Position numbers and translations under genes: made by a program
Part shown: piece after piece, positions 1 to 64,000 of the stretch
Layout: every line of letters starts with the position of its first letter
Numbering within the stretch: position 1 is the first letter of the stretch
Assembly (NCBI RefSeq): GCF_025137375.1
Contig: NZ_CP073720.1
Span: 6,658,501 to 6,722,500, forward strand
Reading direction: 5' to 3'
Origin: Dactylosporangium fulvum
GTDB lineage: Bacteria; Actinomycetota; Actinomycetes; Mycobacteriales; Micromonosporaceae
Length of the DNA: 64,000 nucleotides
The notes under the pieces: model-generated
What the model saw: only the letters and a program-made list of their open reading frames with translations
Told to the model about the DNA's origin: nothing
Database searches by the model: none

Positions 1-269
1 CCGACCCGGACCTGCTCATCCTCGACGAGCCGACCCGCGGCATCGACGTGGGTGCCAAGTTCGAGATCTACGGCATCATCCAGCGGCTGGCCGACGAGGG
101 CAAGGGCGTCATCGTCATCTCGTCCGAGCTGCCCGAGCTGATCGGTCTGTGCGACCGGATCTACACCGTGTTCGAAGGCACCATCACCGGCGAGATCGCC
201 CGGCGTGACGCCGATCCCGAAACCCTCATGAAGCAGATGACCTCTATGAAGAAGATGCCGACGCCATGA
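1..269 (+). CDS. mmsA: Multiple-monosaccharide ABC importer, ATP-binding protein (C-terminal end)
   Basis: Open at the left edge; the frame runs from base 3, so only the last ~88 codons are present. They begin in the second nucleotide-binding domain with a Walker B and D-loop ([16 protein letters not shown]), followed by a switch-type histidine-less [13 protein letters not shown] stretch typical of the duplicated sugar ATPases (XylG/RbsA/GguA class). It would energise uptake of pentoses or hexoses through the permease encoded next. Its stop overlaps the permease start by 4 nt (ATGA), so the two are translationally coupled. The neighbouring ChvE-like binding protein makes the MmsA/GguA assignment more likely than ribose-specific RbsA; the actual sugar cannot be read from the sequence. 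Confidence 0.9.
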
Positions 270-1567
270 GCCGAATCAAAGACCTCCAGAAGCACCTCTT
301 CGGGGGCACGACCTCCAACGCCCGTCAGTTCGGGATGATCTTCACCCTGGTGGCGATCATCGTGCTGTTCCAGGTCATGACCGACGGGCTGACGCTGAAC
401 TCCGGCAACCTGATCGCGCTGACCCAGCAGTACGCCTACATCTCGATCCTGTCCATCGGCATGCTGATGGTCATCGTCGCGGGCCACATCGACCTGTCCG
501 TCGGTTCGATCGCCGCGTTCGTCGGCATCGTGGTGGCCAAGGCGATCACCCAGCACGACGTGCCGTGGCCGGTCGGCATCCTGCTCGGCCTCGTCGTCGG
601 CGCGCTCATCGGCGCGTGGCAGGGCTTCTGGGTGGCCTACATCGGCGTGCCGGCGTTCATCGTCACCCTCGCCGGCATGCTGCTGTTCCGCGGCGGCAAC
701 CAGTACATCGGCAACGCCGAGACGGTGCCGGTGCCCGAGGGCTTCCGCGAGATCGGCGCGGGTTACCTGCCCGAGGTCGGCCCGAACACCGGCTACAACA
801 ACCTGACGCTGCTGCTCGGCCTGCTCGCCTGCCTGGCCGTGATCTGGCGGGAGTTCCGCGCCCGGCAGGTCCGGCAGCAGATGGAGGGCGCCGAGCCCCC
901 GCCGATGTGGATCTCGCTCCTGCGGCTCATCGTGATGGTGGGCGTGGTCGTCTTCGCCACGCTGCGCTTCGCCGGTGGCCGGGTGGGCACCAGCTTCCCG
1001 ATCTCCGGCATCATCCTGGCCGTCCTCGTCATCGCGTACTCGTTCTACACCCGCAACACCGCCGGTGGCCGGCACATCTACGCCGTCGGCGGAAACTCCC
1101 GCGCCGCCGAGCTGTCCGGCGTCAAGCTGAAGCGGGTCAACTTCTTCGTCATGATGAACATGTCGACCCTCGCCGCACTGGCCGGCATGATCTTCGTGGC
1201 GCGGTCCGGCGCCTCCGGGCCGCAGGACGGCCTGAGCTGGGAGCTCGACGCCATCGCGGCCGTCTTCATCGGTGGCGCGGCCGTCTCCGGCGGCCTCGGC
1301 ACCATCAGCGGCTCGATCGTCGGCGGTCTGGTCATGGCCGTGCTCAACAACGGCCTGCAGCTGCTGGGCACCGGCTCCGACATGGTGCAGATCATCAAGG
1401 GCCTGTTCCTGCTCGGCGCCGTCGCGCTCGACGTCTACAACAAGAGCCAGGGGCGCTTCTCGGTCATCGGATCGATCATGCGGCCGTTCCGGCGGGAGAC
1501 CCCCGCGGACCCGGTCGCCCTCGCCGAGGCGAGCCGCGAGGAAGAGAAGACTCCGGCGGCCGGCTGA
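266..1567 (+). CDS. mmsB: Multiple-monosaccharide ABC importer, permease
   Basis: 433-aa polytopic membrane protein of the XylH/GguB branch. Hydrophobic spans cover roughly residues 27-60, 70-150, 175-195 and 215-400. A cytoplasmic loop ([17 protein letters not shown]) splits the protein in the middle, which is characteristic of GguB-type permeases and explains why it is longer than the ~320-residue RbsC. The conserved [16 protein letters not shown] segment near residue 275 is the coupling loop region that contacts the ATPase. It starts inside the stop of the ATPase gene and is followed 68 nt later by the binding-protein gene, giving the usual ATPase-permease-binding protein order. Confidence 0.93.
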
Positions 1568-1635
1568 CCGAGCCGTTGCCGGCAACCGCTACACCCCAGA
1601 TTTCCGCAACAATCCGAGAAAGGGTCAACCCCACC

Positions 1636-2745
1636 ATGCGCAAGTTCCTCACCAGCACCCTGGCGGTCGGCACCGCCGCGCTGCTGGCACTGAGCGCCTG
1701 CGGCTCGTCCGAGCGCGAAGGCGACACCGCGGGCAACCCGTCCGGAGCCGCCAAGGGCTTCGCGAAGGACGCCCTCATCGGCGTCGCGCTGCCGTCGAAG
1801 ACCTCCGAGAACTGGGTGCTCGCCGGTGACCTGTTCACCAACGGCCTCAAGGAAGCGGGCTTCAAGTCCGACGTGCAGTACGCCGGCGCCTCGACCACGG
1901 TCGCGGACCAGCAGTCGCAGATCACGGCCATGATCACCAAGGGTGCGAAGGTCATCGTGATCGGCGCCACCGACGCCGCGCAGCTGGGCACCCAGGTCAA
2001 GCAGGCCAAGGAGGCCGGCGCGGTCGTCGTCGCCTACGACCGGCTCATCACGGGCACCGCGGACCTCGACTACTACGTCGCGTTCGACAACTTCAAGGTC
2101 GGCCAGCTCCAGGGCCAGGCCCTGCTGGACGGCATGAAGGCCAAGAAGGCGACCGGCCCGTGGACCATCGAGCTGTTCTCCGGCTCGCCGGACGACAACA
2201 ACTCGGGTGTCTTCTTCAACGGCGCGATGGAGGTCCTCAAGCCGCTCATCGACAAGGGTGAGGTTGTCGTCGGCTCCGGCCAGACCGACGTCAAGCAGAC
2301 CGCGACCCAGGGCTGGAAGGCCGAGAACGCGCAGTCGCGCATGGACTCGCTGTTGACCTCGACCTACAGCAGCGGCAAGACCCTCGACGGCGTGCTGTCG
2401 CCGAACGACACCCTGGCGCGCGCCATCATCACCTCGGTCAAGGGCGCCGGCAAGCCGGTCCCGGTCGTGACCGGTCAGGACTCCGAGGTCGAGTCGGTCA
2501 AGTCCATCATGGCGGGCGAGCAGTACTCCACCATCAACAAGGACACCCGCAAGCTGGTGGCCGAGACCATCAACATGGTGAAGGCACTGCAGGCCGGCAC
2601 CGACCCGACGATCAACGACACCAAGTCGTACAACAACGGCTCCAAGGTCGTCCCGTCCTACCTGCTGGCGCCGGTCATCGTGACCAAGGCGAACGCCGCC
2701 CAGGCCTACGCCGACGACCCGAAGCTGGGTCCGCTCACCAAGTAA
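1636..2745 (+). CDS. chvE: ChvE-like sugar-binding lipoprotein of the ABC importer
   Basis: 369 aa. The start at 1636 is preceded by GAGAAAGG. A lipoprotein signal follows: positively charged MRKFL, a hydrophobic core, then lipobox LSAC with the acylated cysteine at residue 23. The mature part is a periplasmic-binding-protein type I sugar receptor (ALIGVALPSKTSENWVLAGD, then VIVIGATDAAQLGTQVKQAKEAG, YDRLI and GQDSEVESVKSI). ChvE relatives bind xylose, glucose, galactose and arabinose. A long open frame continues upstream into the permease gene but is only a shadow. The gene ends just before a strong hairpin, so it closes the transporter operon. Confidence 0.93.
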   Translation: MRKFLTSTLAVGTAALLALSACGSSEREGDTAGNPSGAAKGFAKDALIGVALPSKTSENWVLAGDLFTNGLKEAGFKSDVQYAGASTTVADQQSQITAMITKGAKVIVIGATDAAQLGTQVKQAKEAGAVVVAYDRLITGTADLDYYVAFDNFKVGQLQGQALLDGMKAKKATGPWTIELFSGSPDDNNSGVFFNGAMEVLKPLIDKGEVVVGSGQTDVKQTATQGWKAENAQSRMDSLLTSTYSSGKTLDGVLSPNDTLARAIITSVKGAGKPVPVVTGQDSEVESVKSIMAGEQYSTINKDTRKLVAETINMVKALQAGTDPTINDTKSYNNGSKVVPSYLLAPVIVTKANAAQAYADDPKLGPLTK

Positions 2746-2766
2746 CACCATCCGGAACAACGAACT

Positions 2767-2798
2767 CGTGGGTCCCCGGAGCTCTCCGGGGACCCACG
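2767..2798 (+). terminator. Strong hairpin terminator of the sugar-importer operon
   Basis: Perfect inverted repeat with 15-bp arms (CGTGGGTCCCCGGAG and its complement) and a 2-nt centre, 21 nt after the chvE stop. There is no T-tract, as is common in high-GC actinobacteria. It separates the importer from the downstream ROK regulator, which should therefore have its own promoter or depend on read-through. Confidence 0.85.
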
Positions 2799-2826
2799 AT
2801 CGTTCCGGCGACGAAGGGACCACGTC

Positions 2827-4050
2827 GTGCCGACCAGCCCGCAGGAGGCGGTTCGCCGCCAGAACCTGGGGGCGTTGCTGCGCTACGTGCACCTCCGCGG
2901 CGCCACCTCCCGGGCCGAGCTGACCGCCCGGCTCGGCCTCAACCGCAGCACCATCGGCGCGCTCACCGCCGACCTGGCCACCGCCGGGCTCGTCGACGAG
3001 GGCGCGCCCCGCGAGACCGGCCGCGCCGGACGTCCGTCACTCGTCGTCCGCCCCCGGTCCTCCCGCGTCTACGGCTACGCGCTGAGCATCGAGGTCGACC
3101 GCCTGCGCGCCGCGCGTGTCGGGCTCGGCGGCGCGATCCTCGACAGCCGTACGGCGCAGCGTCCACCCGGGACGGAGCCCGCCGGCGCGATCGGCACGCT
3201 CGCCGCGCTCGTGCACGACATGCACCGGCACACCCCGGCCGCCGGGGTCCTCGTCGGCTGCGGCGTGGCGGTCACCGGTATGGTCCGCCAGGCCGACGGC
3301 ACGGTCCGGATCCACCCGCAGGCCGGCCCCGCCGGCGAGACGGCCGGCGCGGCGCTCGGCAACGCACTCGGCGCGGCGCTCGGGCACGACCGCCCGCCGC
3401 TCGTCGGCGACCTGGCCGACGTCGCCGCCCTGGCCGAGCACACGCGGGGCGCCGCGGCCGGCTTCGACAACGTCCTCTACCTCCACGGCGACGCCGGCAT
3501 CGGCGCGGGCATCATCGCCGGCGGCCGGCTCGTGACCGGACACGGCGGCTACGGCGGCGAGGTCGGCCACATGGTCGTCAACCCGGACGGCCGCCCCTGC
3601 GGCTGCGGCTCCCGGGGCTGCTGGGAGACCGAGATCGGCGAGCGGGCACTGCTGCGCAACGTCGGCCGCGACGGCGCGACCGGCCGCGACGCGGTGCTCG
3701 CCGTCGTCGAGGCCGCGCTGCGCGGCGAACCGGTGGCCCAGGCGGCCGTGCGGCACGTCGCGGACTGGCTCGGCTTCGGCGTCGCCAACCTGGTGAACCT
3801 CTTCAACCCGGAGGCCGTCGTCTTCGGCGGCAGCCTGCGCGAGCTATACCTCGCCGACGCCACCCACGTGCGCGCCCGGCTGCTCCGCATGGCGCTGCCG
3901 GTCTGCCGGGAACACCTGCGCCTGCGCACCCCGGTCCTCGGTGACGACGCCCCGCTCGTCGGCGCCGCCGAGCTCGCGTTCGAGCGCCTGCTCGCCGACC
4001 CGCTCGAGACCGCCGACCCGGCGGACCGGGAGTTCAGTGCCCCGGCCTGA
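2827..4050 (+). CDS. ROK-family transcriptional repressor (XylR/NagC-like)
   Basis: 407 aa from a GTG start preceded by GAAGGGA. Residues 10-70 form a winged helix-turn-helix (LLRYVHLRGATSRAELTARL then NRSTIGALTADLATAGLV). The rest is a ROK sugar-kinase-like domain with the zinc-binding signature CGCGSRGCWE around residue 258 and the preceding GEVGHMVVNPDGRPC. Regulators of this kind bind a sugar or sugar phosphate and repress adjacent transport genes. Position directly downstream of the monosaccharide importer makes it the probable regulator of that operon. Its 3' end overlaps the convergent acyltransferase frame by about 200 nt. Confidence 0.9.
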   Translation: MPTSPQEAVRRQNLGALLRYVHLRGATSRAELTARLGLNRSTIGALTADLATAGLVDEGAPRETGRAGRPSLVVRPRSSRVYGYALSIEVDRLRAARVGLGGAILDSRTAQRPPGTEPAGAIGTLAALVHDMHRHTPAAGVLVGCGVAVTGMVRQADGTVRIHPQAGPAGETAGAALGNALGAALGHDRPPLVGDLADVAALAEHTRGAAAGFDNVLYLHGDAGIGAGIIAGGRLVTGHGGYGGEVGHMVVNPDGRPCGCGSRGCWETEIGERALLRNVGRDGATGRDAVLAVVEAALRGEPVAQAAVRHVADWLGFGVANLVNLFNPEAVVFGGSLRELYLADATHVRARLLRMALPVCREHLRLRTPVLGDDAPLVGAAELAFERLLADPLETADPADREFSAPA

Positions 4051-5151
4051 CGGAACCCGCGGCGCCTCGAAGCGGTGAAACACCATGGTCAGGACGGCCA
4101 GCACGAGCGCGAGGACGGGCAGCCACAGCAGCCGGGCGAGCGGCCAGGCCCCGTCGGGCGCGTCCAGTAGTCCCGCCGGGCGGCCGGCGAGCAGCCCGGC
4201 GAACGTGACGAGCAGCAGCGCCGTCTGGTGCCACAGGAACAGTGTCATCGCCGCCAGGTTGGCCACCGCGACCGGCGCCCACACGGCGGGTCGGCGCAGC
4301 ACCGCGACCAGCCGGGGCCGCACCAGCAGGAACAGGCCCACCTGGGCGAGCGCCAGGGCCATCGCGAACAGCGACGGCGGGTCGAGGTTGGAGAACCGGT
4401 CCCCCGGCACGCCCACCGCGCTCGCCGGGTAGCCGGCGGCGAGCACCAGCAGCGCCCCACCGACGATCCCGGCGGTGAGCAGCACCGGTCCGGCCCGGCG
4501 GCCGAGGCGGTCCCCGGCCAGCGCCATGCCGAGCAGGTACGGCACCGCCCAGCCGACCGGCACCATGGCCGGGGCCCACCAGGACGGCAGGTCCGCGCCG
4601 CGCAGCGCGTCGGTGACCGCGACCAGGGCGAGGGCCGGCAGCACGGCCCACGGCCCGGCCCGCGCGACGAGCGGGCGCAGCACCGGGGTCAGGGCCGTCA
4701 GCACGAGGTACGCGAGCAGGAACCAGAGTGGGTGCGTCACGAGCGACTCGACCACGTGGCGGGTGCGGTCCGGTGCGCCGGCGGCGCCGAGCACGGCCAG
4801 GGCGGGGACCCACACGGCGGCGAAGGCGAGCACCGGACGGGCCAGCCGCCGGACGCGCCGGCGCAGCCACGGCCCGCCGCCCGTGCTGCGAGCCGCGGCG
4901 TAGCCGGCGGCGAAGAAGAACGGGCCGAGCGTCTGCAGCAGCCAGCTGAAGGGCGCGAGGTGGCCGGCGTACGTCAGCGGGCTCTCGCCGTGCAGCTCCG
5001 ACGGCTGGTACGGGTCGCTGACCACGGCCGAGACCAGCCAGTGCCCGAGGATCACACCGGCGATGGAGACGGCGCGCAGCGCGTCGACGGTGCGGTCGCG
5101 GTGCGCCGGGGTACGGGCGGCGACCCGCGCCGCGAACGTGGCCGGGTTCAT
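3844..5151 (-). CDS. Acyltransferase family 3 membrane protein
   Basis: About 435 aa, polytopic. The real start is the ATG at 5151 (MNPATFAARVAARTPAHRDR); the frame is open further upstream but that part overlaps the next gene. The N-terminus carries the family's VDALRAVSIAGVILGHW motif, in which the histidine is the presumed catalytic residue, followed by FFFAAGYAAARS and about ten membrane spans. Such proteins O-acylate sugars, lipids or secondary metabolites at the membrane. The start overlaps the stop of the hydrolase gene (ATGA), so the two are translationally coupled. Oddity: the frame runs ~207 nt into the ROK gene. A natural end would be near the FHRFEAPR motif (~4070), so the last ~75 residues are doubtful. 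Confidence 0.8.
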   Translation of the reverse strand: MNPATFAARVAARTPAHRDRTVDALRAVSIAGVILGHWLVSAVVSDPYQPSELHGESPLTYAGHLAPFSWLLQTLGPFFFAAGYAAARSTGGGPWLRRRVRRLARPVLAFAAVWVPALAVLGAAGAPDRTRHVVESLVTHPLWFLLAYLVLTALTPVLRPLVARAGPWAVLPALALVAVTDALRGADLPSWWAPAMVPVGWAVPYLLGMALAGDRLGRRAGPVLLTAGIVGGALLVLAAGYPASAVGVPGDRFSNLDPPSLFAMALALAQVGLFLLVRPRLVAVLRRPAVWAPVAVANLAAMTLFLWHQTALLLVTFAGLLAGRPAGLLDAPDGAWPLARLLWLPVLALVLAVLTMVFHRFEAPRVPSGRGTELPVRRVGGLERVGEQALERELGGADERGVVTEDRGAQAQVFPADRQRHAEQPGAHVGGVGEV

Positions 5152-6239
5152 GCTTCCTCCTGCCGATCCGTGCCGAACAGGGCGATCCGGGTCAGGCTCG
5201 CCTGGGAGTCGGTCCCGAGAGCGAGATAGTGGTCGTGGTCCACCACGTCCCCGGTGGCGAACCGGGTGGCGCCGAAGGCCGGGTCGGCCGGTTGCCGCCC
5301 GTGCCCGAGGCCGTGCAGCCGCACGCCGGGCACGAACCGCATGACGTCGTGCGCCGACAGCCCGGCCCAGACCCGGGCCGTGGTGCGCAGCCCCGCCGCG
5401 TCGTCGACGCCCATGCCGGGGCTGCCGAACGCCGCGATGTCGGTGACCGCACCGGGCAGCCTGTGCGCGGCCAGCCCGATGACGGTCGACCCGTAGCTGT
5501 ACCCGAGCAGCGCGAGTGTCGCTTGTGGACGGACGGCGACCAGTCCGGCGACGAACCGCTCCAGGGCCGCGGCACCGGCGCGTGCCAGGTCCGCACGGGC
5601 GGCGGACGCGTCGATACCGTCCGGCGCGTCGTAGCCGAGCCACACGACGACGGCGAAACCGTCCGCGGCCGGCCCGTACCGGCGGGCCTCCTCGGCGATC
5701 CCGAGGCCCTGCAGCGCCGGCGAGCGGAGCGCCTTGCCGGCGACGCCGCGCCAGAAGTTGCCTGCCCGGTTGCCCGCGCCGGGCACCAGCACCGCGATCC
5801 GGCGCGCCGACGCCAGGTCGCCGTAGACCTGCGCCACGGTGCCCTGGCCCCGGAGGTCGAACAGCAGGAACCGCCCCTCCTGGCTCCGGTACGGCTCACC
5901 GGCCCGCGCCATCAACCGGCGGTTCGCCTCGTACCGCAGCCACAGCGGCGCGCCGTCGAGGTTGCCGACGACACCGGGATGGGCCGCCGCCAGCGCTCGT
6001 TGCTCGTCGGCGCCGAGGGTGTCGAAGAACCGCCGCACGGCGGCCGGGTCCATGGTGACCGGGTCGGGCAGGTGGCGCGGATCGGCGCGCCACGCCTCGA
6101 CACCGACCGGCGGGACGGTGGGCACCTCGCCGGGCGCGGCCATCAGGGTCGCCGCCCCCGGGGTCAGTGCCACCGCGACGGCGGCAAGCCCGCTCACCAG
6201 CCGGCTCACCGGCCGACGCGGGACGTCGTCTCGTGTCAT
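5148..6239 (-). CDS. Secreted or anchored alpha/beta hydrolase, DUF1023 type
   Basis: 363 aa. The start at 6239 (MTRDDVPRRPVSRL) is chosen because a signal-like hydrophobic stretch follows (LVSGLAAVAVALTPGAATL). The longer open frame to 6626 is the antisense of the sensor kinase gene. The nucleophile elbow is LLGYSYGST around residue 250, preceded by IAVLVPGAGNR, with a late HDHYLALG stretch that probably carries the catalytic histidine. This matches the actinobacterial DUF1023 hydrolases, whose substrates are unknown. It is coupled to the downstream acyltransferase by a 4-nt overlap, which suggests an exported acyl-transfer/de-acylation pair. It lies divergent from the two-component system. 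Confidence 0.83.
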   Translation of the reverse strand: MTRDDVPRRPVSRLVSGLAAVAVALTPGAATLMAAPGEVPTVPPVGVEAWRADPRHLPDPVTMDPAAVRRFFDTLGADEQRALAAAHPGVVGNLDGAPLWLRYEANRRLMARAGEPYRSQEGRFLLFDLRGQGTVAQVYGDLASARRIAVLVPGAGNRAGNFWRGVAGKALRSPALQGLGIAEEARRYGPAADGFAVVVWLGYDAPDGIDASAARADLARAGAAALERFVAGLVAVRPQATLALLGYSYGSTVIGLAAHRLPGAVTDIAAFGSPGMGVDDAAGLRTTARVWAGLSAHDVMRFVPGVRLHGLGHGRQPADPAFGATRFATGDVVDHDHYLALGTDSQASLTRIALFGTDRQEEA

Positions 6240-6372
6240 GCGGACAACGGTCCCGATTCCGAGCGTCCGGGACATCGGCCCGGCGATCACAACCGCCCGA
6301 AGGCGGGTAGCCCACGGGCTTAGTCCCGTGGTCCGATGACCCGCCCGACGCCGACCGCATAGCATCGGCGGC

Positions 6373-7554
6373 ATGCACCTCCAGCAGCCGCAACGCGCCG
6401 CGGGCCGGCGGCGGACCGCCCTGGCGTGGACCGGGTTCGCGCTGTCGCCGCTGCTGTTCGCCGCGTGGGCCTTCGGCGGCGATCCGCTGCACCTGCCGTT
6501 CACGCTGCGGTACGTCCTGCCGATCCTGTCCATGGTGCTGCTCGGCGGCGTGGTGCGGCGACGGCCGTTCGCCGTGCTGGCGATGCTGCTGTTCTTCGTC
6601 GCGCTGTTCGAGTTCGGCGGGCGCACCGACCTGCGCTACGGGACGGGCATCCACTCCGACGTGCGGATCATCCAGATGGTGGCCGTCGACGTCGCCGTCA
6701 GCTTCGTGGCGGCGACCAGCCGCCGGTGGGTGTCGATCATCACCGCGACCGGTGTCCTGCTCCTGCAGGTCGTCGTCGCCGCCGCGATCCGTTCCGGGCC
6801 GGCGGTCCTGGAGACCTGGGCGCTGCAGTACATCCTCGCCATGGTCGCCGCGTGGTTCGTCGGAAACTCGGTCCGGCAGCGCCGGTTGTTCGCCGAGGCG
6901 CGGGCGGCCGAGACGGCGCACGCGGCGGTGCAGGCGGAGCGGCTGCGGATCGCACGAGAACTGCACGACATGATCGCGCACAGCATGGGCGTCATCGCGA
7001 TGCAGGCGGGCATGGGGCGCCGGGTCATCGGCAGCCGGCCGGAGGAGGCGCGCCAGGCGCTCGCCGTCATCGAGGACACGGGCCGGGAGACCCTCGCCGC
7101 GCTGCGCAGGATGCTCGGCACGCTCCGCCGCGCCGAGCCGGAGGCGGGCCCGGCGCCGCTCGACCCGACGCCGGGGCTGGCCGACCTCAACCGGCTGGCG
7201 GAGCGCTCCCGCGACGCGGGCCTGCATGTCGAGGTACGCGACGGTGCCGACGTGGGGCCGTTGCCGCCGGACGTCGACCTCTCGGCGTACCGCATCATCC
7301 AGGAGGCCGTCACGAACGTGGCGCGGCACGCGGGCACCGACCGGTGCGAGGTCGTCGTCGAGCGGCACCCCGACGCGCTGGTCATCGAGGTCCTCGACAA
7401 CGGCCGGGGCGGCCCGGCGACCGGCCGCGGCTACGGCATCCCGGGCATGCGGGAGCGGGTGAGCCTGCTCGGCGGTGACTTCGCCGCCGGGCCGCGGCCC
7501 GGGGGCGGGTTCCGGGTGGCGGCGCGGATCCCGCTCCCGGCGGGTGCGCCGTGA
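6373..7554 (+). CDS. Sensor histidine kinase, NarL/DesK class
   Basis: 393 aa. The N-terminal half has about six membrane segments (residues 18-170) and almost no extracytoplasmic domain, so it probably senses the membrane itself. The H-box is RIARELHDMIAHSMG with the phosphorylated His near 198. The HATPase part has RIIQEAVTNVARHAG (N-box) and GYGIPGMRERVSLLGG (G-box). It pairs with the response regulator whose GTG overlaps its stop (GTGA). A TAGCAT box lies at 6360-6365, exactly 7 nt before the ATG, and there is no Shine-Dalgarno sequence, so the transcript is probably leaderless. Confidence 0.93.
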   Translation: MHLQQPQRAAGRRRTALAWTGFALSPLLFAAWAFGGDPLHLPFTLRYVLPILSMVLLGGVVRRRPFAVLAMLLFFVALFEFGGRTDLRYGTGIHSDVRIIQMVAVDVAVSFVAATSRRWVSIITATGVLLLQVVVAAAIRSGPAVLETWALQYILAMVAAWFVGNSVRQRRLFAEARAAETAHAAVQAERLRIARELHDMIAHSMGVIAMQAGMGRRVIGSRPEEARQALAVIEDTGRETLAALRRMLGTLRRAEPEAGPAPLDPTPGLADLNRLAERSRDAGLHVEVRDGADVGPLPPDVDLSAYRIIQEAVTNVARHAGTDRCEVVVERHPDALVIEVLDNGRGGPATGRGYGIPGMRERVSLLGGDFAAGPRPGGGFRVAARIPLPAGAP

Positions 7555-8216
7555 CGGGCGCCGAGGCCGTCCGGGTCCTGCTCGTCGACGACCAGCCGCT
7601 GATCCGCAGCGCCCTGCGGGTGCTCATCGCCGAGGCCGACGACCTCGCCGTCGCCGGTGAGGCCGGCTCCGGCGAGGAGGCGGTGCGGCTGGCCGGCGAG
7701 ACCCGGCCCGACGTCGTCGTGATGGACATCCGGATGCCCGGCATGGACGGCATCGAGGCGACCCGCCGGATCACCGGCCGGCCGGACTCGCCGCGGGTGC
7801 TCGTGCTGACGACGTTCGACGACGACGAGTACGTCTACGGCGCGCTGCGCGCCGGGGCGAGCGGCTTCGTCGTCAAGGACATGGCCCTCGACGACATTCT
7901 CGGCGCGATCCGGATCGTCGCCGACGGCGAAGCGCTCATCGCGCCGCGGGTCACCCGGCTCCTCATCGAGCATTTCCTGGAGGAGCCGGCCGCGGCGCCG
8001 AAGCGGGCCCGGGCGCTGCCCGCCGTCACCGACCGGGAGCGTGAGGTGCTCACCCTGATCGGCCGGGGCAGGTCGAACAGCGAGATCGCCGCCGACCTGC
8101 ACATCACGGTCGCCACGGTGAAGGCCCACGTCGCGCGGCTGCTGACCAAGCTCGACGCCCGGGACCGGGTGCAGCTGGTCATCATCGCCTACGAGGCCGG
8201 ACTCGTGTCCGCCTGA
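7551..8216 (+). CDS. LuxR/NarL-family response regulator
   Basis: 221 aa. Receiver domain with acidic pocket VLLVDDQ, phospho-acceptor Asp59 in VVVMDIRMPGMDG, and the conserved switch residues LTTFDDDEY and FVVKD. The C-terminal HTH (TDREREVLTLIGRGRSNSEIA, then TVATVKAHVARLLTKL) binds DNA. The GTG start overlaps the kinase stop by 4 nt, so the pair form one operon. The closest architectural relatives are DesR/LiaR-type regulators of membrane-stress or exporter genes. No obvious target is adjacent; the divergent DUF1023/acyltransferase pair is a candidate. Confidence 0.94.
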   Translation: MTGAEAVRVLLVDDQPLIRSALRVLIAEADDLAVAGEAGSGEEAVRLAGETRPDVVVMDIRMPGMDGIEATRRITGRPDSPRVLVLTTFDDDEYVYGALRAGASGFVVKDMALDDILGAIRIVADGEALIAPRVTRLLIEHFLEEPAAAPKRARALPAVTDREREVLTLIGRGRSNSEIAADLHITVATVKAHVARLLTKLDARDRVQLVIIAYEAGLVSA

Positions 8217-8240
8217 CCGGACAGCTCGGCGATCAGGCGG

Positions 8241-9137
8241 TCATCGGCAACGCGGGCCGGCTGGGCGCGACCCCTCCGCCGAGGGCTCCGACGACGCCAC
8301 GACGAACGACTCGGCCGGGACCGGCTCCGGGGACGACGGTGCGGCGGCGGCCGAGGTGGGCGAGGTGGGCGCCGCGGACGTGCGGGCCGGGCCGGTCGTC
8401 TTCGGGGCGACCGTGCCGGCGGCCGCCGCGCCGGGGCGCTGGACGGTGCCCGGGGTGAGCGTCACGCCGTTGAGGGTCGTGCGCCGGCCGGCGGTGTCGG
8501 TGACCCGCACGGTGAACGGGCCCGCGCCGGCGCCGCCCTGCGCGATCCAGTAGTTGTAGTCGGTACGGCCGAGCGCCTTCCAGGAGCCGCCCGACTGCAG
8601 TTCGACGGCCGACAGCGGGTTGCCGGTGTTGTCGAGGCGCAGCGCCAGCCAGTACCGCGACGAGCCTTCCTTCACGCGGACCGTCATCGGCCCCGGCACG
8701 GCCGGGCTGGTCACCTGGCTGTAGGTGACCTTGATGACGCCGGCGCTCACCTCGCCGATCTTGGCGAACGCCTGTCTGCTGAGGTCGATGTGCCCCGGCG
8801 CGCACTCCGGGCAGCGGTCGGTGACCTTCACCCGGACGGTGCCCTTGGGCCCCTTGACGTCGAGGTACCCGCCGCACGCGGCGCCGGCCCTGTACTCGGC
8901 GTTGCCGAGCGCGACGACAAGCGGGTTCGAGACCTGGTCGAACGAGCAGTTCCCGCCGCCGTCGGCCGCGTAGTAGGTGGCCTGGCCGGAGGTGGCCGCG
9001 GGCGCGGCGCAGGCGGCGCCGGACGCCTGGGCGACGAGCGCCACCGTCGCGGTGCCGGCCACGACGACCCCGGCGCCGGCGATCATCCACGTCCGCTTGA
9101 GCCGCCACCACGGCGAGGGTTCAGGGCTGTCGAGCAC
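8241..9137 (-). CDS. Membrane-anchored expansin-like protein
   Basis: 298 aa from the GTG at 9137. This start is supported by a TACGAT box (9149-9144) 6 nt upstream; the frame could extend to a TTG at 9185. A transmembrane anchor (TWMIAGAGVVVAGTATVALVA) follows a short cytoplasmic tail. The outer part has an expansin D1 double-psi barrel (GQATYYAAD, CGGYLDVKG, VKVTDRCPEC, HIDLSRQAFAKIG) with the catalytic-like Asp in VTDRC, then a D2-type beta-sandwich (YWLALRLDNTGNPLSAVEL). The C-terminal ~70 residues are Pro/Ala/Ser/Thr-rich and low complexity. Bacterial expansins loosen plant or microbial cell-wall polymers without hydrolysis. It converges on the response regulator with a 24-nt gap. Confidence 0.87.
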   Translation of the reverse strand: MLDSPEPSPWWRLKRTWMIAGAGVVVAGTATVALVAQASGAACAAPAATSGQATYYAADGGGNCSFDQVSNPLVVALGNAEYRAGAACGGYLDVKGPKGTVRVKVTDRCPECAPGHIDLSRQAFAKIGEVSAGVIKVTYSQVTSPAVPGPMTVRVKEGSSRYWLALRLDNTGNPLSAVELQSGGSWKALGRTDYNYWIAQGGAGAGPFTVRVTDTAGRRTTLNGVTLTPGTVQRPGAAAAGTVAPKTTGPARTSAAPTSPTSAAAAPSSPEPVPAESFVVASSEPSAEGSRPAGPRCR

Positions 9138-9258
9138 CGCGGCATCGTATCGGTGGCCGGGCGGCGGCAGCCGGGACCAAAGCAAGCCTTAAGACACCGG
9201 AAAAGTGCCCGTCATACCGTCCACGACCGGGCGCCCGAAAGGACCTCGCCCGAAACTG

Positions 9259-10965
9259 TCATCGGCGGCCGGTGCCGGCGGCCAGGACCGGCTGCGCCCG
9301 CCAGGCCGCCAGGTCGGTGACGTCAGCCGGTGGGTGTCCACAGAGGACGTAGTGGCGCGGGGTCATCGCCGCATGGCGGCCCGGTAACAGTGCCAGGCAG
9401 CGGCGGTGGACCTCGGCCGGGGTGGCGGGGCCGCCGGGGGCCGCCACCACATAGGCCACCAGGTCCACGCCGTCCACAGCGGAGAACACCCGCGCCACCG
9501 CCGGCGCCAAGGCGTCGTCGAGGAAGCGCTGGACCTCCGCCAGGTCGATCCAGCAGTTGTCGACCAGGAGCCAGCCGGGCGGGCGCTCGATCGGCGGCAG
9601 CGCGACCGCCGCCAGGGTGGCCGCGTGGTCGAGGTCGCCGCCGGCCGCCGCCACGAGGAGCCGTTCGAGGGCGAGCAGCAGCGACCGGGCCTCGTCCGGG
9701 GTCAGCCGGCCGGTGTCGCCGCTCCACACGCGGGCGGCCATCTCGCCGTCGACCTGGCCGAGGTCGAACCGCAGCAGGATGTCGGTCGGCGGCAGGTCGG
9801 CCCACTCGAGCCGGGTCGGCGCGGGGTCGCCCACCGGTGCGGTGCCGGCCGCGTCGAAGCCGCGGGTGTCCACGACGACGCTGTTGAACAGCGGCTCGAA
9901 GCTCGGCGCCACCCCGCGCTCGGCGGCCACCCAGGTCGAGTGCTCGTGCTGGAGGTTGACGTCGTACGCGCCGTTCAGCCCGGCCTGGAGCACGGCGCCG
10001 AAGCACCGGCGCACCAGTTCGTCGAACCCGGTGCCACCGGCCTCGACGGCGACGTAGGTCAACTGGGTGAGCGTCCCGACGTACCGCTTCAGGCTCGACT
10101 CGAACCGGTTGGCGGAGAGCATCACGAACTGGCAGGTGGCGTAGCCGGTGCGCCGGGACAGCACCGCGCAGAGCGCGGCGAGCACGATCGTCGGCCGGCT
10201 CACCTGGGTCCGCGCCGCGATCCGGTCCAGGGCCCGGCTCGCCGCCTCCGACGACATCCCCCACGCGCCGGACCCGGTGGCCGGGGTCACGCGCGGCCGG
10301 GCGTAGGGGTGCACCGGCGCGGTCGCGATGTGCCGGCTCCAGTACCGCAGTGCCTGATCCAGCCGCCGGCGGCGGGACGGCTGCCGCTCCACCGTGGCGC
10401 GGTCCAGCGGCTGCTGCCGGGCGTCGCCGATGATCCGCGCGGCCGGGTCACAGATCATCTCGGCGAACTCGGCGCCGAGGATCGCCAGTGCCTGGAAGTC
10501 GACGACGAGGTGCGAGTACACCGCGACGGCGGTGACGACCGCGCCGTCGCGGACGCCGACGGCCAGCCGCACCGGCGGCTCCGTGGCGACGTCGATCGGC
10601 CGGGCGCGGCCCAGCGCCACGAGACACTCGGCGACCTGTTCCGGCGTGGCGTCGTCGTCGACGCGGTGGACCGCCATGGCGACCTCACCCGCGGAGAGCA
10701 CCCGCTGCGCCCCCGGCACGCCGAGGACGAAGCGGCTGCGGAGCCCCTCGTGCCGGCACAGCAGCACCGCGAAACACTCGATGACATCGGCGACCGCCGT
10801 TCCCGGCGGGATCCCGAAACACTGGTCGAGCACGGCCGCGGGCGCTTGCGGCGCGTCCGTCAGCCACTTCGCGATGTTGCGCTGCCCGACGGTGAGCGGA
10901 CCGGTGGCGGCACGCCATCCCTGGAACCGCACCGGCACCGGATCCAGGTGGGTGAGCTGCACCAT
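9259..10965 (-). CDS. Stand-alone condensation-domain protein (NRPS C-domain or PapA-like)
   Basis: 568 aa from the ATG at 10965, which has a good site (GGGAGGG) 7 nt upstream; the frame is open to 11133 without a better start. Residues ~10-440 resemble a condensation/acyl-CoA-dependent acyltransferase fold: LTVGQRNIAKWL at the start, the active-site region VAVYSHLVVDFQALAILG, then RFDLGQVDGEMAARVWS. The usual HHxxxDG is degenerate here: the first His is Ser and the final Gly is Gln (SHLVVDFQ), leaving one His and the Asp. The C-terminal ~110 residues (WLLVDNCWIDLAEVQRFLDDAL, YVVAAPGGPATPAEVH) look like the end of an adenylation-like or carrier-handling module. No NRPS or PKS partner is in the window, so its product is unknown. 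Confidence 0.72.
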   Translation of the reverse strand: MVQLTHLDPVPVRFQGWRAATGPLTVGQRNIAKWLTDAPQAPAAVLDQCFGIPPGTAVADVIECFAVLLCRHEGLRSRFVLGVPGAQRVLSAGEVAMAVHRVDDDATPEQVAECLVALGRARPIDVATEPPVRLAVGVRDGAVVTAVAVYSHLVVDFQALAILGAEFAEMICDPAARIIGDARQQPLDRATVERQPSRRRRLDQALRYWSRHIATAPVHPYARPRVTPATGSGAWGMSSEAASRALDRIAARTQVSRPTIVLAALCAVLSRRTGYATCQFVMLSANRFESSLKRYVGTLTQLTYVAVEAGGTGFDELVRRCFGAVLQAGLNGAYDVNLQHEHSTWVAAERGVAPSFEPLFNSVVVDTRGFDAAGTAPVGDPAPTRLEWADLPPTDILLRFDLGQVDGEMAARVWSGDTGRLTPDEARSLLLALERLLVAAAGGDLDHAATLAAVALPPIERPPGWLLVDNCWIDLAEVQRFLDDALAPAVARVFSAVDGVDLVAYVVAAPGGPATPAEVHRRCLALLPGRHAAMTPRHYVLCGHPPADVTDLAAWRAQPVLAAGTGRR

Positions 10966-11362
10966 CGGGCCCTCCCGGGCGACGCGACCTGACGCGTCGA
11001 TCCTCCTGGGTGCGCCGGGCCGCTGCCATCGTCGTTCGGTCGGCGCTGCGATGGCCACCCGTACGGTCATTATCGAAACATGGACATTTTTTCTGCGGAG
11101 CGTGAAAGCTTCATCATTCTTTTTCGAAAACAATCCGTTTCCAGAGCAGTACGAGAATGCGATCGCACACCCCCTTTACCGTCCATACTCGATACATGAC
11201 CAGAGAACTGTCGCGGCTGCTCGCCCGGGCCGCCGCCGCGGTGCTGACCGAGGTCACCGGCTTCTTCGTCTTCGCGGAGCGGCACATCGTCGGCGGATCG
11301 ACCGGCTCGGTCAGGCCGAGCCGCCGCGCCTTCGCCGGGGACCGATCGGCGCGGCCCCTTTG
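10966..11362. other. Intergenic region with an AT-rich island
   Basis: A 397-nt gap between the condensation gene and the GNAT gene. Bases ~11070-11160 are strikingly AT-rich for this genome (runs such as ACATTTTTTCTG and TTCTTTTTCGAAAACAA), the most likely place for the promoter of the condensation gene on the minus strand. A short plus-strand frame (11196-11417, starting MTRELSRLLARAAAAVLTEV) is open through here but has no ribosome site and runs into the GNAT gene; I do not call it a gene. Confidence 0.5.
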
Positions 11363-11758
11363 TCACAACGCGATGAGACCGGCCCGCGTCGGGCTGAAGC
11401 CGCACGCCTCCAGGTAGAAGGACCGCAGGTGGTCCTCGAAGTCGACGTGGAGCCACCCGCAACCGGCCGCCCGGGCCCCGTCGGCGGCGACCGCGACCAG
11501 GCGGGCGCCGACGCCCTGCCGCCGGGCGCTCCGCGCGACGACGGTGTCCAGGACGAAGGCGTGGACCGCACCGTCCCAGGCGACGTTGACGAAGCCGGCG
11601 AGCGCACCGTCCGCGCGGGCGCAGACCCACCCGAGGCTGTGCCGGTTGACCCGCCCCCACCAGTCCTCGGCCGACGGCGCGTGACCGAAACCTTCCGCAT
11701 GCAGGAGGTTGAGCTCGGTGTTGCCGAAGCGGCCGCGCCACTCGTAGGTGATCGTCAC
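11363..11758 (-). CDS. GNAT-family N-acetyltransferase
   Basis: 131 aa. The start is the GTG at 11758: it is preceded at exactly 7 nt by a TAGAGT box (11771-11766), and homologous proteins of this type begin with a similar TITYEW segment. The acetyl-CoA loop is RSARRQGVGARLVAVAAD (R-x-x-G-x-G), flanked by LGWVCARADGALAGFVNVAWDG and the C-terminal FYLEACGFSPTRAGLIAL. It acetylates an unknown small amine or protein. The longer open frame upstream runs through an inverted repeat and is unlikely to be translated. It is probably monocistronic. Confidence 0.85.
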   Translation of the reverse strand: MTITYEWRGRFGNTELNLLHAEGFGHAPSAEDWWGRVNRHSLGWVCARADGALAGFVNVAWDGAVHAFVLDTVVARSARRQGVGARLVAVAADGARAAGCGWLHVDFEDHLRSFYLEACGFSPTRAGLIAL

Positions 11759-11773
11759 CGGGCCGACTCTAGG

Positions 11774-11832
11774 GTGCGTATCAAAGTGGGGACCGGGCTG
11801 CACCTCACCTCGGCCCCACTTTGGATACGCAC
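11774..11832. repeat. Imperfect intergenic hairpin
   Basis: Arms GTGCGTATCAAAGTGGGG (11774-11791) and its near-complement at 11814-11832, with one extra base on the right, separated by 22 nt. It abuts the GNAT promoter. It is the first of several unrelated hairpins packed into 11.77-12.14 kb. Confidence 0.75.
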
Positions 11833-11853
11833 CCAAGTCCTGGACGGCGAATT

Positions 11854-11907
11854 TCACGATCATGGAACTTTCGCGGGCCCCCGGCCCCTCGAAAGTTCCA
11901 CGATCAT
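11854..11907. repeat. Intergenic hairpin of the GATCATG type
   Basis: GGAACTTTCG and CGAAAGTTCC arms around a GC-rich loop, with CACGATCAT-like sequence outside both arms. This outer GATCATG signature recurs at other hairpins in the window (18.3, 32.3, 52.6-52.9 kb), suggesting a REP-like family. Confidence 0.65.
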
Positions 11908-11978
11908 GGCGCGCGGGGCCGACGGCGGGACGGCGGCCGGGTCCGCTCACAGATCAAGGGGAACTTTGTGTTGCCTGG

Positions 11979-12137
11979 GAGCCTGTTGCGTAATTCGCTG
12001 GGACAGCGTTGGCGGCCCAACTACGCGCCGATCTTGGAGTTGTGGCGCCATGAACCTCCGAATTTGTCCGGATTTGTCAAGCACCACAACTCCAAGATCG
12101 GCGCGGTTGTCGGGGTTGACGCGCGAGGGACCGAATT
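11979..12137 (+). mobile_element. MITE-like element, copy A (right end truncated, inverted orientation)
   Basis: The left terminal repeat GCCTGTTGCGTAATTCGC follows CCTGG at 11974-11978. The inner palindrome has two perfect 22-bp arms at 12024-12045 and 12084-12105. The sequence then matches the other copies up to about 12137 and stops before the second terminal repeat. Relative to the copies at 32.5 and 52.7 kb the body is reversed. The left flank (GATCAAGGGGAACTTTG) belongs to the same target-hairpin family as the copy at 32.4 kb. Any small protein predicted here (MNLRICPDLSS...) is an artefact that recurs in every copy. Confidence 0.85.
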
Positions 12138-12427
12138 TCAGCTCGAACCCGGTGCGGCCGAACAGGAACGCGGGGCCGCGCCGGGCCAGGGCGACCTCCC
12201 GGCCGGCGAGCGGCTCACCGGCGGCACGGTGCGACCCACGGAGCCGGAGGGGCATCGCCCCCACCCTGCCAGGGCTACGGTCAGCCCGGGTGCCGCACCG
12301 TGTGGACCGCACGACCCCGGTCGCCGGCACGTCGACCCACCACAGCGTGCCCGTGCGGGCGTCCCAGCTCGGCCTGTCCCGGGAACGCGACCTCGACGTC
12401 CACCCGATCTCCCTTACACTCCGCGTC

Positions 12428-13114
12428 ATGGAGTTCGCCAAGCTGCAGCGGACCTCCGCGGCATCCGACGCCGTTCGCAGCATCCAGGAGATGATCGTCG
12501 CCGGCAAACTGGCGCCGGGTCAGCGACTGCCTCCGGAGCGTGAGCTGAGCGAGATGCTCGGCATCAGCCGGCCGACGCTGCGCGAGACGATCCGGTCGCT
12601 GGTGAGCATGAACATCCTGGAGAGCCGGCACGGCGCGGGCACGTTCGTCGCGTCGCTCGACACGGCGACGCTGCTGGAGCCGCTGCAGTTCGTGATGGCG
12701 CTCAACAACCCCCTCGACAACCGCGGCCTGGCCGAGCTGTTCGAGGCGCGGCTGGTGCTGGAGCCGACGCTGGCCGCGTTCGCCGCCGAGCGGGCCACGG
12801 ACGCGCAGGTGGCCGAGTTGCGGGAGGCCGTGGCGGACGGCGACGCCGTGCGGGCGGACGTGACCGTGCACCGGGTCGTCGCCGCGGCGGCCGGCAACGC
12901 CCTGCTGTCCACGATGCTCGAGACCCTCGCCACGCTGGGCCGCTTCAGCCGCGAGTTCACCTCCGCCGGGCCGGGGGTGCTGCGCAGGACCTCGGCCGAC
13001 CTCGACGCGATCGTGTCGGCGATCGAGCGCCGCGACCCGGACGGTGCCCGGGAGGCGATGACCACGCACCTGAACCGGATCGCGGCAGCGGCCCGCCGGG
13101 ACCGGCGGCAGTGA
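12428..13114 (+). CDS. GntR/FadR-family transcriptional regulator
   Basis: 228 aa. The ATG at 12428 is preceded at 7 nt by TACACT (12415-12420) with no Shine-Dalgarno, so leaderless. The N-terminal winged helix (MIVAGKLAPGQRLPPEREL, MLGISRPTLRETIRSL, ILESRHGAGTFV) is followed by an all-helical FCD ligand domain (FEARLVLEPTLAAFAAERA, VHRVVAAAAGNALL). FadR-type proteins respond to carboxylic-acid metabolites. It lies 69 nt upstream of, and in line with, the FAH-family hydrolase gene, which has its own promoter in the gap, so it most likely controls that gene. Confidence 0.9.
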   Translation: MEFAKLQRTSAASDAVRSIQEMIVAGKLAPGQRLPPERELSEMLGISRPTLRETIRSLVSMNILESRHGAGTFVASLDTATLLEPLQFVMALNNPLDNRGLAELFEARLVLEPTLAAFAAERATDAQVAELREAVADGDAVRADVTVHRVVAAAAGNALLSTMLETLATLGRFSREFTSAGPGVLRRTSADLDAIVSAIERRDPDGAREAMTTHLNRIAAAARRDRRQ

Positions 13115-13119
13115 TTGGC

Positions 13120-13149
13120 TTGACCACTTGGCCTCTTAGCCGCTAGCGT
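13120..13149 (+). promoter_or_regulatory. Promoter of the FAH-family gene
   Basis: TTGACC at 13120-13125, an 18-nt spacer and TAGCGT at 13144-13149, about 34 nt before the ATG at 13184. The spacer holds ACTTGGCCTCTTAGCC, a plausible place for the neighbouring GntR protein to bind, but I see no clear palindrome. Confidence 0.6.
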
Positions 13150-13183
13150 CGTGCACCGCCGATACACAGGAAAGGACCGCCTG

Positions 13184-14026
13184 ATGAGACTCGTCCGCCT
13201 GGGAGCGCCCGGATCAGAACGCCCCGCCGTGCTGGCCGACGACGACACCGCCCACGACCTCAGCGGCCTCACGGCCGACATCGACGGCGCGTTCCTCGCC
13301 GGTGACGGCATCGGCCGGGCCCGGGCCGCGCTCGAGGCCGGCGAGCTGCCCCGGCTCGACGCCGCGGGCCTGCGGGTCGGCGCGCCGATCGCCCGGCCGG
13401 GCAAGGTGGTCTGCATCGGGCTCAACTACGCCCGGCACGCGGCCGAGTCCGGCGCCCAGCCGCCCGCCGAGCCGGTGGTGTTCATGAAGGCCGCGGACAC
13501 CGTCGTGGGCCCGGACGACGAGGTGCGCATCCCGCGCAACAGCGTCAAGACCGACTACGAGGTCGAGCTCGCCGTCGTCATCGGCCGCGAGGCGCGCTAC
13601 CTGGACAGCCCGGCCGAGTCGGCGGCGCGCATCGCCGGTTACGCGGTCAGCAACGACGTCTCCGAGCGCGAGTTCCAGCTGGAGCGGGGCGGCCAGTGGG
13701 ACAAGGGCAAGAGCTGCGAGACGTTCAACCCGCTGGGCCCGTGGCTCGTCCCGGCCGCCGGGATCGACGTGCCGGGCCTGCGCCTCCAGTCGTGGGTCAA
13801 CGGCGAGGCCCGGCAGGACGAGACGGCCGGGGACATGATCTTCGACGTGCCGCACCTGATCTGGTACCTCAGCCAGTTCATGGTGCTCTATCCGGGTGAC
13901 GTCGTGAACACGGGCACCCCGGCCGGAGTGGCGATGGGCCTGCCGGGCCAGCCGTACCTGCGCGCCGGCGACGTGATGGAGCTGTCGATCAGCGGCCTCG
14001 GCCGCCAGCGCCAGGTGTGCATCTGA
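13184..14026 (+). CDS. Fumarylacetoacetate hydrolase (FAH) family protein
   Basis: 280 aa from the ATG at 13184, preceded by AGGAAAGGA; an in-frame upstream ATG at 13151 lacks a site. The FAH fold is clear: GKVVCIGLNYARHAAESG, VVFMKAADTVVG, the metal-binding Glu in TDYEVELAVVIG, then NDVSEREFQ and GKSCETFNPLGPW, ending with NTGTPAGVAMGL. Members hydrate, isomerise or decarboxylate acylpyruvate-type compounds at the end of aromatic or sugar-acid catabolism. With the amidohydrolase and aldolase encoded convergently it may form one degradative pathway. The exact substrate is not predictable. Confidence 0.9.
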   Translation: MRLVRLGAPGSERPAVLADDDTAHDLSGLTADIDGAFLAGDGIGRARAALEAGELPRLDAAGLRVGAPIARPGKVVCIGLNYARHAAESGAQPPAEPVVFMKAADTVVGPDDEVRIPRNSVKTDYEVELAVVIGREARYLDSPAESAARIAGYAVSNDVSEREFQLERGGQWDKGKSCETFNPLGPWLVPAAGIDVPGLRLQSWVNGEARQDETAGDMIFDVPHLIWYLSQFMVLYPGDVVNTGTPAGVAMGLPGQPYLRAGDVMELSISGLGRQRQVCI

Positions 14027-14083
14027 CTACTCTGGGCCGGGCTGCCAATGCAGTCCCACAGCCCTGCCAGATCGGACGACCGG

Positions 14084-14114
14084 CCCGCCGCCGCACCGTG
14101 GGCACGGCGGCGGG
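14084..14114. terminator. Hairpin between convergent genes
   Basis: CCCGCCGCCG (14084-14093) and CGGCGGCGGG (14105-14114) around an 11-nt loop, after the FAH gene stop. Likely intrinsic terminator. Confidence 0.7.
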
Positions 14115-14129
14115 TCGGTCGGCGATCCA

Positions 14130-14160
14130 GCACGTTCACACCGTAGCGGTGTGAGCGTGC
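14130..14160. terminator. Second hairpin between convergent genes
   Basis: Arms GCACGTTCACACCG and CGGTGTGAGCGTGC with one mismatch and a 3-nt loop (TAG). It could terminate transcription from either side. It is followed on the right by an AT-rich stretch (~14215-14258) before the convergent regulator's stop. Confidence 0.65.
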
Positions 14161-14254
14161 GGGCCAGGCCAGGCGGCTTCGTCGTACGACATCGTCATGG
14201 ATCGACGTAAGAGCGAATTTTCCAATAGGATTTGCGTCAGGTACCGACAAAAAA

Positions 14255-15031
14255 TCAAACGTCGCGAACGGCGTCCCGGACCAGCGAGAGGTCGATCGCG
14301 GCATCGGGGACGGCGGGCTTCGGGTTGCGTTGCACGGAGGCCAGGTGCTCCGCGGCGAGGCGGTGCACGGCCTCGGCCTCACCCGCCTCGATCAGCGCCA
14401 GGATCCGGCCGTGCACCTCACCGGACTCCCGCCGTTGGCGCAGCGGCACCCCCGTGGTCTCCCGGACCCGGGTCGCCCAGTCCTGCTCGTGGCTGGACCA
14501 CAGCGCTTCCAGCGCACCGGCGAGCACGATGAGCGGCTCGTTGCCGCACAGGCCCACCAGCGCCTCGTGGAAGCGCCGGGACACCGCGACGGCCCCGACC
14601 AGGTCGTCGATGCGGTCGAGGTACTCGTGGTGCAGCTCCCGCAGGTGCGGCACCACCGTGCGCCGGCGGTCGCGCCGGGCGGCGCACAGCGCGGCGCAGG
14701 CGGGCTCGACCTGGCGCAGCGCGACGGCCACGTCGCCGATCCCGCTGCGTTGTGCGGCGAGGACGAGGCCGAGGTTGTAGGCGAGGTTCGCCGGGGACGG
14801 CCGGTGCACGATGGCACCACCCAGCCGTCCCCGGCGGACCGTGATCAGCCCCTCCGCCTCGAGGATCCGCATCGCCTCGCGGAACGTCGGCATGCTCACC
14901 GGATAGTTGCGGATCAGCTCCTCGGACTTCGGCAGTGGGTCGCCGTCCTGGAAGTCGCCGCGGATGATCCGGCCGCGGATGTGGTCGGCCACCTGCTCCG
15001 CGAGCCGATGGACTCGCACCTGGGGCTCCAC
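14255..15031 (-). CDS. GntR/FadR-family regulator of the amidohydrolase operon
   Basis: 258 aa. Winged HTH at residues 10-75 (VADHIRGRIIRGDFQDGD, YPVSMPTFREAMRIL, ITVRRGRLGGAIV) and an FCD domain with metal-ligand-type residues (LRQVEPACAALCA, RRFHEALVGLCGNEPL, VHGRILALIEAGEAE). It is the last gene of a minus-strand operon after the class II aldolase and amidohydrolase, with a 10-nt gap to the latter. It probably feeds back on that operon through a site in the AT-rich region upstream of 17105. It is only distantly similar to the other GntR protein in the window. Confidence 0.9.
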   Translation of the reverse strand: MEPQVRVHRLAEQVADHIRGRIIRGDFQDGDPLPKSEELIRNYPVSMPTFREAMRILEAEGLITVRRGRLGGAIVHRPSPANLAYNLGLVLAAQRSGIGDVAVALRQVEPACAALCAARRDRRRTVVPHLRELHHEYLDRIDDLVGAVAVSRRFHEALVGLCGNEPLIVLAGALEALWSSHEQDWATRVRETTGVPLRQRRESGEVHGRILALIEAGEAEAVHRLAAEHLASVQRNPKPAVPDAAIDLSLVRDAVRDV

Positions 15032-15041
15032 GCTCCCGAGC

Positions 15042-16292
15042 CTAGTAGGCGTCCGGGTTCTCCTGCACTGCGGCCGGAACCGGATGCCGATAGACCCGTG
15101 AGGCGTTCTCCCACGTCATCTTGCGCACGTCCGCCTCCGGCAGGCCGCCGATCTCCTCGTCGATGACCTTCTGGGTGTACGGCCAGGTCGAGTCGCAGTG
15201 CGGGTAGTCCTGCTCGAGGAAGATGTGGTCGACGCCGATGACGTCGCGCAGGGCGAACGACGACGGGTCCTCGACCGCGCAGAAGTAGAAGTTGCGCAGC
15301 AGCACCTCGGCCGGCGTCAGGTCGATGCCCTTCCAGGTGCCGTACATCTCGTGGTAGCTCAGCATGTGGTTGAGCCGGTCGACCAGGCCCGGCACCCAGC
15401 CGATGCCGCCCTCGGACAGCACGATCTTGATGTCCGGGAACCGCACCGGGATCCGCGAGTAGAGCCAGTCCACCGCGGAGAACATCGAATAGCCGAAGAA
15501 CAGCACGCCGACCACGTCCGGCGGGGCGTCCTCGGCGGTCGACGGCGACGTGCCGGACGACCCGATGTGCAGGTTGATGACCGTGCCGGTCTCCGCGCAG
15601 GCGCGCATGATCGGGTCCCAGTGCCCGGTGTGCAGCGACGGCAGGCCGAGCATGTGCGGCGCCTCGGTGAAGGTGACCGCCTTGAAGCCGCGCTCGGCGT
15701 TGCGGTAGATCTCCTTGGCGCCGACCTCCGGATCCAGGAAGTACGGCAGCTGGCAGGGAATCATCCGGTCGGGGTAGGCACCCGACCACGCCTCGATGTT
15801 CCAGTCGTTCCAGGCGCGCGTGGCGGCCAGAGCCAGCTCAGGGTCCTGTGTGGACAGTTGCAGGCGCTGACCGGCGAAGCCCGGCAGGAACGACGGGAAG
15901 CACAGCGAGGCGTAGACGCCGCTGAGGTCCATGTCCTTGATGCGCTCGTGGATGTCCCACGAGCCGCGGCGCATGTCGTCGAAGCGGCTCGGCTCCATAC
16001 TGTACTCGTCGACCGGCCGCCCGACGACGGCGTTGAAGCCGACGTTCGGGAACTCCTTGCCGTCGTACATCCAGACGTGGCTGCCGTCCTTCTCGACGAC
16101 CCGCGGCGTCTGCTCGGCGTACTTCGCCGGCATCCGCCCCTCGAACGCGTCGGGCGGCTCGACGATGTGGTCGTCGACGGAGATGAAGGTGTACTTGCGT
16201 TCCTGGCGGGGCGGGTCCGGCAGGAACGTCACCTTCGTCCGGTCGGCGGTGGTGAACGCGGTATTTTTCAGTAGCTCGTCGATCGATGCCAT
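15042..16292 (-). CDS. Amidohydrolase-2 family metal-dependent hydrolase/decarboxylase
   Basis: 416 aa. It has the features of the ACMSD/gamma-resorcylate-decarboxylase-like branch: N-terminal metal site VDDHIVEPPDAF, the mid-protein histidine in INLHIGSSG, and the late acidic site FLEQDYPHCDSTWP. An actinobacterial insert (MYDGKEFPNVGFNAVVGRP) precedes the barrel core. Such enzymes decarboxylate or hydrolyse carboxylated aromatic or heterocyclic intermediates using one divalent metal. It sits 12 nt downstream of the class II aldolase gene and 10 nt upstream of a FadR regulator, so the three are co-transcribed. The substrate is unknown. Confidence 0.88.
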   Translation of the reverse strand: MASIDELLKNTAFTTADRTKVTFLPDPPRQERKYTFISVDDHIVEPPDAFEGRMPAKYAEQTPRVVEKDGSHVWMYDGKEFPNVGFNAVVGRPVDEYSMEPSRFDDMRRGSWDIHERIKDMDLSGVYASLCFPSFLPGFAGQRLQLSTQDPELALAATRAWNDWNIEAWSGAYPDRMIPCQLPYFLDPEVGAKEIYRNAERGFKAVTFTEAPHMLGLPSLHTGHWDPIMRACAETGTVINLHIGSSGTSPSTAEDAPPDVVGVLFFGYSMFSAVDWLYSRIPVRFPDIKIVLSEGGIGWVPGLVDRLNHMLSYHEMYGTWKGIDLTPAEVLLRNFYFCAVEDPSSFALRDVIGVDHIFLEQDYPHCDSTWPYTQKVIDEEIGGLPEADVRKMTWENASRVYRHPVPAAVQENPDAY

Positions 16293-16304
16293 GGGGTGTC
16301 TCCC

Positions 16305-17105
16305 TCAGTCGAGCACTTCGGGTTCGCGGCGCAACAGGGCGCGCACCGCGCCGGCCCAGAACACGTCAGAGCCCCGCTCCAGCAGCGACTGCTTCATGCC
16401 GTGCCGCAGCCCGGGCGCGATGGCCAGGGGGTCGCGACCGAGCAGCATGACGTCGTAGGCGAGGCGGCAGGCCCGGTCGATGCTCGCCGAGCGGTACGTC
16501 GCCTCCTGGATCGTCGGGGCGGTGACAATGATGCCGTGGCTGGCCAGGATGACCACGGACTTGTCGCCGATGCGGCGGGCAAGGTCAGCGCCGAGCTCCG
16601 CGTCGTCGACCTCACCGGTGTACTCGTGCACGAACGCCAGGTCACCATCGAACATGGACCCGGTCTGGTGCACGATCTCGGGCAGCACTCCGATGGCTGC
16701 CAGCACGGTGACGTAGTAGGGATGGTTGTGCACGACCACCCGGGCGTCTGGCCGGGCGCGGTGCAGTTCGGTGTGGATGTGGAACGCCGGGGTGACGTCC
16801 CAGCGGCCCTCGACGACGGCGCCGTCCCGGTCGACGACGCAGAGGTCGGAGGCGCTGACCTCTTCCCACCACAGGCCCCAAGGGTTGATCCACATGGCGC
16901 CGGAGTCGTCCTTGACCATCGTGATGTGGCCGGCGATGTTCTCACTGAACCCGCTGTGCGCCAGGATGCGGAACGCACAGGCGAGCGCCTGCCGGTCGTC
17001 GAGGTCGACGCCGATCGGCGGGGTGACGCGGGGCGACCAAACGGCGGCGCCCCCTTGCTTGACCTGCTGTTCGACGGTGGTGCCAGGTGCTACGGTGCCG
17101 CTCAC
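16305..17105 (-). CDS. Class II aldolase/adducin family protein
   Basis: 266 aa from a GTG at 17105 with an excellent site (GGAGGT, 5 nt away). The zinc site is visible as HIHTELHRARPD plus VVVHNHPYYVT, with a third histidine in ILASHGIIV; the catalytic-acid region is SENIAGHITMVKD. Family members cleave sugar phosphates (fuculose or ribulose phosphate) or act as decarboxylases or dehydratases. With an amidohydrolase and a FAH-type enzyme beside it, an aromatic or branched-acid pathway is more likely than sugar metabolism (inference). It heads the minus-strand operon; the AT-rich sequence 17110-17145 upstream should hold the promoter. Confidence 0.88.
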   Translation of the reverse strand: MSGTVAPGTTVEQQVKQGGAAVWSPRVTPPIGVDLDDRQALACAFRILAHSGFSENIAGHITMVKDDSGAMWINPWGLWWEEVSASDLCVVDRDGAVVEGRWDVTPAFHIHTELHRARPDARVVVHNHPYYVTVLAAIGVLPEIVHQTGSMFDGDLAFVHEYTGEVDDAELGADLARRIGDKSVVILASHGIIVTAPTIQEATYRSASIDRACRLAYDVMLLGRDPLAIAPGLRHGMKQSLLERGSDVFWAGAVRALLRREPEVLD

Positions 17106-17273
17106 AGCTCACCTCCGTAGAGACTTAATGTTTTAGAAGATTACGGAGACGCGGCGGCAAAATCAAGCAATCGCTTGGTTGGCCTTCGGCCCGGTTCGGC
17201 CGCCCTCCGCAACGACCACCCGGGCACCGACCCCTTCAGCCGCCCGACAACGAACCGGACACGCCGGTCCCGC

Positions 17274-18003
17274 ACCTTGCCCAACCAGCCCAACACACCC
17301 GGACGTCCACGCCCCCGCACTGTTGCCCAACCGGCCCGACACACCCAGACACCCACGCCCCCGCACCGCCGCCCAACCGGCCCGGCACACCCCGGACGTC
17401 CATGCCCCGCACTGCTGCCCAGCCAGCCCGACACACCATGGCGCCCATGCCCTGCACCCTTGCCAGCCAGCCCGACACGCCGCGGCGCCCACGCCCCGCG
17501 CCCATGCCCAACCGGCCCGACACACAACCGGACACCCACACCCCAGCGCCGCCGCCCAACCGGCCCGACACACACCAGGGCGCCACGCCTGCGCCGCCGC
17601 CCAACCGGCCCGGCACACACGACGGTGTCCACGTCCCGCACTGTTGCCCAACCAGCCCGACGCACCCGAGCATCCACATCCCGCGCCGTTGCCCAACCAG
17701 CCCGACACACACCACGGTGTCCACGTCCCGCGCCCCTTGCCAGCCAGCCCGACGCGCACCAGGCCGCATCTCGCACCCTTGCCAATCGGCCCGACGCACA
17801 CCAGGACGCGTCCCGCACCCATGCCCCCGCGCCGCTGCCCAACCAGCCCGGCGCGCACCAGGACGCCGCGCCTGCGCCGTCGCCCAACCAGCCCGGCACA
17901 CACGACGGTGTCCACGTCCCGCACTGTTGCCCAATCGGCCCGACGCACACCAGGCCGCGTCCCAGCCGGCCCGACACATGCCGGGCGTCCGCGTCTCGCG
18001 GCT
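17274..18003. repeat. Degenerate ~46-bp minisatellite, about 15 units
   Basis: Tandem units of 42-57 bp, each opening with TTGCCCAACCRGCCCGACAC or a variant and continuing with a ...GTCCACGTCCCGCAC-like half. Unit length is not a multiple of three and varies, and all six frames stay largely open simply because the sequence is GC-rich and poor in stop codons. The long frames here (up to ~365 codons, Pro/Thr/Arg- or Cys/Trp/Gly-rich) show no actinobacterial third-position bias and no domain, so I treat the block as non-coding. It fills most of the 1.5-kb gap between the class II aldolase and DUF6582 genes. Confidence 0.8.
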
Positions 18004-18279
18004 TGCTCAGCCGTTCATCTCCGCGCCGTGCACTGTCGCGGCATCCGCACACGCCACACCCCGCCCGGCGGCCACAGGGTGCACACCCCATCCGGTCACC
18101 GCGAACAGTCGGGTGCGTTCCGTTGTCGCACAACCCTTCCGGCCGGCCTCCGCCAGCCCTCGGGCATCGATGCCCGCCGGGACCCGCTCACCGACGCCAC
18201 CGCCGGAACCGGGCAGGAGCAACCCACCACCGTGACCGCATATTGAGACTCAATCGATCTGCATCAAGGTGATCGGAAC

Positions 18280-18349
18280 CGACTTTTCATGATCCCGAAG
18301 ACTTGTGGTCGCTCCCGCAGCACCAAGTCTTCGGGATCATGAAAAGTCG
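18280..18349. repeat. Long perfect palindrome (26-bp arms)
   Basis: Left arm 18280-18305 and right arm 18324-18349 are perfect complements over 26 bp (CGACTTTTCATGATCCCGAA...), separated by 18 nt. It contains the CATGATC signature seen at other intergenic hairpins here. It is far from both flanking genes, so it is not a simple terminator. A REP-like element or the target or relic of one is most likely. The rest of 18350-18663 shows nothing recognisable. Confidence 0.85.
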
Positions 18350-18663
18350 CTCGCATCGACCAATGGCGATGCACCAAGATGTCCGGTATGTCGCCAACTG
18401 CGGTGAGCCATAGGGAGGCCGGGCCACGTGGCTTCAGCGCCTTCGGTTGAGTACCTGCCGTTGGGGCGGCTGCACCGCGCGCCGTTTCCACAACCTGTCC
18501 CGAACCTGCCGCGAGAGACGCCATCCGGTCGGCGCGACGTCATACCGGAGCGCTCGGAGGACCTGCTCGTCGCCGCACCCATGTCAGCCGATGGTGGTCC
18601 GGGGTTCGGCTGGTCTCCGCCCGGGTGCTGCATGGATGGCCCGCGAACGGGTACGACCATCGT

Positions 18664-19095
18664 ATGGCTACTCGGAAGCAGACCTCGAACCAGCTCGACG
18701 CCGGTGAACGCGACGAGCTGTCCGACAGTGCCTACGCGTTTCCGCGCGTGCGCAAGGAGCCCCTCAACGATGCCTCCCACGTCCGCAACGCCATCGCCCG
18801 GTTCGACCAGGTGCGGGACGTCAGCGACGAGGAGCGGCGGGAGGCGTTCCGGCGGATCAAGCGGGCCGCCGGCAAATATGGCGTCGAGATGTCCGCCGAC
18901 CGCTGGCAGGATCTCGGCAAGCCTTCGGCGACGATGAAGTCGTCCGACAAGCCGCGCACGCCGACCAAGGGCGGGCGGGCCGCGAACCGCCGCGCCGACC
19001 GGTCCCGCGACGAACTCTACGCGGAGGCGAAACGCCGCAACATCAAGGGACGCTCCGGCATGACGAAGGCCGAACTGCACCGCGCCCTCAGCTGA
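18664..19095 (+). CDS. Small basic DUF6582-type protein with a Rho-N/SAP-like tail
   Basis: 143 aa from the ATG at 18664. The N-terminal half (DSAYAFPRVRKEPLNDASHV, RNAIARFDQV, RRIKRAAGKYGVEM) matches a widespread small actinobacterial/phage family of unknown role, here identified by its PLNDA-HVRNA-RFDQV pattern. The C-terminal ~35 residues (RSRDELYAEAKRRNIKGRSG, MTKAELHRALS) form the helix-extended-helix seen in Rho N-terminal/SAP modules, which bind nucleic acid. A highly basic linker joins them. Nucleoid or RNA association is a reasonable guess. It is monocistronic with two strong hairpins downstream. Confidence 0.8.
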   Translation: MATRKQTSNQLDAGERDELSDSAYAFPRVRKEPLNDASHVRNAIARFDQVRDVSDEERREAFRRIKRAAGKYGVEMSADRWQDLGKPSATMKSSDKPRTPTKGGRAANRRADRSRDELYAEAKRRNIKGRSGMTKAELHRALS

Positions 19096-19106
19096 GGCCG
19101 ACACCG

Positions 19107-19142
19107 CGCGGCGCGCCCGCCCGAACAGGCGGGCGCGCCGCG
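19107..19142 (+). terminator. Hairpin terminator after the DUF6582 gene
   Basis: Perfect 15-bp arms (CGCGGCGCGCCCGCC and complement) with a 6-nt loop CGAACA, 11 nt after the stop codon. Confidence 0.82.
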
Positions 19143-19204
19143 TCACCGGCCCGGCCGGCGGGACGACCCGCCGACCGAGGCGGTCGCCGAACGCGCCGCG
19201 TCCC

Positions 19205-19246
19205 CGTTCCCGTCCCCGGTCGGCGGGACGACCGGGGACGGGAACG
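19205..19246. terminator. Second hairpin, bidirectional
   Basis: Perfect 18-bp arms (CGTTCCCGTCCCCGGTCG and complement) with a 6-nt loop, between the convergent DUF6582 and META genes. Its right arm is the first unit of a tandem repeat. Confidence 0.75.
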
Positions 19247-19332
19247 CTCGGCGGAACGACCAGGGATGGGGACGCTCGGCGGAACGACCGGAGACGGGAA
19301 CGCTCGGCGGAACGACCGGGGACAGGGACGCT
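19221..19332. repeat. 28-bp direct repeat, four units
   Basis: Four head-to-tail copies of CGGCGGAACGACCGGGGACG plus GGAACGCT, with a few substitutions each. The first unit overlaps the terminator's right arm, so every unit repeats sequence able to pair with the single left arm at 19205-19222. Confidence 0.85.
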
Positions 19333-19337
19333 CGGCG

Positions 19338-20159
19338 TTACTTCGCGGTGAGCCTCAAGCCCTTGCCGTCGGGGTGGGTGAGCGTCAGGTGGTCGGCCTC
19401 GATCGTGAACGTGACCGTCCCGCGCAGCGCCGCCGTCACCGCGCTCTCGAACGTGCTCGGCTCGCCGGGACAGGCCTTCAGGGTCATGCCCACGTCGGTG
19501 AAGGTGATCTCGCCGCCGCTCGCCGAGCCGCCGCTCGCCGACCCGCCGCTCACCGAGTATCGTCCGCCGAGGTCGTTGCACCCGCCGAAGCCGGTCACCG
19601 TGCCGTCCGTGCCGAACGAAAGATAGGCCAGCAGGCCCGCCGGAACGGAACCGGCCACCTGTCCCGAGACCAGCGTGTCGACGGTCCAGCGCGGGCCGGC
19701 CAGCGGCCGGTCGGGGTCGGCCACCTCGCGGTCGGTGAGCACGATCCGGGTGCCGCCGCCTTCGAGCACCAGCTCGGCCCCCTCCAGCCGCCAGGCCGGG
19801 CGCCCGCCCAGGAAGGCGGTCACCCAGCGGTCCTGCTCGTGGCGCGGCGGGTCGCAACCCATATCGGTCATCGACAGCTCCTCGACCACCAGCTTGTCGT
19901 CGTCGAGCCGCGCATCACCGGCGATGTGGTTGCACCCGGCCTGCACGACGAGCCGCCCCTTGGTGTCGAAGCGCAGCTCGATCCGGGTGCTGCCGACGAG
20001 CGGCCGGGGCTGCCCCTGCTCGGTCACCGACGTGGACAGGAAGGTGCGCCCCCACGGCCTGCCCTCGGCGGGCGCGCTCGCGCCATCGCGCGCGCAGCCC
20101 GCCGGTACGACCGCCAGCAACAGTAGCAACGGAAGGAAAACCAGCCGAGTCATGCCCAT
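19338..20159 (-). CDS. Lipoprotein with two META (HslJ-like) domains
   Basis: 273 aa. The ATG at 20159 (MGMTRLVF) has GGAAG 9 nt upstream. The signal peptide ends in a lipobox with the cysteine in VVPAGCARD. Two META repeats follow: residues ~35-145 (LRFDTKGRLVVQAGCNHIAG, MGCDPPRHEQD) and ~155-273 (LSFGTDGTVTGFGGCNDLGG, MTLKACPGE). The GCN motif recurs in each. A (SGGSA) run links strands in the second repeat. META-domain lipoproteins are surface proteins associated with envelope stress or stability; no enzymatic role is known. It lies 34 nt downstream of the unknown Rossmann protein gene and may be co-transcribed. Confidence 0.85.
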   Translation of the reverse strand: MGMTRLVFLPLLLLLAVVPAGCARDGASAPAEGRPWGRTFLSTSVTEQGQPRPLVGSTRIELRFDTKGRLVVQAGCNHIAGDARLDDDKLVVEELSMTDMGCDPPRHEQDRWVTAFLGGRPAWRLEGAELVLEGGGTRIVLTDREVADPDRPLAGPRWTVDTLVSGQVAGSVPAGLLAYLSFGTDGTVTGFGGCNDLGGRYSVSGGSASGGSASGGEITFTDVGMTLKACPGEPSTFESAVTAALRGTVTFTIEADHLTLTHPDGKGLRLTAK

Positions 20160-20193
20160 TCGACGGCACTTCCGATCGGCTGGTTCCCGCCGA

Positions 20194-21672
20194 TCACCCA
20201 CGAGCGGCGCCGATGCCGAGCAGCACGGCGATGCCGAGCGCGCTGCGCGCGGAATACGGCTGGCGCCACAGCCCGCCGTGCGCCGCGGCGTACGCCTCGT
20301 CCTGCCACGGGTGCTCGTGCTCGGGGCGCCCGGCGTGCAGGTCGTGGACGAGCAGTGCGGCCATGAGCGTGTTGCTCGTCGCCGGCTCGAAGATTTCGAT
20401 GCCGAAGCGGTGCGCGCCGGCGAACGCGGCGGCGAGGAGCCGGTTCTTGACCACGCTACGCGTCCGGGTGGCCGGTGCCACGGTCAGCGACACCGGCACG
20501 CCGGCGGCCCGGGCCTCCGCCGCCCGCCAGCGCTGGAGCCGCTTGGCGAGGGCGTAGTTCGGGCCCTGCTGCGGCACGAGGCTGTCGTTGACGCCCGGGT
20601 AGATGCCGGGCGGGTAGTTGCGGGTCAGCAGCCGGCCGGCGCTGAGCACCCGCAGCGGCCTGCGGATCCGGCCGATCCCGGCGGCCTCGCGGTAGCGGCG
20701 GCCGGCCTCGTCGACGGCGTCGGCGGGGACCGCGAACACGTCCGTCGGGGTCGCCAGAAACGCGAGCGCGAGGTCCGGCCGGCGCTCGCGCAGCCACACG
20801 GTGAGGGCGTCGACGGCCATCGCGACCCGCACGTTGAGAGCGCCGTCGGCGTAGACGTAGTTGCCTAGGACGAGGCCCCCGTCGAAACCGGCGAGCCATT
20901 CGGCGATCCGGCCGAGGTCGTGGAGCAGATCGGCGCCGGCGCGCTTGTCGAGGTCACCGCCGGCGTCCGCGGCGACCGGCACGTGGAGGCGCCCGGCGTA
21001 CCGCTCGGCGGTCCCGATCAGCCGTTGCCAGATCGCCGGCCGGGGCAGGTCGACGGCGACGACGTCGGCGCCCCAGCTCAGCAGCGCCGTCAGCGGCCCC
21101 ATCTCCGCGCCCGCGCCGAGGACGGCCACGCGGCGGCCGGGCAGCGCCAGCCAGTCGGGGTTCGCGGCGACGGTCCGCACCGCGTCGGCGCAGGAGCGCT
21201 CGATGACGCCGCCGGCGACCCAGGTGTCGAGCTGGTCGTCCAGCTCCGCGCCGCGCAGGCGCCGGCCGCGGTACGGCAGGACCAGCTCGCGCCGCGCCTC
21301 CCCCGAGCCGGCGACGGTGGCGGTCGACAGCGGCGCGCCGCCCTTGAACGCGGCGTCGAGCGGCTCCTCCGCCGCGCCGGGCTCCGGCCGGAAGCGCATC
21401 CTGGTGTGCAGCGACGCGAGCCCGTCCCGGGCGATGGTCAGCGCCGCGTCGCGGGACGGCAGACCCGCCTCGACGAGCCGCCGGAAGTGCTGGAGGTAGT
21501 CGTGGCGCCAGTCGGTCGAGGACTCGGCGCCGCGGGCACCGACCGGATCCGCAGCCCGCAGCGCGTCGGCGACCACCCCGCGCCCCAGCGCCGACGTGCT
21601 CGTCCTGCCATCCACCTCGGGGATGACCACACCGGTGGGCTGTGCTGTCGACATGGTGTCCCAGTCTGCCAT
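20194..21672 (-). CDS. Conserved protein of unknown function with a Rossmann-like core
   Basis: 492 aa from the ATG at 21672 (MADWDTMST); an in-frame ATG at 21654 is an alternative. The clearest motif is a nucleotide-binding glycine loop, RRVAVLGAGAEMGPLTALLSWGADVVAVD, near residue 195 (here written in parts: VAVLGAGAEMG and GADVVAVDLP). This is followed by a helical, proline-containing stretch (NYPPGIYPGVNDSLVPQQG, NYALAKRLQRWRA) and a late FEPATSNTLMAALLVHDL segment ending in a weak hydrophobic helix. I do not recognise the family. An SDR- or methyltransferase-like fold acting on a lipid or isoprenoid is conceivable, but nothing in the sequence proves it. Confidence 0.7.
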   Translation of the reverse strand: MADWDTMSTAQPTGVVIPEVDGRTSTSALGRGVVADALRAADPVGARGAESSTDWRHDYLQHFRRLVEAGLPSRDAALTIARDGLASLHTRMRFRPEPGAAEEPLDAAFKGGAPLSTATVAGSGEARRELVLPYRGRRLRGAELDDQLDTWVAGGVIERSCADAVRTVAANPDWLALPGRRVAVLGAGAEMGPLTALLSWGADVVAVDLPRPAIWQRLIGTAERYAGRLHVPVAADAGGDLDKRAGADLLHDLGRIAEWLAGFDGGLVLGNYVYADGALNVRVAMAVDALTVWLRERRPDLALAFLATPTDVFAVPADAVDEAGRRYREAAGIGRIRRPLRVLSAGRLLTRNYPPGIYPGVNDSLVPQQGPNYALAKRLQRWRAAEARAAGVPVSLTVAPATRTRSVVKNRLLAAAFAGAHRFGIEIFEPATSNTLMAALLVHDLHAGRPEHEHPWQDEAYAAAHGGLWRQPYSARSALGIAVLLGIGAARG

Positions 21673-21753
21673 CGGAACGCCCCGGCCACCGGGCGGGTGA
21701 GGCGGCGGGTGATTCCGCCGTTTCACCCTCCGCATGCGAATCGGTACCCGCCG

Positions 21754-21810
21754 ATGACAACTACGGTCGGCGACATGCTGCTGACGCTGCCGCGGGTGAC
21801 CGGCGAATGA
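21754..21810 (+). CDS. Possible 18-residue leader peptide
   Basis: An ATG at 21754 encodes an 18-residue peptide (MTTTVGDMLLTLPRVTGE) whose stop overlaps the ATG of the lectin gene (ATGA at 21807-21810). The overlap suggests translational coupling. There is no strong ribosome site, and the frame is also open upstream, so it could be chance. Confidence 0.3.
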   Translation: MTTTVGDMLLTLPRVTGE

Positions 21811-22652
21811 TGACCACCGACCTGACCGACCCCCTGGCGATCGACCTCCCGGACACCGAGCCGTCGCTCGTCCGCCCCTACGTCCGGCTGCTGGCGGCCC
21901 ACCGCTCGACCGGAGCCCACTGGGACAGCACGACCACGTACGTCAGCCGGCCGGAGTACTACGGCCGGCACGCGCGGACCCCCGAAGACCTCCGCCTCAC
22001 CCCGTTCACCCGCACGCGCCCGGCCATCGAGCCGCCCCCGGTCCGGTACGCGCTGCCGCCCGGCCGCAGCACTCGGCGGACCCTCGCCGTCGGCTCGACC
22101 GTGCTGGTCCTCGCCCTGAGCGCCACCGCGCTCGTCCTCAGCGCCGCCGACCCGGCCGCGGCGCCGGTGCGCAAGGGCGCCGAATCGGAGCTGGCGGCCC
22201 CGCAGGTCGCCCAGCTGCGGACGGCTGCGGCACCCGTCCCCGCGGCCCCGGGGACGGGTGCCGCGCCCGCCCAGGGCGCCGTCCCGATCGAGGGCGAACC
22301 GGTGGCGGTGCTGCGCCCGGCCACCCGGACCGGCCGGATCACCGGCTCCGCCGGCCTGTGCCTCGATGGTGGCCGGATGCGGCTGTCGGCCTGCGACACG
22401 AGCCTCGGCCAGGTCTGGACGATCACCGGGGACGGCACGGTCCGCACACTCGGCCGCTGCCTGCAGTGGACGCGCAGCGACACGGCGCTGGCCGACTGCG
22501 ACGGCCGCCCGCCGCAGCGCTGGCAGCCCGGCCCCGGCGGCGCCCTGCTCAACGCAGCCTCGACCCAGTGTCTCAGTGTCCCCGACCGCCGCCTCCCGCC
22601 GCGGCTGACGAGCTGCGACCTGTCCGAGGCGCAGCGCTGGACGCTGCCCTAG
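21807..22652 (+). CDS. Single-pass membrane protein with a ricin-B lectin domain
   Basis: 281 aa; starts at 21807 or 21810 (ATGATG). Residues 1-85 are cytoplasmic, then one transmembrane helix (TLAVGSTVLVLALSATALVL), a Pro/Ala-rich spacer, and a C-terminal ricin B-type beta-trefoil of ~110 residues with the repeating signatures GLCLDGGRMRLSACD, GRCLQWTRSDTALADCD and TQCLSVPDRRLPPRLTSCD, each followed by a Q-W (QVWTI, QRWQP, QRWTLP). It should display a sugar-binding domain outside the membrane. Its stop overlaps the convergent membrane-protein stop by 3 bases. Confidence 0.85.
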   Translation: MMTTDLTDPLAIDLPDTEPSLVRPYVRLLAAHRSTGAHWDSTTTYVSRPEYYGRHARTPEDLRLTPFTRTRPAIEPPPVRYALPPGRSTRRTLAVGSTVLVLALSATALVLSAADPAAAPVRKGAESELAAPQVAQLRTAAAPVPAAPGTGAAPAQGAVPIEGEPVAVLRPATRTGRITGSAGLCLDGGRMRLSACDTSLGQVWTITGDGTVRTLGRCLQWTRSDTALADCDGRPPQRWQPGPGGALLNAASTQCLSVPDRRLPPRLTSCDLSEAQRWTLP

Positions 22653-23059
22653 CGTCTGTCCACCGGCGTCCGTGCGGCGCGGCGCGGGACCACCGCCGCG
22701 ACGATCCCGGCGTAGAAGTACACCTCACCGAACAGGGCGGACACCCCGCCGAGCAGGAACAGCAGGCCGAGATGGGCGGCGGTCCCCGCGCCGAGGCGCG
22801 GCTGCCGGGCCACCGCGAGCGCGCCGAGGACGGCGCCGGTGAGCACCAGGCCGGCGGCGTCGCGGAGGTGCTCGACGGTGCGCCACCACACGACCGGCAG
22901 CGCGGCGACCACGGCCCCGGCCGCCGCGAGGGCCGCCGCCACCTGCTGGAGCACCGTGCCGGGGCGGCGCAGCGTGGCCAGCCCCAGCACATCGGACAGC
23001 AGCACCTGTCCCACGACGAGGACCGCGGCGGCACCGGCGGCGAGCAGGACGAGCAGCAC
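22649..23059 (-). CDS. Small four-helix membrane protein, unknown
   Basis: 136 aa from a GTG at 23059. Four hydrophobic segments at about residues 1-25, 40-60, 68-85 and 92-122, little else, and an Arg-rich C-terminus. No family recognised. It is divergent from the coiled-coil/Ku pair (69-nt gap) and convergent with the lectin gene. Confidence 0.65.
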   Translation of the reverse strand: MLLVLLAAGAAAVLVVGQVLLSDVLGLATLRRPGTVLQQVAAALAAAGAVVAALPVVWWRTVEHLRDAAGLVLTGAVLGALAVARQPRLGAGTAAHLGLLFLLGGVSALFGEVYFYAGIVAAVVPRRAARTPVDRR

Positions 23060-23127
23060 GGCGCGAGCGTGGCCGCGGCGGGCAAGTCCGCGGGTTTGCC
23101 CGCGTCCCGGGCGGGAACCGGGACCGG

Positions 23128-24054
23128 ATGGTGAGGACGAGGCAGCAGCCCTCCCCCGCAGACGCGATCGCCACGGAGTTGTACGGCCTGCCGCCGCAGG
23201 ACTTCACCGCCACGCGGAACGAGCGGGCGCGGCAGGCCCGGCAGGCCGGCGACCGGGACCTGGCCGAGGCGATCGGCGGGCTGGCGAAGCCGAACCTGGC
23301 GGCGTGGCTGGTCAACCAGATGGCGCGGGAGTATCCGCAGGAGATCGAGGCGCTGACCGAGCTGGGCGCATCGCTGCGGGGGGCGACCGCGAGCCTCGAC
23401 GCGGAACAGTTGCGGGAGCTGTCCGGGCAGCAGCACCGGGTGCTGTACCAGCTGTTGCAGCAGGCCCGCAGCCTGGGCCGCGCGGCGGGGCACCCGGTGT
23501 CCGACGCCGTCGCCCGCGGCGTCGAGGAGACACTGCACGCGGCGCTCGCCGACCCTGACGCCGCCGAGCAGGTGCGGGCCGGGCGGCTGACCGGCCCGCT
23601 GTCGAGCACCGGCTTCCCGCCGGGCCGGGACAGCGCGGCGGCCACGCCGCGGGCCGGCGGCGCTCCGTCCGGCGCCGCGGCCACGTCGCGGGCCGGCGCC
23701 GAGAGCCGCCCCGCACAGCGGGTCGCCGCCGCCGACCGGGATCTCGCGGACGCCGAGGCGCAGGTGCGGGACGTCGTCGCGGAACGGGACCGGACGCAGG
23801 CGGCGCTCCGCGAGGCGGAGGCCGTGGCCGACGCGGTGGCCGGCCGGGTCGAGGCGCTCCGGCGGCAACTCGACGAGGCGGGTGCCGAGCAGGCGGAGGA
23901 CGACCGGATGGTGCGCGCCGCGCGGAGTGCGGCCGGCCGCGCCGAGCGGCGGCTGCGCCAGGCCGAACAGCGGCTGCGGGACACCACCGAACGCCGGCGC
24001 CGGGTGCGGACGGCCCGGCGTGCCGGGTCGGCGTCCGCGCGGCGCGGGAGGTGA
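23128..24054 (+). CDS. Coiled-coil protein encoded beside Ku
   Basis: 308 aa. The N-terminal half is helical with a conserved-looking start (IATELYGLPPQDFTATRNER, AKPNLAAWLVNQMAR, LYQLLQQARSLGRAAG). The C-terminal half from ~residue 195 is a long, charged coiled coil (RDLADAEAQVRDVVAERDRT, EAVADAVAGRVEALRRQLDE) ending in a basic RRRRVRTARRAGSASARRGR tail. I know no assigned function, but it lies 6 nt upstream of the Ku gene in the same direction, so a role in DNA-end handling is a fair inference. The basic tail would suit DNA binding. Confidence 0.7.
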   Translation: MVRTRQQPSPADAIATELYGLPPQDFTATRNERARQARQAGDRDLAEAIGGLAKPNLAAWLVNQMAREYPQEIEALTELGASLRGATASLDAEQLRELSGQQHRVLYQLLQQARSLGRAAGHPVSDAVARGVEETLHAALADPDAAEQVRAGRLTGPLSSTGFPPGRDSAAATPRAGGAPSGAAATSRAGAESRPAQRVAAADRDLADAEAQVRDVVAERDRTQAALREAEAVADAVAGRVEALRRQLDEAGAEQAEDDRMVRAARSAAGRAERRLRQAEQRLRDTTERRRRVRTARRAGSASARRGR

Positions 24055-24060
24055 CGGGTG

Positions 24061-24888
24061 ATGGCACGGCCGATCTGGACCGGGGTGATCTCCTTCGGGC
24101 TGGTGTCGGTGCCGGTGGCGCTGGTGCCGGCGACGCAGGAGCACGAGGTGTCGTTCCACCAGTTCGAGCAGGGCACCGGCGACCGGATCCGGTACCGCCG
24201 CTTCAACGAGCGGACCGGCAAGGAGGTCGACTTCGCCGACATCGTCAAGGGTGCCGACGTGGGCGGCGGGCAGTACGTCATGGTCGACCCCGAGGAGCTG
24301 GAGCAGATCGCTCCCGGGCGCTCCCGCAGCCTCGACATCCACCGGTTCGTCGACCTCGACGAGATCGACCCGATCCACTACCAGAAGGCGTACTACCTGG
24401 AGCCCGGCAGCGACGACACGGTCAAGACCTATGCGCTGCTGCGCGACGCGTTGGCCGACGCCAACCGGGCGGCGATCGCCACGCTGGTGATGCGGGGCAG
24501 GGAGTACCTCGCCGCGATCCGCCCGCACGACGAGGTGCTGGTCCTGGAGACGATGTACTTCGCCGACGAGGTCCGCGACCCGCGCGCCGTCCTCGACCGG
24601 TTCCCCGGGCACGTCCCGGTGCGCCGGGAGGAGCTGCGGATGGCCAGGCAGCTCGTCGACTCGATGACCGGCGAATGGGATCCGGACGAGTACCACGACA
24701 GCTTCACCGACCGGATCCACGAGCTCATCGACGCGAAGGCCGCCGGCGAAGAGCTCGTCCCCGCCGAGGAGCCACCGGCGGTCACCCACGTCACCGACCT
24801 GATGGAGGTCCTGCGCCAGAGTGTCGAGTCCGCCCGCAAGCGCCGCGGCGAGCGGGCGCGGTCACGGCAGCGCGGCTCCGATCGATGA
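24061..24888 (+). CDS. ku: Non-homologous end-joining protein Ku
   Basis: 275 aa. The ATG at 24061 is used (a GTG just before it is possible). Full-length bacterial Ku: MARPIWTGVISFGLVSVPV, FHQFEQGTGDRIRYRRFNE, the bridge region YYLEPGSDDTVKTYALLRDA, and MARQLVDSMTGEWDPDEYHD. The short C-terminal tail is basic (ARKRRGERARSRQRG), as in Ku proteins that thread onto DNA. It forms a homodimeric ring on double-strand breaks and recruits LigD. No ligD is in the window, so the ligase must be elsewhere. Confidence 0.96.
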   Translation: MARPIWTGVISFGLVSVPVALVPATQEHEVSFHQFEQGTGDRIRYRRFNERTGKEVDFADIVKGADVGGGQYVMVDPEELEQIAPGRSRSLDIHRFVDLDEIDPIHYQKAYYLEPGSDDTVKTYALLRDALADANRAAIATLVMRGREYLAAIRPHDEVLVLETMYFADEVRDPRAVLDRFPGHVPVRREELRMARQLVDSMTGEWDPDEYHDSFTDRIHELIDAKAAGEELVPAEEPPAVTHVTDLMEVLRQSVESARKRRGERARSRQRGSDR

Positions 24889-24940
24889 CGGCCGGCACCG
24901 CGACCACGCCCGGTGCCGTGGCCGCGGTGCCGTGCGGACG

Positions 24941-27312
<2,372 letters not shown>

Positions 27313-27318
27313 GCCGGA

Positions 27319-28131
27319 TCAGGCGGGCAGCGGCAAGGCCCGCAGTGTCGCCCACACCGTCTTGCCGAAGCGGCAGGGCATCGCTCCCCAGGCGGTGGCC
27401 TCCGTCGCGACGATGCGCAGGCCGAGGCCACGTTCGTCGAGCGGCCGGCGGGCGTCGGGAGCATGCCCGGCGGGATCGATCATGAACGGCAGCGCCGGGT
27501 TGCGGTCCTGGACGGCGAGGTGCAGCAGCCGCCCGCGGAGCGAGAGGCGCACCGTGAACGGTCCGCCGGAGTGCTCGATGGCGTTGGTCACAAGCTCCGA
27601 GATGATCAGTCGTGCCGGGTGCAGCAGGTGGCCGAGGCTCCACTCGATGCACACCTGGCCGGTCACGTCACGGGCGATGGCCGCCGACATGTAGTCGCCG
27701 GGCAGCTCGATCCGGCGGACCGTCGGCATGGGCACACCGGCGCGGACGGCCGCCCGGGCGGCGTCGACGGTGTCGTGGACGCCGATAGACCGGTCCACAC
27801 CGGTGGCGACGAGCCGCTCCCGCACAGCCGCCCCGGGCGCGCACACCAGCAACGGCACCGGAGGGTCGGCGGCGGCCGCGGCGTGGTATCCGGCCAGGAG
27901 GGTGGACACGCATTGCGCGGCGGGGTCGTCCAGATCGGCGAGGTCGACCAGCACCGCACGCGGCTGTTCGGCGAAGCATTTCCGCAGGCCGGCGGCCAGG
28001 TCCAGGCGAAGCGCGCGGTTCCATCGCCCGTGCAGCCCGACAGCGATGATCGCGTCGTCCACCTCACCGTTGAACGCGAGGCGCGAAGTCTTCACCACAA
28101 CCAGCCTGCCCCAACCACCGAGGACGCGCAT
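27319..28131 (-). CDS. STAS and HATPase anti-sigma fusion (RsbW/SpoIIAA-like)
   Basis: About 270 aa. ATG 28131 is used; GTG 28098 (after GGCAGG) is an equally plausible start. Residues ~25-115 form a STAS-type anti-sigma-antagonist fold (HGRWNRALRLDLAAGLRKC, VLVDLADLDDPAAQ). Residues ~150-270 are a GHKL ATPase of the RsbW class (ARLIISELVTNAIEHSGGPF, DERGLGLRIVATEATAWG, GKTVWATLRAL). Both halves of a partner-switching pair on one chain are common in actinobacteria. It should act in the cytoplasm on a stress sigma factor or another partner. A TAGGCT box at about 28166-28161 may be its -10. It converges on the EEP gene with a 6-nt gap. Confidence 0.82.
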   Translation of the reverse strand: MRVLGGWGRLVVVKTSRLAFNGEVDDAIIAVGLHGRWNRALRLDLAAGLRKCFAEQPRAVLVDLADLDDPAAQCVSTLLAGYHAAAAADPPVPLLVCAPGAAVRERLVATGVDRSIGVHDTVDAARAAVRAGVPMPTVRRIELPGDYMSAAIARDVTGQVCIEWSLGHLLHPARLIISELVTNAIEHSGGPFTVRLSLRGRLLHLAVQDRNPALPFMIDPAGHAPDARRPLDERGLGLRIVATEATAWGAMPCRFGKTVWATLRALPLPA

Positions 28132-28224
28132 CCCGGGCCACGGCTCGGAACCCGCCGCACAGCCTATGCATCTTCCCACCCGGAAAGCATCACCCGTTCG
28201 ACGGACACGAGCGGGCCCGCCTGC

Positions 28225-29021
28225 CTATCGCCGCGGCTCCGGCGCCGGCCGGGTGCTCAGCCAGCCGATCACCGTCAGGTCCTCCGGGGGCGACTGGATG
28301 TCCTTGCCGCCGCCGACGGCCAGCACCAGCACGTCCAGCCGGACGAGGTCGAGCCGGGGGTCGTAGGCCATGAACTCGCGCAACCAGCGGGCGTTCACCC
28401 GGACGCCGCCGAGGCGGACGGTGTCGGTGCCGGTCGCGCGGAGCTTGTCGTGGTTGCGGGACACCTTGGCGACGATGTCGACGCGCAGCAGCCGCAGCAC
28501 GGCCCGCACCGGCGCCGGCAGGTCGCCGGCCACCCGGTGCGCCTGCCAGCGCAGCACCTCCTCGCCGGTGCGGGCGGTCGGCGACAGGAGCACGGCACCG
28601 GCGGCCGGTGCCGTGCCGGCCAGGAGCGCGACGGTCAGGATCGCGCCCTCGCTGTGGCCGATGACGAAGACCCGCCCGGGGTCGACGTCCGGCCGTGCGC
28701 GCAGCGCATCGAGGGCCGCCCGCGCGTCGTCGACGTTGTCGTGCATGCCCGCGGCGAGGAACGTCCCCTGACTGGCGCCGACGCCGCGTTTGTCGTACCG
28801 CAAGCTGGCGATGCCCGCGCCCCGCAGCGCCTCCGCCAGTTGGCGGGAGATGTCCAGGCGCAGGCGGCGGTGGTTGCCGTCGCGGTCGAGCGGCCCGCTG
28901 CCGTTGATGATCAGCGCGGCGGGCGGCCGTCCGTCGCCGGCGGGACGGGTGAACGTGCCGGCGAGCGTCAGGCCCGCGGAGCCGAAGGTGATCGTGGTGT
29001 CGGTCGTGGCGGGCCGGTCAC
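28225..29021 (-). CDS. Alpha/beta hydrolase with an anomalous 5' end
   Basis: About 265 residues with a normal serine-hydrolase core: INGSGPLDRDGNHRRLRLDI, SLRYDKRGVGAS, nucleophile elbow VFVIGHSEGAI, and LLSPTARTGEEVLRWQA. Oddity: no ATG or GTG exists in this frame before the conserved TTDTTITFGSAGLTLAGTF start region. The natural start would be the GTG at 29021, which overlaps the preceding gene's stop (GTGA) but is in the +1 frame. A one-base indel between 29021 and ~28990, real or a sequence error, would restore a perfectly coupled gene. As it stands it needs a non-standard start or is broken. Esterase-like role; substrate unknown. Confidence 0.65.
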
Positions 29022-29362
29022 GACCTGCGCAGCGCGCCGGCGAGCGCCGCCGCGTCGGGCGTGGAGACGACGACGGTGTCGTAACGCTGCCCCCGCAGCG
29101 TGATCCGCAGGGCCGGCAGGCCGCGCCGCACGACGGCGAACCGGCGGGAGCCGCGGCCGAGCCAGGTGCCGATCTTGGTGACGCCCGGCACCGCCAGCCC
29201 CGGTGCGCGCAGGCCCTTGACCGCCGCGAGACCGTCCTCGACGACCTCGGCCGACACGATGGCGTCGCGGGGGATGTCGAGGTCGCCGTGCAGGCCGCCG
29301 ACCTTCTCGGCGACGCTGAGGCGGACCCGGAGACGGTCGGCGTCGAGCGTGACGGTGCCCAT
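29018..29362 (-). CDS. Small conserved protein, probably PH-like fold
   Basis: 114 aa. The ATG at 29362 has a textbook AGGAGG 6 nt upstream. The sequence alternates strands (VTLDADRLRVRLSVAEKVGG, DIPRDAIVSAEVVED, LRITLRGQRYDTVVVST) and ends with a helix (DAAALAGALRRS), the pattern of small bacterial PH-like domains; I know no specific function. It shares a 91-nt divergent promoter region, with a palindromic operator, with the wHTH regulator. Its stop overlaps GTGA, where the downstream hydrolase would be expected to start. Confidence 0.75.
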   Translation of the reverse strand: MGTVTLDADRLRVRLSVAEKVGGLHGDLDIPRDAIVSAEVVEDGLAAVKGLRAPGLAVPGVTKIGTWLGRGSRRFAVVRRGLPALRITLRGQRYDTVVVSTPDAAALAGALRRS

Positions 29363-29409
29363 GATGACCTCCTGATCGGACCATGTCGCAAGTACCATTA
29401 TTATCAGGC

Positions 29410-29425
29410 TTGATATTAATATCAA
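29410..29425. promoter_or_regulatory. Perfect palindromic operator TTGATATTAATATCAA
   Basis: A 16-bp perfect palindrome, extremely AT-rich against this background, centred in the divergent promoter region between 29362 (minus) and 29454 (plus). Such TTGATAT-type palindromes are typical of winged-helix repressors. The wHTH protein starting 28 nt downstream is the obvious ligand, which would make it autoregulatory and controlling the small protein and hydrolase. Confidence 0.75.
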
Positions 29426-29453
29426 ACACGAGATCGTTCGAGAGGATGTGAGC

Positions 29454-29999
29454 ATGGCGACGAGCAGTGCCGACCTGCTGCTGCATCCGCTGCGGCTGAG
29501 AATCGTGCAGTCGTTTCTCGGCGAGCGGCAGCTCACCACCGCCGACCTGCGGCGGCAGCTGACCGACGTGCCGCCCGCGACGCTGTACCGGCAGATCGCC
29601 GCCCTCGTCGACGGCGGTGTGCTCGAGGTGACGGCCGAGCGGAAGGTGCGGGGCACCGTCGAGCGCACCTACCGGCTGCGGGCCGAGCACGCCTCGGTCA
29701 CACCGGACGAGCTCGCCGGCATGTCCGCCGACGAGCACCGGGCCGCCTTCATGGCGTTCGTCGCCGGCCTGCTGGCCGACTTCGACCGCTACCTCGCCGC
29801 CGGCGGCGGCGACCTGCTCCGGGACATCGCCGGCTACCGGCAGGCCGGCTTCTACGCCACCGACGAGGAGCTCACCGAGATCGTCGCGGCGATCAACCGG
29901 GCCGTCCGCCCGTGGATCGACGCCGAACCGGCCGCCGGCCGGCGCCGCCGGATCCTGACGACCGTGCTGCTGCCGGCCACCCCGGCCACCGAGACCTGA
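29454..29999 (+). CDS. Winged-helix transcriptional regulator (ArsR/PadR-like)
   Basis: 181 aa from ATG 29454, with GAGAGGA about 8 nt upstream (GTG 29448 is too close). Residues 5-75 are a winged HTH (LHPLRLRIVQSFLGERQL, TTADLRRQLTDVPPATLYRQ, IAALVDGGVLEV, VERTYRLR). The helical C-terminal part (EHRAAFMAFVAGLLADFDRY, TEIVAAINRAVRPWID) is probably for dimerisation or sensing, with no cysteine metal site, so it is not a classical metal sensor. It is divergent from the PH-like protein/hydrolase genes and shares the palindromic operator with them. Confidence 0.87.
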   Translation: MATSSADLLLHPLRLRIVQSFLGERQLTTADLRRQLTDVPPATLYRQIAALVDGGVLEVTAERKVRGTVERTYRLRAEHASVTPDELAGMSADEHRAAFMAFVAGLLADFDRYLAAGGGDLLRDIAGYRQAGFYATDEELTEIVAAINRAVRPWIDAEPAAGRRRRILTTVLLPATPATET

Positions 30000-30039
30000 G
30001 CGCCGGCCGCGTGCCGACGCGGTGGTGATCGTGTGCGCC

Positions 30040-30440
30040 GCCGCCGGTCCGGCCGGATATGCCCATGCGGTGCGACCTGCACGACTACGGCACCGGCGAG
30101 TTCTCCTGGAGGCGGCCGGCGTCCTGTTCCTCAGCGGTGAACGCCTGCCCGATCCCGAGGCGCTCCTGCGGGAGCGGATCGCCACCGGCACCCGCCCGGC
30201 GGTCTGCACGCACGGCGCGGTGGCGCTGGAGCGGGGCAGCCGGCAGCTCGACCACGTCCCGGCGGCCCGGTGGACGAGGTCCTGGACACCAACGGCACGG
30301 GTGACACGTTCTTCGCCGGATTCCTCGCCGCCCACCTCGACGGCGCACCGCTCGCCGAGTGCCTGCGGCAGGCGGCCCGGGCCGGCGCGACCGTCGTGCG
30401 GTCCGACGCCCTGGCGGCGGCCGGCCTCACCGCCGCCCTG
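30040..30440 (+). pseudogene. Decayed PfkB-family carbohydrate kinase
   Basis: Three consecutive pieces of a PfkB C-terminal half lie in three different frames: MRCDLHDYGTGEF at ~30062, then LEAAGVLFLSGERLPDPEAL through ERGSRQLDHVPAA (to ~30270), then DEVLDTNGTGDTFFAGFLAA with the catalytic GTGD to about 30440. Two frameshifts and loss of the N-terminal half make it non-functional. It follows the wHTH gene by 40 nt and probably once belonged to a sugar-kinase gene there. Confidence 0.8.
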
Positions 30441-30472
30441 ATCCCTCCGGATCGCCATGCGGCGGAGTGCCT

Positions 30473-30500
30473 GCGGCCGCCGAAACTCTCCGGCGGCCGC
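30473..30500. terminator. Hairpin after the kinase remnant
   Basis: GCGGCCGCCG (30473-30482) and CGGCGGCCGC (30491-30500) with an 8-nt loop AAACTCTC. Probably the terminator of the former kinase gene. Between 30501 and 30766 I see nothing else. Confidence 0.6.
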
Positions 30501-30766
30501 GTTCGGGCCCGGCCCCGCTGGACAGACGGCCGCCACCGAGCATCCGGCCACGGTGCTGAACCTCCTCATGGACGTCACCCGGGCTCTTCACCGGTCAGTG
30601 CCCGGTGATGCGGTACAACCGGCAGCTCATGCTGGCGGTCCTGCACGCGAGCACGTCCTCGACCCCCACGGGGATGCCGAGCGGCACGAGCTGATCCCGG
30701 CCCGTTTGCGGACGGCCGGAACGGGCAGCTACGCACACAGCGGCTTCCCTAGGTTGGAGGCGTCAG

Positions 30767-31045
30767 ATGACCATCAGTGGCATCATCTCCGCGCTCATCG
30801 TCGGCGTGATCATCGGCGCGCTCGGACGGCTCGTCGTCCCTGGCAAACAGTCCATCCCGATCTGGCTGACGATCGCCATCGGCATCATCGCCGCGCTGAT
30901 CGGCACCGCCATCGCCCGCGCGGTGGGCTGGGCCAACACGCCCGGTGTGGACTGGCTCGAACTGCTCATCCAGGTCGTTCTCGCCGCCGCGGGCGTGTGG
31001 ATCGTCGCCGGCTTGTACAGCCGCCGTCGACATCACATCCCGTAG
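30767..31045 (+). CDS. GlsB/YeaQ/YmgE-type stress membrane protein
   Basis: 92 aa with three hydrophobic helices and the family pattern: IISALIVGVIIGALGRLVVPGKQ, then LTIAIGIIAALIGTAIARA, and a C-terminal helix (LLIQVVLAAAGVWIVAGLY) with a basic RRRHH tail. GGAGG lies 7 nt before the ATG and TAGGTT just upstream may be the -10. Members are small general-stress membrane proteins (often called transglycosylase-associated); the molecular role is unknown. Monocistronic. Confidence 0.88.
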   Translation: MTISGIISALIVGVIIGALGRLVVPGKQSIPIWLTIAIGIIAALIGTAIARAVGWANTPGVDWLELLIQVVLAAAGVWIVAGLYSRRRHHIP

Positions 31046-31089
31046 CGACACAACCACATCCTCAACCAGGGGTGCGGCGCGGTACCGTC

Positions 31090-31500
31090 GGGTATCGCGC
31101 CACCCGCTCCCCCACTTCCTGACGGCGCGAGCCGACCGGGTGGAACGCCAAGTGGTGGCGGGGACGAGGTTCGCCCGGCCGGCCGCGCGGAGCTCGACGA
31201 GCCCGGCCCGGGCGACGTCCTGGTTGTCGAGCAGCCGTACCGAGCTCGGCCGGTCCAGGCCACGCACTCCAGCAGCCCGTCGGCGACCCGGAACGACCCG
31301 CGCACATGGGACGGCAGGTATTCGTCGGGGATGATCCGCAGCACCGCGTGGCGCAGCAGTTCGTCCACGGAGAGCCGCGCGTCGCCCGGCCCCGGCGCGC
31401 CCAGCTCGGCGAAGTGGTCCGCGACGAGCACCGGCCACTGCCCGATCCGCGCGAGGTTGTCCAGCGGCCAGTGCCCGCCGGTCCGGATCCATCAGCACCG
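31090..31500 (-). pseudogene. Frameshifted gene remnant, unknown family
   Basis: On the minus strand a protein-like segment (LVADHFAELG, LSVDELLRHAVLRIIPDEYL, SHVRGSFRVADGLLECVAWT) is readable from ~31480 to 31255. It then continues in another frame (SSVRLLDNQDVARAGLVELR, AAGRANLVP) to about 31150. Codon use is normal on both sides, so one indel near 31250 explains the break. The N-terminus is missing. I do not recognise the family. Confidence 0.45.
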
Positions 31501-31520
31501 GCGAACCCCGTCCGAGCTGT

Positions 31521-31539
31521 TATACTCTACAGCGTAGAG
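31521..31539 (+). promoter_or_regulatory. TetR-type operator overlapping the -10 of the NTF2-like gene
   Basis: CTCTAC-AGC-GTAGAG is a perfect dyad at 31525-31539, overlapping TATACT (31521-31526), the likely -10 box, 26 nt before the start codon. CTCTAC..GTAGAG dyads are typical TetR-family operators. No TetR gene is nearby, so a distant regulator is implied. Confidence 0.65.
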
Positions 31540-31564
31540 AGTAATGTCGGCTCGAAGGAGACCC

Positions 31565-32023
31565 ATGACCGAGCAGAGTCCGTATACGGCCGCCGGATTC
31601 ACGCCCAGCGAGGAAGAGGTACAACTCCTCCTGGCGTGGTTCGCCGAATACGACGCCCACGTCGAGCACGGTCGTGTGGCGGAGATGGCCGACATGGCGC
31701 TGTTCCCGCTCGTGGTGATGACGAACGACTCGGCCGGCGAGTGCGTCACCCAGGAATGGGACCGTGCGACGTTCGTCCAGGCGATGGGCATGGCCGTCGG
31801 CGACGGCGACCCGGCCACGCCGAAGCTGGAGAACCACCGGCGGCCGGTGTTCCTCGGCCCCGACCTGGCCGTGGTCGTCACCGACACCACAATGACCCTC
31901 GGCGATCAGGCGCAGCACATGCGCTACGTCGACGTCATGGCCAAGACCGGCGGCCGGTGGCGCTTCAAGAGCATGGTCCAGGCCGGCTGGGGCGACATGC
32001 TGCGCGACCAGCTCGGCGCCTGA
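31565..32023 (+). CDS. NTF2-like (SnoaL-type) small protein
   Basis: 152 aa from ATG 31565, with AAGGAG 6 nt upstream. Cone-shaped NTF2-like fold pattern: a long first helix (SEEEVQLLLAWFAEYDAHVE, HGRVAEMADMALFPLVVM), then strands RRPVFLGPDLAVVVTDTTMT and MRYVDVMAKTGGRWRFKSM with the terminal QAGWGD. Such proteins are small-molecule binders, isomerases or cyclases; the pocket cannot be assigned. An operator-like dyad overlaps its promoter. Confidence 0.78.
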   Translation: MTEQSPYTAAGFTPSEEEVQLLLAWFAEYDAHVEHGRVAEMADMALFPLVVMTNDSAGECVTQEWDRATFVQAMGMAVGDGDPATPKLENHRRPVFLGPDLAVVVTDTTMTLGDQAQHMRYVDVMAKTGGRWRFKSMVQAGWGDMLRDQLGA

Positions 32024-32204
32024 AGAGGCTCCACGGTCCGGCGCGGGCGGTGCGACGGATCACCGTGGCCGCCATCGCGACACCCGCACACCCACGGCCC
32101 GGCGGCCACCCAGCGAGCCCCATCGTGATGGACACATCCACGATGGACCCGCGGACGGGATACCCCCTCCACACGACATTCCGCTCATTGGGGATTAAGG
32201 CTGT

Positions 32205-32410
32205 GTGGGGACCAAGGGGTCGCGGAGGCTTGGTGTTGCTGGAGCAGCACGGAGCCTCCGCGATCATGAGCGATTGGGGGTTGCTGTCGTGGGTTCCGGC
32301 CGGCTTGTGGCCGTGATCGCGGCAAGTTCGCGATCACGAGTGCGGCGGTTGGGCCTGGCCGGGTGGTGCGGCCGAGGTTCGTAGATCAAGGGAAACTTCG
32401 GGCTGCCTGG
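32205..32410. repeat. Intergenic cassette with hairpins (paralogue of 51.99-52.2 kb)
   Basis: From about 32205 the sequence parallels 51995-52198: a GCGGAGGCTTGGTGTTGCTG...GCCTCCGCGATCATG hairpin, then GTGATCGCG (32313-32321) pairing with CGCGATCAC (32329-32337), then GTTGGGCCTGGCCGGGT. Homology continues into the target hairpin of the mobile element (from 32384). It occupies part of the 834-nt gap between the NTF2-like and Hsp70 genes. Confidence 0.75.
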
Positions 32411-32582
32411 GAGCCTGTTGTGCAATTCGGATCCCTCGCGCGTCAACCCCGACAACCGCGCCGATCTTGGAGTTGTGGCCCTTGACAAACCCGGACAAAT
32501 TCGGAGGTTCATGGCGCCACAACTCCAAGATCGGCGCGTAGTTGGGCCGCCAACACTGTCCCAGCGAATTACGCAACAGGCT
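32411..32582 (+). mobile_element. MITE-like element, copy B (complete)
   Basis: 172 bp bounded by inverted terminal repeats: AGCCTGTTGTGCAATTCGG on the left, AGCCTGTTGCGTAATTCGC (complement) on the right. It is flanked by CCTGG (32406-32410) and CCAGG (32583-32587). The inner palindrome arms are 32457-32478 and 32517-32538, 22 bp perfect. It interrupts a hairpin whose outer halves are 32384-32410 and 32583-32610; the uninterrupted version is at 52172-52221. It has no coding capacity for a transposase. Confidence 0.88.
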
Positions 32583-32693
32583 CCAGGACAGCCAGATGTT
32601 TCCGATGATCAAGCAACCCGGGTCAAGCCAATCGCGGAGCACGGCCACCCCGCACCGTGGGGCCACGGACGCCGTAGCCCGACTCTGCGGCCC

Positions 32694-32789
32694 GGCACCG
32701 CAACCCCCGCGCGGCACTACGGCGCGGCACCGCAACCCCCGCGCGGCACTACGGCGCGGCACCGCAACCCCCGCGCGGCACTGCGGTGC
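32694..32789. repeat. 32-bp direct repeat, three units
   Basis: Three near-identical units beginning GGCACCGCAACCCCCGCGCG and ending ..GCACTACGGCGC, just upstream of the Hsp70 gene. The paralogous cassette at 52.3 kb carries related GGCACCGCAGCGTGGCCC units in the same position. Confidence 0.8.
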
Positions 32790-32857
32790 GGCACTGCGGC
32801 CCCGCGCGGGCAGGAACCGGACGCGCCCGCTTGACACGGTTCGCCCGCACGGCTTCG

Positions 32858-34813
32858 ATGGACGCGGTGGAATTGGGCGTCGACCTGGGGACTTCCAGCA
32901 CGGTCGCGTTTCTGCGCCGCGACGACGGCACGGCCGAGCCGGTCCTCTTCGACGGCGCGCCGCTGCTGCCGTCCGCCGTCTACGCCGACCCCGGCGGTGA
33001 GCTGCTCGTCGGGCGAGACGCGCTGCACGCCGCGCGCGCCCGGCCGGAGCGCTTCGAGGGTAACCCGAAGCGGCGCATCGACGACGGCACCGTCTTCCTC
33101 GGCGCCGAGGTGGCCGTGGAGTCGCTGCTCGGCGCGCTGCTGCGACGGGTCGCGGCCGAGGCGCGGCGCATCGGCAGCGCGGCGATCACCAGCAGCACCG
33201 TCACCCATCCGGCCGCCTGGGGCTCCGCCCGGCGGGCCACCCTGCAACGGGCCGCGGCCGGCGCCGGACTCGGCGCCGTGCGACTGGTCCCCGAGCCGGT
33301 CGCCGCCGCCGCGTTCCACCTGCGCCGCCACGGCGCCGAGCCGGCCGACCTGCTCGTGTACGACCTGGGCGCCGGCACCTTCGACGTCGCCGTCGTCCGG
33401 CACTCCCCCGGCTCGGCGACGGCACGGATGGAGGTGCTGTGCAGCGCCGGGCTGGACGACACCGGCGGCCAGGACGTCGACGCCGCGATCGTCGGCCTGC
33501 TGCGCAGCCGGTCCGGCACGCCCGAGCTGTGGGCACGGCTCGACAACCCCGCCACCGTCGCCGACCGGGCCGCCCGGCGGCAGCTGTGGGAGGACGTCCG
33601 CAACGCGAAGGAGATGCTCTCCCGGACGAGCTCGGCCACCCTGTACCTGCCGCTGCTCGACACCGACCAGATCCTGACCCGCGACGAGCTTGAGCAGCTC
33701 GCTGCGCCGCTGATCCAGCGGACCGTCAACGCGATCGGCGCCACGCTGGCAGCCTGCCCGGTGCCGCTGCGCCCGCTCGGCGCCGTCATCCTGGTCGGCG
33801 GGGCGACCCGGATGCCGCTGGTCGCGACGATGCTGCACCGCGCGCTGAACATCCCGCCGACGATCATCGACCAGCCGGAGCTGGTCGTGGCCGCGGGCAG
33901 CCTCGACCCGATGGTGACCGGCCGGCCGGGTCCCGCGGGGCCACCCGCCGAGTGGACAGGCCCGGTGCCGCTCTCGGGCGGCGAGCGTTCGGGCGAGCTG
34001 TATCCCGCACCGATGCCGGCGCCGGCCTCACCGCCGGGGATGTGGCACCCGGTGGCGCCGCCCGCGGTTCCTCAGCCCGCGCCGCACGGTCCGTGGCAGC
34101 CGGCGCCTCCCCAGCCCGTCCCGGCCCAGCCCGTCCCGGCCCAGCCTGTCCCGGCCGGTGCCTGGCAGCCGGCGGCGCCCCCGCCGGCCGGTCCGTGGCA
34201 GCCGGTCCAGCCGACGGCGCCGCATCGGCCGCCGCCGGTCGCGGCGTCACGGCAGACCGGGGTCGCCCTCACCATCGTCGAGCTGCTCGAGCTCACCACC
34301 CCGCAGCACGAGGGCGTGACCCTGCGCGGCCAGCTCCACGGCGGCTACGGTGTGGTCGAGCACGTCTTCCCGACCGACGAGGAAGGCCGCCTGCTCGTCT
34401 TCCCCGACACGATGGCGCTGGCCCGATACGCGGCCCGCGACGCCTCCGATCCGCTCATCGCGACACCGCCGCGGCAGGTCCGCGCCGTCGGCTCCGACGA
34501 CCAGCGGTACAACCTCGATCTGGTCGTCGAGCACCTGAGCGGCCCGCCGGACCGGTGGCTGCCCAGCTTCGTCTGCCGCTGCCGGGACCTGTGCGCACAA
34601 CTCGCCGTGTTCCTCGGCCTGGCCGGCGCGGACGACCTGATCGGCGAGCACTCCACGATCGACCGGGTCGACGCCATCCTGCGCAAGCATCTCGCGGACG
34701 TCACCAGCCGCGGCGCCCGCCGCCGGCTGGCCCAGATCGACCAGGTCCGGCTGGTGGAGGACTGGACCGGCCTGGTGGCCCTGATCGACGCCGCGACTGT
34801 CCGGCCGGGCTGA
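32858..34813 (+). CDS. Hsp70-family ATPase fused to a Pro-rich linker and unknown C-terminal domain
   Basis: 651 aa from ATG 32858 (GTG 32867 is an alternative). Residues 1-350 are an actin/Hsp70 ATPase: phosphate-1 LGVDLGTSSTVAFL, phosphate-2 LVYDLGAGTFDVAVV, adenosine motif AVILVGGATRMPLV. The Hsp70 substrate-binding domain is absent. Instead residues ~355-465 are low-complexity Pro/Ala/Gln (repeats of QPVPAQPVPA), and the last ~180 residues form a compact domain (LTIVELLELTTPQHEGVTLR, EHVFPTDEEGRLLVFPDTMA, SFVCRCRDLCAQLAVFLGLA). Actinobacterial proteins of this type are thought to be regulatory rather than folding chaperones. TTGACA at 32831-32836 may be its -35. Confidence 0.85.
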   Translation: MDAVELGVDLGTSSTVAFLRRDDGTAEPVLFDGAPLLPSAVYADPGGELLVGRDALHAARARPERFEGNPKRRIDDGTVFLGAEVAVESLLGALLRRVAAEARRIGSAAITSSTVTHPAAWGSARRATLQRAAAGAGLGAVRLVPEPVAAAAFHLRRHGAEPADLLVYDLGAGTFDVAVVRHSPGSATARMEVLCSAGLDDTGGQDVDAAIVGLLRSRSGTPELWARLDNPATVADRAARRQLWEDVRNAKEMLSRTSSATLYLPLLDTDQILTRDELEQLAAPLIQRTVNAIGATLAACPVPLRPLGAVILVGGATRMPLVATMLHRALNIPPTIIDQPELVVAAGSLDPMVTGRPGPAGPPAEWTGPVPLSGGERSGELYPAPMPAPASPPGMWHPVAPPAVPQPAPHGPWQPAPPQPVPAQPVPAQPVPAGAWQPAAPPPAGPWQPVQPTAPHRPPPVAASRQTGVALTIVELLELTTPQHEGVTLRGQLHGGYGVVEHVFPTDEEGRLLVFPDTMALARYAARDASDPLIATPPRQVRAVGSDDQRYNLDLVVEHLSGPPDRWLPSFVCRCRDLCAQLAVFLGLAGADDLIGEHSTIDRVDAILRKHLADVTSRGARRRLAQIDQVRLVEDWTGLVALIDAATVRPG

Positions 34814-34834
34814 CCCCGGCCCTCTGGAGCACGG

Positions 34835-35689
34835 TCAGAAGAGGGTCAGGGGCTCGACCGGCTCCGGCTCGGGCAGCGGCTCGAGGTCGGGCACCCTGGC
34901 GCGTACCTCGTCGTGGAAACGGCGGGCCAGCAGGGGCGCGTCGGCGTTGTCCGGGGTGTGGACGAACATCGTCGGCGAGCGGCCCTCGCGCAGCCAGCCG
35001 GCGACCACGTCGACCCAGCCCTGCCAGCCCTCGACCGTCATCTCGGTGGCGTCGCGGCCGAGGTACCGAACGATCGGCCGGTCCGTCAGCGCGACCGGTC
35101 GCAGCGGTGTGCGCGGCTTCTTCGTCCAGGCGTCCCGCTCCGCGTCGCTGGTCGGCGGGCTCCGGAAAAACGCGGTCGTGTCGAACGGGACCCATTCCGC
35201 GGCCACGGTCGCGAGCACGCCTTCGAGCAGCCGGGTCGAGTGCGGGTCGGTGAAGAAGGCCGGGTGGCGCACCTCCACGGCGTAGCGGTACGACGTGGGC
35301 AGCCGGCCCAGGAAGCGGGCGAGCACCGGGACGTCGGCAGGGGCGAACGACCCGGGCAGCTGGATCCAGAGCGCGTGGGCGCGCGGGCCGAGCGGCTCGA
35401 TCGCGTCCAGGAAGGCCCGCAACTCCGCGTCGGCACCGGCGAGACGGTGCTCGTGGGTGACGACCTTCGGCAGCTTGACCACGAACCGGAAGTCGGGGTC
35501 GGTCTGCTGCGCCCACGAGGCCACGGTGTCGCGGGCCGGCGTCGCGTAGAACGTGGTGTTGCCCTCGACCGCGTTGCACCAGCCGGCGTACGATCGCAGC
35601 CGCTCGTGGGCCGGCAGCGGGTGCGCCATGAAGCGTCCCTGCCACGCCTTGAGTGTCCACATCGCGCATCCCACGTGTAGCCGTCTCAC
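34835..35689 (-). CDS. DUF72 (YecE-like) protein
   Basis: 284 aa from the GTG at 35689. It is preceded by TACGGT exactly 7 nt upstream, and the longer frame to 35731 would begin inside the neighbouring terminator hairpin. TIM-barrel family: HVGCAMWTLKAWQGRF, GWCNAVEGNTTFYATP, FRFVVKLPKVVTHEHRL, LWIQLPGSFAP, YAVEVRHPAFF, and late YLGRDATEMTVEGWQG, MFVHTPDNADAP. The biochemical activity of DUF72 proteins is unestablished. It is convergent with the Hsp70 gene (21-nt gap) and separately transcribed from the kinase gene upstream. Confidence 0.9.
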   Translation of the reverse strand: MRRLHVGCAMWTLKAWQGRFMAHPLPAHERLRSYAGWCNAVEGNTTFYATPARDTVASWAQQTDPDFRFVVKLPKVVTHEHRLAGADAELRAFLDAIEPLGPRAHALWIQLPGSFAPADVPVLARFLGRLPTSYRYAVEVRHPAFFTDPHSTRLLEGVLATVAAEWVPFDTTAFFRSPPTSDAERDAWTKKPRTPLRPVALTDRPIVRYLGRDATEMTVEGWQGWVDVVAGWLREGRSPTMFVHTPDNADAPLLARRFHDEVRARVPDLEPLPEPEPVEPLTLF

Positions 35690-35710
35690 CGGACGTACCG
35701 TATACGGGCG

Positions 35711-35740
35711 CCGCGGGGCGTGCGTGGGCACGCCCCGCGG
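35711..35740 (-). terminator. Terminator after the KDG kinase gene
   Basis: CCGCGGGGCGTGC (35711-35723) and its complement (35728-35740) with a 4-nt loop, 12 nt after the kinase stop. Its presence rules out a DUF72 start at 35731. Confidence 0.85.
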
Positions 35741-35752
35741 CAGCGCCTGCGG

Positions 35753-36856
35753 TCAGCGCTGCACGCGCGCGCCGGCCCCCCGCATCAGCGCCTCCACCTC
35801 GGTGAGGCTGGCCATCGACGTGTCGCCCGGCGTGGTCATCGCCAGCGCGCCGTGCGCCGCGCCGTACTCCACGGCCAGCGCCAGGTCGCCGTCGCGCTCC
35901 AGCAGGCCGTAGATCAGTCCCGACGCGAAGCTGTCGCCGCCGCCGACCCGGTCGAGGATCTCCAGGCCGGGCCGGTGGGTCGCCTCGGCGAACGCGCCGC
36001 CGCCCCACGCCACGGCGCCCCAGTCGTTCACGGTCGCGCTGTGCACGCCGCGGAGGGTGGTCGCGACGACCTTGAAGTTGGGGTACTCCTGGACGACCGC
36101 CTCGATCATCGCCTTGAAGTTGCCCGAGTCCAACGCCCCGCTGTGGATGTCGGTGTCCGGCACCTCGAAGCCGAGGCAGGCGGTGAAGTCCTCCTCGTTG
36201 CCGATCATCACGTCGACGAGGCGGGCGAGCCGGCGGTTGACCTCGCGCGCACGCTCCTGGCCGCCGACGGCCTTCCACAGGCTGGGCCGGTAGTTCAGGT
36301 CGTACGACACGAGCGTGCCGTGCTTGCGGGCGGCGGTCATCGCGGCCTCGGCCGTCTGCGCGGCCGTCTCCGACAGCGCCGCGTAGATGCCGCCGGTGTG
36401 CAGCCATCGCACGCCCAGCGTGCCGAAGAGGTGGTCCCAGTCGACGTCGTCCGGCTTGAGCCGGCTGGCCGCGGTGTGGCCGCGGTCCGAGGTGCCGACG
36501 GCGCCGCGCACGCCGAAGCCGCGCTCGGTGAAGTTCAGGCCGTTGCGAACGCTCCGGCCGATCCCGTCGTACGGCATCCAGGTGATGAACCTCGTGTCGA
36601 CACCGCCCTGCAGGACGAGGTCCTCGAGCAGCCGGCCGACCTCGTTGTCCGCGAACGCGGTGACGACCGCGGTCCGCAGCCCGAAGCAGCGCCGCAGGCC
36701 GCGCGCGACGTTGTACTCCCCGCCGCCCTCCCAGGCCCGGAACTCGCGTGCGGTGCGGACCCGGCCCTCGCCGGGATCGAGCCGCAGCATGATCTCGCCG
36801 AGCGAGACCAGGTCGAAACGGCAGTCGTCCTTCGGCCGTGGCGCGACGACGCTCAT
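35753..36856 (-). CDS. kdgK: PfkB-family sugar kinase, probable 2-dehydro-3-deoxygluconokinase
   Basis: 367 aa from ATG 36856, which overlaps the aldolase stop (ATGA). PfkB motifs: N-terminal LVSLGEIMLRLDPG, the glycine pair FRAWEGGGEYNVARGL, mid-protein SYDLNYRPSLWK, and the ATP/anion-hole catalytic motif DRVGGGDSFASGLIYG. The GEIMLRL and DLNYR signatures are typical of KDG kinases. With the aldolase it forms the lower half of an Entner-Doudoroff-type route: phosphorylation of 2-keto-3-deoxygluconate, then cleavage to pyruvate and glyceraldehyde 3-phosphate. Confidence 0.9.
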   Translation of the reverse strand: MSVVAPRPKDDCRFDLVSLGEIMLRLDPGEGRVRTAREFRAWEGGGEYNVARGLRRCFGLRTAVVTAFADNEVGRLLEDLVLQGGVDTRFITWMPYDGIGRSVRNGLNFTERGFGVRGAVGTSDRGHTAASRLKPDDVDWDHLFGTLGVRWLHTGGIYAALSETAAQTAEAAMTAARKHGTLVSYDLNYRPSLWKAVGGQERAREVNRRLARLVDVMIGNEEDFTACLGFEVPDTDIHSGALDSGNFKAMIEAVVQEYPNFKVVATTLRGVHSATVNDWGAVAWGGGAFAEATHRPGLEILDRVGGGDSFASGLIYGLLERDGDLALAVEYGAAHGALAMTTPGDTSMASLTEVEALMRGAGARVQR

Positions 36857-37491
36857 GCCGCACCTCCCGCAGCCGCCACGGCCGCCGCGGTACGGGCGGT
36901 GACCTCGTCCCAGCGCTCGCCGGCGATGAGGTCGGCCGCGACGATCCAGCTCGCGCCGACCGCCAGCACGGCCGGGACGGCGAGATACTCCGGCATCACG
37001 GCGGGCGTGATGCCGCCCGTCGGAATGAACCGCACCCCGCGGAACGGCGCCGCCAGCGCCTTGATCATCTCGGCCCCGCCGAGCTGCTGCGCCGGGAAGA
37101 ACTTGACGATCTCCAGGCCCGCGTCGAGGGCCATCTGGATCTCGGTGGCGGTGGCGGCACCCGGGAACACCGGGACACCGGCGTCCTGGCACACCCGGAC
37201 CACGGCCGGCGCGAAGCCCGGCGTCACGACGAACCGGGCACCGGCCGCGAGGGCCTGCTCGGCCTGGCCGGCGCTCAGCACCGTGCCGGCGCCGACGACG
37301 AGGTCGTCCCGCGCGGCGAGCGTCTTGATGGCGTCGAGCCCGGCAGCGGTGCGCAGGGTCACCTCCGCCGCGGCGAGCCCGCCCTTGACCAGGGCGTCGC
37401 CGAGAGCGCCGGCGTGCCGGGCGTCCTCGAGGACCACGACAGGCAGCACCCGGCCGATCGCAGGCTGTTCACTATTCTGAACATCAGTCAC
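36853..37491 (-). CDS. eda: KDPG/KHG aldolase
   Basis: 212 aa from GTG 37491. The choice of start rests on TATGGT (37504-37499) exactly 7 nt upstream; ATG 37503 is the alternative and would lie inside the -10. The KDPG aldolase fold is clear: VLPVVVLED, AAEVTLRTAAG with the catalytic Glu, GAGTVLSAGQAEQAL, FVVTPGF, and the Schiff-base lysine in IVKFFPAQQLGG, then RFIPTGGIT. First gene of the two-gene operon with kdgK. Two palindromes overlap its promoter and first codons, so control by the divergent IclR protein is likely. Confidence 0.92.
   Translation of the reverse strand: MTDVQNSEQPAIGRVLPVVVLEDARHAGALGDALVKGGLAAAEVTLRTAAGLDAIKTLAARDDLVVGAGTVLSAGQAEQALAAGARFVVTPGFAPAVVRVCQDAGVPVFPGAATATEIQMALDAGLEIVKFFPAQQLGGAEMIKALAAPFRGVRFIPTGGITPAVMPEYLAVPAVLAVGASWIVAADLIAGERWDEVTARTAAAVAAAGGAA
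37466..37483. promoter_or_regulatory. IclR-type operator TGTTCA-N6-TGAACA
   Basis: An 18-bp dyad TGTTCACTATTCTGAACA within the first codons of eda (downstream of its predicted transcription start). TGTTCnnnnnnnnGAACA-type dyads are typical of IclR regulators such as the PobR/PcaR group. It would act as a roadblock repressor site. Confidence 0.65.
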
Positions 37492-37501
37492 GTACGTGAC
37501 C
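37488..37501. promoter_or_regulatory. Palindrome GTCACGTACGTGAC at the eda start
   Basis: A 14-bp perfect palindrome covering the eda start codon and the end of its -10 box. It may be a second regulator site or a second half of the IclR binding region. Confidence 0.55.
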
Positions 37502-37538
37502 ATACTGGAGGCCGCAGGCGTTCGCTAGAGTTGCCCGC

Positions 37539-38315
37539 GTGCCCACCGCGCCAGAGGACTTCCAGCCCGTCAAATCGGCCGGGCGCACGCTCGACCTGCT
37601 TGAACTGCTCGCCGACCAGCCCCACCCGTGGACCCTGGTCGACCTCGCCCGTGCGCTCGAGATCCCGAAGAGCAGCCTGCACGGGCTCCTGCGCACGCTG
37701 ACGAGCCGCGGCTGGGTGCGGGCCGACGAGACCGGCACACGTTTCCGCCTCGGCATGCGGGCCCTGCGGGTCGGCGCCGCCTACCTCGACGGCGACGACA
37801 CCGTCGGCCTGCTCTCCGGCGTCCTCGACGAACTGTCCCGCCGGTTCGGCGAGACCGTCCACCTCGGCCGGCTCGACGGCGACCAGGTCGTGTACCTCGC
37901 CAAGCGCGAGTCGGTGCACCCCCTGCGCCTCTACAGCGCCATCGGCCGCCGCCTGCCGGCGCACGCCACGGCGCTGGGCAAGGCGCTGCTCGCCGAGCAC
38001 CCGGACCCGGAGGCCGACCGCATGCTGAGCTGGCCGCTGCCGCACCTCACCCCGCACACGGTCACCGAGCGCCGCGCCTTCCACGCCGGCCTCGCCGAGG
38101 TGCGCGCGGCCGGATACGCCGTCGACCGCGAGGAGAACGCCGAGGGCATCCTGTGCTTCGCGATGGCCGTGCCGCTGGCGAGCCCCGCGGTCGACGCGGT
38201 GAGCATCTCGCTGCCGGTGGCCCGGCTCCGGCCGGAGCTGGAGACCTCGATCGTCGTGGCACTGCGCGAGACGGTCGGCGGCCTCGGCCAGGCCCGCAGC
38301 ATGCTGAGCGCATGA
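37539..38315 (+). CDS. IclR-family regulator of the KDG kinase/KDPG aldolase operon
   Basis: 258 aa. N-terminal winged HTH (KSAGRTLDLLELLADQPHPW, LVDLARALEIPKSSLHGLLR, RGWVRADETGTRFRLG) and C-terminal GAF-like effector domain (FGETVHLGRLDGDQVVYLAK, RLPAHATALGKALLAEH, VDREENAEGILCFAMAV). The GTG start is 7 nt after TAGAGT (37526-37531), so leaderless. It is divergent from eda with only 47 nt between start codons, which places it as the local repressor or activator with a keto-deoxy-sugar acid as likely effector (as in KdgR). Confidence 0.93.
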   Translation: MPTAPEDFQPVKSAGRTLDLLELLADQPHPWTLVDLARALEIPKSSLHGLLRTLTSRGWVRADETGTRFRLGMRALRVGAAYLDGDDTVGLLSGVLDELSRRFGETVHLGRLDGDQVVYLAKRESVHPLRLYSAIGRRLPAHATALGKALLAEHPDPEADRMLSWPLPHLTPHTVTERRAFHAGLAEVRAAGYAVDREENAEGILCFAMAVPLASPAVDAVSISLPVARLRPELETSIVVALRETVGGLGQARSMLSA

Positions 38316-38380
38316 CCCGCGGGGGTCCTGGCGGCCACCGTCGCAGCCCCGCATACCCGCCCCATCGCGCGCCTGACGAC

Positions 38381-38418
38381 GCCGGGTGCGAGGGACCACC
38401 TGGTCCCCCGCACCCGGC
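38381..38418. terminator. Terminator between convergent IclR and ThuA genes
   Basis: 18-bp arms (GCCGGGTGCGAGGGACCA versus its complement, one mismatch) with a 2-nt centre. It serves the IclR gene and, in reverse, the ThuA gene whose stop is at 38438. Confidence 0.85.
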
Positions 38419-38437
38419 TGTGAGCGGGACGGGCTCG

Positions 38438-41400
38438 TCAGCTGTAGACCTCGAACTCGAACAGTGAGTAGCCCCATGCGGTGGCACGGGCCGTGCCGTT
38501 GATCCGGACATACCGGCCCGTGGCGTTCAGGGCGGTGTTGTCGTCCACCCCGCCGTCACCACCGGTCACCGTCCGCACCGTCGTCCACGTCGTACCGTTC
38601 GCCGACGTCTGGATCTGATACCCGGACCCGTACGCCGCCTCCCAGGTCAGCTTCACCCGGTTGATCGCGTACGACTGACCCAGGTCGACCTGAATCCACT
38701 GCGGATCGGAGAACGCACTCGCCCACCGGGTCGTCAGCGACCCGTCCACCGCGGCCAACGCCGGATACGCAGCGGACTCGGTGCTCGACGCCGTCACCGG
38801 ACGGTTCAACGCCAGATTCCCCGACACCGGCGGCGGGGTGCTGCCGGAGGTGAACGTGAAGTCGTCGATGTCGAACAGCGAACCGGTGGCACCGCCGGTG
38901 AACACCAGGTACAGCTGGTGCGTGCCGGACGGCGGGTTCACCGTGCCGGTGACGTCGGCCCACGTCTCCCAGCCGCCGGTCGGGTTGACCTGTACCGTCG
39001 CCACGGCCGGACCGGTCGGCGAGTCGGCGCGCACCGTGATCGTCCCGCCGATGCCGGCGGAGGCGACCCGCGCGGAGAAGCCGGTGACGCCGGCCAGGTT
39101 GTACGGCGTGAACGAGATCCAGTCGCCGTTCTCGATGTAGCCGACGGCGTTGCCGCCGTGGGCGCTCGGCTTGGCGGCGAGCTGGACGCCGTTCATCGTC
39201 CCGTAGTGCTCGGCCTGCCGGGTCCGCGGTTGCAGCACGTGCTGGTCCTGGACCGCGGTCCCGCTGACCGGCGTGTACTGCGCGTTGATCACCCCGAAGA
39301 TGTTCGCGGACGCGTCGTGCTCACCGTCCACGGTGGTCTGGATCGTCCCGCTGCAGCCGTTCTTGCTGGTGATCGGGTGACCGTGGCTGTCGTGGCCGAG
39401 GATGTAGCTGACCGTCACCCGGTTGCAGTCGACGGTCCCCCCGTTCGGATCGGTGACCTGCACCTGGAACGGCACCAGGTCGCCGAACTGGAACACCGAT
39501 CCGTCGGCCGGGGTGATGAGCTGGACCGTTGGCCGGCCGACCCCGATGACGGTACTGGCCGTTGAGATCCTGCCGCCACTGTCCCGCACCGTCAGCGTCG
39601 CGGTGTACTCGCCGTTCGCGGTGTACGTGAACGTCGGGTTGGCCGCCGTGGAGTCGGTGGTGCCGTCGGTGGTGAAGTCCCAGGCGTACGTGATCGGGTC
39701 GCCGTCCGGGTCGTTGCTGCCGGCCGAGCTGAACTGCACGGTCAGCGGCGCCGCGCCGGTCAGCGGGGTGGCGCCGATCTGGGCGATCGGTGCCCGGTTG
39801 CCGCCGTTGTTGTACTCGATGCGGTAGAGGGCCGAGTTGGCGTCACCGCCGAACCAGGTGGTGCCGTAGTCGAGCACGTACAGGGCGCCGTCCGGCCCGA
39901 ACTCCAGGTCCATGATCTGGGTTCCGGACCACGGGAACGGCTCGATCGCGCCGGCCGCGCCGGTACCCGTCAGGGTGACCGTCTTGATCCAGCGACTGGT
40001 GAACTCGCCGAGGAAGACCTTCCCGTTGTAGGAGGACGGGAACTTCACATCGGAAACCAGCGCCGGGTTGAAGTTGTAGACCGGACCCCCCATCGGCCCG
40101 CCCCCGCCCAACTCGGGACGCGAGGGCCCCGCGCCACCGTACGGCAGCCAGGCGACCTGGGACGGCGGGAGGGTGGTGATACCCGTGTTGTTCGGCGAGT
40201 TGTTCGTCGGCCCACCGGCACAGTTGAACGGTCCGGCCGACGGCCCGTTGGGGAACGTGAACTCCTGGTAGGGAGTGTTGTAGTTGGAGCAGTACGGCCA
40301 GCCGAAGAAGCCCGGCTGGGTGATCCGCTCGAACGAGACCGTGCCCGCGGGACCGCGCTGCGGGTCGGCGGTGCCGGCGTCGGGGCCGTAGTCACCGAGG
40401 TAGACGACCCCGGTGGCCTTGTCCACGCTCATCCGGAACGGGTTGCGGAAGCCCATGGCGTAGATCTCGGGCCTGGTCTTCGCCGTGCCCGGGGCGAACA
40501 TGTTGCCGGCCGGGATGGTGTAGCCACCCGTCGCCCCCGGCTTGATCCGCAGCACCTTGCCGCGCAGGTCGTTGCTGTTGGCCGAGGTGCGCTGCGCGTC
40601 GAACGCCGGGTTGCGGTCGGGCCGCTCGTCGATCGGCGCGGAACCGGCCGAGTCGAACGGGTTGGTGTCGTCACCGGTGGACAGGTAGAGGTTGCCGGCC
40701 GCGTCGAAGTCGATGTCACCACCGACGTGGCAGCACAGGCCACGGCTGGTCGGCACGTCGAGGATCGTCACCTGCGAGGCCGGGTCGATCGTGTAGTCGT
40801 CCCGCACGGTGAACCGGGCCAGCTTGTTGGAGCCGTTGAACGGGGCGAACTGCGCCGCCGTGCCGTTGGCCGGGGCGTCGCCGCCCGGCGTGCTGAGCGG
40901 GGGCGCGTAGTAGACGTACACCCACCGGTTCGTGGCGAAGTTCGGGTCGGCCTTGATGCTCTGCAGACCCTCCTCGTCGTGGGTGTAGACCTGCAGCGTC
41001 AGGGCGACCTTCGTGTTGCCGTTGACGTCGGTGTACCGGATGGTGCCGTCGCGGGAGGTGTGCAGCACGCCGCGGTTCGGCAGGACGGCCAGCCCCATCG
41101 GCTCACCGACCTCCGCGACGCCCTTCGCGAGGGTCACCTGCGTGAACGTGCCACCGGCCGGCGGGTTGGACCCGACCGAGCAGTTGCCGGTGCCCTGGGC
41201 CGCGTACCGGATGCCGCCGAGCAGGTGGGTGCGGAAGTTGGCCTCGCTGTAGCTCTCGATGGTGTGTCCGAGGCCCGAGTACCACGAGCGTCCGCCGTCG
41301 TAGGCGCGGCACCAGGAGATCGGGTGGTCGGCGCCCATGCTGCCGCCGGTGTAGGTCGACTCGTTGACGTTGGCCAGCACGTGCACCGAAGAGCGCGGGT

Positions 41401-41920
41401 TGGTACGGAAGCTGTACCACTCGTCGGTCCGGTTCCAGTTCGCCGGCAGGCCGGCCGTGGACGGGTGGACCGTGTCCTCGATGCGGACCGTGGCCGGCTG
41501 GATCGCCGGGTGGTTGGAGAAGTACGCGCCAACGAGGCTGCCGTACCAGGCCCAGTCGTACTCGGTGTCGGAGGCGGCGTGGATGCCGACGTATCCGCCA
41601 CCGGCCCGAATGTAGCGCTCGAACGCGGCCTGCTGGGTCGTGTCGAGCACGTCACCGGTGGTGGACAGCCAGATCACCGCTTTGAACCTCGCCAGGTTGG
41701 CGTCAGTGAACTGGCCGGCGTCCTCGGTCGCCTCGACCGTGAAGTTGTTCTGCGTGCCGAGCTGCTGGATCGCGGCGATGCCCGCCGGGATCGAGTCGTG
41801 CCGGAACCCCGCGGTCTTGCTGAAGATCAGCACCGAGAAGTCGGCGGCGAAAGCCGGGGCGATGTTGACGCCGACCCCGGCCAGCACGATGGCGACGCAG
41901 AGCAGCACTCTGCGAAACAT
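38438..41920 (-). CDS. Secreted multidomain ThuA / sugar dehydrogenase / PKD / CBM6 / CBM32 protein
   Basis: 1160 aa with a signal peptide (RRVLLCVAIVLAGVGVNIAP, cleavage after AFA). In order: ThuA-like class I glutamine-amidotransferase fold ~28-245 (VLIFSKTAGFRHDSIPAGI, GYVGIHAASDTEYDW); glucose/sorbosone-dehydrogenase beta-propeller ~260-700 (MGLAVLPNRGVLHTSRDG, CCHVGGDIDFDAAGNLYLST, YAMGFRNPFRMSVD); PKD ~710-800 (APLTVQFSSAGSNDPDGDPI); a linker; CBM6-like ~905-1035 (YIENGDWISFTPYNLAGVTG); and an F5/8 type C/CBM32 module ~1045-1160 (NRPVTASSTESAAYPALAAV, FEFEVYS). It probably binds and oxidises sugars or polysaccharide ends outside the cell. A palindrome 300 nt upstream suggests LacI-type sugar control. 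Confidence 0.92.
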   Translation of the reverse strand: MFRRVLLCVAIVLAGVGVNIAPAFAADFSVLIFSKTAGFRHDSIPAGIAAIQQLGTQNNFTVEATEDAGQFTDANLARFKAVIWLSTTGDVLDTTQQAAFERYIRAGGGYVGIHAASDTEYDWAWYGSLVGAYFSNHPAIQPATVRIEDTVHPSTAGLPANWNRTDEWYSFRTNPRSSVHVLANVNESTYTGGSMGADHPISWCRAYDGGRSWYSGLGHTIESYSEANFRTHLLGGIRYAAQGTGNCSVGSNPPAGGTFTQVTLAKGVAEVGEPMGLAVLPNRGVLHTSRDGTIRYTDVNGNTKVALTLQVYTHDEEGLQSIKADPNFATNRWVYVYYAPPLSTPGGDAPANGTAAQFAPFNGSNKLARFTVRDDYTIDPASQVTILDVPTSRGLCCHVGGDIDFDAAGNLYLSTGDDTNPFDSAGSAPIDERPDRNPAFDAQRTSANSNDLRGKVLRIKPGATGGYTIPAGNMFAPGTAKTRPEIYAMGFRNPFRMSVDKATGVVYLGDYGPDAGTADPQRGPAGTVSFERITQPGFFGWPYCSNYNTPYQEFTFPNGPSAGPFNCAGGPTNNSPNNTGITTLPPSQVAWLPYGGAGPSRPELGGGGPMGGPVYNFNPALVSDVKFPSSYNGKVFLGEFTSRWIKTVTLTGTGAAGAIEPFPWSGTQIMDLEFGPDGALYVLDYGTTWFGGDANSALYRIEYNNGGNRAPIAQIGATPLTGAAPLTVQFSSAGSNDPDGDPITYAWDFTTDGTTDSTAANPTFTYTANGEYTATLTVRDSGGRISTASTVIGVGRPTVQLITPADGSVFQFGDLVPFQVQVTDPNGGTVDCNRVTVSYILGHDSHGHPITSKNGCSGTIQTTVDGEHDASANIFGVINAQYTPVSGTAVQDQHVLQPRTRQAEHYGTMNGVQLAAKPSAHGGNAVGYIENGDWISFTPYNLAGVTGFSARVASAGIGGTITVRADSPTGPAVATVQVNPTGGWETWADVTGTVNPPSGTHQLYLVFTGGATGSLFDIDDFTFTSGSTPPPVSGNLALNRPVTASSTESAAYPALAAVDGSLTTRWASAFSDPQWIQVDLGQSYAINRVKLTWEAAYGSGYQIQTSANGTTWTTVRTVTGGDGGVDDNTALNATGRYVRINGTARATAWGYSLFEFEVYS

Positions 41921-42223
41921 GATCGGATGAGTACCTCTCGTAGAAGGTCACCGAAAGACGTGCGCCGATCACGTCTGGACCGCGAGCGCGTTCGTCCCGC
42001 CCATCGGGCACCGGACGGGCACTGCGGCAGGTGTGGGGGTGTGTCCGCACGGGCGTCGATGCCGTGCGGCGGGGGTGTTCTGACACTCCGCGCCTCGCCG
42101 AAGGCCGCGGGGTGCTGCGGACTGGCATCCGCAACCGAACCGATCGCCGATGGCGGCGACGACCAGCCGGAATCGAAGGGTATGTGCGTGCGGTCGCCTC
42201 CCTCCCACCTCAGTTGATCACGC

Positions 42224-42239
42224 GAGAGAGCGCTCTCTC
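42224..42239. promoter_or_regulatory. LacI/CebR-like operator GAGAGAGCGCTCTCTC
   Basis: A 16-bp perfect palindrome, extended to 18 bp by flanking bases. It resembles the TGGGAGCGCTCCCA operator of actinobacterial cellobiose regulators (CebR) around the same GAGCGCTC core. It lies in the 382-nt gap upstream of the ThuA gene, the only nearby carbohydrate gene. The rest of this gap holds nothing else I can define. Confidence 0.6.
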
Positions 42240-42302
42240 ACCGAGGTGCGGACAGTTAAGCAGACTCCCCCCGCTGTTGTGAAGACCCAACGACGCCCAT
42301 CG

Positions 42303-43955
42303 CTACAACACCCGGCCACTCAGGGGTTGCGCAGGTCCACGATCTCGACCGCCAGGTGCGGCCAGGCGGCCCAGCGCCATCGCGGCACGGCCGGCCATCT
42401 CGGCGTCCGGCACCGCGCCGAGCATGGCGCCGAGCAGGTCCAGATCGCCGGCCTGCTCGGCGAAGCGGGCCACAGCGACGACCACGCGGTCGTGGCCGCC
42501 GCCGTCCCTGGCGGCAGCCACTGCCGGTACCGCCGCAAGAGCCTCGGCGTCGAGCACCGGCAGCACCGCGTCGACGCTCCAGCACCCTTCCGCGAACACG
42601 CCGGTCAGCAGGCCGGCGAACAGGTCACGGTCCCGGGCCGGCAGGCCGGTGCGGACGGCGAGGCGGGCCAGCAGCCGGCTCAGCTGCGGCCCGGGCCGGC
42701 CGCCGGCCACCTCCGCGAACAGCCGGTCGGCCGCGGTGCGGTCGCCGGCGTCGACGAGCACGGTGGCGAGGCCGACGTCGGCCAGCTGCCACCACCGCAG
42801 GACGCGCAGGCGGGCCCGTAGCCGCGGCACGCGCACCTCGACGATCTCGGCGCGCAGCGGCTCGTCGGCCAGGGCGTGCGCGAGCGGAACCGCGTCGGCG
42901 ACGACCGCGGCCAGTTCCTGCGGGATGACGCGGTCGCCGGCCAGCACGTCCAGCACGGCGCGGAGCCGCTCCGGAGTCGCCTCCGCACGCCTGCCGTCGA
43001 GCCACCGCAGCACCTCGCGGGCGAGCGGGCCCGGCCCGTAGCCGGAGATGCGGCAGTCCCGCATCCGGCCCAGGACGGCGAGGGCGTCGTCGAACCGGTC
43101 CAGCGCCAGGAACAGCCGGGCGAGCCGGTGCTGGTACACCATCTGGTCGTCACGCTCGCGGCTGCGCTTCGGGCACTTGCGGAACGCGGCCACGAGCGCC
43201 TTGGCGCTCGCCGCCGGCAGCCCGGGCGTCGCCAGCGCCAGCAGTGAGCGCTGCTGCTCGCTCGGGCCGAGCCGGGTCGCGAGCGCGAGTGCGTCGTCGA
43301 ACCGGTCCGCCCCGGCGAACGCGACGACGAGCCGCTCGCCGTCGACGTCCTCGACGGTGCCGCAGCGCCGGTCGGTCTCGGCGAGGCCGAGCGGCCCCAG
43401 CAGCGCGGCCGCCGCGGCGAGACGGGGCCGGTCCTTCTCGTCGAGCAGGGCCGCCCAGCCGTCGAGGAGCTCGGGCTCCCCGGCGTGTGCCTCGGCCAGC
43501 GCCGCGAACACCGCCGAGACCCGCGCGACCCGCAGGTGCGCCGACAGGTGCTCGCCGGGCCGCACCACCAGGACCGTCCGGAGCAGAGCATCCTCCGCGT
43601 CCGGGTGGCCGGCCACGAGCCGCGCCAGTGTCCCGGCGACCGCGTACTCAGGGGTGTTGCGCCCGCTGACGAACGGTCGGTAGGGGTGGTCGCCGCTGAG
43701 CGCGGCGGTCACGAACTTCACGGCACGCTCGCCGGTGAGGATGCGGGGCGCCGCCGTGGCGAACGGCTCCGGCAACCAGCCCTCGAGGAGGGCCGTCAGC
43801 TCCTCGGCCGCGCCGTCGTGGTCGCCGCCGTCGAACCGGGCCACCGCCCAGGCGATCCGCTCGGCCCGGTCCATCGTGCGCTCGGGTGGCTGCGGACCGA
43901 ATCGGGTGAGGACGTCCCGGGCGCGGTCGGCGATGGCGATCGTTTCGGCTGCCAC
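42303..43955 (-). CDS. Large helical-repeat protein, unknown function
   Basis: 550 aa from GTG 43955, which follows TAGAGT by 6 nt. Almost entirely alpha-helical with TPR/HEAT-like spacing (AERIAWAVARFDGGDHDGAA, HRLARLFLALDRFDDALAVL, LVDAGDRTAADRLFAEVAGG). No catalytic motif. It lies 76 nt downstream of the giant ATPase gene in the same direction but has its own promoter-like box. Oddity: the end reads LGRLAAPGGRDRGPAQPLSG in this frame, whereas the neighbouring frame gives a more natural HLAVEIVDLRNP-stop at 42320; a 1-nt shift near 42350 is possible. Confidence 0.7.
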   Translation of the reverse strand: MAAETIAIADRARDVLTRFGPQPPERTMDRAERIAWAVARFDGGDHDGAAEELTALLEGWLPEPFATAAPRILTGERAVKFVTAALSGDHPYRPFVSGRNTPEYAVAGTLARLVAGHPDAEDALLRTVLVVRPGEHLSAHLRVARVSAVFAALAEAHAGEPELLDGWAALLDEKDRPRLAAAAALLGPLGLAETDRRCGTVEDVDGERLVVAFAGADRFDDALALATRLGPSEQQRSLLALATPGLPAASAKALVAAFRKCPKRSRERDDQMVYQHRLARLFLALDRFDDALAVLGRMRDCRISGYGPGPLAREVLRWLDGRRAEATPERLRAVLDVLAGDRVIPQELAAVVADAVPLAHALADEPLRAEIVEVRVPRLRARLRVLRWWQLADVGLATVLVDAGDRTAADRLFAEVAGGRPGPQLSRLLARLAVRTGLPARDRDLFAGLLTGVFAEGCWSVDAVLPVLDAEALAAVPAVAAARDGGGHDRVVVAVARFAEQAGDLDLLGAMLGAVPDAEMAGRAAMALGRLAAPGGRDRGPAQPLSGRVL

Positions 43956-44031
43956 GCGCCGACTCTACTGGGAACCGGGGTGCCGGCCAGGCCGCCCGCG
44001 GCACCCCGGTGCGATGAAGGTTTCCCGGCGC

Positions 44032-47000
44032 TCAGCCCCGCGGCGCGGCGGACGCCCGGTCGATCGCCGCCTCCACCGCGGCGACCCGGTCCGCGAGCAG
44101 CCCGACCGCGCCTACCGCGCGGCTCACCGGATCGTCCTCGTCTCCGCCGAGCGCCTGCGCCCGCAGGTACGCGGCCTTGACCTCGGCCCAGCGCGCCGCC
44201 TGCTCAGGTGTCATCCGGCCCCGCAGCTCGGCCAGCTTGAGCAGGTTCGCCTCGGCGCCGGCGGTGAGCGTCTGCGCCTCACCGAGGTAGTGGTCGTGGA
44301 TGGCGACCTCCAGCTCCGCGTCGTTCATGACCGGCACGACCCGCTCGGCGAGCTTGTTCATGTTGCGGTACGAGCCCTGCAGCAGGAACGGCGGCTCGGT
44401 GCGGGACGCGTCGGCCTGTGCCGCGGAGGCGATGTACGCGCGGTTGTTCGCCAGCACCACCTCCTGCACCCGCAGCAGCTTGCGGAGCACGGCCAGCATC
44501 TGGTCGACCTCGACCGCCGAGTACGGGTGGGCGAGCTGGTCGGGCCGCACGGTGTCGTCACCCCGGGCCAGCCGCACCAGCAGCTCGACGTCGCCGCGGT
44601 CGCGGGTGGACAGCGGGGCGAGGACGGGGTTGGAGGTCAGCGCGTTCTCGATGTAGCTGAGCGCGAACAGCTCCTCCTTGCCGGACAGGACGTCGCCGAG
44701 GTTCCACACGTCGGCGCGGTTCGCCAGCATGTCCGGGATCCGGAACCGCTGGCCCGACTCGGTGTACGGGTTGCCGGCCATGCACACGGCGAACCGCTTG
44801 CCGCGCAGGTCGTACGTGCGGGTCCGGCCGTTCCAGACGCCCTCCATGCGGCGCTGGGCGTCGCAGAGGGAGATGAACTTCTGCAGCAGTTCGGGCGACA
44901 CGTGCTGGATGTCGTCGAGGTACAGCAGGACGTTGTTGCCCATCTCCAGCGCGAAGTTGATCTTCTCGACCTCCTGGCGGGCGGTCGCGTTCGGCGCCTC
45001 CGCCGGGTCGACGGACGTCACCAGGTGCCCGAGCGACGGGCCGTTCACCTTGACGAACACCAGCCCCAGCCGGCTGGCGACGTATTCCATCAGGGTCGTC
45101 TTGCCGTAGCCGGGCGGCGAGATGAGCAGGAGCAGGCCCATCTGGTCGGCCCGCTTCGCGTCGCCCGCCGCGCCCAGCTGCCGGGCCAGGTTGTCCCCGA
45201 TGAGCGGCAGGTACACCTCGTCGAGCAGCCGGTTGCGCACGAACGCGCTCATCACCTTCGGCTTGTACTCGTCGAGCCGCAGCCGCTCCCGTTCGCGGGC
45301 GGCCAGCTCGTTGCGGCGGCGCTGGTACGCGCGGAAGGCCGGGATCCGCTCGAGGCGGAACCGGCGGGTGCGGGCGAGCACCTCGTCGAGCCGCAGCTCC
45401 ATCCGGCGGCCGGTGATCCGCGGGTGGGTGCCGAGCAGGCCTTCGACGGTCGCGGTGAGCGCGGCGGACGACTCGTGGCGCGGCAGGTCGACGCCGCAGA
45501 GCACGATCGCGGCCGCCTCCTCCAGGTCGCCGGGCCCGGTGCCGGCGGACCCGGCGAAGGACGCGAGCCACGCGTGGACGAGCTGGCGGCGCGCGGCGAG
45601 ATCGCCGTCGAGGGCGTGCAGGTCCTCGGCGAGCTCGCGGGCGGAGTTCGCGTTCGGGCCGCCGAGGGCGCGCCAGAACCGGTCGAGGAACGTCCGCACG
45701 CCGGCGCTGGTGACGAACCCGAACGGCGCGCTGCTGAGCTCCTCGAACAGGTACTCCCCCGCGACGCCGGTCGACCCGTCCGCCGCCTGGAACGCGGCCA
45801 CCGCCGCCTGCAGTTCGGCGCACAGCTGCCCCACCGCGTCCGAGTGGCCGAACGCGGCCCGCGCCCGGGCGAGTGACCGCGCCCGCCGGGTCCAGGCGGC
45901 CTTGGCCCCGGCGTCGGCGCCGAACGTCCAGAACAGCTGCGCCGCGGCCCGGTCCGCCGCCGGGTAGCGCAGCAGTCCGGCGCCGGCGTGCAGCCGCAGC
46001 AGCGCGTCGAGGACGAGGGCCGCGTCGTGGTCGTGGACGCCCCGCTCGTACCCCTCGTCGTAGCGGCTGTCGGCGACGCGCCGCACGAGCTCGCGGAGGC
46101 TGCCCTCGGTGACCGCGGCCTGGTGGAGCCCGTCCAGCGTGAGGACCGGCCCGTCCGGCAGCGGCTGTCCGGCCGTTGCGGCGTCGAGCACCAGGCAGGC
46201 CAGGTGCTCCGCGCGGTACACGTCGGGCGCCTCGGACACGAGCAGCTGACCCCAGAAGGGACGGGCGGCGGTGACCACCGGGTCGTCGACCGGCGCGCGG
46301 AAGTCGGTCGCCGTCACGGTGAACGCCAGCTCGTCACCGTGCGGGACGAGCGTGAGGTCGATCGCCTGCGTGTTGACGGCGAACTGGTGCCGGCCGAGGC
46401 GGATGAGGTCCGCCGAGCCGCCGAACAGGTCGAGCCGGTCACGGAGCATCCGGCCGGCGTCGAGGCGGGCCGCCTTGATCCGGCCCTCCAGCTCCTCGGC
46501 GCGGACCTGGTCGCCCAGTTCGCGCAGCTCGCCGGCGACGCCGCGCACCTTCGCGACCATCGGGTCGGACGCGAAGTACGTGTTGACGTCGCCGGGTGAG
46601 GTCATCGCGGCGACCCGACGCTCGACGCTGCCGAGGATCCGCTCCGCGGACTGGACGAGCCGGTCGGCGCGGCGGGACCGCTCGTCGAGCAGCGCCTGCT
46701 TGCGGGAGGAGAACGCCTCGTAGACGTCGGTGCGCTTGTCGCCGAGCTGGGCGAGGAAGTCGTCGAACTCGCCGAACCGGGACTCGAGGTGCTCCAGCTG
46801 GAGCATGAGCCGGCCCAGCTGCTCGTCGCACCGCTCAGGCGTGTCGGCGACCGCGAGCGCGCCGACGACCGCCTGGCCGAGCAGCGCGAACTCGGCGGCG
46901 AACTCGGCCCGGCCCTCGACGGCGAGCAGCTCGCGGCGGCGGGCCTCGAGGACGGCGCGGGCACGGTTGACGCCGCCGAGGACCTCGCTGATGCGGTCCA

Positions 47001-48984
47001 GGATGCCGACCCGGACGGTGGCGTCGGCGATCTCGAGCGCGCCGACCACCTCCGTGACGATCTGCAGCCCCTCGGCCTGTGCGGCGAGTCGCTCGCCGAC
47101 GGGCGTGGCCTCGGCGACGGTACGGATCGCCTCGGCGTCGGCGACCAGTCGCTCGACGTCGGCGTGGTAGCCGGCGAAGGCGTCGCCGCGCTGGAGGAAC
47201 GTCACCGCCCGCTTGGCGGCCGCGACGAGCTCCTCGCCGAGCCGCGTCTCCAGGGTGCCGATCCGGTCGGTGTCGACGTACCGCAGTTCGCGCAGCGGAA
47301 CGAGGGAGCCCTGCGCCTGGCGGAGGCCGGCGAGCCTGCGCACCCAGGCATCGGTGTCGACGGGTGCCTCACCCTGGGAGCGGCGGATGAGCGACTCGAT
47401 CCGCCCGGCCGCCTCGTCGAGGGCGGTGGCCGCCTGTTCGGTGAGCGCCTGCACCCGCTCGAACTCGGCGAGGACCTGCTCCGCGGTGCCGCGCAGCTCG
47501 GCGAGCGGGCCGCGCAGATCGCCGAGCTCCGGCTCACCGAGCCAGTGGTAGTGGTCGAACGTGCGGACACACGCGGCGATGATCGCCTCGAAGACCGCCG
47601 ACGACGGGCCCATCTCGGCGACCATCCGGGCCACCGACAGGCAGTCGGAGATGCCGCGGACCAGGTCGGCGTTGCCGACGCGGTCCAGCGGCCCGGTCCC
47701 GATCGGCTGTGCCGCGGCGTATGTGTCCGAGAGGTACGGCGTCTGCCACACCTGCATGGTGTGGACCCGGGTCGGCTCCTCCGACACGGCCCGGAAGACC
47801 ACGAGCGTGCCGTCGTCGAACAGGGAGTAGCCGTGGCAGACGAGCGGGTTCTCGACCGCCTTGCGGATGACGTTGTAGGGCAGCAGCAGCGATCGCCCGT
47901 CGGCGCGGGCGTGGAAGACGTACAGGACGTCCTCGCCGTTGGTCGACCGGATGACGCGCTCGAACTCGAGGTCGGCCACGTCGGTGTCGAACGTCCGCGC
48001 GACGCCGGTGGCCAGGTAGTAGCCGCCCGGGAAGATCAGGCCCTGGTCCTCCGGCAGGCGCTGGCAGCCCTGGCCGATCCCGTCGAGGCGCACGACCGTC
48101 CGGGTCCTGGTGTTGAAGACCAGGAACCGGAAGGCCTCCTCCTTGTACGGGCGGATGCGCAGCAGGACGAGCGGGCCGATCCGGGCGTAGCTGATGTCGG
48201 CGTCGGCGAGGCTCTGCAGCGGCTCGTCCACCGGCTCGCGGTAGATGCCCTCGCCCGACTCGGTGTTGTTCTCCACCTTGATGGTGAGGTCGCCGCCGAC
48301 GGTCTCGACGAAGACCACGTCCTCGACGGAGATGTGCGGGTGCCGGCCGAGGACGTGGTGCTCCCGGCCGACCGTGGTCCACTCGAAGTCGTGCGACGGC
48401 GGGAACACGTGGTCACGCTCGCCGCGGCTGTCCACGTAGGACACCGCGCCGGCCGTGTCGACGGTCCAGCGCAGCACCCTGATGTCGTCGGTGCGCGGAC
48501 CCGTCTGGAAGACCGCGAGGAGCTTCCCGTCGAGCCGGCGCAGCTGCAGCAGCCGGGTGTCGCGATAGTACTTGTAGACCTCGCCGAAGTCCCGCAGCAG
48601 CTGCGGGTCGCGCAGCAGGCCCGGCAGGTCGTCCGGGGCCGCGTCGTCGAACCGGAACGCGTCGCCGTCCCGGCTGAACCGGTGCAACGAGAACACGTCG
48701 TTGACGGTCGTCTCCGGCTTGAGGCCGATGAACACGTTGTACCCGAACAGCATCAGCCCGCCGACGGACACGATGTCGCGCGGGACGCAGTTGTGCTCGG
48801 TCCGGATGCGCTCGGTGCCGAGCAGGCGCAGCTCGGTGCCGCCGAACACCTCGGTCCGCCGCGTGTTGAGGGCGTCGGCCCGGCGGGTCAGCTCGGCCGC
48901 CTGCGCGGCGAGCCGGTCGCGCAGCACCTCGTAGGTGCCGGCGTCCAGGCTCGCCGCGGCGGGCGCCGCCGTGTCGACGGTCAC
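44032..48984 (-). CDS. Giant AAA-type ATPase, 'DNA repair ATPase'/DUF3686-like
   Basis: 1650 aa. The GTG start overlaps the flotillin stop (GTGA). The N-terminal ~500 residues are beta-rich (RDIVSVGGLMLFGYNVFIGL, HPHISVEDVVFVETVGGDLT, GLIFPGGYYLATGVARTFDT), resembling the family annotated as DNA repair ATPase (DUF3686). Residues ~520-870 are long coiled coils. An AAA+ module lies near 1240-1480: Walker A SPPGYGKTTLMEY (~1290), Walker B NVLLYLDDIQHVSP (~1352), sensor MAGNPYTESG (~1400). The DNA-repair label is only an annotation tradition. The linkage to flotillin and NfeD proteins argues for a membrane-associated remodelling machine. Confidence 0.85.
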   Translation of the reverse strand: MTVDTAAPAAASLDAGTYEVLRDRLAAQAAELTRRADALNTRRTEVFGGTELRLLGTERIRTEHNCVPRDIVSVGGLMLFGYNVFIGLKPETTVNDVFSLHRFSRDGDAFRFDDAAPDDLPGLLRDPQLLRDFGEVYKYYRDTRLLQLRRLDGKLLAVFQTGPRTDDIRVLRWTVDTAGAVSYVDSRGERDHVFPPSHDFEWTTVGREHHVLGRHPHISVEDVVFVETVGGDLTIKVENNTESGEGIYREPVDEPLQSLADADISYARIGPLVLLRIRPYKEEAFRFLVFNTRTRTVVRLDGIGQGCQRLPEDQGLIFPGGYYLATGVARTFDTDVADLEFERVIRSTNGEDVLYVFHARADGRSLLLPYNVIRKAVENPLVCHGYSLFDDGTLVVFRAVSEEPTRVHTMQVWQTPYLSDTYAAAQPIGTGPLDRVGNADLVRGISDCLSVARMVAEMGPSSAVFEAIIAACVRTFDHYHWLGEPELGDLRGPLAELRGTAEQVLAEFERVQALTEQAATALDEAAGRIESLIRRSQGEAPVDTDAWVRRLAGLRQAQGSLVPLRELRYVDTDRIGTLETRLGEELVAAAKRAVTFLQRGDAFAGYHADVERLVADAEAIRTVAEATPVGERLAAQAEGLQIVTEVVGALEIADATVRVGILDRISEVLGGVNRARAVLEARRRELLAVEGRAEFAAEFALLGQAVVGALAVADTPERCDEQLGRLMLQLEHLESRFGEFDDFLAQLGDKRTDVYEAFSSRKQALLDERSRRADRLVQSAERILGSVERRVAAMTSPGDVNTYFASDPMVAKVRGVAGELRELGDQVRAEELEGRIKAARLDAGRMLRDRLDLFGGSADLIRLGRHQFAVNTQAIDLTLVPHGDELAFTVTATDFRAPVDDPVVTAARPFWGQLLVSEAPDVYRAEHLACLVLDAATAGQPLPDGPVLTLDGLHQAAVTEGSLRELVRRVADSRYDEGYERGVHDHDAALVLDALLRLHAGAGLLRYPAADRAAAQLFWTFGADAGAKAAWTRRARSLARARAAFGHSDAVGQLCAELQAAVAAFQAADGSTGVAGEYLFEELSSAPFGFVTSAGVRTFLDRFWRALGGPNANSARELAEDLHALDGDLAARRQLVHAWLASFAGSAGTGPGDLEEAAAIVLCGVDLPRHESSAALTATVEGLLGTHPRITGRRMELRLDEVLARTRRFRLERIPAFRAYQRRRNELAARERERLRLDEYKPKVMSAFVRNRLLDEVYLPLIGDNLARQLGAAGDAKRADQMGLLLLISPPGYGKTTLMEYVASRLGLVFVKVNGPSLGHLVTSVDPAEAPNATARQEVEKINFALEMGNNVLLYLDDIQHVSPELLQKFISLCDAQRRMEGVWNGRTRTYDLRGKRFAVCMAGNPYTESGQRFRIPDMLANRADVWNLGDVLSGKEELFALSYIENALTSNPVLAPLSTRDRGDVELLVRLARGDDTVRPDQLAHPYSAVEVDQMLAVLRKLLRVQEVVLANNRAYIASAAQADASRTEPPFLLQGSYRNMNKLAERVVPVMNDAELEVAIHDHYLGEAQTLTAGAEANLLKLAELRGRMTPEQAARWAEVKAAYLRAQALGGDEDDPVSRAVGAVGLLADRVAAVEAAIDRASAAPRG

Positions 48985-51056
48985 TGCTTGGCCGCCGCCA
49001 GCGCCGCGACCGGCTTCTCGGCGATGCCGAGCTCGCGGGCCGCGTCGAGCAGCTCACGCAGCTTGTCCCGGTCGGGGCCGCCGCGCTGGATCTGCTGGAC
49101 CAGGAAGGCCGACAGCGTCAGGTTGGACACGTCGGCGGTGCTCATCGAGCCGAGTATCCGCCCGAGGTCGCCGGCCAGGTCGCCGTTGCCGTTGAGGTAC
49201 GAGGCGCCGACGGCCTGCACGACGTCGGAGTGCTGGACGAAGCCGTCGACGCTCTTGCCGAGGCTGATGGAGCCGAGCAGCTTGTCGAAGAAGACGCTGT
49301 CGCCGCCGACGATGTCGATGTTCGCCTTCTCCAGGCCGGCGGCCAGGACGACCGCCTGCTGCTCGGCGACCTGCCGGTGCACATCGATGCCGGCGAGGCG
49401 GACGTCCTTCTCCATCTCCAGGCGCAGGCGGAACTCCTCGTGGTCGCGGCTCGCCTCGTCCATCGCGGCGAGCGCGGCGGCCTTCTCGGTGAGACCTTCG
49501 GCCTCGCCCTTGAGCTTGTCGCGCAGCGCGTCGGCGTGGGCGGTGCCCTTCTCCCGCTCGACCGCGGCCTCGGCGAGGCCGGCCTTCTCGATCGTCTCGG
49601 CCTTCGCGATCGCCTTCTCCCGCTCGACGACCGCCTCGGCCCGGCCGACCTTCTCGATCGCCTCGGCGTTGCGCTCCCGGACCTGCACGTCGGCCAGGCC
49701 GACCGCGGCCGCCTCGGCCTGCACGCCCTCGGCCAACCGGATCTTGGCGCGGGTCTCCAGCTCGGCGGTCTGCTGGCGGGCCTCGGCGAGCACCAGCTCC
49801 TCACGGGCCTTGAACTTCGCGGCCTGCTCGGCGGCCTCGGCCGCCTTGATGTCCTTGACCAGGTTCTCCTGCGCCTCGGCCTCGGCCTGGATGACAACCG
49901 CCTGGCGGGTGCGCTCGGCCTCCTCGACAACCCGGAGCCGCTTGATCTGCTCCTCCTGCTCGGCGACAGTACGCTCGACCGCGATCCGCTCCCGGACCAC
50001 CTCGGCGATGGCCCGCTTCTCCGCCTCGACCTCCTTGTCCTTGGCGATCGTGCTCAGCTCGGTCTCCCGCTGCCGGGAGATGACCTCCAGCATGCGGTCC
50101 TTCTCGATGCGCTCCGACTCGATCGCGATGACCCGCTCGCGGTTCTTCTCGGCGACGGCGATCTCCCGCTGCTTGTTCTCGTGCTGGACGCCGACCTGCT
50201 CGTCGGTGCGGATCTCGGCGGTCGCCGACTTCAGCCGCTCCTCGGCGCGGACCCGGGCGGTCTCCGCCTCCTCGCGGGCCTGCAGGGTGGCGACCTCCCG
50301 CTCCTGCTTGATCTCCGCCTCGGCCTGGCGCCGCTCCAGCTCGAGGATCGCCTCGCGGGCGTCGACGTCCTGGCGCTTGATCTCCTTCTCCTCGTTGCGC
50401 CGGAACTCGTTGGTCCGCACGTGCTCGATCGCGGTCAGCTCGGTGATCTTCCGGATGCCCTGCGCGTCGAGGATGTTGGCGTTGTCGAGGCTGTGCAGGG
50501 GCGTCTGCTCCAGGAAGTCGATCGCGGCGTCCTCCAGGCTGTAGCCGTTGAGGTCGGTGCCGATCACGCGGACGATCTGGTCGCGGAACTCGTCACGCTT
50601 GGTGTAGAGGTCCACGAAGTCGAGCTGCTTGCCGACGGTCTTGAGCGCCTCGGAGAACTTCGCGTTGAACAGCTCCTGCAGGGTCTCCTGGTCGCTGGCG
50701 CGGACGGTGCCGATCGCCTGGGCCACCTTGATGACGTCCTCGACGGTCTTGTTGACCCGCACGAAGAAGGTGATCCGGATGTCGGCACGGATGTTGTCGC
50801 GGCAGATCAGGCCCTCCCGGCCGGTCCGCCCGATCTCGATCGTCTTGACCGAGATGTCCATGATCTCGGCCTTGTGCAGCACCGGCAGGACGATGGCGCC
50901 GGTGAACGTGACGTCGACCTTGCGCACCTTGGAGATGATCAGCGCCTTGCCCTGCTCGATCTTGCGGAACAGGCGGCTGACCGCGAACAGTAAGCCGATC
51001 AGGATGAGCAGGGACACGCCGAGCACGACAAGAAAACCGGTGGTGATGACGCTCAT
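48981..51056 (-). CDS. Flotillin/YqiK-like SPFH membrane scaffold protein
   Basis: 691 aa from ATG 51056 (the frame is open further but overlaps the NfeD-like gene). One N-terminal transmembrane helix (FLVVLGVSLLILIGLLFAV), an SPFH/Band-7 domain ~35-210 (VRKVDVTFTGAIVLPVLHKA, RADIRITFFVRVNKTVEDV), then ~350 residues of unbroken Glu/Ala-rich coiled coil with the flotillin EA repeats (IQAEAEAQENLVKDIKAAEA). A C-terminal region (VVQAVGASYLNGNGDLAGDL) mediates oligomerisation in relatives. Flotillins form lipid-domain scaffolds. It starts within the NfeD gene stop (ATGA) and ends within the ATPase start (GTGA). Confidence 0.93.
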   Translation of the reverse strand: MSVITTGFLVVLGVSLLILIGLLFAVSRLFRKIEQGKALIISKVRKVDVTFTGAIVLPVLHKAEIMDISVKTIEIGRTGREGLICRDNIRADIRITFFVRVNKTVEDVIKVAQAIGTVRASDQETLQELFNAKFSEALKTVGKQLDFVDLYTKRDEFRDQIVRVIGTDLNGYSLEDAAIDFLEQTPLHSLDNANILDAQGIRKITELTAIEHVRTNEFRRNEEKEIKRQDVDAREAILELERRQAEAEIKQEREVATLQAREEAETARVRAEERLKSATAEIRTDEQVGVQHENKQREIAVAEKNRERVIAIESERIEKDRMLEVISRQRETELSTIAKDKEVEAEKRAIAEVVRERIAVERTVAEQEEQIKRLRVVEEAERTRQAVVIQAEAEAQENLVKDIKAAEAAEQAAKFKAREELVLAEARQQTAELETRAKIRLAEGVQAEAAAVGLADVQVRERNAEAIEKVGRAEAVVEREKAIAKAETIEKAGLAEAAVEREKGTAHADALRDKLKGEAEGLTEKAAALAAMDEASRDHEEFRLRLEMEKDVRLAGIDVHRQVAEQQAVVLAAGLEKANIDIVGGDSVFFDKLLGSISLGKSVDGFVQHSDVVQAVGASYLNGNGDLAGDLGRILGSMSTADVSNLTLSAFLVQQIQRGGPDRDKLRELLDAARELGIAEKPVAALAAAKQ

Positions 51057-51688
51057 GAAAGTTCCCTCTGTCCGGGGGTTGGACCAGCAGGTGTAGGCAC
51101 GACCCAGAAGAACTCGCCGTCCCGGTCGTATTCGTAGATCACCGCGGTGCTGCCCGCGGTGAAGGTGTCGGCGCCGGTCTGGCGGACCTGCACGATCGCG
51201 CTGGAGCCGTCGGCGGCGGTGACCTCGGCCTGGCCGAAAGCCTCCGTGACGGAGCCGGTGCGGATGACGCAGGTGCGGCCGACGAACGCGGTGCGGGAGT
51301 CGCCGCCCGTCTCCGGGAAGAGCCGCCGCAGCGGCACGACGAGCAGGCGGGTCGCCAGCCACGCGACGACCAGGGCGACCACCAGCACGGCCACGCTCTG
51401 CAGCGCGCCGTCCGCGACGGTGGAGCCGGCCAGGCTGACGAACCAGGCGACCGTCACGAGCGCCGACAGCCCCACGACGACCGGCACACCGCCCAGGCCG
51501 AGACCGCCCATGAACCCGGCGAAGCCGCCGGCCCCGTCGCCGTCGAGGACGCCACCCGCGTCGGCGTCGAGCAGTTCGGTGTCGGCGCCGCCGAAGAGGA
51601 CGATCAGCCAGTAGGCGATGACGACGACGAGCAGCAGTGTGAACAGGACGGTGGGAAAAGCAACAACCGCACCAAAAAAATCACCCAT
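51053..51688 (-). CDS. NfeD/YuaF-like membrane protein with OB-fold
   Basis: 211 aa from ATG 51688 (GGAGATGGGGCG just upstream). Transmembrane helices at ~5-35 (FPTVLFTLLLVVVIAYWLIV), ~70-92 and ~97-118, a Gly/Asp-rich loop between the first two, and a C-terminal soluble OB-fold-like domain ~130-195 (RTAFVGRTCVIRTGSVTEAF, SSAIVQVRQTGADTFTAGST). NfeD-type proteins partner flotillins, and this gene is translationally coupled to the flotillin gene. It is first in the operon; no leaderless box is present, but an AT-containing stretch (51660-51690) precedes it. Confidence 0.85.
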   Translation of the reverse strand: MGDFFGAVVAFPTVLFTLLLVVVIAYWLIVLFGGADTELLDADAGGVLDGDGAGGFAGFMGGLGLGGVPVVVGLSALVTVAWFVSLAGSTVADGALQSVAVLVVALVVAWLATRLLVVPLRRLFPETGGDSRTAFVGRTCVIRTGSVTEAFGQAEVTAADGSSAIVQVRQTGADTFTAGSTAVIYEYDRDGEFFWVVPTPAGPTPGQRELS

Positions 51689-51994
51689 CGCCCCATCTCC
51701 CCTGCTCACTGCATGAAATGGTGGCAGATTCGGTCAAGATCCGCCGCAGCCGCCCCTGATTTCCGGGGTCCTCACTGCTTGCCGGACCAGAACCGATCCA
51801 GCCCGTCGCAGATGAAATCGGCGCTTCCCGGAACGCCCAGTGGCCACACTGCTCGATGGCCCGCGCGCTGTCGATGCAGTGGGATCTGAAAGACGACCGA
51901 CCGCCCCACGCCATCATCGGCACCGTCAGCATGAAGCCGCACTCGTGATCGCGAACTTGCCGCAATCATGGCCAAGCACCGACCGAAGCGCACA
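51689..51994. other. Intergenic, nothing recognised
   Basis: About 300 nt upstream of the NfeD-like gene. It should contain the promoter of the flotillin operon on the minus strand. I see no conserved gene, hairpin or operator I can defend. Confidence 0.5.
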
Positions 51995-52232
51995 GGACCA
52001 AGGAGTCGCGTTTCATGACCGCGGAGGTTTGGTGTTGCTGGGGCAGCACGGAGCCTCCGATTTGGGGTTGTCGTGGTGGGTTCCAGCCGGTTTGTGGCCG
52101 TGATCGCGATGCGTTCGCGATCACGGGTGCGGTGGTTGGGCCTGGCCGGGGTGGTGCGGCTGCGGTTCGTAGATCAAGGGAAACTTCGGGCTGCCTGGAC
52201 AGCCAGATGTTTCCGACGATCAAGCAACCCGG
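51995..52232. repeat. Intergenic cassette with the empty target hairpin
   Basis: Diverged copy of the cassette at 32.2 kb (shared TTTGTGGCCGTGATCGCG, TTCGCGATCACGGGTGCGG, GTTGGGCCTGGCCGGG). It ends in a hairpin at 52172-52221 with CCTGG (52194-52198) in its centre. At 32.4 kb the mobile element sits exactly at this CCTGG; here it is absent. Homology continues past 52232 (AAGCAACCCGG, GCGCGGAGCACG, GGGGCCACGGACGCCG). Confidence 0.82.
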
Positions 52233-52380
52233 TCAGGGCAAGCGCGGAGCACGACCGGCCCCGCACCACGGGGCCACGGACGCCGCGACCCGCCTCTGCA
52301 GCCCGGCACTGCGGCCCGGCACCGCAGCGTGGCCCGGCACTGCGGCCCGGCACCGCAGCGTGGCCCGGCACTGCGGCGCG

Positions 52381-52523
52381 GCGCGGCGGCGCGGCGCGGC
52401 GGCGCGGCGCGGCGGCGCGGCGCGGCGGCGCGGCGCGGCGGCCCGGCGCGGCGGCGCGGCGCGGCGGCCCGGCGCGGCGGCGCGGCGCGGCGGCCCGGCG
52501 CGGCGGCCCGGCGCGGCGGCCCG
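52381..52523. repeat. 13-bp GC tandem repeat, 11 units
   Basis: Eleven head-to-tail copies of GCGCGGCGGCGCG or GCGCGGCGGCCCG. The variants alternate towards the right end, suggesting slippage after point mutation. It is pure G+C for over 140 bp. It is preceded by two ~34-bp GGCCCGGCACTGCGGCCC-type repeats (52300-52375) and is non-coding despite being open in several frames. Confidence 0.88.
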
Positions 52524-52644
52524 GCACCGCGCACGGCCCGGCACCGCGGCACGGCCCGCCGCGGCACGGCACTGCGGCCCGCCGCGGCACGGCACTGCTT
52601 GACACGATTCCTCGCATGATCACGGAGAGTTGGTGCACCCCTGG

Positions 52645-52815
52645 GGCCTGTTGCGCAATTCGGATCCCTCGCGCGTCAACCCCGACAACCGCGCCGATCT
52701 TGGAGTTGTGGTCCTTGACAAACCCGGACAAATTCGGAGGTTCATGGCGCCACAACTCCAAGATCGGCGCGTAGTTGGGCCGCCAACGCTGTCCCAGCGA
52801 ATTACGCAACAGGCT
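52645..52815 (+). mobile_element. MITE-like element, copy C (complete)
   Basis: 171 bp, same orientation as copy B and nearly identical in the body (inner arms 52690-52711 and 52750-52771). Terminal repeats GGCCTGTTGCGCAATTCGG and AGCCTGTTGCGTAATTCGC (complement). It is flanked by CCTGG (52640-52644) and CCAGG (52816-52820). It interrupts a different hairpin whose halves are 52618-52644 and 52816-52842; removing the element and one pentamer restores GTGCACCCC-T-GGGGTGCAC. Confidence 0.88.
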
Positions 52816-52842
52816 CCAGGGGTGCACGAACTCTCCGCGATC

Positions 52843-53083
52843 ATGAAACAGCGGCCGCCGTGCTCGGCGCGATCGCGAACGCATCGCGATCATGAGCCGC
52901 AACCCGCCGGAGCCCGCGCGGCAACGCCGAGCCTCCGCGACCACGGCCGCAACCAGCCGGAACCACCATGCAACGCCGAGCCTCCGCGACCACGAGTCCG
53001 GCCGGCGACCGGCCCGAGCAGGTCGCCGACCGTGGTGGAGTCCGGCAGCCCGGCGACCGGATCCACCCATCGATCAATGATCG
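52843..53083. other. Intergenic, short palindromic tracts
   Basis: Contains GCGATCGCGAACGCATCGCG and similar GATC/CGCG-rich short inverted pieces and a twice-repeated CCGCAACCRGCCGGA-type motif, resembling debris of the hairpin family. No gene seen. Confidence 0.45.
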
Positions 53084-54565
53084 CTAGGCGGCGACCCGGG
53101 TGCGGGAGGACGGGGCGCCGCCGACCGGACCGGGCCGGGCCGCAGGGCGGGCGGACAGCAGGACGACCAGGCCGAAGGCGATGACGGCCAGGCCCCACCA
53201 CAGGAACGGCCACGGGGCTTCGGCGCGGGTGTGCCAGGCCGGCAGGTATCCGGTGAAACTCCGGTGGGTGAGCCCTTCCAGCACCCGCAGCGGCACCAGA
53301 TAACCGTAGTCGGCCGAGAAGCCGTTGCTGGGACTGAACCTGCACAGCGTGTCCAGCCCCATGGTCACCAGCACGCACGCCGCAGCCCACGCGGTGACCA
53401 GTCCGTTGCGCGCCCGCTGCAGTGCGTATCCGATGGAGAAGGCGAACACCGGCAGGACTGCGGCCCAGAGCCGGGCCGGTGGCGCCCAGCCGCCCCACCA
53501 GCCCGGCGAGGTGAGCAGGATGGCGCAGTACGGGCCGACGACCGCGAGGAGTTGCAGGTGGAGCGTGCGGTGCCCGCCGGCGACCGCCAGGATCACACCG
53601 GGCAGCACGAACAGGAAGATCGGGTAGGAGAACAGCACGCCGTGCTCCTGGTCCAGCAGCACGCCGACGAGGCTCTTGACCGGATTGGCGCCGAACAGCA
53701 GTTCCTTGTCCCCGGCCTGGTTGACCGACGGGTTGAAACTCTGCCACACCGTCCGCAGATACGTCACCAGCGCGACGGTCAGCACGCCCAGCGGGCCGAG
53801 AAACGCGAGCCAGCGCCGCCGGTCACGCAGCCCGCTCTCCCGGTGGATCCGCCACGCCAGCAACAGCACCAGCGGGAACTCCAGCGGCAGGAACCGGCTG
53901 TGCACCCAGGGCAGCGCTCCCAGCGCGGCGGACACGAGCAGCAGGTCGCGGGTGCGCAGCCGCGCCTTGGTGAGCACCCGGAACCCGTACACGACGACCA
54001 GCGCCGCGAGCGGTTCGACGAACGCCTTCGCGGTGTAGGTCAGCACGGTCGAGCCGAGGCCGATGCCCACGCCGGTGAGCAGCGCGTGTCGCCGGTCCAG
54101 GCCGAGCCCGCGCACCAGCCAGAAGACGTTCGCGACGGTCAGCAGCGACACCGCGACCATGAACAGCAGCACGCCGGTGCGGCCGCCCAGCAGATACGGC
54201 ACGTGCCACAGCAGCGGACCGCCGATGCCGTGCCACGGCAGCGTCTCGTGCGGCGGGGCCGCCACGTGCGGGGAGAGCGGCCCCGGGTGGAACGCGGTGA
54301 AGGCCCAGGAGTCGTACACCTGCCGCACGTGGATGGACCCGTACCGCTTGAGCGCCTCGTTGATGACCAGGTAGTGCGGCTCGTCGCCCTCCGGCATCCG
54401 CGTATACCGGTGGACCAGGGCCGAGACCATCATCGGCACGCCGCAGACCGCAAGGAGCGCCGTCAGCGCGCTGCGGTCGCCGGGGGTCGGCGTGGTGTCA
54501 GCGGTCGCCGATGCCGAAGGTGCACTGACCAACTCCGGCCTCCCCCGTCGTCGTGACGGCAGCAT
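53084..54565 (-). CDS. GT-C-like polytopic membrane protein
   Basis: 493 aa with about ten transmembrane helices. The first extracytoplasmic loop contains YTRMPEGDEPHYLVINEALK, an acidic D-E pair followed by H-Y that matches the loop-1 acid motif of lipid-dependent (GT-C) glycosyl/mannosyltransferases. Later conserved-looking loops: WHGIGGPLLWHVPYLLGG and SPGWWGGWAPPARLWA. It probably transfers a sugar from a polyprenyl phosphate to a cell-wall glycan or protein, but no partner genes are adjacent. Flanked on its 3' side by the repeat region. Confidence 0.72.
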   Translation of the reverse strand: MLPSRRRGRPELVSAPSASATADTTPTPGDRSALTALLAVCGVPMMVSALVHRYTRMPEGDEPHYLVINEALKRYGSIHVRQVYDSWAFTAFHPGPLSPHVAAPPHETLPWHGIGGPLLWHVPYLLGGRTGVLLFMVAVSLLTVANVFWLVRGLGLDRRHALLTGVGIGLGSTVLTYTAKAFVEPLAALVVVYGFRVLTKARLRTRDLLLVSAALGALPWVHSRFLPLEFPLVLLLAWRIHRESGLRDRRRWLAFLGPLGVLTVALVTYLRTVWQSFNPSVNQAGDKELLFGANPVKSLVGVLLDQEHGVLFSYPIFLFVLPGVILAVAGGHRTLHLQLLAVVGPYCAILLTSPGWWGGWAPPARLWAAVLPVFAFSIGYALQRARNGLVTAWAAACVLVTMGLDTLCRFSPSNGFSADYGYLVPLRVLEGLTHRSFTGYLPAWHTRAEAPWPFLWWGLAVIAFGLVVLLSARPAARPGPVGGAPSSRTRVAA

Positions 54566-54632
54566 GCTACGCCTCGCGCGACCCCGCCGGGGGCCCGCGA
54601 ATCCGGCGGGCGTCCGATGCGATCAGCGCCGG

Positions 54633-55055
54633 TCAGAGCACCGCCTGCTCGGCGTGCGCCACCAGCTCGAGCGAGTCCTCGCGGCCGAGTTGCCGCTCGC
54701 AGAGGTACCCCAGCATCGACCACGTGGTGTCGGTCACGTGCTCCGGTGGGAACCCTTCCAGGAGGTCGTCCTCGCCGAGCTGGGTGCGGATCAGGGCCTC
54801 CGCGGCGGCCGGGTCGATCTCCACGTCCTGGGCCATCGCCGAGACGAAGCCGGCGATCGACTCCGGTGGGGTGTCCTCGTCGAAGAGGCTGCGCACCGCG
54901 AGGCGGATCGCCGCCTCCAGCACCGACGAATCGTGCTGCTCCGGCGGCAGCTCCGCCGCCCGTTCCGCCGCCTCCTCGTCGTTGTTCAGCAGCGCGACGA
55001 CCACCGCACCGACCCGGGATCGCGGCACCCAGGCGTCCTCGTTCTCAATCCCCAT
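54633..55055 (-). CDS. Small acidic conserved protein, unknown
   Basis: 140 aa from ATG 55055. The start is fixed by TACGCT (55068-55063) exactly 7 nt upstream; the longer open frame lacks this. Strongly acidic and helical (EEAAERAAELPPEQHDSSVL, AAIRLAVRSLFDEDTPPESI, CERQLGREDSLELVAHAEQA). No motif recognised. Monocistronic, 67 nt from the GT-C gene. Confidence 0.7.
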   Translation of the reverse strand: MGIENEDAWVPRSRVGAVVVALLNNDEEAAERAAELPPEQHDSSVLEAAIRLAVRSLFDEDTPPESIAGFVSAMAQDVEIDPAAAEALIRTQLGEDDLLEGFPPEHVTDTTWSMLGYLCERQLGREDSLELVAHAEQAVL

Positions 55056-55204
55056 GGGATCGAGCGTAGCCAGGGCCGCCGGTGCCGGCACACCGCCGAC
55101 CTGCCGGGGTCGATCGAGATGAATGCGGTGGTCACGGCCGAGTGGGACGGCCGGCTCAGGGCAGGGTGGCAACAGGCGGAGTGTGTCGTCGGTCTCAGCC
55201 GCCG

Positions 55205-55345
55205 GCACCTCGTCGGCGCCCGTCAGCCCAGCAGGAGCGCCACTCGGCGTGCATCTGCCGGTCCGTCCCCAGCTGCTCGATCAGGCACAGCACGCTGAAC
55301 CGGTTGAGTGTCGCCCGGACGGTGGCCGTGTTCCAGGCGATCCAT
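55205..55345 (-). pseudogene. Possible truncated gene fragment
   Basis: Minus-strand frame with protein-like composition (WNTATVRATLNRFSVLCLIE, QLGTDRQMHAEWRSCWADGR then stop). It lacks a start codon and N-terminus (in-frame stop just upstream). Probably the 3' end of a lost gene in the 439-nt gap between 55056 and 55494. The family is not recognised. Confidence 0.3.
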
Positions 55346-55457
55346 CACCACCACGTGGGCGAGGACGACCTGCTCAGGCCCGCCGGGAACCCGCCGTCCA
55401 CAGTGGACGACGTTCGCCACACGGGAGGCCCTCGCCACCTGTCGGCGCTCGCCACAA

Positions 55458-55476
55458 TTAGGGTAGCCTACGCTTA
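55458..55476. promoter_or_regulatory. Iron box (IdeR/DmdR type) for the ABC exporter
   Basis: TTAGGGTAGCCTACGCTTA fits the 19-bp IdeR/DmdR1 consensus (TTAGGTTAGSCTAACCTAA type), strongest in the left half-site. It ends 18 nt before the first exporter start and overlaps TAGCCT/TACGCT -10-like hexamers. This predicts repression by iron. Confidence 0.75.
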
Positions 55477-55494
55477 CCACGAGCGGCGCAGGGA

Positions 55495-57216
55495 GTGCGA
55501 TTGGGTCCGAACGAGCCACCGGTGACCGCCGGCCGGCTGCTGCGGCGCGTGCTGCGCCGCCACCGCGGCCGGATCACCGCCGGAGTGCTGCTGCTCTGCA
55601 CCCACCAGGCCGCCGAGGCGGCGGTGCCGGTCGCCATCGGCGTCATCATCGACCGGGCCGTGGCAACCGGGGACGAGACGGCGATCGTGCTCTCGGTGCT
55701 CGGACTCGCGGCGCTGTTCACGGTGCTGTCCCTCGCCTGGCGCTTCGGCGCCCGGCTGTCCACGACCGCGCTCGAGCGGGAGACGCACCTGCTGCGGGTC
55801 GAACTCGCCGGCCGGGCGCTCGACCCGCGAGGGCACACCGCCGGCCTGCGCGACGGCGAGCTCATCACCGTCGCGTCCTCCGATGCCGAGAACACCAGCT
55901 CCGTGATCCGCGTGGCCGGGTTCGGGCTCGCCGCCTCGACCGCCCTCACCGTCGCCGCGGTGGCGTTGCTCATGGTGGACGTCCCGCTGGGGATCGGCGT
56001 GCTCGTCGGGGTGCCCGTCATCGTCCTGGCCCTGCACCGCCTCGCGCCGCTGCTGACCCGGCGCAGCGCCGACCAGCAGGCGGCGCTCGCCACCACGACC
56101 GCGCTCGCCACCGATCTGGTCAGCGGGCTGCGGGTGCTGCGCGGCATCGGCGCCGGGCACACCGCCGCCGGCCGGTACGCCGCGTCGAGCCAGCAGGCAC
56201 TCGCGGTGACGTTACGGACCGCCACCACCAAAGGCGTCTACCGGGGCATCACCACCGCGGTCAACGGCCTGTTCCTGGCGGTCGTCGCCGGGTTCGCCGG
56301 ATGGCTGGCGGTTCAGGGCCGGTTGAGCGTGGGCGAGTTGGTCGCGGTCGTCGGCCTCGCCCAGTTCGTCGCCGAACCGGTGCAGACGCTCGGTTACTGC
56401 GTCCAGCTGTACGCGACGGCCAAGGCGTCGGCCATGCGCGTGGCCGGTGTGCTCGCCGCCCCGGTGCGGTTGCGGCAGGGAGGACGGCCCGCGCCGGCGC
56501 CCGCACCGGTCCGCGTACGGCTGGACAGGATCGGCTATCGCACTCTCGACGGGCTCACGCTGCAGGCCGGAGCCGGGGAGCTGCTCGGCGTCGTCGCGTA
56601 CGACCCCCGCGACGCCGACGCGTTGCGCGCGCTGCTCGCGGGGCGGGTGCCGCGCGAGGAGTACGAGGGAGCGATCGTTGTCGACGGGGTTCCCGCCGAG
56701 GACCTCGACCCGGCCGCCTCCCGGGAGGTCGTCCTGGTCGAGCCGCACGTGACCCAGCTGTTCGAGGGCAGCCTGCGGGACAACCTCGTGTCCTCCACCG
56801 CCGCCGGCACGGATCGGCTCGCCGCCGCGATCCGGGCCGCCGCGGCCGACGACGTCGTGAACGCCCACCCCGACGGGCTCGACCACCGCATCCACGAGGG
56901 CGGGGCCAACCTCTCCGGCGGCCAGCGCCAACGGATCGCGCTGGCGCGTGCCCTCGCCGCCGGCCCACCGGTGCTCGTCCTGCACGATCCCACCACCGCC
57001 GTCGACCCGGTCACCGAAGGCCTCATCGCCGAGGGCATCGCGCGCCTCCGCCGCACCGGCAGCGCCGACAGCACCATCCTGATCACCAGCAGCCCGACGC
57101 TGCTGGACCGCACCGACCGGGTCGTGGTGCTCGACGCCGGCCGGGTCGCCGCCGAGGGCACCCACGCCGAGCTGATCGTCAGTGACAGCCGCTACCGGGA
57201 AGCGGTGCTGCGGTGA
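55495..57216 (+). CDS. Heterodimeric ABC exporter, subunit 1 (degenerate Walker A/B)
   Basis: 573 aa from GTG 55495 (CAGGGA directly upstream). Six-helix exporter membrane domain ~20-320, then one nucleotide-binding domain. The signature is canonical (ANLSGGQRQRIALARAL). The Walker A, however, is lost: AGELLGVVAYDPRDADALRA replaces GxxGxGKS/T. The Walker B reads LVLHDPTTAVDP, with His for the metal Asp and Asp for the catalytic Glu. It therefore cannot form a normal ATP site by itself. Next to a siderophore importer and under an iron box, it is likely a siderophore exporter or a membrane-bound ferric-siderophore handling system (IrtAB-like). Confidence 0.88.
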   Translation: MRLGPNEPPVTAGRLLRRVLRRHRGRITAGVLLLCTHQAAEAAVPVAIGVIIDRAVATGDETAIVLSVLGLAALFTVLSLAWRFGARLSTTALERETHLLRVELAGRALDPRGHTAGLRDGELITVASSDAENTSSVIRVAGFGLAASTALTVAAVALLMVDVPLGIGVLVGVPVIVLALHRLAPLLTRRSADQQAALATTTALATDLVSGLRVLRGIGAGHTAAGRYAASSQQALAVTLRTATTKGVYRGITTAVNGLFLAVVAGFAGWLAVQGRLSVGELVAVVGLAQFVAEPVQTLGYCVQLYATAKASAMRVAGVLAAPVRLRQGGRPAPAPAPVRVRLDRIGYRTLDGLTLQAGAGELLGVVAYDPRDADALRALLAGRVPREEYEGAIVVDGVPAEDLDPAASREVVLVEPHVTQLFEGSLRDNLVSSTAAGTDRLAAAIRAAAADDVVNAHPDGLDHRIHEGGANLSGGQRQRIALARALAAGPPVLVLHDPTTAVDPVTEGLIAEGIARLRRTGSADSTILITSSPTLLDRTDRVVVLDAGRVAAEGTHAELIVSDSRYREAVLR

Positions 57217-58997
57217 TCCTTCCCGTCGCCACCGGCCGGCAGACCTGGGCCGCGCTCGGCGCCGAGTTCCGGCGGCTGCCGGGCCGGACCGTCACCGCGT
57301 TGCTCACCGTCGTCGCCGCCGGCACCGGTGGCCTCGTCGCGCCGTGGGTCCTCGGCCGCATGGTCGACGACATCGTCGCCGGCACTGATCCCGAGCGTAT
57401 CCTCGGCGCCGCGGCCGTCGTGGCCGGTGCCGCCGTGCTGGGGGGCGCGCTCACCGCGCTCGGCAGCGTGCTCGTCGCGCGTCTCGGCGAGACGATCCTC
57501 GCCCGGCTGCGGGAGCGCGTCATCGACCGCGCGCTGCACATCCCGTCGGCGACCGTCGAGAAGGCCGGCACCGGTGACCTCGTGGCCCGCGCCGGCGACG
57601 ACGTGGCCGTCGTGACCAACGCGATCACCACCACCGGCCCGGACTTCGTCAGCGCGATCACGACCATCGTCCTCACCGCCGGCGGGCTGTTCGCCCTGGA
57701 CTGGCGGCTCGGGCTCGCCGGGCTCGCCGCCGGCCCGGTGTACGTGTTCGCGCTGCGCTGGTACCTGCCGCGCTCCGCACCGTTCTACGCCCGTGAGCGG
57801 GAGGTCACCGCCGAACGTACCCAGGCCATGGTGGACGCGTTGCGCGGCGTCGAGACCGTCCACGCGTACCGTCTCGAAGACGCGCATCTGCGGCACATCA
57901 CCGGCCGCTCCCAGGCCGCCGTGGACGTGGTGCTGCGTGTCCTCAGGCAGTTCCTCAGGTTCGGGGGCTGGATCAACCGGGCCGAGTTCGTGGGCCTCAG
58001 CGCGGTCCTCGTCGTCGGTTTCCTCCTGGTGCGCAACGGCCAGGCCACGGTCGGCGCCACCACCGCCGCCGCCCTGTACTTCCACCGGCTGTTCAACCCG
58101 ATCGGCATGCTGGTCCTCGAGTTCGACACGATCCAGCAGGCCGGGGCGAGCCTCGCCCGGCTGGTCGGGGTGGCACGGCTCACACCGTCGCCGGCGCCGG
58201 CTCCCGGCGGCCCGGCGCCCGCCGACACCGGCATCGAGATCACCGGGCTGCACTACCGGTACGACGACGGCCCGCCCGTCCTGCGGGACGTGACGCTGCG
58301 GATCGCGCCCGGCGAGCGGGTCGCGCTCGTCGGGGCGAGCGGCGCCGGCAAGACCACCCTGGCCGGCATCGCCGGCGGCGTCCTGTCCGCGGTGGAGGGC
58401 ACCGTCCGGCTCGGCGGGATCGGCCTGGCCGCGCTCGGCGAGGCGGAGGTCCGGCGCCGCATCTGCCTGGTCAGCCAGGAGGTCCACGTCTTCGCGGGAA
58501 CGCTGCTCGACGACGTCCGGCTCGCCCGCGCCGACGCCACCGAGGAGGCGGTCGTCGCCGCCCTCGAACTGGTCGGCGCCCTCGACTGGGTCCGGGCGCT
58601 GCCCGACGGCCTGCACACCCACGTCGGTGAAGGGGGCCACCAGCTCACCGCCGCGCAGGCGCAGCACCTCGCCCTCGCCCGCCTGGTGCTCATGGACCCG
58701 GAGGTGGCGATCCTGGACGAGGCTACCGCCGAGGCCGGCAGCGCCGGCGCCCGCGAGCTGGAGCGGGCGGCCGCGGCCGCGACCGCCGGCCGGACCACCC
58801 TCGTCGTCGCGCACCGGCTCACCCAGGCCGCCCAGGCCGACCGGGTCGTCCTACTGGATCACGGTACGGTCGCCGAGGTCGGCCGGCACGAGGATCTGGT
58901 GCGGGCCGGCGGGCGGTACAGCCGACTGTGGCACGGCTGGACCGGCGGCCACGACGACGTCCCGGCCGCCGCGGGCGGCGCCGACCGGCGGCCCTGA
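57213..58997 (+). CDS. Heterodimeric ABC exporter, subunit 2 (degenerate signature)
   Basis: 594 aa; its GTG overlaps the subunit 1 stop (GTGA). Six-helix membrane domain (~15-310), then an NBD with canonical Walker A (ALVGASGAGKTTLAG) and Walker B (VAILDEATAEAGS), plus the H-loop VVAHRLTQ. The signature is altered to HQLTAAQAQHLALARL instead of LSGGQ. Exactly the parts missing here are intact in subunit 1 and vice versa, so the dimer has one complete composite ATP site. Stop lies just before a hairpin shared with the convergent fecE-like gene. Confidence 0.9.
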   Translation: MILPVATGRQTWAALGAEFRRLPGRTVTALLTVVAAGTGGLVAPWVLGRMVDDIVAGTDPERILGAAAVVAGAAVLGGALTALGSVLVARLGETILARLRERVIDRALHIPSATVEKAGTGDLVARAGDDVAVVTNAITTTGPDFVSAITTIVLTAGGLFALDWRLGLAGLAAGPVYVFALRWYLPRSAPFYAREREVTAERTQAMVDALRGVETVHAYRLEDAHLRHITGRSQAAVDVVLRVLRQFLRFGGWINRAEFVGLSAVLVVGFLLVRNGQATVGATTAAALYFHRLFNPIGMLVLEFDTIQQAGASLARLVGVARLTPSPAPAPGGPAPADTGIEITGLHYRYDDGPPVLRDVTLRIAPGERVALVGASGAGKTTLAGIAGGVLSAVEGTVRLGGIGLAALGEAEVRRRICLVSQEVHVFAGTLLDDVRLARADATEEAVVAALELVGALDWVRALPDGLHTHVGEGGHQLTAAQAQHLALARLVLMDPEVAILDEATAEAGSAGARELERAAAAATAGRTTLVVAHRLTQAAQADRVVLLDHGTVAEVGRHEDLVRAGGRYSRLWHGWTGGHDDVPAAAGGADRRP

Positions 58998-59034
58998 CGG
59001 GCCGTGCCGCCGAAACGCCCCGGCTCAGGCCGGG
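58989..59034. terminator. Two small hairpins between convergent transporter genes
   Basis: CGGCCC-TGAC-GGGCCG at 58989-59004 overlaps the exporter stop, and CCCGGC-TCAG-GCCGGG at 59019-59034 overlaps the end of the ATPase gene on the other strand. Confidence 0.6.
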
Positions 59035-59798
59035 ACGATGATCGGTGTCCCGGCGATCGGATCGGGCACGACGACGCAGGCGAGGCCGAAGACCTTCTCG
59101 ATGAGCTCGGCGGTGACCACGTCCGCCGGTGCGCCTTCGGCGACGATGCTGCCGTCGGCCATCGCGACGACGTGGTCACAGAAGCGGCAGGCGAGGTTGA
59201 GGTCGTGCATGACGATCACGATCGTCTTGCCGGACCCGGCGTTGAGCTTGCGCAGCAGCCGCAGCAGCTCGACCTGGTGGTTGATGTCCAGGTAGGTCGT
59301 GGGCTCGTCGAGCAGGAGCAGGTCGGTGTCCTGGGCGAGTGCCATGGCCACCCAGACGCGTTGCCGCTGGCCGCCGGAGAGCTGCCGCAGCGGGCGGTTG
59401 ACCAGGTCGGCCGTGCCGGTGGCGTCCAGGGCCCGGGCGACCGCGTCGTCGTCGGTGTCGCTCCACCGCCGGAACCAGCCCTGGTGCGGGTACCGGCCCC
59501 GGGAGACGAGGTCGGCGACGGTGATGCCGTCGGGCGCGACGGGCGTCTGGGGCAACAGCCCGAGCACCTTGGCGACCTCGAGGGTGCTGAGCTCGGCCAG
59601 GCGCCTGCCGTCGAGGTACACGGCACCGCCGCGGGGGCTCAGCAGCCGCGCCAGCCCGCGCAGCAGGGTGGACTTGCCGCAGGCGTTGGCGCCGACGATC
59701 GCGGTCACCTTGCCGTCCAGGACGGTGACGTCGAGGTTGTTCACGACCGTCCGGTCGTCGTACCCGAGGGTGAGGCCCTCAGCGCGCAGTCGGGTCAT
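59025..59798 (-). CDS. fecE: Ferric-siderophore ABC importer, ATP-binding protein
   Basis: 257 aa; the ATG at 59798 overlaps the permease stop (ATGA). Full ATPase set: Walker A AIVGANACGKSTLLRG, signature LRQLSGGQRQRVWVAMAL, Walker B LLLLDEPTTYLD, H-loop VIVMHDLNLACRFCDHV. The TYLDINHQVELL segment is typical of FecE/FepC. Last gene of the import operon. fecE is used as the family name; substrate specificity (citrate, hydroxamate or other) is not readable. Confidence 0.93.
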   Translation of the reverse strand: MTRLRAEGLTLGYDDRTVVNNLDVTVLDGKVTAIVGANACGKSTLLRGLARLLSPRGGAVYLDGRRLAELSTLEVAKVLGLLPQTPVAPDGITVADLVSRGRYPHQGWFRRWSDTDDDAVARALDATGTADLVNRPLRQLSGGQRQRVWVAMALAQDTDLLLLDEPTTYLDINHQVELLRLLRKLNAGSGKTIVIVMHDLNLACRFCDHVVAMADGSIVAEGAPADVVTAELIEKVFGLACVVVPDPIAGTPIIVPA

Positions 59799-60859
59799 CC
59801 GCCCGCTCCTTGCCGGTTCGTGGTGGCGAGCAGCCACAGGAGGTACGGCGCGCCGACTGCGCCGGTCACCACCCCGGTGGGCAACGGTGTCGGCAGCAGG
59901 TGCACGGCGACGAGGTCGGCGGTGAGCAGCAGCGCGGCGCCCACCAGCGCGGCGGCGACGATCCCGCCGGTGGCCGGGCCGAGCAGCCGGTTGGCGATCG
60001 GGCCGGCCACGAGCGCGACGAACACGATGGGACCGGCCGCGGCGACGGCGAGGGCGACCAGCGCCACGGCGGTGGCGAGGAGACCGGCACGGCTGAGTTC
60101 GGTGCGCGAGCCGAGCGCGCGGGCGGTGTCGTCGCCCAGTTCCAGGGCGCGGAGCGAGCGCTGGAGCAGGACCGCGACCGGCAGGAGGACGGCGAGGGCG
60201 ACCAGCAGGAGCCGCAGCTCCTGGGCGCTCGCCTGCCCGACCGACCCGGTCAGCCAGTGCATCGCCTGCCGGGCCTCGAAGAGCTGCGCCCGGCTCAGCA
60301 CGTAGCCGATGAGGCCGTCGAAGAAGACCGCGACGCCGATACCGATGAGGATGAAGCGGTAGCCGCTCACCCCGTCCCGCCAGGCGAGCACGTACATCAG
60401 TACCGCCGCGACGACCGCCCCGCCGAGCGCGAAGGCGCTGACGGCCAGCCCGCCGATCTGCAGGACCACGATCCCGGTGACGGCGGCGAGCCCGGCACCG
60501 GAGGTGATCCCGACGAAGTCGGGCGAGGCGAGGGGGTTTCGCAGGAGCTGCTGGAAGATCGTCCCGGAGGCGCCGAGGGCCAGGCCGACGGCCAGGCCGG
60601 ACGTCGCCGTCGGCAGCCGCAGCTCACGGACGACGAAGTCGACGCCGGGGTTGTCGGTGAGGTGCAGCACCGAGGCGATGACCTCGCCCGCGCCGAGCCG
60701 GAAGCTGCCCACCATCATGGTGAGCACGAACAGCGCGGCGACGGCGGCGGCCAGGCTCCAGGTGACCGTCAGCGAACGGGTGGCGCGACGCCGCCGGGTG
60801 GCGCGTAGCGCCTGGGCCGTCGCGGTCGGCGGGGCATCGGTCGGCTTCACGGTTGTCAT
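59795..60859 (-). CDS. fecD: Ferric-siderophore ABC importer, permease 2
   Basis: 354 aa from ATG 60859; the longer frame is antisense to permease 1. FecCD/BtuC family: LRLPTATSGLAVGLALGASG, NPLASPDFVGITSGAGLAAV, the coupling segment GPIVFVALVAGPIANRLLGP and the end GVVTGAVGAPYLLWLL. About nine to ten membrane spans. It starts 4 nt after the first permease stop and overlaps the ATPase start. Confidence 0.92.
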   Translation of the reverse strand: MTTVKPTDAPPTATAQALRATRRRRATRSLTVTWSLAAAVAALFVLTMMVGSFRLGAGEVIASVLHLTDNPGVDFVVRELRLPTATSGLAVGLALGASGTIFQQLLRNPLASPDFVGITSGAGLAAVTGIVVLQIGGLAVSAFALGGAVVAAVLMYVLAWRDGVSGYRFILIGIGVAVFFDGLIGYVLSRAQLFEARQAMHWLTGSVGQASAQELRLLLVALAVLLPVAVLLQRSLRALELGDDTARALGSRTELSRAGLLATAVALVALAVAAAGPIVFVALVAGPIANRLLGPATGGIVAAALVGAALLLTADLVAVHLLPTPLPTGVVTGAVGAPYLLWLLATTNRQGAGG

Positions 60860-60863
60860 CCGC

Positions 60864-61892
60864 TCACGCCTCCGACAGCCGGCCGTACCGGACGATACCG
60901 ATGAACGCCGGCGCGCCGAGCACGCCGAGGACCACACCGACCTGCAGCTCGTCGGGCGCGGCCACCACCCTGCCGAGGACGTCGGCCAGCAGCAGGACGA
61001 TCGGCGCGAGCAGCATGGAGTACGGCAGGATCCAGCGGTAGTCGGGACCGCAGATGAACCGGGCGAGGTGCGGCACGACGAGACCGACGAAGACGATCGG
61101 CCCGCAGGCGGCCGTGGCCGCGCCCGCGAGGAGGGCGACCACGCCGAACGCCGCGGCGCGGGTGCGGGTGACCCGCTGGCCGAGCCCGCGCGCGACGTCC
61201 TCACCGAGGGCGAGCCCGTTGAGGGCACGCCCGAACCCGAGCGAGGCGAGCAGTCCGACGATCAGGAACGGCGCGACCCCGGTCAGGATCGGGGTGTACC
61301 GCCCGGCGAGCGACCCGACCTGCCAGAACCGCAGCTCGTTGAGCGCGTTGACGTTGGTCATCACGATGCCGGTGGTCACCGAGGTCAGGCCGGCGGTGAC
61401 GGCCGCGCCCGCGAGCGCGAGCTTGATCGGGGTGGCACCCTCCCGGCCGAGCGACGCGATCATGTAGACGAGGACGGTCGCCAGGATCGCGCCGGCGAAC
61501 GCGAACCAGATGTACACGTCGACGCCGCGCAGGCCGAGCACGGTGATGGCGAAGACCACGAAGACGGCCGCCCCGGCGTTGATGCCCATGATGCCGGCGT
61601 CCGCGAGAGGGTTGCGGGTGACACCCTGAAGGATCGCGCCGGCCACACCGAGGGCCGCGCCGACGAGGATGCCGAGCAACGTCCGCGGGACACGCAGCTC
61701 CAGCGTCACCGTGCTGGTGATGGATCCGTCGTTGTCGAGGCTGCTCAGGGCGCGCAGCACCTCGGCCAGGCCGATGTCTCGGGAGCCCAGTGTCACGCTG
61801 AGGAAGGCGACCAGGGCGAGCAGGGCGCACAGCACGGCGAGGCCCGGCCCGAGGGTGGCGCCTCGCCGTACGGTGTGCGTCGGACGTGTCAT
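60864..61892 (-). CDS. fecC: Ferric-siderophore ABC importer, permease 1
   Basis: 342 aa. FecCD family with LRVPRTLLGILVGAALGVAG, GVTRNPLADAGIMGINAGAA, GPIVFVGLVVPHLARFICGP and VGVVLGVLGAPAFIGIVRYG. Pairs with the next permease to form the translocation channel. It lies 10 nt downstream of the binding-protein stop, so it belongs to the same mRNA. Confidence 0.93.
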   Translation of the reverse strand: MTRPTHTVRRGATLGPGLAVLCALLALVAFLSVTLGSRDIGLAEVLRALSSLDNDGSITSTVTLELRVPRTLLGILVGAALGVAGAILQGVTRNPLADAGIMGINAGAAVFVVFAITVLGLRGVDVYIWFAFAGAILATVLVYMIASLGREGATPIKLALAGAAVTAGLTSVTTGIVMTNVNALNELRFWQVGSLAGRYTPILTGVAPFLIVGLLASLGFGRALNGLALGEDVARGLGQRVTRTRAAAFGVVALLAGAATAACGPIVFVGLVVPHLARFICGPDYRWILPYSMLLAPIVLLLADVLGRVVAAPDELQVGVVLGVLGAPAFIGIVRYGRLSEA

Positions 61893-61902
61893 CGGGTGCG
61901 GG

Positions 61903-62916
61903 TCAGTCGCCGATGTTGGGGTCGGCGGCCTTGACGGCCTCGGTCAGCTTGTCCAGTTCCGTCGCGTAGTGTCCGTAGGTGTGCAGCCAGTACGCGGGCC
62001 ACGCGGCGACCGTGCCGGCCTTGGCCGCCTTGATCTTGAACCAGGTCGGCTGCTTCTGGCCCCATTCGGCGTTCGCCGTGGGCTTGTAGCTGCGGCCGTC
62101 CCACAGGATCAGGTCGGGCTGGTACTTGTCGGCGTTCTCCCAGCTGAGGTTCTCCCAGTACGGGAAGGCCGGGTCCGGGCTGCCCGGGTTGATGACCTTG
62201 AGGCCCCAGCGCTGGAAGTCGAGCAGCTCCGGCGCGTACTCGGGGTTGGCGAAATAGAGCTTGTCGTCGCTGGGTGACATCGCGCCGACGGTGAGGCCCG
62301 GCTTGGCCGCGACCGCCTCCTTGAACTTCGCGAGGGACGCCTCGAAGCGCTTCTTGTTCGCCGCGATCTGCGGGTCGTCGACCTTCGCGCCGAGGCTCTC
62401 GGCGAGGTCCTCGTAACCCTCGGCCAGTTCGAGGATCGACTTGCCCTGGGCGACCCCCACGACGGGGGCCAGCTCGGCGAGCTTCTTGCTCTTCTCGTCG
62501 ACGCCTTCCTCGAGGCCGCTGTGCGCCTTCTCGGCGGGCCACCAGTCGGCGACGATCAGGTCCGGCCGCAGCGAGGCGGCCTTCTCCACGTCGATCTTGC
62601 CCCACTCCTCGCCGAGGATCGTGATGCCGGTCAGGTCGAGGTCCTTGAGGTTGGAGTCGGTCTTGACCGACTCGTCGGCGTAGATGCCGACCGGTTTGAT
62701 GCCGAAGGACATCAGGGCGGCCGCCTCGCCGGCGTGGGCGATGATCCGCGTGGGGACCTTGTCCGCCGTGACGACCTTGCCGGATCCGTCGGTGAACTTC
62801 CAGGGACCGGAGGCACTGCCCGTACTGCCCGTACTGCCGGGAGAGTCCTCCGAGCCGCATCCGGCGAGCACGACGCTCAGGGCCGCGACGGCGAGGAGTG
62901 GACGCCATGCACGCAT
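61903..62916 (-). CDS. fecB: Iron-siderophore-binding lipoprotein
   Basis: 337 aa. Signal with lipobox VVLAGCGSE (acylated Cys ~20), then a Gly/Ser/Thr spacer and a class III helical-backbone binding protein (IIAHAGEAAALMSFGIKPVG, LRPDLIVADWWPAEKAHSGL, DLILWDGRSYKPT). First gene of the four-gene import operon (fecBCDE-like order). An iron box sits ~45 nt upstream. The tryptophan-rich pocket (DWWPAEK, YWENLSW) is compatible with an aromatic/hydroxamate siderophore, but this is speculative. Confidence 0.92.
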   Translation of the reverse strand: MRAWRPLLAVAALSVVLAGCGSEDSPGSTGSTGSASGPWKFTDGSGKVVTADKVPTRIIAHAGEAAALMSFGIKPVGIYADESVKTDSNLKDLDLTGITILGEEWGKIDVEKAASLRPDLIVADWWPAEKAHSGLEEGVDEKSKKLAELAPVVGVAQGKSILELAEGYEDLAESLGAKVDDPQIAANKKRFEASLAKFKEAVAAKPGLTVGAMSPSDDKLYFANPEYAPELLDFQRWGLKVINPGSPDPAFPYWENLSWENADKYQPDLILWDGRSYKPTANAEWGQKQPTWFKIKAAKAGTVAAWPAYWLHTYGHYATELDKLTEAVKAADPNIGD

Positions 62917-62961
62917 GGTGAGGATTCCGTTCTTGTGTGGAGTGGGGCCTCCGAGATCAAG

Positions 62962-62980
62962 TTAGGCAAGGCTAAGCAAA
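62962..62980. promoter_or_regulatory. Iron box for the siderophore importer
   Basis: TTAGGCAAGGCTAAGCAAA matches the IdeR/DmdR1 19-bp iron-box pattern TTAGGnnAGGCTAAnCnAA. It is ~46 nt upstream of the binding-protein start on the minus strand. With the box at 55458 it places both transporter operons in one iron regulon. Confidence 0.8.
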
Positions 62981-62999
62981 GTAACGGGCTTTTGGCTAG

Positions 63000-63190
63000 T
63001 ACGGGGTCCACAGAGGTTCATCACAAGCCCGCCGGGTATGCCTTGACAGCCTGGTAGTTGTGGTCCTTCACGTTCACGGCGAACCGACGCGCCCGTGGTG
63101 AAGTCGCCCTGGCCCTCGGCCAGCACCGGGTCGCCGCCGAACAGGCTGCCGCCACACGTGCCCGATGCCACGGTTCGGCACGGGCTCACC
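63000..63190 (-). pseudogene. Possible frameshifted gene fragment
   Basis: Minus-strand pieces ASGTCGGSLFGGDPVLAEGQ, GDFTTGASV (about 63170-63085), continuing in another frame as FAVNVKDHNYQAVKAYPAGL-stop (63083-63025). The two pieces abut, so a single indel is implied. Cys/Gly-rich, perhaps the C-terminus of a secreted protein. The family is not recognised. Confidence 0.35.
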
Positions 63191-63233
63191 CCGACTGAAC
63201 CGACGTTGTTCGTGACACGTCACATCGTGCGGT

Positions 63234-63857
63234 TCATGCCCCCAGGTGCCGCGCCACCGCGTCGCGGACGTCCGACTCGGCCGGGGTCGGCACGCCGGCC
63301 GCCTCCGCCAGACGGCGCAACGACGTCATCGTCACGCCGTCGAGGCGGCAGGCGGTGAAGCGGTCGTACACGTCCAGGTCGGAGTCGATGTTGAGCGCGA
63401 AGCCGTGACTGGTGACGCTGCCCCGGATGCGCATGCCGATCGACGCCAGCTTGTGGTGCTCGGGAGTCCACACGCCGACGAGGGAGGATTCGCCCTTCGG
63501 GGTTTCCCGCCGTACCGCGGCGAATCCGAGCTCGGCGAGCGCTGCGATCAGCCCGAGCTCGAGCCAGCGCACCACGTCGCCGGGGCCGCGTTCCCGCAGG
63601 TTCATGACGAGGTAGCCGACCAGTTGGCCGGGACCGTGGTAGGTCGCGTGGCCGCCCCGGTCGACCTCGACCGTCTGCAACGACCCGTCCTGCGGCAGGT
63701 CCCCGGGCGGCGTGTGCCGGCCGTAGGTGACCACCGGCGGATGGCTGAGCAGGAAGAGCCGGTCCGGTGCGGTCCCGGCCTGCCGCTCGGCGACCCAGCC
63801 GCGCATCGCCTCGATCGCTTCCGTGTAGCCGACCTCGCCGAGATCCACACGCACCAT
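63234..63857 (-). CDS. lipB: Octanoyl-[acyl-carrier-protein]:protein N-octanoyltransferase
   Basis: 207 aa from ATG 63857 (GGAGG 10 nt upstream; GTG 63866 is too close to it). All LipB signatures are present: LFLLSHPPVVTYGRHTPP, DRGGHATYHGPGQLVGYLVM, the catalytic lysine in HHKLASIGMRI (~136), SVTSHGFALNID, and the acyl-accepting cysteine in FTACRLDGVTM (~170). It moves octanoate from ACP to lipoyl domains in the first step of lipoate synthesis. lipA is not in the window and may lie beyond the right edge. Confidence 0.96.
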   Translation of the reverse strand: MVRVDLGEVGYTEAIEAMRGWVAERQAGTAPDRLFLLSHPPVVTYGRHTPPGDLPQDGSLQTVEVDRGGHATYHGPGQLVGYLVMNLRERGPGDVVRWLELGLIAALAELGFAAVRRETPKGESSLVGVWTPEHHKLASIGMRIRGSVTSHGFALNIDSDLDVYDRFTACRLDGVTMTSLRRLAEAAGVPTPAESDVRDAVARHLGA

Positions 63858-63938
63858 GCCCGCCACGCCTCCATCCTGCCCCCACGCGGGCCCGCCGGTC
63901 CCGAGACGCGCGCCACATCGGCGCCGGCGGCAGGATGC

Positions 63939-64000
63939 TCAGGCCGAGTAGCCCCGCGCCGCCACCCAGTTGGCCATGGTGCCGGTCGGCATCCAGTACG
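63939..64000 (-). CDS. C-terminal end of an unidentified gene (partial)
   Basis: Minus-strand frame open from the right edge, ending MPTGTMANWVAARGYSA-stop, 72 nt upstream of lipB in the same direction. Too short to identify. Confidence 0.35.
   Translation of the reverse strand, partial: YWMPTGTMANWVAARGYSA

Follow-up and report, generated by a model that had tools for sequence, protein, structure and literature searches.

A non-coding MITE located at hairpin apices in the genome of Dactylosporangium fulvum

The window analyzed here, a stretch of 64,000 nucleotides of Dactylosporangium fulvum DNA, holds near 32.4 kb a hairpin that is interrupted at its apex and, at 52172-52221, a counterpart that is not. 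Did a mobile element enter the first hairpin or was it lost from the second, and what marks such a site? The first-pass annotation had reported both hairpins, and both lie where it placed them. The DNA between the interrupted arms (copy B) had been given as 32411-32582, ~172 bp. The element is there, but its bounds are better taken as 32412-32582, 171 bp. Its ends are indeed inverted repeats, of 18 bp rather than ~19 bp, and the inner palindrome is perfect as claimed, although its arms are 23 bp and not 22 bp long. The element was also said to lack coding capacity and hence to be non-autonomous, a description that we uphold, coding being judged from length alone and the partner transposase not having been found. 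Our interpretation, which we hold with considerable confidence, is that this is a non-coding 171-bp MITE, built of 18-bp terminal inverted repeats (TIRs) and an 82-bp core, that has inserted at hairpin apices, the manner of insertion being proposed from sequence. Copies of either orientation occupy the central 6 bp of quasi-palindromes, with ~6 bp duplicated, and such quasi-palindromes are also found empty.

Table 1 Features of copy B, its empty counterpart and the other copies in the window.
Feature	Position in window	Strand	Remark
Copy B of the 171-bp element	32412..32582	+	97.7% to consensus
Left TIR, copy B	32412..32429	+	AGCCTGTTGTGCAATTCG; family consensus AGCCTGTTGCGYAATTCG
Right TIR, copy B	32565..32582	-	CGAATTACGCAACAGGCT; 16/18 vs left repeat
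Left flanking 6-mer CCTGGG	32406..32411	.	Hairpin apex; target duplication, diverged
Right flanking 6-mer CCAGGA	32583..32588	.	Hairpin apex; target duplication, diverged
Interrupted target hairpin, left arm	32384..32405	+	
Interrupted target hairpin, right arm	32589..32610	-	
Inner perfect palindrome (23 bp), left arm	32457..32479	+	Start of ~82-bp core hairpin, ending 32538
Inner perfect palindrome (23 bp), right arm	32516..32538	-	
Empty target hairpin	52172..52221	.	22-nt arms; 6-nt loop CCTGGA at 52194-52199
Third window copy	52645..52815	+	In ATGATC...GATCAT hairpin
6-mers beside third window copy	52639-52644, 52816-52821		CCCTGG and CCAGGG, respectively
Truncated window copy	11980..12137	-	Left TIR lost; aligns to consensus positions 13-171

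The two loci align on both sides of the junction as had been stated, with BLAST identities of 84.8% over 191 bp and 76.3% over 245 bp. When the element and one 6-mer were removed by script beforehand, 304 of 379 alignment columns were identical between the copy B locus and the 52-kb cassette. The filled and empty forms had been said to differ by exactly the element plus one pentamer; the actual difference is 177 bp, which is equally 171 + 6 or 172 + 5. Folded as DNA, the empty hairpin gives exactly the 6-nt loop CCTGGA, and the filled site folded as RNA gives -133 kcal/mol (z = -12.2, with 0 of 200 shuffles as good).

A centre-of-element pattern found 73 copies in the 10.49-Mb genome, 38 on one strand and 35 on the other, and the reversed-pattern control found 0. 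The window holds three of these, one of them truncated. With a TIR called as 18 bp having up to 4 mismatches to the consensus, both ends are present in 58 copies, the left only in 10, the right only in 2 and neither in 3. Sharp ends, the lack of which in other genomic copies would have told against insertion, are thus shared by 58 of the 73. In an alignment of the first 53 full copies, the length is exactly 171 bp in 43, and copies diverge from the consensus by 2.4% on average. The element is short, occurs in many near-identical copies and has TIRs and a target duplication, as is characteristic of MITEs.

The length of the duplication was taken from the family. Direct identity of the flanking k-mers in the 58 full copies was 0.31, 0.53, 0.78, 0.45, and 0.23 for k = 4-8, and as the peak is at k = 6 we take the target duplication to be 6 bp; the duplicated CCWGG pentamer of the first-pass annotation was correct as to duplication but short by one base. 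The two 6-mers are identical in 20/58 copies (6.2% of random copy pairs) and match at five or more of six positions in 34/58 (22.6% of random copy pairs). Among the 38 non-identical pairs, five form perfect inverted repeats, not direct ones, which might reflect the rewriting of one hairpin arm from its partner. The 6-mers of copy B differ, and thus a clean duplication is shown by the family and not by this pair.

If the 52.2-kb hairpin were a lone deletion scar, insertion would lose its footing. It is not alone: 11 empty cassette apices were found in the ~1.05 Mb of the same genome that was examined, a set partly chosen around the element and hence not random. An evenly spaced 800 kb accounts for three of the 11. 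The cassette of copy B is filled, with both arms present, at five loci (L001, L002, L003, L014, and L019), all with the same insertion point and with the element in one orientation at three and in the other at two. Two orientations at one cassette position require at least two separate insertions there, and a cassette that is empty at 11 loci and filled in both orientations at five records insertions, not deletion scars. Under a strict arm definition this genome has 15 filled and 3 empty hairpins, and empty ones occur in two of six congeneric genomes (7 and 4), the filled form having been sought in this genome only.

It could be argued instead that the outer hairpin and the inner 171 bp move together as a single unit and that the short hairpins are deletion products. 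The outer arms and the inner element do form one continuous hairpin, one or both TIRs are missing in 15/73 copies, and long palindromes tend to lose their central part by deletion. We consider this highly improbable nonetheless, since the inner sequence is on average only 2.4% diverged while the outer arms differ strongly between copies, the 6-bp duplication is located at the inner junction, the element lies in both orientations within one cassette, and like empty hairpins are present in congeneric genomes where the element ends were not found.

To locate the insertion point relative to the target palindrome, the empty site of each full copy was rebuilt by a script that joined the flanks, and the best palindrome axis was compared with the centre of the 6-mer. 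The offset was 0 in 41/58 copies, at most 1 nt in 48/58 and more than 1 nt in 10/58. The median arm score was 12 at insertions, 4 when flanks were exchanged among copies and 1 at randomly drawn positions of the genome. Scores above the 99.9th percentile of random sites were seen at 36/58 insertions and in 16.7% of swapped pairs, leaving 22/58 insertions that do not exceed it. Most target arms belong to a hairpin family of ~54 bp, ATGATC...GATCAT, the others including the longer cassette, and in 40/58 copies each flank has GATC within 40 nt. A count of base pairs spanning the insertion in RNA folds discriminated too weakly in DNA this rich in G+C, random sites averaging 11 pairs and insertion sites 21, and was superseded by the arm-alignment and motif-matched tests. 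An ungapped scan of 864 kb (the 800-kb sample plus the window) gave 9 element centres and, outside the element, 44 hairpins, of which 13 have GATC in both arms. Another hairpin family, TTGACCTTGGT...ACCAAGGTC with apex CCCTGR, is empty at both copies seen (L188:17155 and L205:16789).

The filled sites also have a symmetric motif in common, TNNNGNNN-CCNNGG-NNNCNNNA. Its consensus positions, T-3N-G-3N-CCNNGG-3N-C-3N-A, are matched at 8/8 in 22/58 filled sites and at seven or more in 34/58, the motif having been built from the filled sites themselves. It is quite possible, though in our estimate somewhat short of probable, that targeting is by sequence only, either by this symmetric motif of ~22 bp or by wider sequence of the hairpin families, and that hairpin folding is irrelevant. 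Transposases may read palindromic REPs much as regulators read palindromic sites, according to the accessible text of a study of REP insertion (PMC1525189). Against motif reading by itself stands the comparison at equal motif score, in which a hairpin was an arm score of 8 or more and empty sites came from the evenly spaced 800-kb genome sample. At a motif score of at least 7/8, hairpins make up 30/34 filled but 11/386 empty sites (odds ratio ~256, p = 2e-32), and at 8/8 they make up 20/22 filled but 3/15 empty sites (p = 2e-5). With the stricter arm score of 10, the figures at 7/8 or better are 27/34 and 9/386. Hairpin context splits filled from empty sites at matched motif, indicating that the motif alone is insufficient for the choice. 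By eye, the four filled sites that are not hairpins look like hairpins with an arm deleted or exchanged. Moreover, the target of L026 (8006770) is a well-formed hairpin that lacks GATC arms near the apex and scores only 3/8 for the motif. As the motif derives from filled sites and the hairpins belong to repeat families, recognition of a longer family sequence is possible. Many candidate sites are vacant: scaled up from the 800-kb sample, roughly 39 hairpins with an 8/8 motif are empty, compared with 20 filled.

An element with TIRs and a 6-bp duplication is the expected product of a DDE enzyme rather than of a Y1 single-strand transposase. For the MITE at hairpin apices we picture a DDE-type transposase that would act in trans and cut the target with a 6-bp stagger, favoring the two-fold symmetric motif plus hairpin arms. 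The hairpins would serve as tolerated landing sites, and the inserted element, a hairpin itself, would extend the hairpin at the site. In this genome the source enzyme may be lost, dead or unrecognised. A bolder proposal, which we think rather unlikely, is that the enzyme reads the extruded hairpin, as a cruciform or single-strand loop, and cuts its 6-nt apical loop, in which case insertion would be aimed by shape and hairpins would come to nest within hairpins. If so, core hairpins of congeneric genomes would be older rounds of the same habit.

Those genomes were examined for both parts of the element. The ends were not present in number in 149 other genomes of the family at up to one mismatch; three of the 149 gave one end match each, with one mismatch. 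Sequences related to the ~82-bp core hairpin abound in three of the six congeneric genomes, which gave 42, 44, and 45 matches (40 candidates scored per genome); in these three the outer ends were not found. In 42 congeneric cores examined, five mostly paired positions follow beyond the core. At least six further perfectly paired, copy-specific bases lie outside the core in 9 of the 41 congeneric copies with full flanks (loci within L031-L052 and L224-L243), compared with 0.4% when flanks were swapped. This copy-specific pairing means that hairpins lie within hairpins there too.

Incomplete copies and odd junctions also occur in the family. Of the 15 incomplete copies, ten (L056, L058, L060, L062, L064, L068, L069, L073, L074, and L079) retain the left end and stop within the right arm, past the core, a pattern that suggests deletions beginning at the hairpin. 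Copies L005 and L021 have, by eye, arms of two different hairpins, and recombination between copies would explain these. Of three lone ends, those of L088 and L089 appear to be rearranged and truncated copies, respectively, and that of L090 has 3 mismatches and no partner end. In the rearranged copy (L088:6751-6867) an ATGATC...GATCAT hairpin replaces the core, and the nesting is reversed.

The first-pass annotation had advised looking for a transposase gene flanked by the same termini. None was found in the sets searched, which covered the DDE_Tnp_1, rve, and IS1634 families. Allowing up to 3 mismatches, the genome has 189 end matches; 127 + 2 belong to known copies, which leaves 60, as against 50 in the control. 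No autonomous partner was seen among the end matches listed (the first 100 of the 189), and such an end pair is carried neither by the 8 DDE_Tnp_1 loci of the genome nor by its 12 rve loci. The TIR pattern gave 0 matches in viral contigs. The genome_contigs set gave 28 exact end matches, each single and regarded as chance, and plasmids queried with each arm gave 450 and 9 weak record matches, none above 80% of the query. As no transposase with these termini was found, the non-autonomous label stands with its partner missing. The nearest approach to such a pair, at L128 (inverted, 5 mismatches each), was considered as a partner but turned out to be a second MITE family. That family has related ends, GGCCTGTTTCGTAACTG, is ~160 bp long and has CTAG at both sides; its copies in the 800-kb sample are L201:9840-9999 and L205:19067-19226 (G000:C1 ~9009840 and 719067).

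One transposase gene deserves separate discussion. The genome has a single IS1634-family gene (L249:2483-4468 = G000:C1:7406482-7408467), the ends of which are recognisable. The right end of this element is identical to the MITE TIR at 12 of 18 positions in exact register, and the element is flanked by 5-bp repeats, TTGCT. Duplications in the family are 5-6 bp according to the available portion of PMC2266710, a range that includes the 6 bp of the MITE. We nevertheless judge it unlikely that the mobilising enzyme is of the IS1634 family. The left end matches at only 10/18 positions by manual count, and 5 of 6 IS1634 relatives of the family whose ends were inspected carry GTTCC-CAG close to the end, a sequence to which the MITE shows a partial match. 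IS1634 duplications are AT-rich and the ends begin C-----YT, as described in the accessible sections of PMC2266710, whereas the duplications of the MITE are GC-rich and its ends read A-----TT, the first base being A and not C. The same sections describe the ends of the family as poorly conserved (PMC2266710). The likeness that is left is the size of the duplication and a weak in-register resemblance of one end.

The gene itself reads VVNRGF; the corresponding stretch is VADRGF or VCDTGF in five relatives at a greater distance, all of which keep D where this gene has N. The gene is syntenic in four of seven genus genomes (this one plus G003, G004, and G005), and its flanks align at 87-89% with the three congeners, which makes it an old resident. 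Segments, among them the one with the presumed catalytic E, are missing from the three syntenic orthologues; we take the changed D and this segment-borne E to be catalytic residues. Their frames are open despite the lost segments, with dN/dS of 0.43-0.70. The gene was initially a strong candidate for the active source and was set aside on the changed residue, the sole IS1634-family gene of the genome having N for D and no intact one having been found. A domesticated transposase acting as a conserved partner was also considered, as synteny is suggestive, but with the lost segments and dN/dS of 0.43-0.70 decay is at least as likely as domestication. Nor does the gene track the core hairpin cleanly, being present in G003, a genome that gave no match to the core. 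To judge from these residues and losses the gene is probably a relic and at best a weak lead to the family of the enzyme.

Several IS families have members that insert specifically into repeated extragenic palindromes (PMC1525189). The MITE resembles the REP-targeting elements IS1397, ISPsy8, ISPpu9, ISPpu10, ISRm22, and ISRm19 in fixed-point insertion within a repeated palindrome. These have a transposase gene, whereas at 171 bp the MITE is too short for one, and unlike them it is non-coding, is present in 73 copies and occupies the central 6 nt in hairpins with differing arms. With bacterial MITEs as characterized in the accessible text of PMC10969869, it shares short length, TIRs, target duplications and a strong fold. 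That text calls MITEs 'typically AT-rich', and the element is likewise poorer in G+C than its surroundings (59%, compared with 72% for the window). It departs from the AT-rich intergenic sites given there for MITEs (PMC10969869) in its GC-rich hairpin-apex 6-mers, and no parental IS was found. Like REPIN/RAYT systems (PMC3116915), it is a small hairpin element with many copies in one genome; unlike those systems, which have a Y1 transposase as partner, it has TIRs and a 6-bp duplication. No MITE at hairpin apices was described in the literature searched, a body from which subscription papers were mostly absent and which was available in part. Our verdict is an orphan MITE with hairpin-apex specificity, a variant of REP-targeting insertion. 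The family offers dozens of natural filled and empty sites for asking if DNA shape can aim a transposase, as well as a natural history of long chromosomal palindromes in which arms are exchanged, ends lost and flanks recombined. The enzyme, if found, could be used to direct insertions to intergenic hairpins of GC-rich bacteria.

The surroundings of the window copies have other features. An Hsp70-like gene (Pfam PF00012) lies at 32858-34813 on the + strand; its likely ATG, chosen by eye, is at 32858, 276 bp past copy B, which places the element within the upstream region of that gene. No Rfam family matched within the window at gathering thresholds. A tandem repeat of G and C only, with GGCGCGGCGC-like units, occupies 52380-52500 and adjoins the empty cassette. 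On the - strand, 38438-41920 encodes a protein of 1160 aa with ThuA, GSDH, PKD, CBM6, and F5/8C domains.
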